IMG/VR virus record: IMGVR_UViG_3300032163_000042
Location: 1-40,113 of that record
From: a virus
DNA length: 40,113 nt
Reading direction: 5' to 3' (one strand)
The position numbers were made by a program, and so were the translations under genes. How positions within the stretch are numbered: the first letter of the stretch is position 1; each line of letters starts with the position of its first letter. The notes under the pieces were generated by a model, which searched no databases, had not been told where the DNA came from, and was given only the letters and a program-made list of their open reading frames with translations. Shown piece by piece: positions 1 through 40,113 of this stretch.

Positions 1-373
1 CATCATCGACAAGAGCGTGGCCACAGACGGTAGCGGCTCTTTGGACCATGGCATGGGCTCTGGCGGGGCCACAATTCACGGCACAGTCGAAGACCTTCGT
101 CGCGACCTTCGGATCCGAGATAGAACCATATCCGTACTTATCCCAGAAGAATTTCCTGTAAAGCCCACGACAAACATCCTTCGTCACTGACTTGAGACAG
201 CCGGGCACGAACGCGGGTATATCCAGGCCCAAATCCTTGGGAGTAAGACCCAGGCGTTTGATGGTCAGCATCGACCAGCCCATCATTGTCTCCCCGCCGG
301 GGTCGGCCAAATTGTGGACCCATCCGCCCTCGTGAGCCATTATTACGGGAATCGCAGATTCAAACGTTGGCAT
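1..373 (-). CDS. GH108-family endolysin (C-terminal end outside window)
   Basis: Phage muralytic enzyme of glycoside hydrolase family 108 (lysozyme-like), cutting peptidoglycan for host lysis. Seen: the family signature MAHEGGWVHNLADPGGET, in which the Glu of HEGG is the catalytic acid. Further on is the family's second conserved block, roughly KVATKVFDCAVNCGPARAHA, typical of the C-terminal GH108/peptidoglycan-binding region. The frame is open to position 1, so the stop lies outside. I chose the ATG at 373 because it aligns without gaps with the orphan N terminus at 880-963; an ATG two codons earlier (379) is also possible. There is no good ribosome site before either start, and the gene begins inside the end of the upstream HNH gene, so translation is probably coupled to it. 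Identity is confident; the start is less so. Confidence 0.9.
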   Translation of the reverse strand, partial: MPTFESAIPVIMAHEGGWVHNLADPGGETMMGWSMLTIKRLGLTPKDLGLDIPAFVPGCLKSVTKDVCRGLYRKFFWDKYGYGSISDPKVATKVFDCAVNCGPARAHAMVQRAATVCGHALVDD

Positions 374-890
374 CTTCATGATCCAGGAAATGTGTAATAC
401 GATGACAGTTAGCGCAGAGAAGGTTGCACTTTCCTAGGACCTCCTTGCGGGTCTTGTCGGGATTATCTACGGCAAAATCACCAAACGAGAAGTCCTTTTT
501 ACTGGGGTCCCGATGATGGAAATCGTAAACAGAAGAATGAAAAATTCCTTGACAAGAACTGCATTGCCCACCGAGAACTGCTATAAGCTCTGTCTTTAGC
601 TGGATCCTCTTCCAGATATTCCAATGGCGTCTGCAGAGATTGTTGCCATAATGGCGTTTGATGCATTTATTTTTAGAACAAAGGCGGTCCTTGATTCTAA
701 GCTCCACAGCTCCCGCCATTGATCTTCCCTGACGGAAGCGAAGATAATGGGCATTACAAAGGCCCCTGGACAGGGCCGATACCGTGCAGCTTTCGACAGA
801 ACACACTAAACCTTGATTTTTCATTCTCATGCCAGCAAGATTGTGGCCCATCCTAAATGAACGGATAGATGACTCAAAGTTATCGTTCAT
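360..890 (-). CDS. HNH homing endonuclease inserted in the endolysin gene
   Basis: A 176-aa HNH endonuclease with zinc fingers. Seen: two similar Cys/His fingers at about residues 30-48 (C30, C35, C45, H48) and 71-89 (C71, C76, C86, H89). The HNH core follows: C110/C113, the YDFHHRDP segment (H125, H126), and C159-A-N-C162-H163. Such proteins cut DNA site-specifically to spread their own gene. Its start overlaps the stop of the orphan endolysin 5' fragment (880-963), and its stop overlaps the first codons of the intact endolysin copy, so the gene sits exactly between two copies of the same N terminus. Base composition is more AT-rich than the flanking structural genes, which suggests recent acquisition. 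Activity is not shown. Confidence 0.9.
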   Translation of the reverse strand: MNDNFESSIRSFRMGHNLAGMRMKNQGLVCSVESCTVSALSRGLCNAHYLRFRQGRSMAGAVELRIKDRLCSKNKCIKRHYGNNLCRRHWNIWKRIQLKTELIAVLGGQCSSCQGIFHSSVYDFHHRDPSKKDFSFGDFAVDNPDKTRKEVLGKCNLLCANCHRITHFLDHEDANV

Positions 891-963
891 TTAGGATTCT
901 GACCCCGCTGTCCGTACCCTCATGGGCCAATATGATTTCTACCGCCGAGATAAAGTTAGACAT
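880..963 (-). pseudogene. Orphan 5' end of a GH108 endolysin gene (27 codons)
   Basis: A 27-aa reading frame beginning MSNFISAVEIILAHEG and then running into unrelated GTDSGVRILNER before a TAA. The first 16 residues match the N terminus of the downstream endolysin (MPTFESAIPVIMAHEG), with F, S, A, I and the whole AHEG catalytic motif conserved. It has a good ribosome site (AGGA, 8 nt before the ATG) and follows the tail fibre stop by 9 bases, where an intact endolysin gene would be expected to start. Homology is lost directly after HEG, where the HNH element begins. I read it as the original start of the endolysin, cut off by the insertion. A functional micropeptide is possible but unsupported. 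Confidence 0.8.
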
Positions 964-972
964 GGTCAATTC

Positions 973-3735
973 CTAGAACTCTGCTTCTGCTGTCCATTGA
1001 CCGGAAAAGTCACCGGCCGTGGGTGTATAGTTTCCGTTGGCCTCTACGGTAAAACCCTCGACGGTAATATCGGTGGGTGCCACGGCCCTATTTGTGGCAC
1101 TGCCTTCTGGGTTGGCCCATTCGCCGGACGTGCTGTCGGTACTAAAAAGAGCGACCGCTGGTGCAATCCGTTTAGTAACCCTAAAACGAGGATGATAGCC
1201 AAGGGCTAGGTCGTCGCCGGTGGTAACGGCCACAGCGGCTATAGATGTCTTATGTGCCCCGGCACCGGTGGCGTCACCGGGCTCGATATCGAGTGGATAT
1301 GATTTTTCGTAATATTTACGACAGAGGGCGTATTCTCCGGCTTCGCTTTCGCCACTAAGACGGAAGGGGGCGGCGTTAGGACCGACATTCACCATCACAT
1401 CGGCGATTTCGATCCAGTCGTTGGCCGCTGCTCCGGAACCAACCCATGCCCATCTGAGTTCCGCGCAGGTAATGGCCGTCCCCTGAGCAGAGGCTGGGGT
1501 GACCGTATACTTTACCCAGGAGGTGGTGGGGAAAAACGTAGATGAACTACTGGCATGTCCCGTCGTATAGTTAGCGTTTGCTCCGGCCCCATCGAGCCTT
1601 ACCTGTGTCGCGGCCCCGGTCCCGGTAGAGAAAGTCGCGTCCACAGAACTTGGGCTCCAACCGGCCCCAACACAAGCCCAGAAGGTGATGGTTATTTTCT
1701 GGCCGGCGATGTAATGGACATTCTCGCGCTCAATTTCTTGAGCGACAACAATCAGGTCTGTCCCTGCGGTTCTCTCCGCATGTAGTACGAAATTAGTCCC
1801 AGCCTTGGCAACGGTCGGAGCTATATTGTAGGTGCTGCCGGTGGTTCCTCCACCGCCGACCTTGCTGAGCCATCTGTCGGTGATACGGGTTTTGCTCGTA
1901 CTATACGCGAATTGCGTACTGACTGAATTTAGCCGCTGTTGAATGGCGAAGTTCGCGTTGTGGATGATGTTCTTGGTGTTGATTCTGTTATCGACGTAAG
2001 ATTTAGTCGCCGCGTCTTGATCGGCAGTAGGGTCTAGAACCTCGGCAATCTTTCTCGGCCCAGTTACAGATTGGAGGACACCGGCGGCTGTAATTTCCCA
2101 GACGTTGGTGTTATTGGTCTTGAACCGGAGCGGGTGGTTGGTAGTGGATCCAACAACGACCTGTGTATTGGCAGTATCTGCGTTGAGGACGCCCTGGACG
2201 GTACCGCTGGTGCCCGTGGCCAAGAAGTTATTCCCGGCGTTGTCGCGGGCAGCTATAATAGCGGCGCCGGTTCCTTTACCGGTACCTCTGACGCCGCTGC
2301 CGTTGGTGGCCGTAGAAAGGAACTCGCCGCCAACGGTCCCGTCAGTAGATCCGCCAGATCCGAGCACGCCGGCGCCGGGGCCATTACCGAAACCACCTAC
2401 GCCCGTACCTGTTGGTCCGCCGTTACCGACGACACCCGCACCGGAACCATCGCCGACGCCTACGATGGCATTCACGTTCCCGCCCGTGGCGGAGACTTCG
2501 ATTCGGCCGTTGGCCATGATCGAGACCACGACTGGCGTTGGTGCACTGCCCGGGGTCTGATTGAGCTTGACCACACCCAAACTAGTAGTGGTGGCGGGAG
2601 TGAAGGTGGTGCCAACCGCATACCGCCAGTTGCGGGTGAAGATAGACGACCCGGATCTCCAGGCTACAATCTGACGAGCGCCGGGAATGTTTCCTGGCCC
2701 GAGGGTGATGAGTGCGGACTTGACAGGAGTCAGATCCGTAATATCATCGGCTCTGTCCAGATCCACGTAGATACAGTCGCCATCGGCGAGATCGGTGAGA
2801 CCCGGTGAAGAGGTAGTTTGATCGGCGACATCGTTGAGGAAAACGGTGCTGTTGTCGAAGAGGAAGCGCAACCCCTTCCAATGCAGGTTAGTCCCATCCC
2901 ATTCGAAGTTCTCGCCATTAGTGAAGGGACTGCCGGTCCAGACCAAAGTGACATTTCTGTCGGCGGTGGCACTGTACCAGTATTCACCACCACCCAGCTC
3001 CCAGAGCCTGGTCATGATGGAATCCTGCCACTCTTTTTGTGACTCTATGGCTTTGTCGCCGCCGGAGAAAATGTCGCCGCTGGTATTCTCGTAGCGAGTT
3101 CCTGGCCAGGAATAGGAGCCCTGAATGTCGGGGAAGTCCCCTCCGTCTCCGAGCCTGAAGGCCATATTCCTGGCATCGACGACGCTGGTGATATTGTTTG
3201 AAGAATCAGTAATGACTTTAGCGAGTGGCACCAGATTCGGTTGCGAGCTAAAATCCGAGGTAGAGATGACTAGACGATAATCGAGAGTCCTCGCCAGAGG
3301 CACGGTATTAGCCGTCTCCAGGAGGGTGGTCGCGCTCAGGAACTGGAGGGTATCGCTGGTGGTATCGTCGGCACTTCGTCTGAGGTCGATGCCGACGAAG
3401 TTGGTGGCTGAACTCGTGAAGGATCCATCAACCCTGGCGTTGGTGCTGGTGAGGGTCTCGGCCAGGCGATCATCGGCGACGAAGAACATGCTGCCGCTTT
3501 CGGTGGCGTTGAAGTTGACCAGCACCGAGTTGGCGACAACGCACTGAATCTGGTTGGCGGGCCCTCCGGCGGTGATGTTTGTCAGAGCAAATCCCTTTAT
3601 AACAAGGGGCTGTTTTCCGGCGAGGATGGTACCAGTCGCAAGATCGAAATCGGCGGCGACCGAGGATTCCATAGCTCGTAGCAATGGCACGTCAATTCTT
3701 GCCTGGCCAAGAAAATTTGTCTGCCTAATCACCAT
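973..3735 (-). CDS. Tail fibre / distal baseplate attachment protein
   Basis: A 920-aa modular structural protein. The N-terminal half (to about residue 300) includes a SQKEWQDSIMTRLWELGGGE segment of the kind I associate with phage baseplate-attached proteins. A glycine-rich, low-complexity repeat stretch follows (GNGG, GFGNGPGAG, GSGG motifs, about residues 420-510). Near residue 580 is ADQDAATKSYVDNRI, the common phage tail-fibre KxYVD segment that often precedes a trimeric receptor-binding tip. The C-terminal 320 residues begin NIIHNANFAIQQR and look like a beta-sandwich carbohydrate-binding tip. The AGGAG about 11 nt upstream supports the ATG at 3735. It is the last structural gene before the lysis gene. 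Receptor binding is inferred. Confidence 0.75.
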   Translation of the reverse strand: MVIRQTNFLGQARIDVPLLRAMESSVAADFDLATGTILAGKQPLVIKGFALTNITAGGPANQIQCVVANSVLVNFNATESGSMFFVADDRLAETLTSTNARVDGSFTSSATNFVGIDLRRSADDTTSDTLQFLSATTLLETANTVPLARTLDYRLVISTSDFSSQPNLVPLAKVITDSSNNITSVVDARNMAFRLGDGGDFPDIQGSYSWPGTRYENTSGDIFSGGDKAIESQKEWQDSIMTRLWELGGGEYWYSATADRNVTLVWTGSPFTNGENFEWDGTNLHWKGLRFLFDNSTVFLNDVADQTTSSPGLTDLADGDCIYVDLDRADDITDLTPVKSALITLGPGNIPGARQIVAWRSGSSIFTRNWRYAVGTTFTPATTTSLGVVKLNQTPGSAPTPVVVSIMANGRIEVSATGGNVNAIVGVGDGSGAGVVGNGGPTGTGVGGFGNGPGAGVLGSGGSTDGTVGGEFLSTATNGSGVRGTGKGTGAAIIAARDNAGNNFLATGTSGTVQGVLNADTANTQVVVGSTTNHPLRFKTNNTNVWEITAAGVLQSVTGPRKIAEVLDPTADQDAATKSYVDNRINTKNIIHNANFAIQQRLNSVSTQFAYSTSKTRITDRWLSKVGGGGTTGSTYNIAPTVAKAGTNFVLHAERTAGTDLIVVAQEIERENVHYIAGQKITITFWACVGAGWSPSSVDATFSTGTGAATQVRLDGAGANANYTTGHASSSSTFFPTTSWVKYTVTPASAQGTAITCAELRWAWVGSGAAANDWIEIADVMVNVGPNAAPFRLSGESEAGEYALCRKYYEKSYPLDIEPGDATGAGAHKTSIAAVAVTTGDDLALGYHPRFRVTKRIAPAVALFSTDSTSGEWANPEGSATNRAVAPTDITVEGFTVEANGNYTPTAGDFSGQWTAEAEF

Positions 3736-3810
3736 GAGGATTGTCTCCTGGCGGCCTGGTTCGAATTGAACACAAGGGCGCCGGTATGTTTAAAGATTGC
3801 CGCCGGATAC

Positions 3811-4236
3811 TTAGACTTTAGTTGCTTCGTTTTCCCAGCGAAGTCCGCGGAAAGACATGGTTCCGGTCATCTGCCCACGAGCCGTGGCATTCCATTCCTG
3901 GGATTCCACACAACAGCTTTCGGCCTGAAACAGGATCGTATCGCTACGTCTTTCCACGAGTTGAAGGCGAAAGTACTTTTCCGCGGGTAAATCCGCGTAA
4001 TGAGTGGCAATCCCCTTCCCTTCAAGGCCACCATCGCCGATGAGCCTGTAGAGGCTCAATTGGCCCTGTAGATGCGTGACTGTCGGGGCCAGCTCATAGG
4101 GTTCGACGCTGTCGATACCGTAGATTTCCTTCCTGGGCGTTGAGGACCCCCATTTAAAACCAGAAACCTGGCCATAGAGGAGGCCGTTGATGAGGACGAC
4201 TACGTGTGCGCTGGCTATGACGAGAGAGCTACTCAT
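3811..4236 (-). CDS. Small beta-rich tail structural protein (tail-tube-like?)
   Basis: A 141-aa protein, apparently beta-rich throughout. Features include LINGLLYGQVSGFKWG, a PRKEIYGIDSVEPYELAPT segment, and a C-terminal MTGTMSFRGLRW. The pattern of a short beta protein with a GxVxGF start and a final G-T-x-x-x-x-G strand resembles tail-tube/XkdM-type folds, but I cannot assign a family. Its ATG overlaps the stop of the kelch protein gene (TAATG), so the two are translationally coupled and probably assembled together in the baseplate or fibre network. A 75-base gap without visible signals separates it from the tail fibre start. Confidence 0.6.
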   Translation of the reverse strand: MSSSLVIASAHVVVLINGLLYGQVSGFKWGSSTPRKEIYGIDSVEPYELAPTVTHLQGQLSLYRLIGDGGLEGKGIATHYADLPAEKYFRLQLVERRSDTILFQAESCCVESQEWNATARGQMTGTMSFRGLRWENEATKV

Positions 4237-7200
4237 TAGTCACCTTCCCTGGCAGCTTCTATTTCATCGTCGATGTCGTTTCCTGCCCAGACGGTGGTTT
4301 TATCGCTGAGCTTATTCACGCCCGAGGCGGGCAAGCCCTCGCCACCTAGACCACGATCTCCGGGGTAGACGATAGTCTTCACGAGGGTGATGCCGGCGGC
4401 GACTATAGAGTCCAGACTCTGTCCAGCAGCAACACGGCCAGAGCTAGAATCAGTAAGATAGAAGCTGCCGAGTGTCTGTGGGGCCACGGGCTGGAAGGGA
4501 CCCTTGCGGCTGAGTAAGGTGACGGTGGTCCCCACCGCTAAGTCATCGGGAAAGGCTTGTGCATAGTCAAGAAGCAACTCATCGGGACTGGCTCGGCCCA
4601 GGTATCTGACGGGAAAGAGCTGGACACTGGTGCCAAAACCGAGTACAAGCCATCCCGAAGCATCGGGAAAATCGCTGCCGGATCCGGCGGTTACCTTCAG
4701 GGTTTTGTACTGGGTACCACCGCGTACGGCCTCGGTAAGAGCCGTCTTTGTCTCGGTGATGGATGGGCCATCGTCTGGGCTGTAGATATAAGGGCCGGGT
4801 ATATTCTCTGCCGAGGGTAGAGCCGAGACGGGAGTGAATACGGCCACAGCATCAGCGCCGTTAGTAAATGAATCAACCTCAACAGTCTCGAATTCAAAGG
4901 TGGTGGTTGTCGGTACGCTGGTGATACGGTACATACCGTTGATGCCACCGGAGCTGAATTGGTCGGAGTCGGCGACATAGGCGCGTCCATCGGCGAGGCT
5001 GGTGGCGGTATCATCAAAACCACCGGCGACGACAATTGCCCCCTCGCTGGTAACAGCCGAGGTAAGGCCATCCAGGGCATCGCCGCCTGTGATGGGATCT
5101 GGACTCCGCATCCACGTCCTGGAGTGAACGTCGAAGATTTCCGTCCGCAGATTATCGGCAGCCTCTCCGCCGAAGACGATAACCTGCTGACGAGCGGGCA
5201 GATACTGTGCTTGGATGGTGAAGCATTCCCTGGCGGTGAGCATATTTTTTGCCGGGTACCAGCGTCCGGTCCTGCCATCATAGATTTCCGCGCTGAGAAG
5301 GAAGTCATCAACAGCGGGTTTGGTTACTGGATGGCCGAAGCCTCCGACCACGAGCACCTGGTCGTCAGGGAGGAGAGCGACCGCGTGCCAGCATCGGGCG
5401 AAGCTCATGGAGCCGGTCATAGACCAGGTGCCTAGATCCGGGTCATATAGTTCACAGGTGGGCAATACGGTTCCGACCGTATCAAGGTCATAGGCAACAG
5501 TTGCCGGTGCCCCAAGGGGTCGGCCGCCGATGATTAACACCTTGCCATTACTGAGTTTGACGGCTCTAGCATCGACTCTGGCTATGCTCATTGAGCCAGT
5601 GTTCTGGAAGCTGCCACCCAAGGTGGTGGGGATGAATAACTCCGCGGTTTCTGTGGCGTTTTCTTCATCAACGGCTCCGCCAGCAACCAAGACTCGACCG
5701 TCGTCCAGGGTCACGGCACAGTGCTGGCTCCTGGCGGTACTCATAGGGATGGCCGAGCCCCAGGAGTCACCGGCCGTATCATAAATATAGGCCTGATCGA
5801 AGACGCCGATGCCGATTCCGGGGAAAGTGAAGGCAAATTCAAAGGGGAGGCCTGTCTCAGTGGCCGTTGCAAGGTCCCAGCCGCCCGTCAGGAGCACGTT
5901 CCCACCCTGGGCAGTGTCTGTGAGTAGGTTGAGGCGATGGAACTCGCTAGCGACCGGCTGGGGGGCCGCAGCGGTCCAAGTGAAATCATACTGAGTTGAG
6001 CCATCGGTGAGGATGGTGGTAGCAGTTATCTCGAAAATGCGGGCATCGGTGACGACGCCGTCGATAACGAGGGCTGGGTCGATATACCTGCCCCCGCTGG
6101 CAAAAACCCGGTTGTCGGCCAGGAGCACAGACTGGGCATTGTGGGTGGGGTTGCCGGGCATGGTACCAGCCCCAGACCAGATGGTTGTCAGACTGGCGTC
6201 GGTCTCTGTGGCCGAGCCCGAGGTCTCGGCAGCCGCCACATTCGCGGGGGTAAAGTCGTCGACAATGACGTGCTCGCCAACACTCAATCCGTGAGGAGAT
6301 GAGGTAGTGACGGTAACCACGCCATTTCCTTGACGTAAAATGGAGGTTGGAGCAACGCTCTCTCTGACCACCGCATAGGCACCGGTCTTGGCTGTACGGG
6401 TGACGGCGATTGTCGTTGCCGGTAGCTGGACATCTACTTCTTGAGGACGTGTTTGGGCAACCAGAACAGCTCGGGCGCCATTGTCGTTTACCGTCGGCTT
6501 ACGCGGACGGAAGAACATGAGGTCGCCGGTGGTGGAGATGGCGACACCGCCTTGCGCCACGGCCAGTGGATTGGCGACTTCGAAGAATTGAGTCAAGGTA
6601 CCAGTCACGTACCGGACGTCTACGGCGGTGATAGTGAATGTACCCAGATTATCGGCATTGAAGCCGCTGCCGTAGATATTGACGTAGTCGCCAATCTGGA
6701 CCAGAGACAGGTCGGTATCGGTCGTTCCCACGACCTTGAATCTGGCCACCCCCGGAAGGGGCTTAGTCGCTATCCACGTATCGTCGGTATCGGCCAGAGT
6801 CAAAAGCTCTGGGAATTGGAGAACATTCTGGGCTCGGCCGCCAACGACCTGAACAGAAGATTCTAGGCCCAAGCTGCCGCTGTAGATGACTGGTTTTTTC
6901 AAGCCCGTATTGGGGTCGATGAATTCCAGGGCATAGGCGGTGCTGCCGTTTGTACTCAACCAGCGGGTGATAACAGCAGCCACTTCTTTGGCTAGGGCCG
7001 CGCTGATATCAGTAAAATCCGCGGTTGCGAATGGAATGACAACGGCTGCATTGCCGTCAATACTCACCTGAAGGTCCCAGCCGGCACTGAGGTCGAAGGG
7101 TTCGGCCACGTCTGTAACTAGATGGGCCCGCGTTGAATCTGTGCCGTAATAGACTTCGAGGATTTCCAACAGCGCCTGGGAGACAAGCTTCTTCGTCGTC

Positions 7201-7493
7201 GTCTTGATGGCAAGGCGACGGAAAATGGCGTCACCTATGCCGACGCTGCTGGGGCGGATGATGCCGTCGTCGGCACATCGTCGGTCAAGGTAGATGCCGG
7301 AGCTGGTTGATTTGAAAAGTTGATCAAAGGCCAGGTTGGCGTTGGTGAAATTCGTCGCATCTCCGGCGGCGATGGCCGCAATAATAGCAGACCAGCCAGT
7401 CTCGAATTGAGAAAAGCCGGGGCTCAGATGCTTGCGGAAGATCTCCTCGCTGCTATCATTCAGAGACCCCGCGTTGACGGGGGAAGATGCCAT
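4236..7493 (-). CDS. Baseplate/tail protein with a nested seven-motif kelch region
   Basis: A 1085-aa structural protein. Residues 1-230 are alpha/beta and look like an anchoring domain (YLDRRCADDGIIRPSSVG, then VSQALLEILEVYYG). At about 252-311 is a phage beta-module of the type V-G-D-x-V-x-I...N-x-G-x-F-x-I. A second such module starts at about 391 (SPHGLSVGEHVIVDDF) and is finished only at about 849-876 (NGMYRITSVPTTTTFEFET). Between the halves, residues about 450-845 contain seven double-glycine kelch motifs (near 467, 537, 605, 656, 717, 775 and 824), with the typical downstream ELYDP..TW and S-x-x-R-x-x-H-x-A elements, consistent with a beta-propeller. Kelch propellers bind proteins or sugars; a receptor or glycan role here is inference. 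The start lies just after the tailspike stop. Confidence 0.8.
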   Translation of the reverse strand: MASSPVNAGSLNDSSEEIFRKHLSPGFSQFETGWSAIIAAIAAGDATNFTNANLAFDQLFKSTSSGIYLDRRCADDGIIRPSSVGIGDAIFRRLAIKTTTKKLVSQALLEILEVYYGTDSTRAHLVTDVAEPFDLSAGWDLQVSIDGNAAVVIPFATADFTDISAALAKEVAAVITRWLSTNGSTAYALEFIDPNTGLKKPVIYSGSLGLESSVQVVGGRAQNVLQFPELLTLADTDDTWIATKPLPGVARFKVVGTTDTDLSLVQIGDYVNIYGSGFNADNLGTFTITAVDVRYVTGTLTQFFEVANPLAVAQGGVAISTTGDLMFFRPRKPTVNDNGARAVLVAQTRPQEVDVQLPATTIAVTRTAKTGAYAVVRESVAPTSILRQGNGVVTVTTSSPHGLSVGEHVIVDDFTPANVAAAETSGSATETDASLTTIWSGAGTMPGNPTHNAQSVLLADNRVFASGGRYIDPALVIDGVVTDARIFEITATTILTDGSTQYDFTWTAAAPQPVASEFHRLNLLTDTAQGGNVLLTGGWDLATATETGLPFEFAFTFPGIGIGVFDQAYIYDTAGDSWGSAIPMSTARSQHCAVTLDDGRVLVAGGAVDEENATETAELFIPTTLGGSFQNTGSMSIARVDARAVKLSNGKVLIIGGRPLGAPATVAYDLDTVGTVLPTCELYDPDLGTWSMTGSMSFARCWHAVALLPDDQVLVVGGFGHPVTKPAVDDFLLSAEIYDGRTGRWYPAKNMLTARECFTIQAQYLPARQQVIVFGGEAADNLRTEIFDVHSRTWMRSPDPITGGDALDGLTSAVTSEGAIVVAGGFDDTATSLADGRAYVADSDQFSSGGINGMYRITSVPTTTTFEFETVEVDSFTNGADAVAVFTPVSALPSAENIPGPYIYSPDDGPSITETKTALTEAVRGGTQYKTLKVTAGSGSDFPDASGWLVLGFGTSVQLFPVRYLGRASPDELLLDYAQAFPDDLAVGTTVTLLSRKGPFQPVAPQTLGSFYLTDSSSGRVAAGQSLDSIVAAGITLVKTIVYPGDRGLGGEGLPASGVNKLSDKTTVWAGNDIDDEIEAAREGD

Positions 7494-7505
7494 CGTGCCT
7501 CTACG

Positions 7506-10217
7506 TTATGGGTCGATTGAACCGTACTCTTTGAAGATTGGTGGCGAGTAGGCCACGGCCAAATCATTACCCGATGTGATGGAGCTGCCCATGACAATCT
7601 CCCGACCATTGGTGCTCATACTCTGAACCCGAGAGGTCACGCCATTGATGGTCAGTTTGTCACCGACACGAATATTACGCTGATCCAATAAAGTGCTCAA
7701 CGCCGGGAAGATGATACTGTCCATGACAGCAGCTCCACCCATAGGATCGGTAAGCACCTCGTCGTCGACGAATGTCCCGTAGATACGCTTCAGCACTAAA
7801 ATACCGGTGCTGGTTGTGCCGCTGATGGAGATAATAGTGCCGACCGCCCCGGAAGTACCTCCGGTAACAACCTGGCCGGCGGTAAAATCGACCGTGCCCC
7901 CATTGTAGTTGATATAGCCATTGCTGATGTGAATGGTGGTAGAACCATTAGCCTGGACAGCGAGGCCGGTAGTCATTGCTCCATTGACTACCGCCGCTCC
8001 CGGAGTAACAGGGTCGGTGATGGCCTCATTGTCGATAAAGACGCCGGCCACCCCCTTTACCGTCAAGGTGCCGGCCGCGGTACTACCGGTTTTAGCTGTG
8101 ATTAAGCCCGTTGCCCCGGAAGTGGTTCCGGTAACAACCTGGCCTACGGTGAAGTCGCCGGTTCCGCCATCGAACGTCAATGTACCTGTATAATCGCCAG
8201 CCGTTCCATAGGTGGTGCAGATACGACCAAGTTTTCCGCCGGCAGTAACTGCAGCCCCTTTGTATTTTATTTCGTCGCCAGGATTCCAGGTTCCCCAAGT
8301 GGGGTCGGTCGCACTATCGGAAGTAGCATGGCGGCAGCCGCCGATCCAGATCATATCCGCTATGGCCTTGCCGGCGGGCACCTTATAAGGCCATTCACTC
8401 AATGTAGTCTTATTGACGGCATGGGCGAGGCCGGTCCCATTTCCTTCTGGGTAGGCCGCCAGGGGTCCACTGACACCATACTGAAAAGCCTGGGCGTTGG
8501 TAATGCCACTGCCAAAAGAATCAAAGCGATAGTAGGTCCCTAGTCCTACATTTACATCGTCGGGAGCCTGAAAATACATAAACTGTTTGTAGGTGGGGTC
8601 GTTCCCTCCTAATTGTATCAGTCCGTCGGATGAGTCCGCCAAATGTGTATGTGCCCAGTGAGCGGTTCCGTCGGTAATATCCGAACTCGTGCCTGTCGGG
8701 CCACCGGATGCGGCGGTGATACCGGAGGTAATACAGGTATAAACTCTTGAGGGGGTACCATTAACGCGCTGAATGCCCGCGGGGATAAATACATTTGGTC
8801 GCCAGGAATTAGCTCCCCAGCCTTTTACTTTTTGGCCGAAGCCAGTCCCCGCTGAATTAGGGGCTATATGCGTTGCCGCCGATGCGTTGAAGCTCGGAGT
8901 CCCAGTGCTGCGGATATCCATGATTGAAAGGCCACCACCGATGAGGGTGTTGCTTCCCAACATAATTGAATGGCCACCACCACTTCCTTCCACGTAGCAG
9001 CCAGTGAAGGTGCTGCCGCCTCCGACAGAATCTGAGAAGATGGCCCCTTGGCCGCCGACGGTATAGAATTGAATACCGGTGTAAGTATTGCCGAGGAAGC
9101 TTGAGTCGAAGATATTAAAGCCGGGGCCGCTGAACTCCTCATCGCTGGCAGGCCCGCCGTTGCTGCCGATTTGTCCGCAAACCCAGTTTCCTCCGTTAGC
9201 ATCTGAACCCTGAACATATAGACCATGGCCATCGCAGGTGGAAATATTAACGTTTATCAACTGCCAGCCGTTGGCGTTGGCAAAGGCAGCCGGCACTTCA
9301 GAGTCTTGCGCCTGGATTTGAATTCCACAGCCGGATATAGACGACATGGAAACATTTTCTATCGTCACTCCATTGGCCCTGATCTTGATTGCGCAGCCGC
9401 CGCCAATATACAGCCAGCGGGCTGTTCCGTCTAATTCATCATCTACAGCCAATGAACTTCCACCATCGGCTACAGCCGCTCCTCCAGAGGAGTCAGTAAT
9501 CGCCACATTATTTACGAAGGCAATGCCGCCATATGAGGTCAATCTGAGTTGAGTCCCGGTATCGGCGATAATAGTAGCGAATCGGTCGCCGGACTGAGAA
9601 AGCACGGCTCCAATAGTAAACGCAACAGTGAGTCCGTCATAGTCGAGAACGTAATCCTCGCCCAAGGACCTGGGGCCGGTGCCACTTGCTGACGATGTCC
9701 CGGTCGTGGTACAACGATAGTGTGAGTACTGATTGTTCCCTAGGAGCACGGCCCCTTGTCCTGGGGCAGGGCCAACTTTAATTACATCGTCTTCGGTATA
9801 GAGCGTATCTTGTTCCCAGACATCTACTTTATGTGAGGGGTTATAAAAACATAGATTTCTCAGACATCCGCCATCTCCGGCGCCCGAATCCGTGGTGCCC
9901 GCCGGTGTGTTGTAACGCTCAAACACGAAGCCACTCACGCCCGGATCGAGTTTGATTCTGCATCCTCCGGAGTAGGCTCCTGGTGGATTGCAACCTATGA
10001 TGTCTACGTTTTTCTTGATACGCACTAGCGAAGCCAGCCGGTAAGTTCCGGGAGGCACTACGACCGTGCCGGCGCTGCTATCATCTTCCGGACTAAAGGA
10101 GGCGATAGCGTCCCGGAAAGCCTGTGACGAGTCCGCCACTCCCGTGGGATCGGCGCCGTAGGTGATAACATTTGCCATTCCCGGGAGGGAATGTTGTCTG
10201 CCCATTTTTATCGACAT
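7506..10217 (-). CDS. Tailspike with pectate-lyase-type beta-helix
   Basis: A 903-aa protein beginning with a pectate-lyase-superfamily signature: VITYGADPTGVADSSQAFRD at about 17-36, then GTVVVPPGTYRLASLVRI, the usual start of right-handed beta-helix tailspikes that bind or cut surface polysaccharide. The middle is glycine/serine/asparagine-rich, as in beta-helix coils (NVSMSSISGCGIQIQA and similar). It also has several Y-x-C-T-T-x-G-T-S type modules with DGTAxW ends, common in phage spikes. Near the C terminus two tandem modules (DFTVGQVVTGTTSGATG and DFTAGQVVTGGTSGAVG) share a module type with the baseplate J protein. The ribosome site AAGGAA, 7 nt upstream, supports the ATG at 10217. Enzymatic activity and substrate are unknown. 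Confidence 0.85.
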   Translation of the reverse strand: MSIKMGRQHSLPGMANVITYGADPTGVADSSQAFRDAIASFSPEDDSSAGTVVVPPGTYRLASLVRIKKNVDIIGCNPPGAYSGGCRIKLDPGVSGFVFERYNTPAGTTDSGAGDGGCLRNLCFYNPSHKVDVWEQDTLYTEDDVIKVGPAPGQGAVLLGNNQYSHYRCTTTGTSSASGTGPRSLGEDYVLDYDGLTVAFTIGAVLSQSGDRFATIIADTGTQLRLTSYGGIAFVNNVAITDSSGGAAVADGGSSLAVDDELDGTARWLYIGGGCAIKIRANGVTIENVSMSSISGCGIQIQAQDSEVPAAFANANGWQLINVNISTCDGHGLYVQGSDANGGNWVCGQIGSNGGPASDEEFSGPGFNIFDSSFLGNTYTGIQFYTVGGQGAIFSDSVGGGSTFTGCYVEGSGGGHSIMLGSNTLIGGGLSIMDIRSTGTPSFNASAATHIAPNSAGTGFGQKVKGWGANSWRPNVFIPAGIQRVNGTPSRVYTCITSGITAASGGPTGTSSDITDGTAHWAHTHLADSSDGLIQLGGNDPTYKQFMYFQAPDDVNVGLGTYYRFDSFGSGITNAQAFQYGVSGPLAAYPEGNGTGLAHAVNKTTLSEWPYKVPAGKAIADMIWIGGCRHATSDSATDPTWGTWNPGDEIKYKGAAVTAGGKLGRICTTYGTAGDYTGTLTFDGGTGDFTVGQVVTGTTSGATGLITAKTGSTAAGTLTVKGVAGVFIDNEAITDPVTPGAAVVNGAMTTGLAVQANGSTTIHISNGYINYNGGTVDFTAGQVVTGGTSGAVGTIISISGTTSTGILVLKRIYGTFVDDEVLTDPMGGAAVMDSIIFPALSTLLDQRNIRVGDKLTINGVTSRVQSMSTNGREIVMGSSITSGNDLAVAYSPPIFKEYGSIDP
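7730..8198 (-). repeat. Two tandem F-x-x-G-x-x-V-x-G-x-x-S-G-A protein modules in the tailspike
   Basis: Two roughly 65-codon repeats (about 8000-8198 and 7730-7919) encode DFTVGQVVTGTTSGATG...FIDNEAITDP and DFTAGQVVTGGTSGAVG...FVDDEVLTDP. DNA similarity is still visible (plus strand near 7858 and 8132 both read ccggtaacaacctggcc), so the duplication is not very old. Boundaries are approximate. Confidence 0.75.
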
Positions 10218-10226
10218 AATGATTCC

Positions 10227-10592
10227 TTATAGACTGATGATGCCAAATTCTTTCCAGGTACCTGGAGTCCCTGCCGTGACGCAGATCCAGCCGACATTGC
10301 CGCCGGCTACTGGCGTTGTTATGTAGGCGATGTCGCCGACATCGGCCGTGCCAGAAGAGGGGATAGCAGCCGAAAGACGGGCAAGTACGCGGGAGCCAAT
10401 TCTATATTGGCCGGTACTAACTTCTACAGCATGATAGGTGCCAGCCAGGATGGCGCTCCGCAAGTCATCGAGGGCCTGCATAACCAAATTCCACTCGGCG
10501 GCGACCAAGGACTTATTGGCGGGACCAACAAGAGCGTGAGCGTCTTCTTTGCCAGTGGGGAGGCCTGTATTGTCGTAAACGAAGTCTGTCAT
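10227..10592 (-). CDS. Small tail-associated protein, function unknown
   Basis: A 121-aa protein with an N-terminal helical part (SLVAAEWNLVMQALDDLRSA) and a beta-rich C-terminal part ending in VGWICVTAGTPGTWKEFG. The G-W-x-C-V-x-A-G-x-P-G-T-W ending is frequently found at the ends of phage tail-fibre and spike modules. It has an AAAGGAAAA ribosome site before the ATG. Its place between the baseplate J gene and the tailspike suggests a connector or chaperone for the spike. No family is recognised with confidence. Confidence 0.65.
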   Translation of the reverse strand: MTDFVYDNTGLPTGKEDAHALVGPANKSLVAAEWNLVMQALDDLRSAILAGTYHAVEVSTGQYRIGSRVLARLSAAIPSSGTADVGDIAYITTPVAGGNVGWICVTAGTPGTWKEFGIISL

Positions 10593-10604
10593 ATTAATTT
10601 TCCT

Positions 10605-13600
10605 TTAGTCACTCACTAGTGAGACGGCGATATCTTGCTCGAGATCGAGTATGAGCGGTTTTTCGAAGGGCTGGACACTGATCAAGTCGTTGCCGATGGT
10701 AAATGTAGGCTCTAGAACCGTAACCGCTACTACCCCATTGATACTACCGGCTGCTGTTACAAGGTCAGAGATTGCGATGGGCTCACCAACGCCAACTCCG
10801 TTTATGACCGAAGCCACTGCGGACCTGACCCTGTTGATGATGTCGACGCTGCTGACGCCTGACTTAAGACGTAGCGACAGTGAGCACGTCACTCTTTTGA
10901 TGAGTGGCCCTTGGATGTTAACCTGGGCGCCGGCGGCGATGATGCCAGGGTATGCAGCTGGGTCTCCAGGGTCACCGTAGGCGACGCGATTGACTTCTTT
11001 GACAAGGCCGGTGCTGAAGCGGTAGCCGTCCACACCCAAGAAAAGGTCTACGGGGAAGTGGAATTTGTCTAGGGGCTGGATGAGAGTACCGGCTACAACC
11101 GAAACCTGACGATAGCCCAGGTCAGTTTCGAACTTGACGTCGGCGTAGAGCCCATTGTCTGGATTGGGGCTGATGCTACGAATTTTCTTCACTAAGGTCG
11201 TGGCCTCGCTCTCGAAGACTTGAACCAGGGGTGAGCTGGTTCCGAGCGTGACCGGACCCGAAAATGCTGCCGGTACTCTATCGGTGATGACCAGTGTAAA
11301 AAGTTTGCGGTTGGTGGGATCAATGGTATCGACAATCCAGGTGCCAATATTGTCGGCTCCAAAGATATCGGTATTGATGATGAGCGAGTCGCCGGGCATG
11401 ATACTATCGTAGGTGCGGAAAACGAGGTCGGCAGTCTCCGTCTCTTCCAAGGCACTGGCGTTTTCGATCCAGAAGACATGCTGGGTCTCGCTGGCTCTGA
11501 TGATACGGAAGCGACCCTCGTTACGACTATTGATGGTGCCAGCACTGATAGTTACCCAGTCTCCCTCTTCGACTCCGGTCAGAACAGGGGCTGCGCCTAT
11601 GCCTTCCCAGACAAAGGCTGTGTAGCGGCCTTGCTTTTCGATCTGCCAGGTAAAGCCATTCACGGCCGCAGCGGCGGCGTTGGCATAGTCCCAGGCGTTA
11701 GTGCTGGAGCCGGCATCGACAACGATGACGCCATTGGCGCCGATGCTGAGGATAATGCTGCCGGCGGCAAATACCTGTTTCGGGCTGGTGTTGGTGTTAA
11801 CGAGATTAACCCACTGGCCACCGCGGAGGCCGATGGCGTCGGATTTTTTAATGGTGGCAAGTCCATACGTAGTAGCCACTGAAGTGGCCGAGCCTACGAC
11901 CGGCGCCGAGACAGAGTTAGCCTGACCGCCTTGAACACGGACACCACCGACGCTTCCTGGCAAGAGGGTTGCAATCTGGGGCTTGTCTCCAGATTCGGAA
12001 CGTGCATTCTCAGCGGCCGAGCTGAGTCCACTCACGCCCTGGGTATTGAACCAATCGACGACATTCTTGGTCGTGACAGGGACAAGGCGTACTTCCTCAT
12101 TGGCCCAGTCAGAGTTGGTCGCCAAGGAGGCGGTAACTGTATCTTTGAAGGTAAGACTATAGTTGTTGGTGACCAAAACTGGTTCAATCTGAGTCCGCAC
12201 CCAGTTAATACCATCTGTGAGCTGGTAGTATTTGGGAGTGACAGTATCGAATTCGTCGTAGCTGGCCTTGCTGACGATGCCTGTGGTATCTCCAGCTAAG
12301 CCTATGGCGACAGCGGTGACGGGACAGGTGCTATCATCGACAGCGGCTAGAGCATTGACAGCCGTGGCAATGGCCGCTGCCGTAGATCCTGCGGTATTGA
12401 TAGGGAAGAATTGGAGGTAACTGGCCTGGACCAGTGGCAACCATGTCGGGGTTGTACCGGGTGTAATGCCAGTATCAGCTACCGCCTTGAAGTACTGATC
12501 GGCAAAGCTGGTGATACGCGAGGTTCTCTCGTAGGCAGCTGTTAGACTCGAGAGTGTGTTGACGTTGACGAGGTCTGAGACGGCCACATTTGAGGGCCCC
12601 AGAGAAGCCTCTCCTGCATCGTAGCTGATGGTGCCGATATTGGGCGTAGCGCCTTGAGCAACGGCGGTTGTATCTGTGTAGGTAACAGTCCCGGCGGCCG
12701 TGGCGGTTAGGGTTTTTAAACCGGAGGGGAAATTGAGATCAGTCGAAGCTACGAAGAGGATGTTGCCGGTACTAAAGCCGTGGACGCCAGCTCCGGGGGT
12801 GGCAATATCTAGTGTCAATGTCGTGACACCATACTGAGAATTGACGGTGGTGGCCGTAGTGGCCGTGACGCTGCCGGTGATGACTTCTCCCGAAGAGAAG
12901 ATGCCGGTGACGCCGGTAAGAATCAGAGTCCCTGCAGGCCCGACAATGTTTGAACCGGCCCCTACAGTACCAAATGCTCCTGAGGAGAATCCCGTTACGG
13001 TCTCGCCTAGTGAGAAGTCGCCGGTGCCACCGGTCTGGCCCGTATAATCGAGCTTGACGATACGCACAGCCGAGGTGATGCTGTAGCCGAGAATATATGT
13101 GAGAGTCTGGTTGTTGTTGGGACCAGTAGCTGCCATGAGACCAATGCGGGTGCTGTTGCGGATAGTCTGGCCTGTGCGAGCCGCACCCGAAGGCAGGCTG
13201 ATGCCGATCTGGGTATAGCCGTCGGTGGTGACGTCGGTATCGACGGCAATGCTGGAATTGGCTGCGTCTGGGTAAGTGTATCGCAGACGCCCTTGGTTGC
13301 CTTCTGGTCCAAATCTAATGTACCGGAAGAGCACAGTCTTGGTAGTGTCGCCGGCTTCGTTATGGGTCTTGGTCCTGGCCTTCATCCAGGCTGCAAAATC
13401 CAGGAAGTCGTAACTTAGACCAAAGGCCCTGGCAAGGCTCAGGTCGCTATTGTCAGAGTCGGTGAAGAGATTGGTAGTTCCGTAGGTGCTGGTCGTGGCC
13501 TTGACCTGGCGCCACATAGGAAGCACACATCTCTGGCTTTGTTCGTCTTCATCTACAAGGGCCGTGAACTCGTCCTCGGGGCCGATCGCATATGGAGCTG

Positions 13601-16433
13601 CGGCATAAAAACGTTCTGTGGGGAGGAATTCCTGGAGAACAGGGGTACGAAGGGTTAGGGTTGTGCCGTTGATTAGCGACAAGGCGCTGTGAAAATTGGC
13701 GTTGGCATAGCGGCTCTTGTTGGAGCCAGTGTCTTCGTCGTTGAGAGGACGTTCGAACACGAGCTGGTGACCGCTGGTAAGGCCCGGATCAGTGGCCGTG
13801 CGATCAAAGACGACGGTGCTCGTGACTGTATCTACTTCTCCGAGAATAAACTCCGGAGTCCCGTACTCAAGCTCTTCGGCTTCGGCAACGGCCAAATGGC
13901 TGGTCAAGTTGGGAATATAATCGCCAACAGTCATCATCAACTTCTCGGCTTCCGTATTCTGGGCCACGAGAGCTATATCCCCGCCGATGGTAAACGTGTT
14001 GGTACGCACCCGTATCTTATTGGTGCGGTAAATTTCCGCCGTAGCTCCTCGCAGGTCCTCATTCAATTCATCAACAAAAGAAGCGGCGGTAAAATCAGCC
14101 GCAGCGGCGATACTGACTTTCTGAAGCCGGGCTTCGGTATGTACAAAGACCAAGCCGCCAGTGGTCAAGACGATACTTGTCTGCGTAGTCCACCCAGCCG
14201 TGGGTCGCTCAATATCAAAATAGGTGCCCGTCGGATCCACGTAGGCCACTCGCCAGGCCCCTTGGTTGTTGGCAGAGAAGACACTGTCGTAGAAAATGGC
14301 CCAGTCTCCGACCACAACGTCTATAAATGGAGTGCCGGAAGAGGCTGTGGTACGAACCCTATCGCCCCAGCTCGCTGCCGGAGTCAGGACATAGTCGTCG
14401 ATGGTGACGATATTGCCGGCGATAATAGAGGTGGCGACTACTGTCGCCTGACCATCGACTACCCACCATTGATCGGCAGTAGCCGCAAGGGTGGTGGTGG
14501 AAACCGTTGCTGATTCTATAAAAGCCCGTGTGGCGGCTGTGCCGGCGCTGAGCGTATCTAGGGTCGCGAGTGCCGTCTCGAGGCGAAATTGACCGGTGTT
14601 TCGATCCAGGGTGTAGTCGAGTCCTAGTCCGAGGCTCTCCTCGACTAGGAACATATTATCGGCCACCATAGTACCGCCGGTGATTTCCACGCTGGCGCGA
14701 GAATCAGGGCCGAGATTCGAAATCAAGATAATAGACGACCCAGATTTGGTGGCTGTGACGCCTGTGAGTCGGCTATTGAAGACGATCACCCATGAATCTA
14801 AGGAGTTGGAGGATGCGAGTGTGGTGTAGCCCGTCTGTTGATCGACAAAGTCTTGGGCGGTAAAACTATAGGTCCTGGATCCAGTTCCGTCTACATCCAA
14901 AATAAGGGTGGACGTACTCGTCAGAGACGCAGCCCACAGGCTCTGTGCTAAAGATCCGAGAATAGCCAAGCGGCCATCTTTATTCAGGAGTCGGTCGTTC
15001 TTATACAACAACATCGTATCGACACGCCCTGCCGTAAAGCCCAGAGCTGAATTGGCGTCAGTCTCGCCCTCATCTACTTCGACCACTTCCAGGTCTTCCT
15101 GGGTATCTTCATCGGCGATGATAGAGAATCGACTGCCGTTGCTGCTGAGACGTGCATCGAAAGGAAGATCATCATCGCCGTTGATACTAGCCACTGCCTC
15201 GTAGGCGGTGGCATTGGCTATATTCCGGAACTCCTCTTCCGAGAAAGTATGTTTGTAGGTGATGCCATTGACTTTGACGGCAAGCTTGGAGCCGGAGCTG
15301 AGATTGTAGGGCTCTTCGATAGTAGTCTCAACAAAGGCCTTGGCCACTGGGCGCTGATTCACCTCAAAATATCGCTCACCACCGGTGGCGGAGGCTATGA
15401 TTGACTCTATGGCTACGCCCTGAGTTTTTTCCTCATAGCCGGTGCCATCATCGATATACAAGGTCGTGGGGAAGCCTTGACGGGTGACGATACTGGCACT
15501 GAGCACACTCTTATTCTCGTCCAGGGCTACAACTCCGAGGACGCCCGACTCAATAGCCAGCGGTGTTCCCTTGGCTCGACTCTGACGGGCTTTGCGAATA
15601 CGCTCGCGGTAGCTCCTGTCATCTTCTCCGGCAATGGCATTGGAGAATGGAAGCGGATTTGTGACGGTGGCGCCCGTGAAAGGAGATGAACTGAAGCCGT
15701 TGATGCTACCGGCGGGAACATTGCCGTCCAAACCCGGGCGTTGGGCAACAACCTGAACGCCGGTGACACTTACTTCGCCATCTGGAACGGTGCCCGCATA
15801 TAGGGTCGAGAATTTTACAGCTTCGGACACATTTCCTTGTGTGGTCTGAGTCAGTGTTCCGGCCGGCACCAACCTATTCCCACCCTGGGCGAGGACGATG
15901 CTTTCGTTGAGGTTATGGAATTTCTGGGTTTCGCTGCCACCCGTGAGCGTCAGGCTCCAGTAGGTACCGAGATTGGTTTTTGCCGTATAAGCTAGAGGAC
16001 CTTCGAAATTGAGGGTGCCGCGGCCGATATAGACACTACCGGTGCTGGTAAATGAGGTTGCGTCGGCCACGTAGATGGTACCACTGCCGATGATAGGTGC
16101 TGGTTGGCCGACATAGACCTTGGAGCTGATCTTGGCGAAGCTATCATCGCCGATATTGACAAGACCAGAGGCGAAGGTCTCAGTACGTCGGGGCAAATCC
16201 TCGTCGGCACCGATGCGGTCTAGGGCATCACCCTCGGCACGATCGAGGGCGATGCTATTCAACATAGTAAAGATATCTTGGCTGGCGCGAAGGTCTGACT
16301 GTGCCGTTGCTTCCAGGATGGATAAAATCGGTGACCCAACCCTCATCGAGGGAATGGCGAAACGCGACTGGAAGGCATCAATGAGGTCGGCCAGGATCTG
16401 GTTATAAGACCGAGGAGTCGGAACGCTAGGCAT
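10605..16433 (-). CDS. Giant baseplate J-like (gp6-type) wedge protein
   Basis: A 1942-aa protein. The N terminus (residues 1-about 420) carries the Baseplate_J pattern: ILADLIDAFQSRFAIPSMRVGSPI, then ALDRAEGDALDRIGADEDL, VSVTGVQVVAQRPGLDGNVPAG, and the signature AGEDDRSYRERIRKARQSR. The last about 100 residues return to the J fold (LRLKSGVSSVDIINRVRSAV...GVGVGEPIAISDL). Canonical J/gp6 proteins are several-fold shorter; the extra roughly 1400 residues in the middle are beta-rich modules. They include GDWAIFYDSVFSANNQGAWR, GDWVTISAGTINSRNEGRFR and GDSLIINTDIFGADNIGTW repeats, and one F-x-x-G-E-x-V-x-G module related to those in the tailspike. It forms the ring of baseplate wedges. The ribosome site AGGGA is 8 nt upstream, and a strong hairpin precedes the gene. 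Confidence 0.88.
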   Translation of the reverse strand: MPSVPTPRSYNQILADLIDAFQSRFAIPSMRVGSPILSILEATAQSDLRASQDIFTMLNSIALDRAEGDALDRIGADEDLPRRTETFASGLVNIGDDSFAKISSKVYVGQPAPIIGSGTIYVADATSFTSTGSVYIGRGTLNFEGPLAYTAKTNLGTYWSLTLTGGSETQKFHNLNESIVLAQGGNRLVPAGTLTQTTQGNVSEAVKFSTLYAGTVPDGEVSVTGVQVVAQRPGLDGNVPAGSINGFSSSPFTGATVTNPLPFSNAIAGEDDRSYRERIRKARQSRAKGTPLAIESGVLGVVALDENKSVLSASIVTRQGFPTTLYIDDGTGYEEKTQGVAIESIIASATGGERYFEVNQRPVAKAFVETTIEEPYNLSSGSKLAVKVNGITYKHTFSEEEFRNIANATAYEAVASINGDDDLPFDARLSSNGSRFSIIADEDTQEDLEVVEVDEGETDANSALGFTAGRVDTMLLYKNDRLLNKDGRLAILGSLAQSLWAASLTSTSTLILDVDGTGSRTYSFTAQDFVDQQTGYTTLASSNSLDSWVIVFNSRLTGVTATKSGSSIILISNLGPDSRASVEITGGTMVADNMFLVEESLGLGLDYTLDRNTGQFRLETALATLDTLSAGTAATRAFIESATVSTTTLAATADQWWVVDGQATVVATSIIAGNIVTIDDYVLTPAASWGDRVRTTASSGTPFIDVVVGDWAIFYDSVFSANNQGAWRVAYVDPTGTYFDIERPTAGWTTQTSIVLTTGGLVFVHTEARLQKVSIAAAADFTAASFVDELNEDLRGATAEIYRTNKIRVRTNTFTIGGDIALVAQNTEAEKLMMTVGDYIPNLTSHLAVAEAEELEYGTPEFILGEVDTVTSTVVFDRTATDPGLTSGHQLVFERPLNDEDTGSNKSRYANANFHSALSLINGTTLTLRTPVLQEFLPTERFYAAAPYAIGPEDEFTALVDEDEQSQRCVLPMWRQVKATTSTYGTTNLFTDSDNSDLSLARAFGLSYDFLDFAAWMKARTKTHNEAGDTTKTVLFRYIRFGPEGNQGRLRYTYPDAANSSIAVDTDVTTDGYTQIGISLPSGAARTGQTIRNSTRIGLMAATGPNNNQTLTYILGYSITSAVRIVKLDYTGQTGGTGDFSLGETVTGFSSGAFGTVGAGSNIVGPAGTLILTGVTGIFSSGEVITGSVTATTATTVNSQYGVTTLTLDIATPGAGVHGFSTGNILFVASTDLNFPSGLKTLTATAAGTVTYTDTTAVAQGATPNIGTISYDAGEASLGPSNVAVSDLVNVNTLSSLTAAYERTSRITSFADQYFKAVADTGITPGTTPTWLPLVQASYLQFFPINTAGSTAAAIATAVNALAAVDDSTCPVTAVAIGLAGDTTGIVSKASYDEFDTVTPKYYQLTDGINWVRTQIEPVLVTNNYSLTFKDTVTASLATNSDWANEEVRLVPVTTKNVVDWFNTQGVSGLSSAAENARSESGDKPQIATLLPGSVGGVRVQGGQANSVSAPVVGSATSVATTYGLATIKKSDAIGLRGGQWVNLVNTNTSPKQVFAAGSIILSIGANGVIVVDAGSSTNAWDYANAAAAAVNGFTWQIEKQGRYTAFVWEGIGAAPVLTGVEEGDWVTISAGTINSRNEGRFRIIRASETQHVFWIENASALEETETADLVFRTYDSIMPGDSLIINTDIFGADNIGTWIVDTIDPTNRKLFTLVITDRVPAAFSGPVTLGTSSPLVQVFESEATTLVKKIRSISPNPDNGLYADVKFETDLGYRQVSVVAGTLIQPLDKFHFPVDLFLGVDGYRFSTGLVKEVNRVAYGDPGDPAAYPGIIAAGAQVNIQGPLIKRVTCSLSLRLKSGVSSVDIINRVRSAVASVINGVGVGEPIAISDLVTAAGSINGVVAVTVLEPTFTIGNDLISVQPFEKPLILDLEQDIAVSLVSD

Positions 16434-16454
16434 TAGTTGTCCCTGAGAGAGAGG

Positions 16455-16487
16455 CGGGAACGCCGAGCATCGGCATCGGCGTTCCCG
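16455..16487 (-). other. Perfect 12-bp hairpin upstream of the baseplate J gene
   Basis: In the 74-base gap between two structural genes, the plus strand reads cgggaacgccga, nine loop bases, then tcggcgttcccg: a perfect 12-bp inverted repeat. Read in the minus direction it is followed by a CT-rich stretch rather than a T run, so it is not a standard intrinsic terminator. It ends about 11 bases before the ribosome site of the next gene. It may be an RNA-processing or mRNA-stability element, or a weak attenuator that sets the ratio of wedge proteins. Confidence 0.8.
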
Positions 16488-16507
16488 ATCTGAAGATTAC
16501 CGCCGGC

Positions 16508-19087
16508 TTACCTTCTTACCTTAAAAACCATCGGAACTAGCTGGCTATATCCGGCGATACCCAAATTCATGCCGATACTCAGGCCTGGACCATTCTTATT
16601 GACGGAAGCGCTGACAATACCCGTAAAAGCAGGGTCTCCGGAGAAAGTAGAGCGTGCTGCTGCCAAGATGTCGGCGGCGCTAATATCGGCGGTGCTGACG
16701 CCGGGTTGAACGCCGAACCCATATTCTGGATGTCTCTGTAAAGTGCCCAAGGGAGTGTCTAGCGCCAGGCGTACGACTTGAATGAGGTTAGATAGGCCTA
16801 CGGCCAGGCGACAGTCGCCGTCTTTGGTGATGGCCAGGTCGCCACTACTCGTCAGCAGCAGGTCGGCGCCGCCTACCTGAAGCAGGGAATCAAATTCGTC
16901 TATGCTCGGGTTGGGCCGCGGCTCCAGGTTCTGATCGCGTGGTGGCTGGTCATTGGGTAGATATAGGAGCTGGAGGCTATTGACAGTACCCGGCATAAAG
17001 GCGAATATTTCAGCCTGAGCGGAAACAGTGAAGCGCCCCAGGTCTCCGACTCCATCCACAGTTACCAAGTGAATGGCCGGTGACAAGGTTCTGATGGCGG
17101 TAATCCTGCGCTTCTCCCGGATTTGGTCATTGCTGCTTATCCACAATGATTGACCCACGACCAAGTTCGTGATGGCAGCTACCTGCACATTGTTTCCCGA
17201 TCCATTGACCAGCAACGGCCCGGTAAAGCCCTCCTCATCCACCCACGGTGCCCGCAGATTATTGAGCACGGCTATCTCGTGCCAGCGATCGGCGTCACCC
17301 AGGTAATGAGCGGCGACCATCTCCAGGGTAGATCCAAAAGGAAAGGGTACAGAAAAGGCGCTTGCCGGTACTTTGAAGGGAATACCCACTACAGACGCCT
17401 GACCGGCGATATATTCCATGGCCGTAAGTCGCTGGCGATCATCAGAGGCGGTGCTGGCGGTGATTCTGTTGAACTCCATGATGGTCTGATTAAGTTGAAA
17501 CAACACCTCCCAATCATCATCGGTGGGGGTACGGGTACTAACCGGTGCTGCCCGCCCATAGGTGCTGGCGAAAATTGTTGATCCGGCGCCGATAAAATCC
17601 GCGTAGTCAGCACTTAATTTGATGATGGCGTCGCGACGTTTTTCGAAGTCTAGGCGCGTCAGGGCCTGGACGCGGCGTCTCTCCTCGATAATGCGCCTGG
17701 CCACTGCTGGGCGAACATTCAGGGAGCCAATGCTCATACTCGAGAAAAGATCGGGATTCTTATCCGGATCATCAAAGAGTTTATTCGCGGGGTCGGCTTC
17801 ATTCGCGCCCAAACCTCCGGCTCCACCAAGTGCTTGACGCTGTTGACTCAGGTTTTCTGATCGGAGGGGATCTGCTCCGGTCTCGGCAATACCGCTGATG
17901 GTGGAGAGATTACGAAGTTTTAACCGGAGATCGGCGATTTCCGCCCTGACACGCCCACCGTTGCCACGACGCAGAACCTCGACGTCGTTGTTGACGCTGC
18001 TCACCTGGACAATGGTGTCTTTCATGTCGCGGATGATATTCACCGGCAGGTCCAAGGCCGTGAGGCCAACGCCCAATATGTCTTTGGCGAATAAACCTAT
18101 CTCCCGCACCGGCCCGAAGACGACGGCGTCAACATCGGCCCTGAAGCCAGTGAGTACACCCTTGAGTCCCTGCAATGCCCGGCGAGCCGCCTGGACGCGG
18201 CCCAGCATGGCCGCGAGGGCGTTGGGGTCACGAACTACCGGTCGGTGCCCATTCGCAGCAGGGCGGCCCTGTTTTGGAACCCAGCGCCTGAAGGCACGGA
18301 ACTGAATGGTGTAGGTATATTCCAACGGGCTCTGGGCGCTGCGGCTGAGGTCAAAACTCATGGGGGTGACGAGATAGGCTTCGTTATCCTTCCAGATAGC
18401 CAACGCCAGCCTGAACTTTTGTCCTGCCTTTGTTTTCTTCAGATTCATGTAGCTCTCCAGATAGGAGCGCAACATCATGAACTGGAAATAACCGGTCGTA
18501 TGCTTGACGCCACCTTCTGTGGCGATATCTGAGTCGGTGATAAGATTGGGCTTAAATAGAGCCGTTGGACCAGTGGCACTCTGGCGGATCGCGGCCCCAA
18601 CACGCTGGAAGCCACTGATAGTACCGCCCAAGATGGCACCGCCGAGGCCAAAACTCTTGGCCTGGGTGGCTGTACCTCGGTTGGGAGTCACACCGGTCGT
18701 TCCCTGGAGATTGATCAAACGTATGGGGGAGCCATTATGCTCTTCAAGATAGCCGCCGAGAGTGACACTACCGGTTACCGCAAAGGGAGTGCTGATAGTC
18801 AGGGCCTGGGGTGGAATCGGCAGTGTAAAGTTTTGACCCGTGTGTTCGATATAATCTTCATCGCCCTGCTCTAGAAGCAAGAGCTGAAAAGGGTAGGACC
18901 GATTCCAGTGGGTTTCGTCGACGGTAGCCGTTTGCCAGGCTGGGTCTACGTTGTCGGCGTTATTGAGCGTGGAGCCCTGGCCTGGAGTACCCACTGATAA
19001 ACCCTTGGTATTATAGCGGCTATTCTCTCGAATCGCGGGACTAGCGACGAGGTCGTTGGGTACGAGAATGCCGGGTACATTAGCCAT
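16508..19087 (-). CDS. Baseplate wedge fusion: gp53/LysM-like plus gp25/gpW-like
   Basis: An 859-aa multi-domain baseplate protein. Residues about 60-280 form a beta-rich domain (SVTLGGYLEEHNGSPIRLIN, later FRLALAIWKDNEAYLVTPMS) seen in baseplate proteins that precede LysM domains. The middle (about 290-530) is helical with charged coiled-coil-like segments. Near 580-620 a LysM/gp53-like stretch reads GSTLEMVAAHYLGDADRWHE followed by VLNNLRAPW. The last 120 residues match the gp25/gpW wedge domain: DGDCRLAVGLSNLIQVVRLA, then TPLGTLQRHPEYGFGVQPG. In T4 these are separate genes (53 and 25); here they are joined. No clear ribosome site is seen before the ATG, which follows the previous gene by 15 bases. 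Confidence 0.8.
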   Translation of the reverse strand: MANVPGILVPNDLVASPAIRENSRYNTKGLSVGTPGQGSTLNNADNVDPAWQTATVDETHWNRSYPFQLLLLEQGDEDYIEHTGQNFTLPIPPQALTISTPFAVTGSVTLGGYLEEHNGSPIRLINLQGTTGVTPNRGTATQAKSFGLGGAILGGTISGFQRVGAAIRQSATGPTALFKPNLITDSDIATEGGVKHTTGYFQFMMLRSYLESYMNLKKTKAGQKFRLALAIWKDNEAYLVTPMSFDLSRSAQSPLEYTYTIQFRAFRRWVPKQGRPAANGHRPVVRDPNALAAMLGRVQAARRALQGLKGVLTGFRADVDAVVFGPVREIGLFAKDILGVGLTALDLPVNIIRDMKDTIVQVSSVNNDVEVLRRGNGGRVRAEIADLRLKLRNLSTISGIAETGADPLRSENLSQQRQALGGAGGLGANEADPANKLFDDPDKNPDLFSSMSIGSLNVRPAVARRIIEERRRVQALTRLDFEKRRDAIIKLSADYADFIGAGSTIFASTYGRAAPVSTRTPTDDDWEVLFQLNQTIMEFNRITASTASDDRQRLTAMEYIAGQASVVGIPFKVPASAFSVPFPFGSTLEMVAAHYLGDADRWHEIAVLNNLRAPWVDEEGFTGPLLVNGSGNNVQVAAITNLVVGQSLWISSNDQIREKRRITAIRTLSPAIHLVTVDGVGDLGRFTVSAQAEIFAFMPGTVNSLQLLYLPNDQPPRDQNLEPRPNPSIDEFDSLLQVGGADLLLTSSGDLAITKDGDCRLAVGLSNLIQVVRLALDTPLGTLQRHPEYGFGVQPGVSTADISAADILAAARSTFSGDPAFTGIVSASVNKNGPGLSIGMNLGIAGYSQLVPMVFKVRR

Positions 19088-19102
19088 GGGGATAAGATTG
19101 CG

Positions 19103-19444
19103 TTAGGTTGGATCTTGCTTATCGATGATAAGGCCACCGACAACCGTCAGGTAGCCGTCGCTGAGAGGGCCCTTTAAGACCACGGTCACGGGGGTGACAC
19201 CAGTGCCAAGACCCGGTTGGTCGATGCCGAGAACCCTGATGAGAGCCGCGAGTACGAGACGAAACGTGTCCTTAGTCACGGTCCTGTCGGCTTCCTTCAT
19301 CTTCTCCGCATAGAATTTCATCGGATCCAAGAAAGGGGTGGCAGCAGGGGCATCGACGCCGGAGGCAAAGGCTGTCTCCAAGTCGGTGCTGACAGGGTCA
19401 AGGACGAGATTCTTCTGATTGGTGGTAAGCGGTAGGCGCGCCAT
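19103..19444 (-). CDS. Small baseplate-region protein, function unknown
   Basis: A 113-aa protein. The N-terminal half is polar with a helix (DPMKFYAEKMKEADRTVTKD), followed by a hydrophobic helix (FRLVLAALIRVLGI) and a beta-rich C-terminal part ending in DGYLTVVGGLIIDKQ. No family is recognised. It lies between the GIY-YIG gene (3-base gap) and the wedge fusion, in the same orientation, and is therefore probably a baseplate component or assembly factor. Removing the mobile gene would place it directly after the spike gene. Confidence 0.65.
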   Translation of the reverse strand: MARLPLTTNQKNLVLDPVSTDLETAFASGVDAPAATPFLDPMKFYAEKMKEADRTVTKDTFRLVLAALIRVLGIDQPGLGTGVTPVTVVLKGPLSDGYLTVVGGLIIDKQDPT

Positions 19445-19447
19445 TGG

Positions 19448-20176
19448 CTACTCGATGAAGGTGAAAGTGAAACCGCCGGAGTGTTTTCTTTTTCCTAACA
19501 ACACCTTTTTGATATTTGATCTTTGTAGATTTAAGATTCGGGCGGCCTTATTGAGAGTATCGTACCGGACACCATGATTGTCTTTGAACGGTCTTCCTCC
19601 TCGCGCTCTAGAGCTTTGAATTCTAATTTCATCAAAGGCAAAGATTTCCTTGGCAATACCAGATCGCAGGGCCTTATATTTATCGGTCCGCTTTCCTTCT
19701 GTCATCGCACTGATTTGCTGATTCCAGGCTTGAGGATTCTTATTAATCCAATCAACAGTTTTCTCTGAAGCCTTAGTTCTGTTTTCTTGATTAGCCCACC
19801 GCTTCGAAGCTCTTTTGGAGTTTTGGGCCCGGGCATCCGGCATATTTCGTGTTATGCGCATTTTATTAATGGTTTCTTCAGAAAGTTTGCCGTGACTTCC
19901 GCCTTCTCGAATATTGTAACCGTTTTTGATACAGTCAAAATAATGAATCCAATAAATTTCTGCCGCATCGAGGTCTGTCTGATTATAAAATTCACCCAAA
20001 GCAGAAATAACAAAGGCTTCTGGGCCATATTTTTGAATCGCTCGGCTAAGTTTAACGCAAGGAGAGCTGATCTCTTTATGTCTCGTCCATCTCTGGGAAA
20101 TAGCTTCCCAGGTCTGGCCAACATATGCCTTACCGGTTACCTTGCAAAAAATATGGTAAATTTTACCGCTAATCAT
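19448..20176 (-). CDS. GIY-YIG homing endonuclease with NUMOD domains
   Basis: A 242-aa free-standing GIY-YIG nuclease. Seen: KIYHIFCKVTGKAYVGQT (the IYH and YVG elements at 6-8 and 18-20), the likely catalytic R29 in SQRWTRHK, E73 in DAAEIYWIHYF, and NGYNIREGG, all in canonical order. A basic linker with a NUMOD3-like segment (RAQNSKRASKRWANQENR) follows, and a NUMOD1-like DNA-binding end (TLNKAARILNLQRSNIKKVL). The gene is clearly more AT-rich than its neighbours. Its ATG lies within the last codons of the spike gene (8-nt overlap) and its stop is 3 bases before the next gene, a seamless intergenic insertion. The final codons of the spike gene (SLKNKND) share the AT-rich composition and may belong to the element. 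Confidence 0.93.
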   Translation of the reverse strand: MISGKIYHIFCKVTGKAYVGQTWEAISQRWTRHKEISSPCVKLSRAIQKYGPEAFVISALGEFYNQTDLDAAEIYWIHYFDCIKNGYNIREGGSHGKLSEETINKMRITRNMPDARAQNSKRASKRWANQENRTKASEKTVDWINKNPQAWNQQISAMTEGKRTDKYKALRSGIAKEIFAFDEIRIQSSRARGGRPFKDNHGVRYDTLNKAARILNLQRSNIKKVLLGKRKHSGGFTFTFIE

Positions 20177-21290
20177 TTTTATTTTTTAGCGACAGGTATG
20201 TCACAGTACCGGCTTCAAAGGCAGTTACAGCACCTATAAGGATCCCCACAGCCGAGGCTAGTCCGCCGATAACTGGGCCCATGGCTATAAACGAGACGCT
20301 GGCAGTAAGTAGCAACGGCGCACCGATGATGGGGCCGGCGACAGGTACAACATGAGCAGCGGCGGCACCGGCGATACCGGCGCCGGCAGTGGCGTGCAAA
20401 GCCGCGAGGGTGGCCAGGAGGGTGGCCATGGTGGTGAGGGCCGTGATCATCGTCGTATGGAGGATGGTTTCTGCTGCCCTATATGTCGTTCCCATCATAA
20501 AAGATTGAGTGGCCGCATCGCCTCCTACGAGGGTACCGAGGCTGGTGATTTTCACGTTACCTGTAGAAGAATCGATGATAGTCCCGGCGGGAGCATGCGT
20601 CTCCAGGTTGGAGGCCGCGATGACAGTGATTTTTCTCCCCGGATGATCGAATGTCAGCTTCTGGCTGGACCCAGCATCAACAAGCTCTAGGGTTCCGTCT
20701 TTCTTGAAGGAAATGGAGGACTCTCCGTTCCCCTGACTTACGCCCGAGGCGAGGGTGCCATCATTCTTAGTCGCGCCCCTGAACATTACCGAGAGTTCAC
20801 CGTCTTTATTGATGGTTGCTCGGGTGCCATTAAATTCCCACAGTAGGTGGTGGCCTTCATCCTGTTGATCCTTGGTGTTATCAGATTCTGGGTCTCTGAT
20901 TCCGCTGAGGATATAGGTCCTCGTACTTTCGCCATTGGCGCATAGAAGCAAGACTTTGGCGCCGATTCCGAGGCCAGTATCTTTTGCGTTTTGGCTCGGG
21001 TCGGCACGGAGGGTAAACTTGAATTTGTCGCCACCGCTACCGAAGGTATTAGCCAGCAGACAATTTGTGTACAGGGTGGAAACAGCGGGGCCGCCTCCGT
21101 CTCGATGTGACACCTCGACAGTGTATTCTACGTAGCTCTTGGTTACCGACTGGTCTGAATCTGGCCAGACTATGGCCTTGACCTCGCCGATTCTCAACGC
21201 CGTATTCGTGAAGTTGCCCGTGTCTTCGGCCACGCCCCGTTGGCGAATACCAAGATATGATGGGATTACTGTTCCATCTTCTAGCATCAT
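20169..21290 (-). CDS. Baseplate spike / OB-fold hub protein (gp5- or gpV-like)
   Basis: A 373-aa protein. Residues about 30-150 form a beta-rich, OB-fold-like domain (IGEVKAIVWPDSDQSVTKSY, later GLGIGAKVLLLCANGESTR). Then come beta-repeat segments typical of membrane-piercing spikes (GELSVMFRG, SSISFKKDGTLELVDAG, LETHAPAGTIIDSSTGNVKI). After a DAATQSFMMGTTYRAAE segment common in gpV-type spikes, the C terminus (about 280-360) is unusually hydrophobic and alanine/glycine-rich (ALTTMATLLATLAALHATAG, then PVAGPIIGAPLLLTAS). It follows the hub gene by 2 bases. A lysozyme domain as in T4 gp5 is not seen. The role as central spike is inferred from fold and position. Confidence 0.75.
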   Translation of the reverse strand: MMLEDGTVIPSYLGIRQRGVAEDTGNFTNTALRIGEVKAIVWPDSDQSVTKSYVEYTVEVSHRDGGGPAVSTLYTNCLLANTFGSGGDKFKFTLRADPSQNAKDTGLGIGAKVLLLCANGESTRTYILSGIRDPESDNTKDQQDEGHHLLWEFNGTRATINKDGELSVMFRGATKNDGTLASGVSQGNGESSISFKKDGTLELVDAGSSQKLTFDHPGRKITVIAASNLETHAPAGTIIDSSTGNVKITSLGTLVGGDAATQSFMMGTTYRAAETILHTTMITALTTMATLLATLAALHATAGAGIAGAAAAHVVPVAGPIIGAPLLLTASVSFIAMGPVIGGLASAVGILIGAVTAFEAGTVTYLSLKNKND

Positions 21291-21292
21291 AG

Positions 21293-23179
21293 CTAACTCT
21301 TATCCACTAGGTTCGAGACTAGATTCTCGTCTGCAAGATTCTGGTCTTTGTGAAGCTTGACGACTATATCGGCGGTGCCCGGAGGCTCCTCACTGAGATT
21401 GCCATGGTCTTGTCCGCCGTCCGTAACGGGAGGGTTATAGCTCATCTGGTCCTGGGTCTTGATTCCCGCGTAGATGCTAATATCCTCGTCAACTGCCGGA
21501 GGATTGGACCTGACGCCATGACTGAGAGTGAGAGTTGTGGTAAAGCTTTTCTTCCCATCCTGCTGGATGGCGGTAGCGTGTGCCACTGATTCTATATGAA
21601 ATACTACCCCGTCCCACTCAAGATTGTCGCCGGGACAAATCGGGGCCTGCACTCCGACGATGGTCATAGATCCCGTCAGAGTCAGATGCTGGCCCATGAG
21701 TATATCCGCGAGCAAGTCCATCCAGTTCGAAGATTGAGTTGTTTCCGCTCCCTCGTTGTGGATATTGATATCCTCCAGAGCACAAGGAATGGTGGCGCTG
21801 TAGTTCCTGAGCCCGGAGCGGGCGATGTCAAGGTCGTCACGAAAAGGCGGGTTGGCCACCAGCTGCGCGGTCTGACTTCGGCTACCCTTGAGAGGAGCCA
21901 GGCCCTGGACATTGACGAAATTGAAGCGGAGCGTATCACTGCGGCCAACCTGAACCTGACGAACCAATATCGGATGTATTTTCCATCGGGGTAGGTCCAG
22001 GAATTGAGTGATGGGGAATTTGGTATCAAGCAGGTGCGTACTAAAAGGAAGCTGGCGGACGACAAGAGTCGGGACGATATTTCCTTCACCATTGGAGCGA
22101 AGGACGGTGAACATCTCATTACAGGCTGGATTCAGGTACTGACTGAGGATAGACCAGACGCTGGAGTTAGTGAATTGTGGTGGATTAGGCAGAAAGCGGC
22201 CCATCATTGTCTCCCCAGAATTCGGCCAGAACACTAGGCCCGAGGAGTCTCCACCCAGGAGCGCCAGTTCGTCGTCGCTAAGTGGTTTCTGGTCTCCGTA
22301 TTGCTGGACACCCATTAGAAGTTCTAGAAGGTCCGAGGCGGCGAGAATCCCCGGCTCTTTGCTGGAGACTGTTTTACCGATGAGAGCCCCGACAGATGTT
22401 GGCAAGATATAGGCGTAGGCCCCCTCTAGCCCGGCCGTGGATTTGAGCCTGATATCATCGTTGCCGCGGCCCAGGTTGGTAGACACTCCACGCCCGAGGA
22501 GCAATTCCACGAAGAAAGGGATGGCCTTATTAACGTCCACCATCCCCGCAGAGGTTAGGTCATTTAGGTTGGAGCTAATCCTTCCCATATATCTACCAAT
22601 GGCGTCTATCTTTTCGGCAAGGTGTGGATCATAGAAGAGGGTGGCGTCAAATTCCGAAAACCCTACACCTGAGAGGTTATAGCGCACATGCCTGGTGCCG
22701 TTGGCCTCCTGATTTAAGGTTTTTTGTAGACTGTGGACTTTTCCGAAAAACTTCAGGCCGTCCATGAATTTGTTACAGGGCTGACCATCACGAATGCGCG
22801 AGATTAAGCTCTTGGATCTTTCTTCGTCGTTTACTATCCAGGCGACAAGATAATCACCGGGGAGAACCTCTGCCAGATAATTGGTTTCGCCCGGTGCCAA
22901 GGTCGCACTCATCTGAGTCAAGTGATTACTCTTTGTCGACGATGTTTGGAGCTGGATACAGTCGCTGCTGATGATCAGGGTCTTGCCGCGAGTCTCGACC
23001 GTCTCTGAAAAAGTTTTGGAGAAGCTACCTCGCTCCGAACGCCTGTACGTCATCGGGAACTTCAGGCGGATAACGGCCAAGACCCAGTGGGCGTTGACGC
23101 TAATCACGTCCGGAGAGGCAATAGTAGACTCACTCTGGCCGCGATTATAATAATCTTGTACCAGGTCGTAGGATCTCAT
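21293..23179 (-). CDS. Baseplate hub protein (gpD / gp27-like)
   Basis: A 628-aa protein placed between the tape measure candidate and the spike, where hub genes sit in contractile-tail phages. Seen: an N-terminal beta-rich region with ALAPGETNYLAEVLPGDYLV, and then KFMDGLKFFGKVHSLQKTLN followed by RYNLSGVGFSEFD, matching the way gp27/late-control-D hubs describe a local beta-barrel. Near the end are DNLEWDGVVFHIESVAHA and KSFTTTLTLSHGV, again typical of hub C termini. It would join the tube to the spike and form the centre of the baseplate. The start ATG follows the tape measure stop by 3 bases. Confidence 0.8.
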   Translation of the reverse strand: MRSYDLVQDYYNRGQSESTIASPDVISVNAHWVLAVIRLKFPMTYRRSERGSFSKTFSETVETRGKTLIISSDCIQLQTSSTKSNHLTQMSATLAPGETNYLAEVLPGDYLVAWIVNDEERSKSLISRIRDGQPCNKFMDGLKFFGKVHSLQKTLNQEANGTRHVRYNLSGVGFSEFDATLFYDPHLAEKIDAIGRYMGRISSNLNDLTSAGMVDVNKAIPFFVELLLGRGVSTNLGRGNDDIRLKSTAGLEGAYAYILPTSVGALIGKTVSSKEPGILAASDLLELLMGVQQYGDQKPLSDDELALLGGDSSGLVFWPNSGETMMGRFLPNPPQFTNSSVWSILSQYLNPACNEMFTVLRSNGEGNIVPTLVVRQLPFSTHLLDTKFPITQFLDLPRWKIHPILVRQVQVGRSDTLRFNFVNVQGLAPLKGSRSQTAQLVANPPFRDDLDIARSGLRNYSATIPCALEDINIHNEGAETTQSSNWMDLLADILMGQHLTLTGSMTIVGVQAPICPGDNLEWDGVVFHIESVAHATAIQQDGKKSFTTTLTLSHGVRSNPPAVDEDISIYAGIKTQDQMSYNPPVTDGGQDHGNLSEEPPGTADIVVKLHKDQNLADENLVSNLVDKS

Positions 23180-23182
23180 GGA

Positions 23183-25591
23183 TTAGAAACTCTTGCCGCC
23201 ACCGGGGATGATGTTGCTACCATTAGGGGCGGCTTTGACTGTAGTGCCGCTGACACCAAATTTATTTTCCAGGGCCCAGGTCATCTTGCCAATGGCGGCT
23301 ATAAATTTATCTGCGGCGGCGTCGAGATTAGTCCCGAAGGCCTCCATTTTCGTAAAATCGCTGGTGCTGCTTTTAATAGCCTTCAAGAAATCGTCGTGTA
23401 TGCGGAGAAGCTCGGCGTTAATCGTCTTCTCCTTTTCCATCCTGGCTTCTGTGTCAGCCGCCTCGCCGCCAGTTAACTTCTTGCCCACTTTGCCGAGTTT
23501 GAGGGCTGTTTTCTCATCGAGGCCGGCTTCAGCCCCGAGCAGGCCGATACCCGCCTCTTCACCTTCGCCTGTAGCCAGACCGAAGGCCACGCCCAAGGAT
23601 TTAACCGCCTCTTCCTTTTCTTTACCCTTGAGGCCAGAAAGATAACCGGGAAGGTCTTGGCCAGAGGCTTTGTACTTGGCCATGGCTTTGCCCATGGCAG
23701 AGTTCTTGTCCATGCCGGGCATGCGTTCTTCTAGAACAGAGGAGATGCTCGCACCCATCTGGGACCTGACATCGCCGCCGCTGATACCCAGCTGCTTCAT
23801 GGTCTCGGTTGTACCACCGCCGCGGATGGCATCCATCATCTGCCGCGTGTTCATACCGTTGGCGAGATAATCTTGGGTATAGACATCTGCTCCGGGCTTG
23901 ATTCTCATCGCAGAGGTCAGGTTCCGAGCCTGTTGGTAGGCGTCGAGGCCACCCCCAACAACCTGATTCCCGAGTCCCATACCGGCCTGGAGTTGATTGA
24001 CTTTGTTGAAGTCTCCGACGCCGCCAGTGAATCCCATACCAGCTTGGGCCGCGCCGAGCATACCCAGTCCCGAGGTAGTACCACGGACATCAAAGCCTTG
24101 GCCGATGATAGCCCCGCCGAGTTGAACACCCGCGGCTTGGTCAATGCCACCGCCGAGGGCCCCGAAGGCAAATTGCCGCCCACCCCCTAGTCCGCCAGCA
24201 CGAGCAGCGGCACCGGCCATTTCGCCGAACCCGCCGAGGCCAGTGGATTGAGCGGCCATAGCGCTGTAGGCCATTTTGTTCGCAAATTGCCGCCCAGCCG
24301 ATTGTCTCAGCCCGGCATGGGCGCCCGCGTACTCATCTACACTATACGCTTGGGCACCTAATGATGTCTCCAGCTGAGAATAGGCATCTGTCCTATTTCC
24401 GAGTTTGTCCTGGACACCGAAGCCGCTAATACCCAACATCCGCTGGGCACCGATGCGGCTACCGCGATTAGCCTGGAATTTATCCATGGCCATATTCTGC
24501 ATGATATTGGCTTTTTGTTCTGAATCGATTACATCAAAAGCTTTTTTCACACGATCGGTTTCTCGGTTCCCGGTAGTGATAGCGCCAAGGGCTCCACCGC
24601 CCGTATCTTCTCCAACAACCCCGGCTTTTCTCAGCATGCCACCAACAAGAGGTACGCTGCCAGCGAACTGTTCAAGACCCCGGCGCCCCTGTTCTAGTCC
24701 AGAACCGATGCCCATAGTCTGAGACATCACGTCTTCTTTGGCCATACCGCTTAGGGTCTGCATTGCGTAGCTGGCTTTATAGTCGCCACCGCGCAGGGCC
24801 TGCATACGGCCTGTGACTAGATCCGCACGCTTCCCGCTCTCGGTAGCAAATTGGCGTGTTCCGGCCCGGTTCTCATTCAGGCCAAAATTGGCCACGGCCA
24901 TTATCGCCGCCAGCGAGGAACCGATACCCATGGCCCCGCCACCGCCGCCACCGGGCAAGAAGCTGGGGATCCTGCTCATTATACCGCCTCCACCACCAGC
25001 ACCGGCGGGAGACTGAGCGGCGGCAATTGATGCCTGCTGGGCCTGGAGCTGGCCCAATTGAGTCGACGCCGCCTGTCGCTGGCCCTCGGTGGTAAGTACA
25101 TTCCTCCCCACCACGTCCATGGACATCTGCGATCGATTTGGATCCATGCCCTGGCTCATGGCCTTGGCTTTATAACTGGCCAAATCGTCGTATCTCTTCG
25201 CCAATTTAGCAAGGTCGGCATCTAGGCTGGAGATGCTCCGCTTCTGTTCGTCAATGCCACGCCTGACGCTGTCGCTCATGATTCGGAGCGAGTCCTTGCT
25301 GACATTGGCCATATTGGACATGGCCTTCGATGAATCAATAAAGGCCTGGGCTAATCCTCCGCCTTGAGCCCCTTGCTGTGCCTGAGTTTTGATGGCGGTT
25401 GTCGGGCTTTGACCCGTGACAGAACCGCCACCGCCCATGGCTACCCGGCCGCCACCGAGACTTAAGCCCGAGGCCGTGCGCACAAGCGCCTCCATATCCT
25501 TATTAATTTCTCTTATGGATGTGCGAAGTTTATTAAGACTCTGCTCATCGACTTTGAAGACGAATTTGATCTGTTTGTCGTCACCGGCCAT
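23183..25591 (-). CDS. Tape measure protein candidate
   Basis: An 802-aa protein with the expected position and composition. The N terminus (KQIKFVFKVDEQSLNKLRTS, then helices to about residue 200) is helical and coiled-coil-like. The middle is very rich in Gly and Ala (GGGGGIMSR, AGAAARAGGLGGG, GGGVAMGG-type runs) with M/A/G repeats. The C terminus returns to charged helices. It lies downstream of two chaperone-like genes, apart from an inserted HNH gene, and upstream of the hub. Known tape measures set tail length at about 1.5 angstrom per residue, so 802 residues would give a tail of roughly 120 nm. No peptidase or lysozyme domain is seen. Confidence 0.7.
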   Translation of the reverse strand: MAGDDKQIKFVFKVDEQSLNKLRTSIREINKDMEALVRTASGLSLGGGRVAMGGGGSVTGQSPTTAIKTQAQQGAQGGGLAQAFIDSSKAMSNMANVSKDSLRIMSDSVRRGIDEQKRSISSLDADLAKLAKRYDDLASYKAKAMSQGMDPNRSQMSMDVVGRNVLTTEGQRQAASTQLGQLQAQQASIAAAQSPAGAGGGGGIMSRIPSFLPGGGGGGAMGIGSSLAAIMAVANFGLNENRAGTRQFATESGKRADLVTGRMQALRGGDYKASYAMQTLSGMAKEDVMSQTMGIGSGLEQGRRGLEQFAGSVPLVGGMLRKAGVVGEDTGGGALGAITTGNRETDRVKKAFDVIDSEQKANIMQNMAMDKFQANRGSRIGAQRMLGISGFGVQDKLGNRTDAYSQLETSLGAQAYSVDEYAGAHAGLRQSAGRQFANKMAYSAMAAQSTGLGGFGEMAGAAARAGGLGGGRQFAFGALGGGIDQAAGVQLGGAIIGQGFDVRGTTSGLGMLGAAQAGMGFTGGVGDFNKVNQLQAGMGLGNQVVGGGLDAYQQARNLTSAMRIKPGADVYTQDYLANGMNTRQMMDAIRGGGTTETMKQLGISGGDVRSQMGASISSVLEERMPGMDKNSAMGKAMAKYKASGQDLPGYLSGLKGKEKEEAVKSLGVAFGLATGEGEEAGIGLLGAEAGLDEKTALKLGKVGKKLTGGEAADTEARMEKEKTINAELLRIHDDFLKAIKSSTSDFTKMEAFGTNLDAAADKFIAAIGKMTWALENKFGVSGTTVKAAPNGSNIIPGGGKSF

Positions 25592-26049
25592 TACGCCACC
25601 CTATGGAGACGACGATAGGTGGTTCTAATCCTATGACAACATGCACAAACCAATTCGCACTTGGCGATTTCCGCCTCTATTCTTTCCCAAGATAAACACT
25701 GACCGATCATTGTCGAAATATTTCCGCTCTTGTTACTTCTGATATGATCAAAATCCATAGCAATAGACGGCCACTTAGAGCCACAGTCTGTGCATGGCCC
25801 GGCCTTTAAAAGGTCAACTTTCCGATGCCATTCTTGGCGCCGAATTTTCAGGTAATCCCTCGCCCAAAGATTCTTCCAGTTTCTTATCTTATCTTTGTTC
25901 CTCAGGTAGTGGATTTTCATTTGGATTCGGATTTTTTCTTTGTTTATTTGATAATGCTCACGACGATAAACAGCTTGACACGATCGACAGTATCCACCCT
26001 TGAAAGGAACATGGTCTGAACCACCACATTTTGAGCAACTTTTATCCAT
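25591..26049 (-). CDS. HNH homing endonuclease between chaperone and tape measure genes
   Basis: A 152-aa protein. An N-terminal zinc ribbon (C5, C8, C21, C24) is followed by a basic helical linker rich in K, R and W (30-80). The HNH core comprises C86/C89, the DFDH motif at 99-102, and the C135-x-x-C138-H139 end. Its TAA overlaps the ATG of the tape measure gene, and its start is 11 bases after the preceding gene. It thus sits in a junction that is normally tight in tail operons. AT content is higher than in its neighbours. Unlike the HNH at 360-890, I see no duplicated host sequence on either side. Confidence 0.9.
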   Translation of the reverse strand: MDKSCSKCGGSDHVPFKGGYCRSCQAVYRREHYQINKEKIRIQMKIHYLRNKDKIRNWKNLWARDYLKIRRQEWHRKVDLLKAGPCTDCGSKWPSIAMDFDHIRSNKSGNISTMIGQCLSWERIEAEIAKCELVCACCHRIRTTYRRLHRVA

Positions 26050-26059
26050 GACGATATCC

Positions 26060-26605
26060 CTAAGATTGCTCCCCCTTAGGAAGCTTGGGAACTTCTATTC
26101 CATCCAAACGGTCGACAAGCTCATTGAAGAAATTTGTATCTGAAAAGAACTTAATAGATACATTCTCCGGCATCTTATCCGGAAACTTTGGCATCGAATC
26201 CAGACTCGGGTCTGGGCCCACGGGCCTGGTAGGAACCGGCTTCTCCCCGGGTATCTTCAGGTCGTCGATTTTCTTCGGTACCTTGGCAGCTGCCGCCTCT
26301 ACCTCGGCGAGGAGGGCATCACCTTCTGCCTTTTCCGCATCTTCACGGAACATACGCAGGCGCCGTTCATCTTCGGTCTCCAGGAGTCTGACTCGTTCAT
26401 CGTCGCGGTCGTGTTCATCCATGTTCTCGTAGCGGGTTTCCCAGAAATCCTGGAGAATCTCAGGGAGGGGGATATTCTTGACCAAATTCAATGGGATATG
26501 GTACTCTTTACTATACCAACGGTGTAAGTATCTGACCCGGTACTCGGGAGTGTCCGCCATCACCTCGTGAAAAGCGAGTATCTGGATATCCTCGGCGAGT
26601 GACAC
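26060..26605 (-). CDS. Second tail-assembly chaperone-like protein
   Basis: A 181-aa protein with a helical N terminus (LAEDIQILAFHEVMADTPEY, then HRWYSKEYHIPLNLV), a very acidic and charged helix at about 65-105 (DDERVRLLETEDERRLRMF), and a proline-rich linker before a short C-terminal helix. The position directly after the gpG-like gene and before the tape measure fits the second chaperone of the pair. The start is GTG, 9 bases after the preceding stop. In many phages this second product is made by a programmed frameshift; here it has its own start, and I see no slippery heptamer near the junction. Function is inferred mainly from position. Confidence 0.65.
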   Translation of the reverse strand: MSLAEDIQILAFHEVMADTPEYRVRYLHRWYSKEYHIPLNLVKNIPLPEILQDFWETRYENMDEHDRDDERVRLLETEDERRLRMFREDAEKAEGDALLAEVEAAAAKVPKKIDDLKIPGEKPVPTRPVGPDPSLDSMPKFPDKMPENVSIKFFSDTNFFNELVDRLDGIEVPKLPKGEQS

Positions 26606-26614
26606 GAGCAGACC

Positions 26615-27010
26615 CTATCGGCTGGGATCCATCTTCGCCAATTCGGCCCTGGCCTCATCGGCTTTTTTCTTTATATCAGCCTTCCACTCTTGTTCTGTGG
26701 TTTGGATCTTATCATAAACGGCAGCCATAACCTCCTCATCATAAAGCGAAAGTCCATTTTTGCTCTCTTTCCAGAACTCCGGCACAGATAAGGATCGTAT
26801 TTGGATTTCCGCCAAGAGGAGCGCCTGGGAAACAGCTCTAGGACTGGAGTCTTGGACACGTCCACCAAGAAGGTCGCGCATAATCGCATCCCTCTGGAGC
26901 TGTTCGGCCTGACTGAGCACCGGCTTCACCTTAAAAGTGCCCATATACTCCTGGCCGGTGGTGCTGCCAATGACTTTGATATTAAAACTAACGGGTTGTG
27001 GATCAATCAT
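26615..27010 (-). CDS. Tail-assembly chaperone, gpG-like
   Basis: A 131-aa protein. A beta-rich N terminus (PQPVSFNIKVIGSTTGQEYM) is followed by helices with the pattern VPEFWKESKNGLSLYDEEV, typical of phage tail-assembly chaperones (W-x-x-S-x-x-G...L-x-D). The reading frame extends 13 codons further upstream, but the ATG at 27010 has a good ribosome site (AAGGA, 7 nt) whereas the one at 27049 has none. It is the first gene of the minus-strand block in this window, facing the divergent plus-strand genes. No convincing minus-strand promoter was found in the gap, so a phage-specific late promoter is possible. Confidence 0.75.
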   Translation of the reverse strand: MIDPQPVSFNIKVIGSTTGQEYMGTFKVKPVLSQAEQLQRDAIMRDLLGGRVQDSSPRAVSQALLLAEIQIRSLSVPEFWKESKNGLSLYDEEVMAAVYDKIQTTEQEWKADIKKKADEARAELAKMDPSR

Positions 27011-27101
27011 ATCTAATTCCTTATGTGGGTATGGCGTGGACGGCCACATTGCTGCGGCTACATCTCACGCACAGGCAGAAGATTAGGGGCGACGATCGTG
27101 C

Positions 27102-27131
27102 TTGACATGTAGATCCTGTTCCTGTTACTAT
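27102..27131 (+). promoter_or_regulatory. Sigma70-type promoter at the divergence point
   Basis: TTGACA (27102-27107), an 18-base spacer, and TACTAT (27126-27131). The next gene starts 26 bases further on, with a strong AAAGGAGAT ribosome site. It probably drives the 75-aa gene and the SprT-like gene. The sequence before the -35 box (GCTTGACA) recurs at two other promoters. Confidence 0.8.
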
Positions 27132-27156
27132 AGCTTCTAATTAAAGGAGATGGCAG

Positions 27157-27384
27157 ATGTCCGCACCAGATCGTAGCGACGATAGCGTTCGAAAGGTGTT
27201 TGAGGCTATCCAAATAGTTCTGGCCCTGGCCCCGGATTTACGCGTGGGACAAATTATCGACAATGCCGTCTATTATCGCAACACCAAGGGCCATGGGCCA
27301 GATACATTCTATATAGAGAACGAAGACTTGGCGACGGCGATCATCGAATTCTCTGCCGACGCCCTGGCTCTGGTGAGGAAATAA
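27157..27384 (+). CDS. Conserved-looking small protein, function unknown
   Basis: A 75-aa acidic protein (SAPDRSDDSVRKVFEAIQIV, later NEDLATAIIEFSADALALV) that looks alpha-helical with a short beta part in the middle (YYRNTKGHGPDTFYIEN). It has a strong ribosome site and its own sigma70 promoter, and is the first gene of the plus-strand block. Its TAA overlaps the next ATG (TAATG), so it is coupled to the SprT-like gene. The alternation of a predicted recognition-like helix and an acidic surface would suit a small regulator or DNA mimic, but this is speculation. Confidence 0.75.
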   Translation: MSAPDRSDDSVRKVFEAIQIVLALAPDLRVGQIIDNAVYYRNTKGHGPDTFYIENEDLATAIIEFSADALALVRK

Positions 27385-28205
27385 TGGCACACCTGGTCTA
27401 TTACGAGAAAGAAGATAGTCGCCATCCGGATATGCTGGCTGCCGGCTGTACCCAAGCCGAAGCGATTGCCGCCATTACCGAGCTTTTCTCAATCCGACAA
27501 CTGCCTCCCATACCCATCCTTTTTCACCGAGCTAAACCCGGTCGATCCAAGTCCTGGTATCAGCCGCCAGCACCTCTCCACAAAAAGAAAGAGCATATCG
27601 GCATCGAAGAGCGCATGCTCAACTGGCTGACGGTGGCCCACGAATTTGCCCACTATGATCATTACCACGATTATGGGCTGAGGAAACGGGCGCATCGGCG
27701 AGCCCACGACCGGAAAAACACGGTATTGAGACGATGGACCCCCTATAAGGAACCGGTGCGTGAGCGCTGGCATGGGCCAGAGCATCGGCGTATTACCGAC
27801 GAAGTCGTGGACCTGATCAAATCCAAGGGCTGGAACCAGCGACAGCCTTCTTGGAAGCCGGATATGAAGGTGGATGTAGGAGAAACTCGTGTCGCCACCA
27901 TCGAGGCCACGCCCACATTCCAGAGTTGGATGACTAAGAACTGGATTCAATCCAAGACCGAGGAGATTCTTGCCGGCAAAAGCCCGGAGTCACTGACTGC
28001 CGAGGAGCGCCGGGCCATCGCCCTTGAGGTGGGAAGACACTTTTTGCAGACTTTGCCCGATTCTCTCCATTGTACCAAATGTAACCTGCATGTACCCAGG
28101 GCCAAGGTTGGTATCCGGATCATGATCAAGGACGTCCATGGTTTACCCACGAAAATCCTCAGGCAGAGTTATTGCGCCAACTGTAGAGTTAAGAAAGCCA
28201 AGTAA
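27384..28205 (+). CDS. SprT-like zinc metallopeptidase domain protein
   Basis: A 273-aa protein. The zinc-site motif HEFAH is at 86-90, followed by YDHYHDYG. The third ligand is likely H134 in RWHGPEHRRITDEVV, matching the H-G-x-x-F/H pattern of SprT/Spartan-type proteases. The C terminus holds a four-cysteine zinc ribbon (C230, C233, C264, C267). SprT-domain proteins act on DNA-bound or DNA-protein-crosslinked proteins; a phage role in clearing or cleaving host nucleoid proteins is an inference. The 39 residues before the ribbon are helical (EERRAIALEVGRHFLQTL). Its start overlaps the preceding stop and has GAGGAAA as ribosome site. Confidence 0.75.
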   Translation: MAHLVYYEKEDSRHPDMLAAGCTQAEAIAAITELFSIRQLPPIPILFHRAKPGRSKSWYQPPAPLHKKKEHIGIEERMLNWLTVAHEFAHYDHYHDYGLRKRAHRRAHDRKNTVLRRWTPYKEPVRERWHGPEHRRITDEVVDLIKSKGWNQRQPSWKPDMKVDVGETRVATIEATPTFQSWMTKNWIQSKTEEILAGKSPESLTAEERRAIALEVGRHFLQTLPDSLHCTKCNLHVPRAKVGIRIMIKDVHGLPTKILRQSYCANCRVKKAK

Positions 28206-28236
28206 ATTAACTACTTGAAAGAAAGTAGATCCGCGC

Positions 28237-28267
28237 TTGACACCGGGAGACAAAACATGTTATTCTC
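28237..28267 (+). promoter_or_regulatory. Sigma70-type promoter for the DUF932 gene
   Basis: TTGACA (28237-28242) and TATTCT (28262-28267), with a 19-base spacer, longer than ideal. The preceding bases GCGCTTGACA repeat those at 29538-29547. The DUF932 gene starts 53 bases downstream, giving a leader of about 45 nt. Confidence 0.65.
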
Positions 28268-28320
28268 TTCTGGTCACGGTAGGGAGAATAAATCTCCCAC
28301 AGTCGACGCAGGAGTCTAAA

Positions 28321-29520
28321 ATGACTAACCTCTATGAAGCATCGCACCAGTGGGCGAATCGGCCGGACGACGAGCGGTTCGAGTCTTTGGAGGCGATGAA
28401 ACTCTCCTGCCTCAAATATGCTCAGTCGGCTCGCACCGGGACGGCAGCCGTCGCCGACCTCCGAGTCGAGGCCGATAACAATAACCTCCATCTGGTGGGA
28501 ACCACGGGCCAACACGCGAAACTCACCCACTACAGCTTCGGCCAGCTCAGCCGCTTCGCCGGAGCCCCTGCAGAGTATCTGCGACGACTGCCGACCACCC
28601 TCGCGGCCCAGAACATTAACCACGGCCTCAAGAAAGCTGGCGATGGCCACAGCGAAAACAAGCTGAGCCTGCTCTTCCACCAGAATCAGTCGCTGGTCGC
28701 CAGGGCCATCACCACCGATAGCTATGATCGTGTCTGGAATTATGAGGTGATTAAGAAGATCCAGGATCGGCTCTCCCCCGCTGGTTGGGTGACCCCTCCC
28801 TGCCGTCCGGTTCGCAGCGGCCAGGCTGGAACCCGCAAGGCCGTCGCCGCTGATATCCTCCCGAACCAAGGAGATTTTGGTCTAGCAATCAAGGTCGGCG
28901 ACGATATCGCCCCCGGTGCCCTCTGCGCCTCTGACCATGACATGTTCGCCTTCCTCTGCTTGATGGGAAGCGATCAGGGGGTATTCGATGGTCAGAAGCT
29001 CCTCAACCGCGGTGTGTTCATCCAGAACTCTGAAGTGGGCGATTGCAGCCTCAGGTTCAAATTCTTCACCATGGATCAGGTATGTGGGAATTTGATCGCA
29101 TGGGGAACCAGCAATGTCACCGAGATCAGCATCCGCCACGTCAAGGGCGAGTCCCAGCGCCGCGGCAAGACCCTCCAGTCGGCGATGAACCGCTGGAGTC
29201 TGCTAGTGAATCGCCTTCCTTCTAAGGGCCGGATGGAGGCCGACATCAAGTCGGCTCAGGGTTATGAGCTTGGCACTACCAAGGAGGACGTCCTCGACGC
29301 CGTCTTCGGATTCGGGAAGTCGAAGAACCTCGACCGTCTCAACAAGAAGAACCTCGAGGCTGCCTACGATATCGCCGCAGTGACACCACGCTATGGCAAC
29401 CCCAACACTGTCTGGGCAGTCGTCAATGGGCTCACGGAGCTGAGCCAGAAGACCGGCTACGCCGACGACCGGGTTGAGATGGACCTCCAAGCCGGACGAG
29501 TGATGGAAATGGCATTCTAG
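28321..29520 (+). CDS. DUF932 family phage/plasmid-like protein
   Basis: A 399-aa protein of the DUF932 family, found in many phages and plasmids and of unknown biochemical role. Seen: the family's early block LTHYSFGQLSRFAGAPAEYL (an NxL-like region that predicts where the substrate binds is unknown), SLLFHQNQSLVARAITTDSY near residue 120-140, and DVLDAVFGFG near the C-terminal end. The longer open frame begins inside the promoter at 28237; the ATG at 28321 is preferred because it has a CAGGAG ribosome site, 6 nt upstream. It is alone on its transcript: a promoter precedes and a hairpin follows it, which suggests strong early expression of this one protein. Confidence 0.85.
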   Translation: MTNLYEASHQWANRPDDERFESLEAMKLSCLKYAQSARTGTAAVADLRVEADNNNLHLVGTTGQHAKLTHYSFGQLSRFAGAPAEYLRRLPTTLAAQNINHGLKKAGDGHSENKLSLLFHQNQSLVARAITTDSYDRVWNYEVIKKIQDRLSPAGWVTPPCRPVRSGQAGTRKAVAADILPNQGDFGLAIKVGDDIAPGALCASDHDMFAFLCLMGSDQGVFDGQKLLNRGVFIQNSEVGDCSLRFKFFTMDQVCGNLIAWGTSNVTEISIRHVKGESQRRGKTLQSAMNRWSLLVNRLPSKGRMEADIKSAQGYELGTTKEDVLDAVFGFGKSKNLDRLNKKNLEAAYDIAAVTPRYGNPNTVWAVVNGLTELSQKTGYADDRVEMDLQAGRVMEMAF

Positions 29521-29530
29521 AATGATAATG

Positions 29531-29563
29531 ACCGGGGGCGCTTGACATGGCCCCCGGTTTATT
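29531..29563 (+). terminator. Intrinsic terminator after the DUF932 gene
   Basis: A perfect 9-bp GC-rich stem (ACCGGGGGC at 29531-29539, GCCCCCGGT at 29550-29558), a 10-nt loop, and then TTATT. The U tract is short, so termination may be partial. The loop contains the -35 box of the next promoter. Confidence 0.75.
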
Positions 29564-29570
29564 GTAGTAT
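29542..29570 (+). promoter_or_regulatory. Sigma70 promoter overlapping a terminator hairpin
   Basis: TTGACA (29542-29547), a 17-base spacer, TAGTAT (29565-29570). The -35 box is in the loop of the terminator stem and the spacer holds its right arm. The gene it serves starts 26 bases after the -10 box. Confidence 0.85.
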
Positions 29571-29595
29571 ACACTTCCTTTACAGGAGACTATTC

Positions 29596-30039
29596 ATGAG
29601 TGAAGCACAGTCAGAGACGTACGCGACCAAGAAGAAGGAAATTCTACTCAATAACGATCAGGTCTACGATGCTCTACGGAAGATGCAGCCGGACATGGCC
29701 GAGCCGAAGGCGACCGTAGAGCAGGTAATTGGCTTCATCACCGGTGGGCGGACCATGTCCGCCGTTGAAGGGAAGCGAGTGAGCCAGCCCGTGTACCGGG
29801 CCATGAGCGAAGGCGCTCAGGAGGGGATTCTCGACGACAGCGAGTCCATCACCAATCTAGAGACAGGCAGTCCGAATACCGTCTACAGGCTCTTGCGTGT
29901 AAAGAAGCCGGCTCGCGGTAAGGACGCGACCTGGAAGATGCGTGCCCTCCAAGCCGAGGAGGAGATTGCCGAACTGAAGATCCAACTCGAGACGTGCCGT
30001 TCCAGCATCGACCGACTTCAGGCACGTCTGGACGATTGA
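29596..30039 (+). CDS. Coiled-coil protein of unknown function
   Basis: A 147-aa protein with a helical, charged N terminus (YATKKKEILLNNDQVYDALR), a middle region around residues 55-85 that is less ordered, and a C-terminal coiled coil (MRALQAEEEIAELKIQLETC). The ATG at 29596 has a CAGGAG ribosome site; the longer frame from 29542 would start inside the promoter and is rejected. No known family. It is the first gene of the transcript that continues into the RNA ligase, 25 bases away. Confidence 0.75.
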   Translation: MSEAQSETYATKKKEILLNNDQVYDALRKMQPDMAEPKATVEQVIGFITGGRTMSAVEGKRVSQPVYRAMSEGAQEGILDDSESITNLETGSPNTVYRLLRVKKPARGKDATWKMRALQAEEEIAELKIQLETCRSSIDRLQARLDD

Positions 30040-30064
30040 AACCGACGAAAATCCCGGGGACAAA

Positions 30065-31270
30065 ATGAATCCACTTCAGGCAGCACTCAGAAACGGCCGG
30101 ACCCCAGGAGATTTGAGTGCTGCCCTGAATCTCCAAGTCCGTCAACACCCGGAATTCCCGGGCCTTCATCTCTTCAAATACGATCAGATTGCCAGCCCTA
30201 TGGGAGATCCCATTTGCCAGGTAGCGAGGGGAATGATTCTCGACGCCGATAACGACTGGGAAGTGGTCAGCTGGCCTTTCAGAAAATTCTGGAATTACGG
30301 TGAGCCGCTGGCGGCACCTATCGACTGGGAATCGGCGGTTGTACAGGAGAAGCTTGATGGATCGTTGATGAGCCTCTACCACTATCAAGGGGAGTGGCAC
30401 GTAGCCAGCTCAGGCACTCCCGATGGCGGCGGTGACGTCAATGGGATGAATATCACCTTCGCGGATTTGTTCTGGAAGGTTTTCGCCGCCCAGGGAATGA
30501 GCGTCACCGACCTCGATATCGTCGACGTCGATGAACGCACGGGCTCCTCCAGGGACTGGAGTCGATTCACGTTCATGTTTGAGCTGATGACACCCTACAA
30601 CCAGATCGTCGTCCGTCATAAGGGTTCCGGCCTGAAGCTCATCGGCTGCCGGGACCGAATCAGGGGCACGGAGGTATCAATCTACGGCCTTCCCTTCTGG
30701 TCTAAGGTTAAGGCCTTCCCCTTGGGAAGCATGGACGCCATACAAGAGGTTCTCAAAGATATCGACCCCTTCCAACAAGAGGGTTTCGTCGTCGTCGACA
30801 AACACTGGAATCGGATCAAGGTCAAGTCCGAGGACTATGTGCGTTTACATCATCTGCGGGGAAATGGCACTCCCACCCCCAAGAGGGTGTTGCAGACCAT
30901 ACTCTTGGGGGAGACAGAGGAAATCCTCGGCTATTGGCCGGACTGGAGACCTTTGTTTGACAGCGTCGATCAGCGACTGACAGAAATGAAGGAGCGCCTT
31001 GAGTCTTGGTACGAAAATGCCCATGAGCGCCCGCACATACTCGAATTGTTTGCTGGAAGGTCTTTGGCTCCAGCAGAAGCCCAGAAAGAATTTGCAGCCG
31101 TGGCTTGTAAAAGTCCGTGCCCGTCGATATTGTTCCTGCTTCGGGCGGGCAAAATCAAGTCCATACAAGAGGGGCTCAGGGAGCTTAGTGTCGACAAACT
31201 CGCAGATCTTCTCCAGCTACAGGTAATGGAGCCGGCTATATTCATCAGGGAGGAAATCAATGGCGGGTAA
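30065..31270 (+). CDS. RNA ligase, T4 Rnl1-like
   Basis: A 401-aa ATP-dependent RNA ligase that seals 5'-phosphate and 3'-OH RNA ends through a lysyl-AMP. Seen in order: RGMILD (residues 55-60, the upstream Rnl1 motif), motif I EKLDGS with nucleotidyl lysine K96, motif IIIa FMFELMTPYNQIVV, motif IV QQEGFVVVD at about 237-245, and motif V RIKVKS at 250-255. T4 Rnl1 is 374 aa, with its lysine at 99. The C-terminal 140 residues are helical (LTEMKERLESWYENA) and may recognise substrate. No polynucleotide kinase is seen in the window. It may counter host tRNA-cleaving defence as in T4. Ribosome site: GGGGAC upstream of ATG, moderate. Confidence 0.9.
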   Translation: MNPLQAALRNGRTPGDLSAALNLQVRQHPEFPGLHLFKYDQIASPMGDPICQVARGMILDADNDWEVVSWPFRKFWNYGEPLAAPIDWESAVVQEKLDGSLMSLYHYQGEWHVASSGTPDGGGDVNGMNITFADLFWKVFAAQGMSVTDLDIVDVDERTGSSRDWSRFTFMFELMTPYNQIVVRHKGSGLKLIGCRDRIRGTEVSIYGLPFWSKVKAFPLGSMDAIQEVLKDIDPFQQEGFVVVDKHWNRIKVKSEDYVRLHHLRGNGTPTPKRVLQTILLGETEEILGYWPDWRPLFDSVDQRLTEMKERLESWYENAHERPHILELFAGRSLAPAEAQKEFAAVACKSPCPSILFLLRAGKIKSIQEGLRELSVDKLADLLQLQVMEPAIFIREEINGG

Positions 31271-31502
31271 AGCGCATTTTGTCGTCCGATGGAATTTTGA
31301 CCATACCGATCAGGGTACGGTCACCATCGACAGAGACTCGGGTGTATTTTCGGTTAGGCCCTTTCGTCGTCACAGTGCCTATGAATTGCCACTGTCTTTT
31401 GTGGCGCAGATAGTCGCCGAACGTTGTGCCAAGGCCGAGGCTCTAGCCAAACGACTGGCGAGGAAGAACAGAAAAAGAGCGAAGAGGCTTGTCTGTCAGT
31501 AG
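31260..31502 (+). CDS. Small basic protein, function unknown
   Basis: An 80-aa protein. The N-terminal half is beta-rich (AHFVVRWNFDHTDQGTVTID, then GVFSVRPFRRHSAYELPLS), the C-terminal half a strongly basic helix (EALAKRLARKNRKRAKRL). The basic tail suggests nucleic-acid binding. Its ATG lies in the last codons of the RNA ligase (11-base overlap), indicating translational coupling and possibly a functional link with RNA ligation. No family recognised. Confidence 0.7.
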   Translation: MAGKAHFVVRWNFDHTDQGTVTIDRDSGVFSVRPFRRHSAYELPLSFVAQIVAERCAKAEALAKRLARKNRKRAKRLVCQ

Positions 31503-31517
31503 GGGACGTGGTATCTT
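31489..31517 (+). promoter_or_regulatory. Possible sigma70 promoter before the helicase
   Basis: TTGTCT (31489-31494), a 17-base spacer and TATCTT (31512-31517), ending 29 bases before the helicase start. It matches the consensus less well than the other promoters and overlaps the preceding gene's end. Confidence 0.4.
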
Positions 31518-31546
31518 GTCCTGGCGGTAATTCCCTGGAGCATAAG

Positions 31547-33808
31547 ATGGGCCTTCTTCAGAAGAAACCTGTGGTTGCTGACTATAGCTTCCAGCCAGAG
31601 ATCGAGGGGGAGGTATACGCCCACCTAACCGCCGAACCTAGTGGTGGTGGTGTTGTGTTAGCAGCTACTCCCGGAGCTGGCAAAACGAATATGGCGATCA
31701 GAATTGCCGACCGGTGGCTTCGCGAGCACTCTCAGTCCAAGGTGCTGGTGCTAACCCATGGTCAGCGGCTACTTCAGAAGCAGTTCCATGATCGTGTCGT
31801 CAAGACGGGCTTCGCCCACACATTCTCTATGCTGACACCTGGAATTGAGGCCGCAGGAGCGGAGCGGCTACATGTCTCACTTCCACACTACTTCCAGGAT
31901 CGTAGCCAGCGTTCCATTCCCGGTTACGAGCTGATCATCATCGACGAGGCCCACCACTTCTTCACGGCACCAATGGTGGAGAAAATTCTCGACGCCTGTC
32001 CTCGGGCGAAGGTGCTGGCACTGACCGGCTCTCCTAGTTGTTTCATCGCCAGTCAGCGCTTCCCGCTGGTGATGCGCTCTGCCGAGGATCTGATCCCGTT
32101 CGGGGTTCTCACCGATCCCTATGTGGAGCTGGTTCAAACCAGCCTCAGATTTGGGGATGGCGACTATAACGACGAGGAAGACCTTAAGGAGGGAGTCGAA
32201 TTCACGGAGTCCGAGACAGCCTCAGCTCTGGGCGATGGCCTCTCAGGACTTTTCTCCGCGGTGGTTAAGCACCTTCGTAGTCCGATGCGGGCACCGCAAT
32301 TGAAGGCCGGCGTTTTCGGGAAGGCCGCACGTCTCTTCGTCGAGCGTCACCTGGGGAAGACGTTGATCGTCTGCCATACCATCGCCCAAGCCGAGAAAGT
32401 CCATACCTATCTAGAGAAGGCCGGATTTGGGGCATTGATATCGACCTCTAAAAATGAGTATTCTGATTCGCCCTCGATCGAAAAATTCAAGGCCGGTCCC
32501 GAGACCTTCTTGGTGGTGGTAAACAAAGCCACTCTGGGTTTTGACTACCCAGAATTGATGAATATCGTCGACATCAGCTTCCGCAGCCCGGATAAGATTT
32601 TCCAAGCCCTGTGCCGGGTGGTGCGACCCAGCGAGGTAACGCCAGAAGCGAAGAAGCTCTATATCATGGTGACACCCACGAGCCGCGCCGAGTTAACACA
32701 CCACATCATGTCATTCGTCATGGCTTTGTCGACCTCCAAGGTCTACAAGACCTATGATGGCAATTGGAAGCATATTCCCACCCCCAAGTCGGGTCCTGTC
32801 AAGCCCCGACCCCATCGTCCGGTCGGTGACGGCAAAGGCACGAAGTCATTGCCGGCGATTGTCCTCCCTAGATTCTATACCTTCGAGGAGCTGCGTCACA
32901 TCGACAACGGCGTCTTTCAGCCTTATGCGTGGTCGAACTTCACCGAGACGAGGAAGCAGCTCTCCGCCGAAGTGGCTCGGGTGGCGGAGAATAAGATTAA
33001 ACTCCTTGCTGCGATCCGCGAATTGAAGTCAGAAGGGAAAACGCTGACAGTGAAGATGGTAAGCGATAGAGCCGGGCTTTTGTGTTCGTGTTGGGGCAGC
33101 TACACCAACCCTGGCTCCTATAGCTATAGCCAAGCCTTTTACTATCAAGTCTTGGCTATAGCTTCAGAGCTGAAAAAGGGAACCGTAACCAGGTTTAAGA
33201 CTCAGTCTGAGGCGGAAACAGCCTTCTCGACTCTGGGATGGAGACTTGAGGGGGCATTCACTAGAGTTGCGGCTCGGGTGCCAGCCACATGCCCCAATGG
33301 CCACAGGACAACGACGACATGGGCGACGCTAAAGGGCGGCAGTGGCTGTAATATGTGCATGCCCAACAGAAAGAAAACGCAATCGGAGGCAATCAAGTTA
33401 TTTGCAAGGAAGGGCGTTACTTTAATAGGTATTTATCAAGGCGCAAGCTCTCCTGTTGTCGTCAAATTCTCGTGCGGGCACCAAGGCAAAACATCATGGA
33501 CCAAGGTTAGTCAAGGCCGTAGTTGTGGTAGATGTAGCCGTTTTAAAGCGGCTAATACCAAAGCTTTGGCTAAAATCCAGGCTGGCGCCTACGCCGGAGT
33601 CGTTTGCGATAAACGTAAACGTAAACGAAGATCCTCAAGGCCATTCAGCTTCAGTTTACAAACTAATGAGCGCAATTATAGGGGGACCTTCCCTACCGCC
33701 ATCGAAGCGGCCAAGGCCAGGGACAAGATAGCTTTCGCTGCCTATGGCGATAAGCTGGTCCTCAACTTCCCCGAGGACTACGGCCTACCTCCGCATGGGG
33801 CGCTATAG
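31547..33808 (+). CDS. SF2 helicase with C-terminal zinc ribbons and AP2-like domain
   Basis: A 753-aa protein. SF2 helicase core: Walker A TPGAGKT at 41-47, DEAH at 133-136 (motif II), TGSPS at 160-164 (motif III), VVNKATLGFDYPE about 324-336 (motif V), and QALCRVVRPS at 353-362 (motif VI). The second part is unlike common helicases. Two repeat units each end in a zinc ribbon, C582-P-N-G-H...C601-x-x-C604 and C643-G-H...C660-x-x-C663, with a T-Q-S-E-A motif at the head of each. Residues about 698-745 (YRGTFPTAIEAAKARDKIAF) look like an AP2 DNA-binding domain of the kind found on HNH endonucleases. The longer frame (from 31424) is rejected: the ATG at 31547 has GGAG 6 nt upstream. Function: probably DNA or RNA unwinding; the tail may target it to DNA. 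Confidence 0.88.
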   Translation: MGLLQKKPVVADYSFQPEIEGEVYAHLTAEPSGGGVVLAATPGAGKTNMAIRIADRWLREHSQSKVLVLTHGQRLLQKQFHDRVVKTGFAHTFSMLTPGIEAAGAERLHVSLPHYFQDRSQRSIPGYELIIIDEAHHFFTAPMVEKILDACPRAKVLALTGSPSCFIASQRFPLVMRSAEDLIPFGVLTDPYVELVQTSLRFGDGDYNDEEDLKEGVEFTESETASALGDGLSGLFSAVVKHLRSPMRAPQLKAGVFGKAARLFVERHLGKTLIVCHTIAQAEKVHTYLEKAGFGALISTSKNEYSDSPSIEKFKAGPETFLVVVNKATLGFDYPELMNIVDISFRSPDKIFQALCRVVRPSEVTPEAKKLYIMVTPTSRAELTHHIMSFVMALSTSKVYKTYDGNWKHIPTPKSGPVKPRPHRPVGDGKGTKSLPAIVLPRFYTFEELRHIDNGVFQPYAWSNFTETRKQLSAEVARVAENKIKLLAAIRELKSEGKTLTVKMVSDRAGLLCSCWGSYTNPGSYSYSQAFYYQVLAIASELKKGTVTRFKTQSEAETAFSTLGWRLEGAFTRVAARVPATCPNGHRTTTTWATLKGGSGCNMCMPNRKKTQSEAIKLFARKGVTLIGIYQGASSPVVVKFSCGHQGKTSWTKVSQGRSCGRCSRFKAANTKALAKIQAGAYAGVVCDKRKRKRRSSRPFSFSLQTNERNYRGTFPTAIEAAKARDKIAFAAYGDKLVLNFPEDYGLPPHGAL

Positions 33809-34028
33809 TCAGAATATGCCCCATAAGTTGACGCCCGAGGACATGAAGGCATTGGATCGAGAGGCGGCAATCTTATCGCCGATGATCGCCGCGGGTGCCG
33901 CCTTTATTGCCTCATTTTTTATCGAGGTGGCCAGCGCCTTGACGATGGGGGTGGTAATCTGGAGCGCCCTCTGGGTCGTCAATTCCATAATCAGCGCCGA
34001 ACTCAGGAAAGAAAATGACCGACAATGA
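33795..34028 (+). CDS. Small membrane protein, two possible TM helices
   Basis: A 77-aa protein: a polar N terminus (PEDMKALDREAAILSPM), then a long hydrophobic stretch (AAGAAFIASFFIEVASALTM and VVIWSALWVVNSII) that could form two membrane helices with a short turn, then a charged end. The ATG at 33795 overlaps the helicase end by 14 bases; an ATG at 33816 (70 aa) is an equally acceptable start, and neither has a clear ribosome site. Possible roles are holin-like or superinfection exclusion; neither is supported by more than topology. Confidence 0.6.
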   Translation: MGRYSQNMPHKLTPEDMKALDREAAILSPMIAAGAAFIASFFIEVASALTMGVVIWSALWVVNSIISAELRKENDRQ

Positions 34029-34464
34029 ATTCATCAGAGTCCCTTGCAGCCAATCCGAGCTGGCGCAGCTGAGGATGATGATCAGGGTTCTGCATGCGCA
34101 GCGCCTTGTCGAGATAGTCTCTCAGCTGCGTGGCGTGGAGAAAGCCGGGGATTTACTCATCGTCTCGGAAATACTCAAATACGCGGACGTCTACCGAGCC
34201 TATGACCATTTGTTGCTAACGGCTATAGAGTGTACCATCACCCTAGAGTCAGAGACGACCGAACTATTAACTACGCCCCAGACGCTAGAGTTCTTCCGGT
34301 GCATGCTCGCCAGCACTTTTGATTGTGGGGGTATTAACGCCCCGACGATGACGCAGATTATCGCCAACTGCCAAGAGGCGCAACCGGCCCTGAGACGTAA
34401 ATTCGATGAGGCCGCCAGCACGTCGGTAGCCGCCACCATGCCCTCTGCACAGGGTAGGAACTAA
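34015..34464 (+). CDS. Helical protein of unknown function
   Basis: A 149-aa protein, predicted mostly alpha-helical (QSELAQLRMMIRVLHAQRLV, later RAYDHLLLTAIECTITLESE). The N-terminal part contains leucine-rich heptads. It has an AGGAAAG ribosome site and overlaps the end of the membrane protein gene by 14 bases. No family recognised. It lies upstream of the endonuclease VII-type gene. Confidence 0.7.
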   Translation: MTDNEFIRVPCSQSELAQLRMMIRVLHAQRLVEIVSQLRGVEKAGDLLIVSEILKYADVYRAYDHLLLTAIECTITLESETTELLTTPQTLEFFRCMLASTFDCGGINAPTMTQIIANCQEAQPALRRKFDEAASTSVAATMPSAQGRN

Positions 34465-34835
34465 TGGACAGAAGAGAAATCGTAAAGGCCTCCAGGTGGC
34501 GATGTCGTCATCGGCCTTGCACAGTTATTGGGTGCTTAAAACCTCGTGCCAGCGCAAGAACTACATGTAAGCTACATCGTCAGCTCGGCATGCACGGTCT
34601 TAAATCTGAAGAATACGAACGTCTATTCTCAATTCAATCAAGCCGATGTGCAATATGTCAATCCGAAAAGCCAGGTGGGCGTGGGTGGCAAATTGACCAC
34701 AGTCATTCGACAGGCGTTGTTCGGGGTATTCTCTGTTTCCGTTGTAATCTAGTACTAGGCATGATCGAAGATTTTCCGCCTACAGCAAGACGCATCGTAG
34801 AATATCTGGAGCTTAAAGATGGTTGGATTGGTTGA
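34464..34835 (+). CDS. HNH endonuclease, recombination endonuclease VII type
   Basis: A 123-aa protein of the endonuclease VII/HNH class. Seen: a basic, Cys/His-rich N terminus (C14, C19, C24, C35, H38), the family's HGLKSEEYERLFSIQ segment at 44-58, the zinc site C62-x-x-C65 with C91-x-x-C94, the catalytic DHSHSTGVVRG segment at 78-88, and N95 after CFRC. This is the type found both as phage resolvases and as homing endonucleases. T4 endonuclease VII (157 aa) is longer; this one lacks most of the C-terminal dimerisation part. It is AT-richer than neighbours, its ATG overlaps the preceding stop (TAATG) and its end overlaps the next gene by 17 bases. I favour a mobile gene, but a resolvase is possible. 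Confidence 0.87.
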   Translation: MDRREIVKASRWRCRHRPCTVIGCLKPRASARTTCKLHRQLGMHGLKSEEYERLFSIQSSRCAICQSEKPGGRGWQIDHSHSTGVVRGILCFRCNLVLGMIEDFPPTARRIVEYLELKDGWIG

Positions 34836-35163
34836 CACACTTATTGATGCTATCAAACAGAAAATTAGTTTAAAGATTTTGTACCAAGGGTATATTCGTG
34901 ATGTTTCTCCATATTTATTGGCAGAATCCCAAAAAGGATCCTTGGTACTCCATTGCTTCCAATTCGGTGGCGACAGCAGCCAAGGGCCGATCACTGTCGA
35001 GACAGGAAGCTGGCGTTTCCTCTATTTGGATAAGCTGGAATTTCTAAGTTCAGCACTAGACCCAAACTGCTGGTATCCGCAGAAACTCGCCAAGGCCGAG
35101 GGCGAATATAGACCCCCGCCTTTCATCGCCAGAGTAATCGCCATCCACACCCCCAGAGAGTAA
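34819..35163 (+). CDS. WYL-domain-like protein
   Basis: A 114-aa protein with the WYL-like pattern: LIDAIKQKISLKILYQGYIR, then DVSPYLLAESQKGSLVLHCF and SWRFLYLDKLEFLS. In this type of small protein, the I-x-x-A-I-x-x-x-x-x-L-x-x-x-Y start and the R-x-V-x-P-Y-L-L step are followed by an R-x-F/L-x-L-D-K end. Stand-alone WYL proteins are thought to bind ligands, often nucleic acids or nucleotides, and many act as regulators of anti-phage systems; a role here is unknown. The 5' part (to about 34960) is much AT-richer than the rest, see findings. It overlaps the preceding HNH gene by 17 bases. Confidence 0.75.
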   Translation: MVGLVDTLIDAIKQKISLKILYQGYIRDVSPYLLAESQKGSLVLHCFQFGGDSSQGPITVETGSWRFLYLDKLEFLSSALDPNCWYPQKLAKAEGEYRPPPFIARVIAIHTPRE

Positions 35164-35165
35164 CA

Positions 35166-35459
35166 ATGCGTCCTCTATTTTTACGGCTGATTAGTTTCCT
35201 CAATGGTATGGACTGTGGCCTGACCCTACTTCTCGTCAGATTGGGCCTTGCCCAGGAGGTGAACCCGCTGATGGCGCCGCTGCTAAAACACCAGCCATTG
35301 CTCTTCATCGCCGGCAAGCTCTTGCTCATGGAAGTTGGTCTCTCCTCGCTGTGGAAGAACAGAGACAATAAATCGAGCAGGTACATACTCTGGGGAACAC
35401 TGAGTATCTACACGGCGGTAGTCGCCTGGTCTCTGTGGCAAATGCGTCACATCCTCTGA
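35166..35459 (+). CDS. DUF5658-like membrane protein
   Basis: A 97-aa protein with the pattern LNGMDCGLTLLLVRLGLAQE followed by VNPLMAPLLKHQPLLFIAGK, then two further hydrophobic stretches (LILMEVGLSSLW and WGTLSIYTAVVAWSL). The N-x-x-D...E-x-N-P-L-M pattern fits the DUF5658 family of small bacterial membrane proteins (function unknown). About three membrane helices are expected. It follows the WYL gene by 2 bases and its stop overlaps the RNase H start (TGATG). Confidence 0.7.
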   Translation: MRPLFLRLISFLNGMDCGLTLLLVRLGLAQEVNPLMAPLLKHQPLLFIAGKLLLMEVGLSSLWKNRDNKSSRYILWGTLSIYTAVVAWSLWQMRHIL

Positions 35460-35911
35460 TGATTGAGTGTTGGTGTGACGGAAGTTCCGACGGTAGATCC
35501 GGTGGTGCCACGGGCTGGGGTTACATCATAGTCCAGAACAACCAGGTTCTTTACGCCGACTATGGTGGCGACGAATCGGGGACCAACAACTTGGCCGAAC
35601 TCGAAGCCGCTATCCAGGGCCTAACAGCCTTGAAGTTGGTTGTTGACAAACACTGGGCCCAGGGCGAGACGATCGTCCTCGTCAGTGACAGCCGTTATAC
35701 GTTGGGTATGGCCTCAGGACGTTTTACTCCCGTCAAGAACCTGGATAAGATCCAGCAGCTCCAGGATCTCTACAAGGGTCTCTGCACCGACAATCGCTGG
35801 GTCAGAGGACATGCGGGGGATATATTTAATGAACTTTGTGATCGGTTGGCTAAAAAAGGAAAGCTGGAGATGATCGAGGCGTTACTATCAAAGGGTGCAT
35901 ACCGACCATGA
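35459..35911 (+). CDS. Ribonuclease HI
   Basis: A 150-aa enzyme that cuts RNA in RNA:DNA hybrids, for example removing primers. Active-site residues are visible: D7 in CWCDGSS, E47 in NNLAELEA, D77 in VSDSRY, H118 in RGHAGD and D128 in CDRLAK. The basic-protrusion region and the loop around N43-N44 fit the type 1 family (about 150 aa). The start ATG at 35459 overlaps the previous stop; a further ATG 8 codons upstream (35435) is possible, and neither has a good ribosome site, so coupling is likely. It overlaps the next gene by 17 bases. Confidence 0.92.
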   Translation: MIECWCDGSSDGRSGGATGWGYIIVQNNQVLYADYGGDESGTNNLAELEAAIQGLTALKLVVDKHWAQGETIVLVSDSRYTLGMASGRFTPVKNLDKIQQLQDLYKGLCTDNRWVRGHAGDIFNELCDRLAKKGKLEMIEALLSKGAYRP

Positions 35912-36386
35912 TGAGGCGCTGCAGATCAAGAGGATTAAGGTCCTCGATAAAGAGGCGATGGCCAGTCTCGGCATCGAAGAGAACTTTACCACCAGGGCCA
36001 TGGTGGAAATACTCCTTGAAGTTTGTGACGCCAATCTCGAGGTCTGGATCAGCGAAGCCGAGCTGAAGACACTGACTGAAATCTACGGCCGTCTCTACTT
36101 GGCGGCCCCATTCCCGGGCGTCCACGAGATGGTAGCCGCCGATACAGGCGTGGAGTTATTCTTCGCCGATCTCAGGGAACTGGTACAGATAGAGGATCAG
36201 CAACAACGCCTCGAAGCCTGGGTGGAGATATTCAAGGACTTCGGCCGCTACATCAGGGATCAGATCGTAGATCCCACCCCCTGGACCTTGACCCTGAATG
36301 AATACGCCCAAGGGTACTTGCTATTCCACTTTCACTACGTTATACTAACCCAGCGTCCAAATTCTGGCAAAAAGTTCTCAAATTAA
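35895..36386 (+). CDS. Protein of unknown function
   Basis: A 163-aa acidic, helical protein (TRAMVEILLEVCDANLEVWI, then LAAPFPGVHEMVAADTGVEL, then RLEAWVEIFKDFGRYIRDQI). The start is GTG, inside the end of the RNase HI gene; the next in-frame ATG (35958) would remove the first 21 residues. No family is recognised and no catalytic motif stands out. Transcription into the next gene can restart at a promoter within its 3' end. Confidence 0.7.
   Translation: MHTDHDEALQIKRIKVLDKEAMASLGIEENFTTRAMVEILLEVCDANLEVWISEAELKTLTEIYGRLYLAAPFPGVHEMVAADTGVELFFADLRELVQIEDQQQRLEAWVEIFKDFGRYIRDQIVDPTPWTLTLNEYAQGYLLFHFHYVILTQRPNSGKKFSN
36318..36346 (+). promoter_or_regulatory. Probable promoter before the 36400 gene
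   Basis: TTGCTA (36318-36323), a 17-base spacer and TATACT (36341-36346), with a strong AAGGAGA ribosome site ahead of the next ATG. It lies inside the 3' end of the previous gene. The -35 box is weak, the -10 good. Confidence 0.55.
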
Positions 36387-36399
36387 TAAGGAGAATAGG

Positions 36400-36657
36400 A
36401 TGAATATTGAATACAAGGTGACGATGTTGAAGCTGGCGAGCACCCACAATGGTCTCGGCGCTGATCTCGTCGAGGGCTTCTGTTGGGGACTGCCAAAACC
36501 CGGACGTTCGTTCGTCATGATCGGGAGAGCCCCGGACCAGCACCACAAGCGCATCAGCACATCGCTGGTACTCGCAGCCGAAGACGACCAAATCAGCAAG
36601 GTTCGTTTCCAGACGATGAACAGCGAGTATCTACTCGAGTATAAGTGCGACCAATGA
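36400..36657 (+). CDS. Small protein of unknown function
   Basis: An 85-aa protein, apparently beta-rich (NIEYKVTMLKLASTHNGLGA, then RSFVMIGRAPDQHHKRISTS and QISKVRFQTMNSEYLLEY). No family recognised. It has the best ribosome site of the neighbourhood (AAGGAGA, 8 nt) and follows its own probable promoter, so it may be made at high level. Its TGA overlaps the ATG of the nucleotidase gene (ATGA). Confidence 0.75.
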   Translation: MNIEYKVTMLKLASTHNGLGADLVEGFCWGLPKPGRSFVMIGRAPDQHHKRISTSLVLAAEDDQISKVRFQTMNSEYLLEYKCDQ

Positions 36658-37316
36658 GAAGCTTGACGATACTCTGTGATATGGACGGGATCATCGTGGA
36701 TTTACTCAATCATTGGCTGGACGCCATCGCCCTCGACCATGGCATTCGCGTCCAGCCAGAGGAGATTGTCGAGTGGGATATGGCCAAGTGCGGGCGCCTC
36801 CGAGACTTGGGGCCGAAGATCGTCTACGGGTACTTGCAGAAACCTGGGTTCTTCCGTAAAGCACCGGCCCTGCCCGGAGCTGTTGCCGGCTTGAAGGCGC
36901 TGCACGACGCTGGCCACAATATCGTCATCCTCAGTAGTCCCAGCGGGCCCATCAGTGCCGGGGAGAAACTCGAGTGGTTGGCCGAGCATCTTCCATTCCT
37001 GCCCTCGAAGCAGATAATGCTCGCGAACTTGAAAACGCTGGTGAAAGGGGACGTTCTGATCGACGACCATCCTCAGACCCTCCTCGACTATAGCCAGGCT
37101 TGGCCGGAGGCTCTGGCGATCGGCATAAAATACCCATATAACAAGCATCTGCTCGAGGCCAAGCTCGTAACACTCTGCCCCGAATGCAAACGCGAAGACT
37201 GCCGTAGCTATCTGCCGCCGCCGGTGCCTCAGATTAGAGGCTATTATACCCACACTCATCAGGCCTGGTTGGAGATCGCCGGGGAAATCACCGCCCTCGC
37301 AGAATCCTATCCATGA
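36654..37316 (+). CDS. 5'(3')-deoxyribonucleotidase (HAD, NT5C type)
   Basis: A 220-aa HAD-superfamily hydrolase that dephosphorylates (deoxy)nucleoside monophosphates. Motif I is LCDMDGIIVDL, with the nucleophile D9 and acid D11. Motif II is in NIVILSSPSG. A late acidic motif is GDVLIDDHPQT, typical of the type C nucleotidases common in phages. The C terminus has a possible zinc site (CPECKREDC) and a PPPVPQI linker, unusual for the family. The start at 36654 was chosen over a GTG three codons earlier because it forms the ATGA overlap with the preceding gene. It probably adjusts nucleotide pools during phage replication. Confidence 0.88.
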   Translation: MRSLTILCDMDGIIVDLLNHWLDAIALDHGIRVQPEEIVEWDMAKCGRLRDLGPKIVYGYLQKPGFFRKAPALPGAVAGLKALHDAGHNIVILSSPSGPISAGEKLEWLAEHLPFLPSKQIMLANLKTLVKGDVLIDDHPQTLLDYSQAWPEALAIGIKYPYNKHLLEAKLVTLCPECKREDCRSYLPPPVPQIRGYYTHTHQAWLEIAGEITALAESYP

Positions 37317-37477
37317 AAATGCGCGATACCAACTGGACGATGTTGATTATTTTGTTGAGTGTGGTTTTATCGTGTGGTGGCAACTGGAAGCACCGACCAG
37401 ATCCTAAATTGGCACGAGAGTGTAGGAATGGGCCCGGTTGGCACCGAAGTCCGGATGGTGGTATCGTATGCGAATGA
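37313..37477 (+). CDS. Small lipoprotein (54 aa)
   Basis: A short gene with a basic start (MKMRD), a hydrophobic segment TMLIILLSVV and a lipobox LSCGG at residues 19-23, with the lipidated Cys at 21. The mature peptide is about 34 residues, positively charged and with no transmembrane part. It starts in an ATGA overlap with the nucleotidase stop and its TGA overlaps the next ATG. Small phage lipoproteins include Rz1-like o-spanins and superinfection-exclusion proteins; the mature part is not proline-rich as in Rz1, so I do not assign one. Confidence 0.75.
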   Translation: MKMRDTNWTMLIILLSVVLSCGGNWKHRPDPKLARECRNGPGWHRSPDGGIVCE

Positions 37478-37611
37478 GCACCCACGTATTGATCTGGAGC
37501 TTCGCCATCGCCGTGGGCTTGCTCGCGTACTTCGGCCTAAAATCGGGCGGTTACAGAGGCCACTGTTCCTGCGAGATGGTGAAGAATCACGAGTGCGAAA
37601 AATCACGATGA
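37474..37611 (+). CDS. Single-pass membrane micro-protein (45 aa)
   Basis: A 45-codon gene: a short N terminus (MSTHVL), one hydrophobic helix (IWSFAIAVGLLAYFGL), then a Cys- and Lys-rich tail (GHCSCEMVKNHECEKSR). It overlaps the lipoprotein gene and the next gene by ATGA junctions. The tail has three closely spaced cysteines. A partner role with the adjacent lipoprotein (spanin-like inner-membrane component) is possible but the cytoplasmic or periplasmic side is unclear. Confidence 0.65.
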   Translation: MSTHVLIWSFAIAVGLLAYFGLKSGGYRGHCSCEMVKNHECEKSR

Positions 37612-37697
37612 GGCTTAAGTCTTTAAAACGCAAGGTCTTGATACTGGCGATCGTCGGCCTAGATTATACGACGCAGGTACTCCTGAGGCTGCTTTGA
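37608..37697 (+). CDS. 29-aa micro-protein
   Basis: A very short frame (MRLKSLKRKVLILAIVGLDY and about nine more residues) joined to the previous gene by ATGA and to the next by TTGA. It has a basic start and a hydrophobic helix, like a micro membrane protein. A longer open frame in the same register (from 37359) exists but overlaps the two preceding genes entirely and looks like a shadow. The chain of precise overlaps is the main support. Confidence 0.5.
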   Translation: MRLKSLKRKVLILAIVGLDYTTQVLLRLL

Positions 37698-37918
37698 AGA
37701 TCTGGGATTCAGCCATCGTAGATTTCCCCCAGCCATGGCTCATGGAGGAGTTAGTCGAAGACCTCCAGGACACAGCCGCGGATTTAGGAGCTTGCTACCA
37801 GAAGGACCCCGGAGGAGATCGGCGATCGACTGAGATTGCGGAAGCCAGATTCGAGAAGGTGTCGGCCGCACTAGAGTATGGAATCAACCTCTTCTACGAG
37901 GCCGTTGACATCGACTGA
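37694..37918 (+). CDS. Acidic small protein, TTG start
   Basis: A 74-aa acidic, helical protein (IVDFPQPWLMEELVEDLQDT, later STEIAEARFEKVSAALEYGI). The start is TTG at 37694, overlapping the previous stop as TTGA; a GAGG ribosome site is 6 nt upstream. An ATG 16 codons later is the alternative. Its C terminus contains the -35 box of the next promoter. No family recognised. Confidence 0.65.
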   Translation: MKIWDSAIVDFPQPWLMEELVEDLQDTAADLGACYQKDPGGDRRSTEIAEARFEKVSAALEYGINLFYEAVDID

Positions 37919-37933
37919 GGACTTTGCTATAGT
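37905..37933 (+). promoter_or_regulatory. Sigma70 promoter before the 47-aa gene and the HD hydrolase
   Basis: TTGACA (37905-37910), a 17-base spacer and TATAGT (37928-37933): close to ideal. The next ATG at 37951 has AGAGGAGAAAG as ribosome site. Confidence 0.85.
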
Positions 37934-37950
37934 CTCTAGAGGAGAAAGCT

Positions 37951-38094
37951 ATGGACGAAGTGAAAGTAGTGACCCAGTTTGGCACCGGTTTCATCCTGGA
38001 TTCCGATTTTACCGACTTGCCGACAGTGACGGTCGAACTCGATGGCGGCAATGTCGTGGCGCTGGCTCCGGAAGAAATCTGGGTAGTTCCATGA
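37951..38094 (+). CDS. 47-aa protein, probably SH3-like beta fold
   Basis: A short gene with an excellent ribosome site (AGGAGA) and its own strong promoter. The sequence (VVTQFGTGFILDSDFTDLPT, then VTVELDGGNVVALAPEEIWV) alternates beta strands around a G-T-G core, like a small SH3-like or Tudor-like barrel. It ends in an ATGA overlap with the HD hydrolase. Not a known family. Confidence 0.75.
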   Translation: MDEVKVVTQFGTGFILDSDFTDLPTVTVELDGGNVVALAPEEIWVVP

Positions 38095-38609
38095 GACTTC
38101 GAAACAAACCCGGAGTTGCCAGAGCCTTCGCGGATATGCTCCACACCGACGCCGGCCAGACCTATGACGGTGCACCCTACGTTCAACACCTGGATGCTGT
38201 AGTGCAGGTACTGACTCGCTTCGGCGAAACATCAACGGAATTGCTCGCCGCTGGTTATCTCCATGATATCTGGGAAGACTCTGATGTCGATTTAGATACT
38301 CTCGAAGATCTATTTGGGGAAGAGGTTCGGGACTTAGTCTATGCCGTCAGCGATGAACCGGGGGAGACTCGTCAGGCCCGGAAGGCTGCCACCTACCCGA
38401 AGATCGCCATGAGCTGTGGCGCCACCAAGCTCAAGCTCGCGGATCGAATCGCCAACGTCGAACACGGCATCCGCACCGGCAACAAGAAAATGCTGGCCAT
38501 GTACTCGGACGAATATCCGGGCTTCCGTCTGGCCTTAAATCACGGACACAAGGAGGAGGCGGCTATGTGGGATCATCTGGATTACATCAGCGTCGCCTTT
38601 GGGCTCTGA
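38091..38609 (+). CDS. HD-domain hydrolase of the MESH1/SpoT (p)ppGpp-hydrolase type
   Basis: A 172-aa stand-alone RSH-type HD hydrolase. Metal ligands are H33 (YVQHLDAV), H58 and D59 (LHDIWED) and D118 (KLADRIANV). The HDxxED form is diagnostic of the hydrolase half of SpoT/Rel and of MESH1 (human MESH1 uses H35, H61, D62, D122), and the following EDLFGEEVRDLVYAVSDE matches the RSH helix-loop pattern. The start ATG at 38091 (ATGA overlap) is preferred over the longer frame at 37878. Expected reaction: removal of the 3'-diphosphate of (p)ppGpp, with other nucleotides possible (MESH1 also takes NADPH). It may blunt the host stringent response. No synthetase domain is present. Confidence 0.85.
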   Translation: MRLRNKPGVARAFADMLHTDAGQTYDGAPYVQHLDAVVQVLTRFGETSTELLAAGYLHDIWEDSDVDLDTLEDLFGEEVRDLVYAVSDEPGETRQARKAATYPKIAMSCGATKLKLADRIANVEHGIRTGNKKMLAMYSDEYPGFRLALNHGHKEEAAMWDHLDYISVAFGL

Positions 38610-39031
38610 TGAAACAGACATACCTCAAAGTCGTGGAAGCCTGTCATTATGTTTGCTGCGGCAACGGAGATGCCGGCAATTATCATACCGCCGTGACGCC
38701 ACCCCGACAACTATCTAGGGCCGCGAAGCGCTTCTGGAAGAAGTGCGACCTAGCCCCTGCAGAGGGGGCTGTGATTGCCACCTGCGACGGCCAGGTCGTG
38801 GGGTTTTTTCGGTACTACACTGATTGGCCAGGGGCCAAAACGCTGTTGGCGGCCGGCACCTGGGTAGATCCAGAGCATCGTAGTCGGGGTCTGGCGAAGA
38901 GGATGTGGAAGCTGGCGATAACAAATTTTAGACCCAAGGTAATAAACGCCGTTGCCGTCAGCGAAGGCGGGCATTCGCTGGTGTTGGCCGTGAAGAAGCT
39001 GTTCCCACGCATCAAAATCGACTTGAACTGA
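38609..39031 (+). CDS. GNAT N-acetyltransferase
   Basis: A 140-aa protein with the acetyl-CoA-binding motif A at 86-100 (VDPEHRSRGLAKRMW, containing R-x-R-G-x-A). The preceding strands (AVIATCDGQVVGFFRYY, then KTLLAAGTWVD) fit beta strands 2-4 of the GNAT fold. The start is the ATG overlapping the HD hydrolase stop (TGATG); the longer frame from 38567 would run over that gene. Substrate unknown; a small molecule or a protein N terminus or lysine is possible. Confidence 0.8.
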   Translation: MKQTYLKVVEACHYVCCGNGDAGNYHTAVTPPRQLSRAAKRFWKKCDLAPAEGAVIATCDGQVVGFFRYYTDWPGAKTLLAAGTWVDPEHRSRGLAKRMWKLAITNFRPKVINAVAVSEGGHSLVLAVKKLFPRIKIDLN

Positions 39032-39036
39032 CTCCA

Positions 39037-39330
39037 ATGACACCACTAGCCGCTATCCCCTTGACGATTGGCTTCTTGGCCCTGCTTCTATTGGCACGAT
39101 CATGGTCACTCGACGGCAAACCGAAGCCTCCACCGAAGAAGAAAATGCCGATCGTGGAGAAATTTACTGCCACGCCGATGATCAGCGGTGCCGAAGTGGC
39201 TCTGGATATGCTCCGTAAAAAGAAAGGGTCTCTTCCCAAGACGGCCTTGGACGAGGAGCTGGAGCGACGAGGTGCTATACTCAGAGCACGTCAAGATGCT
39301 TGGTTCAAAAAGCAGGAGAGTAAGTCATGA
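39037..39330 (+). CDS. N-terminally membrane-anchored basic protein
   Basis: A 97-aa protein. The N terminus is one hydrophobic helix (PLAAIPLTIGFLALLLLARS), followed by a proline-lysine linker (KPKPPPKKK) and a charged helical C terminus (TALDEELERRGAILRARQDA). Topology, size and the Pro-Lys linker resemble signal-anchor phage proteins such as i-spanins, but it is not next to an o-spanin gene; the nearest lipoprotein is 1.6 kb upstream. Its TGA overlaps the next ATG (ATGA). Confidence 0.7.
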   Translation: MTPLAAIPLTIGFLALLLLARSWSLDGKPKPPPKKKMPIVEKFTATPMISGAEVALDMLRKKKGSLPKTALDEELERRGAILRARQDAWFKKQESKS

Positions 39331-39560
39331 AGAAGTCTAAGTCCAGAAAAAAGAAGCCGGTCCTTGTATTTAAGGGTCCACTCGTTTCCGGCTGGGGTTT
39401 TGAAGCCGACAGAAATCAGCCGGGAATTTTCTACTATCTAGAAACAGCTCCGGGCGTACGCATTCCCGTCTCCAGAGAAGCATTTGAGGCCGTGGATAAG
39501 ATCCGGGCCCGAAACGAGAAGGTGCGGCTCGAATTCACTGTCACCGGAGAGAAACGATGA
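39327..39560 (+). CDS. Small basic protein, function unknown
   Basis: A 77-aa protein with a strongly basic start (KKSKSRKKK) and a beta-rich body (VLVFKGPLVSGWGFEADRNQ, then VRIPVSREAFEAVDKI, ending VRLEFTVTGEKR). Nucleic-acid binding is likely from the basic tail only. It overlaps its neighbours by ATGA on both sides. Confidence 0.75.
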   Translation: MKKSKSRKKKPVLVFKGPLVSGWGFEADRNQPGIFYYLETAPGVRIPVSREAFEAVDKIRARNEKVRLEFTVTGEKR

Positions 39561-39835
39561 CCTTTGATGAAATACTCAATGAGTTGCGTGCCAATGGCCA
39601 GGGGCTAGTGGCCGCCGCCCTCGAAAACAGGGTTGCGGAGCAGGCACAGGCCAGCCTCCAGAGGGCGTCACAACTACGTGGTTTTTACGCTGAACTGATC
39701 ACCGGCATGGCCGGCACTGGCTTCAATCCTAGCCCGATGACGGCCATCCTGAGTCAGGACTTCTACTTTGCTCATGCTGTTGCCGCCAGCTTGGGCGTTA
39801 CCGTCGATTTGACAGAAGCCGAGGCAACAGCATGA
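39557..39835 (+). CDS. Small helical protein, function unknown
   Basis: A 92-aa protein, helical (TFDEILNELRANGQGLVAAA, then AQASLQRASQLRGFYAELIT). No family recognised. It is linked to both neighbours by ATGA overlaps, so it is part of the same translation-coupled cluster. Confidence 0.75.
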   Translation: MTFDEILNELRANGQGLVAAALENRVAEQAQASLQRASQLRGFYAELITGMAGTGFNPSPMTAILSQDFYFAHAVAASLGVTVDLTEAEATA

Positions 39836-40113
39836 GCTACGTGATTTTGCCGGCTTCCAAGGTAAGGGAGCTGTGCAAGCAGACACTGAGTAATATCGAA
39901 GCGTCTCGAGCTAACTCCAGACGAAAATATTTAGACTCTCAGATTGCCCGCTCCAAGAATTCATTCTGGCGGCGTCTGTTTAGGGAACCTATCATTACCG
40001 ACGAACAAATCATAGTCAGAGATAAAGGTGATACACATAACATTTGGGGAAGTGGATTGTTTTGGGCCAGCTACGGCCATAGTGAGCAGGAACGCCTAGC
40101 AGAGAGTTTGCTC
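39832..40113 (+). CDS. Unknown protein, partial (continues past the window)
   Basis: 94 codons are visible, starting in an ATGA overlap (MSYVILPASKVRELCKQTLS). The frame stays open to the end of the window. The first 50 residues are helical and basic (SRANSRRKYLDSQIARSKNS, then FWRRLFREP); after that it turns mixed (ITDEQIIVRDKG). No family can be assigned from this part. Confidence 0.7.
   Translation, partial: MSYVILPASKVRELCKQTLSNIEASRANSRRKYLDSQIARSKNSFWRRLFREPIITDEQIIVRDKGDTHNIWGSGLFWASYGHSEQERLAESLL

Follow-up and report, generated by a model that had tools for sequence, protein, structure and literature searches.

We report that the HNH gene beside the lysis gene of this virus is probably a free-standing homing endonuclease gene, one of a family dedicated to GH108 endolysins, which has inserted into the 5' coding region of the endolysin gene and swapped its start. 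The window, that is, the whole stretch of DNA analysed, comprises the complete virus record of 40113 bp. The preliminary description of this DNA had claimed that an HNH gene enters a GH108 gene together with a replacement 5' end; that claim held among relatives, through three empty-site comparisons (L003 with L029, L080 with L074, and L108 with L046) and a recurrent association in 14 genomes, whereas for the window itself the replacement is something we infer. Entry of an HNH gene into a phage lysis gene by start replacement is real and apparently undescribed so far.

Layout of the window locus

The record is probably a fragment of a larger myovirus, and its baseplate protein is 37% identical to the counterpart in Myxococcus phage Mx1. 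On the minus strand the order is tail-fibre gene, orphan frame, HNH gene and GH108 endolysin, with these features:

973..3735, minus strand: tail-fibre gene, 920 aa, the upstream neighbour (open reading frame)
880..963, minus strand: orphan GH108-type start MSNFISAVEIILAHEGTDSGV..., a 27-aa frame with its own AGGA (open reading frame; Milchi match)
360..890, minus strand: HNH endonuclease gene, 176 aa (PHROG HNH families)
858..890, minus strand: HNH codons 1-11, MNDNFESSIRS, resembling a captured GH108 start (background N-terminus comparison)
850..897, minus strand: perfect 14-bp inverted repeat, arms 850-863 and 884-897, spanning the HNH start codon
360..373, minus strand: overlap of 14 nt between the HNH 3' end and the endolysin start (MPTF ATG)
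326..373, minus strand: endolysin codons 1-16 (MPTFESAIPVIMAHEG), presumed donated 5' end (analogy with the L003, L080 and L108 tracts)
2..373, minus strand: GH108 endolysin, 3' end beyond the contig, with ATG 379 as alternative start (PF05838, PHROG 315)

The endolysin starts at ATG 379 (MKMPTF) or 373 (MPTF), and 126 aa are seen before the contig ends inside the gene. It belongs to GH108, matching Pfam PF05838 with E = 2e-17 and 63.8 bits (cut-off 21.2) and carrying the HEG motif, and was assigned to PHROG 315, endolysin. The HNH protein has an N-terminal Cys/His motif (CNAHYLR) and a C-terminal DFHH...LLCANCHR..H, of which DFHH and CANCHR..H are conserved in its family, and it matched PHROG HNH endonuclease families with E 3e-17. 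Pfam HNH was found in 8 of 11 family members, the window protein itself being without a Pfam HNH match; we assign to it an HNH nuclease domain with catalytic His residues. A profile search of solved structures with the HNH protein gave no match, and a structure search with its model, which was of modest confidence, gave weak HNH and EndoVII matches only.

The orphan frame runs from an ATG at 963 to an in-frame stop ending at 880 and encodes MSNFISAVEIILAHEGTDSGVRILNER; its AGGA, 8 nt upstream of the ATG, overlaps the tail-fibre stop, and its own stop overlaps the HNH start. A short frame with its own ribosome site before the HNH gene is thus present as first described, and so is the likeness of the two starts, which are identical at 8 of 15 residues after Met, a value equalled in 0 of 200,000 shuffles. 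The shared residues had also been said to differ in codon at most silent sites; only half of them (4 of 8) do. The start of the GH108 endolysin of the isolated Pseudomonas phage Milchi, MSNFNKAVDIVLAHEG, is identical to the orphan at 12 of 16 residues and, therefore, the orphan is a real GH108-type start, likely the remnant of a former endolysin start. A tblastn search with the orphan matched Milchi and Astolliot and nothing else, and a search of viral contigs with a degenerate DNA pattern for EII.AHEG, aimed at an HNH-free window relative of MSNF type, yielded unrelated proteins only. One candidate relative, L189, was discarded when its match proved unrelated.

The arms of the inverted repeat enclose a loop of 20 nt, and the stem is present in the predicted fold; the stability of the whole region is not unusual (z -1.0). 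It is possible that the repeat forms an RNA hairpin that hides the HNH start, which could dampen HNH translation.

An HNH family linked to GH108 endolysins

The family was gathered by scans with the HNH protein, with alignments built from it, and by one GH108 endolysin scan; the relatives are metagenome-assembled viral contigs. Full-length HNH relatives occurred in 13 further distinct viral genomes (L003, L042, L080, L103, L104, L105, L107, L108, L110, L114, L133, L272 and L274). The HNH gene lay directly upstream of a GH108 endolysin of the same orientation, whose ATG overlapped the HNH stop by 4-20 nt, in 14 of 14 genomes, a proportion that describes this HNH family and not HNH genes at large, the search having been seeded with GH108-linked members. 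More distant HNH genes gave no GH108 linkage, and 0 of 80 HNH loci from the genome collection were GH108-linked. Phages XbC2 and Kaldavass have more distant HNH genes of near-full length, which were located in tRNA clusters and were set aside. In L103 and L133 an almost identical tract (CTGTAGGTTGTAGGCCACTG...GCCGACATG) lies ~70 nt before the HNH gene.

Such an arrangement might also arise if an HNH gene had simply landed in intergenic space and the likeness of starts reflected GH108 ancestry or the constraint of overlapping frames; GH108 starts are generally similar, and 42 of 217 unlinked HNH genes overlap the downstream frame. We consider a chance neighbourhood of this kind unlikely, as it does not account for the linkage of the whole family to one enzyme family, for replaced tracts that reach well past the overlap, or for the captured starts and incongruent flanks described below.

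Empty-site comparisons

Among the relatives the HNH gene showed a present/absent polymorphism at a conserved site, being present in L003, L080 and L108 and absent from L029, L074 and L046. For the L003 endolysin many HNH-free relatives exist. The 60 nt before the start codon are identical in L003 and L029, and the HNH gene then follows in L003; within the endolysin, codons 1-16 differ at 16 of 48 nt, mostly silently, and codons 17-40 at none (divergence of the start versus codons 33 onwards, Fisher 3e-7). L080 and L074 have ATGAAAGACAACTT in common, with the HNH gene next in L080, and their endolysins differ at 32 of 72 nt in codons 1-24 and at 0-1 nt in the next 15 codons. Between L108 and L046 the endolysins differ at 17 of 48 nt, and divergence is low again after codon 32. 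The flanks were thus co-converted in these relatives, with replaced 5' tracts of 16 to ~32 codons. The junction had been placed directly after HEG; the replaced tracts end instead at codon 16, ~25 and ~32, and the orphan may stay homologous beyond HEG (TDS.V versus TDTNFWV in L002). For 159 HNH-free control pairs with bodies more than 90% identical, start identity was at least 85% in ~90% (10th percentile 85%). One HNH-free pair had a divergent 5' end (62%), so starts can change without an HNH gene.

The DNA upstream of the HNH gene is unrelated in L080 and L108 (47%, near random alignment), yet their HNH genes are 79% and their endolysin starts 85% identical. When L042 is included, starts are 81-85% and HNH genes 79-90% identical, with the L108 upstream DNA unrelated to that of the other two. 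Compared with its own HNH-free relative, the upstream DNA is 92% identical for L080 and L074 and 83% for L108 and L037. Because HNH gene and endolysin start are alike in all three despite the unrelated L108 flank, we conclude that the two travel together.

Captured starts and a new ribosome site

The resident endolysin start, ATGAAAGA[A/C/G]AACTT, opens the HNH frame in L042, L080 and L108. Its third codon varies and tracks the local HNH-free lineage (L077, L074 and L037), which indicates that the nuclease took over the resident start codon. In L103 both HNH protein and endolysin begin MSEFQRSLAK, with 5 silent and 0 amino-acid differences in 30 nt. The window HNH start, MNDNFESSI, resembles the GH108 start MKDNFESCL, and a score that high was reached by 0.07% of 1337 background N-termini in a comparison set assembled after the data had been seen; it has the appearance of a third GH108 start, taken over from an earlier host. 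The HNH starts of L110, L133 and L105 showed no clear likeness to GH108 starts.

The endolysin ATG is contained in the HNH 3' end, where in most members the sequence CAYAGGATY (HNH residues HRI) puts AGGA a few bases before the ATG; the new endolysin ribosome site usually falls within the codons for HNH "CHRI". For Arg, 12 of 14 family members use AGG, versus 17 of 167 unlinked HNH genes (p 2e-9, a value that overstates independence because family members are related). The window HNH gene is an exception, with CGT as its Arg codon and without the AREN/AREL-type overlap of the main group.

Two similar starts flanking an HNH gene, protein-identical in L103, could in principle stem from an endolysin 5' end duplicated in tandem, the HNH gene having inserted itself between the copies. 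The silent differences in L103 and the strong divergence in the window speak against this origin, as does the finding that in some relatives the new start differs from those of all HNH-free relatives though the body is identical; two copies were present in none of the HNH-free relatives. We regard such a duplication as highly unlikely, in agreement with the preliminary description, which had excluded a fresh tandem duplication. An equally poor case can be made for a group I intron that carries the HNH gene and separates orphan and body as spliced exons. Phage introns often host HNH genes, and an exon-like N terminus does lie upstream; however, window positions 1-1600 gave no Rfam match up to E = 5 and hold no recognisable ribozyme core, the downstream gene has its own complete start, and in L003, L042, L080 and L108 the inserted DNA consists wholly of coding sequence between the resident start codon and the new, overlapping start, which leaves no room for a ribozyme.

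History of the window endolysin

No close HNH-free relative of the window locus was found. The HNH-free relatives of the window endolysin (L002, L183, L185, L186, L187 and L188) all have starts of the form ...AIPVIM[AS]HEG, like the downstream copy; because all body relatives have it, the MPTF start is of the usual type on this endolysin body and the orphan is the outlier. The expectation that uninterrupted relatives would join an MSNF start to this body, put forward as support in the preliminary description, therefore failed. Of the two observations that it had named as contrary, an HNH-free relative with both copies and an upstream frame that runs on into a second endolysin, neither was encountered. 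Immediately after HEG, the relatives with the closest bodies (58-60%; L183, L188 and L002) have a loop, TDTNF or TPTNF, and the orphan has TDS; the present window gene is without this loop (HEGGWV), as in L185 and L186. This mixed signal from start and loop fits a donated 5' end in the window, which we otherwise infer by analogy with the tracts of L003, L080 and L108.

Alternatively, the HNH gene may have come into the window with a complete foreign endolysin that replaced an older MSNF-type gene, of which only the start was left. The whole-gene import is a genuine though lesser possibility, because the contig ends inside the endolysin. It would explain why the body relatives share the start type of the downstream copy, why the nearest match of the orphan is Milchi, which represents a different GH108 lineage, and why several endolysin types are found behind homologous tail fibres. 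On the other hand, the well-resolved relatives show short replaced tracts only, and it is the orphan that has the HEGTD of the closest-body lineage (L183, L188 and L002), the present start having HEGGWV. For the window we tentatively prefer donation of a 5' end.

Behind the tail-fibre homologues of L013-L018 lie varied endolysins, and behind that of L186 a GH108 gene without an HNH gene. The endolysin-like genes behind them in L013, L015, L017, L018 and L186 comprise amidase, peptidase-like, CHAP-like and GH108 types, those other than GH108 being judged by eye from sequence. From these comparisons the lysis position behind tail-fibre homologues appears to be exchange-prone.

Proposed mechanism of start replacement

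We propose that the HNH enzyme cuts HNH-free endolysin alleles within the first ~25 codons and that an HNH-bearing phage genome serves as template for repair of the break, whereby the recipient would gain the HNH gene and the first ~16-32 endolysin codons of the donor. Sequence comparison shows the gain of an HNH gene with a donor 5' tract in L003, L080 and L108. In this scheme the resident start would stay behind upstream, to become the start of the HNH frame in L042, L080, L108 and L103 or, in the window, to survive as a separate frame of 27 codons. The endolysin would then be read from the donated start overlapping the HNH stop, with a Shine-Dalgarno sequence usually in the HNH CHRI codons, and translation of HNH gene and endolysin may be coupled. 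Silent recoding of the donated start would also shield an HNH-bearing allele from cleavage by its own enzyme. The HEG codons fall in the possible target interval without being singled out, and targeting of HEG is plausible. The window member would combine a functional start with a remnant start and with an HNH start seemingly taken from an earlier host.

We lean slightly towards a broader reading, in which these genes would form a distinct class of mobile genes: GH108-dedicated HNH genes that take the resident start, give in return a recoded, cut-resistant start with its ribosome site inside the codons of the nuclease catalytic motif, and shuffle lysis-gene 5' ends between unrelated phages by repeated homing, with two rounds stacked in the window. 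An intron-less selfish gene could by such a new gene start enter an essential phage gene near the catalytic site without killing it. With the pairs of HNH-bearing and HNH-free alleles identified here, cleavage of the target, self-immunity and translational coupling can be put to a direct test. For annotation, it should be kept in mind that endolysins beside HNH genes may have chimeric N termini and that a short orphan frame in front may represent a remnant.

Relation to known mobile endonuclease genes

Mitochondrial mobile endonuclease ORFs (mORFs) replace the 3' ends of genes, as in atp6 of Allomyces macrogynus and atp6, atp9, cox2 and nad3 of Glomus (PMC3630166). As at the phage locus, a free-standing endonuclease gene within a host gene supplies it with a foreign end, the native end that was displaced persists as a remnant, and most differences between the donated and native ends are silent (PMC3630166). 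The mORFs differ in that they encode LAGLIDADG or GIY-YIG enzymes, replace the 3' (C-terminal) end and are mitochondrial, whereas here an HNH gene replaces the 5' end of a phage lysis gene; moreover, only in the phage family is the native start reused by the endonuclease and a new ribosome site located inside the endonuclease gene. The relatives do have a donated end and a native remnant, for the 5' end, but no LAGLIDADG or GIY-YIG enzyme with 3' replacement, and so the phage element appears to work like a gene-end-replacing mORF while being a non-member. The family would be the 5' mirror image of mitochondrial gene-end replacement, and a search of the openly licensed literature found no phage lysis-gene case of gene-end replacement.

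The seg and mob genes of T4, including the gene-splitting mobA and mobE insertions, are likewise intron-less HNH or GIY-YIG genes, and the free-standing T4 endonucleases overlap their neighbours, spread by double-strand break repair and co-convert flanks, much as we propose for the phage family (PMC2988022). The T4 genes differ in being intergenic or splitting a gene into two expressed pieces, and the part of that account drawn on here describes no donated replacement start (PMC2988022). The I-HmuI-like HNH genes of Skunavirus are also free-standing, form families specific for insertion sites and show marker exclusion; they are set apart by description, being of the I-HmuI type with no mention of endolysin association (PMC12724721).

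Other endonuclease genes in the window

A second HNH gene (25591-26049, minus strand; phrog_2255, E 1e-23) has a stop that overlaps by 1 nt the start of an 802-aa gene (23183-25591), and no obvious second start was seen upstream of the latter. A GIY-YIG endonuclease gene with an I-HmuI-like NUMOD domain (19448-20176, minus strand) overlaps the end of the gene at 20169-21290. An Endonuclease VII-like gene (34464-34835, plus strand; PF02945, E 5e-21) is possibly a further homing endonuclease gene, of the F-CphI kind.
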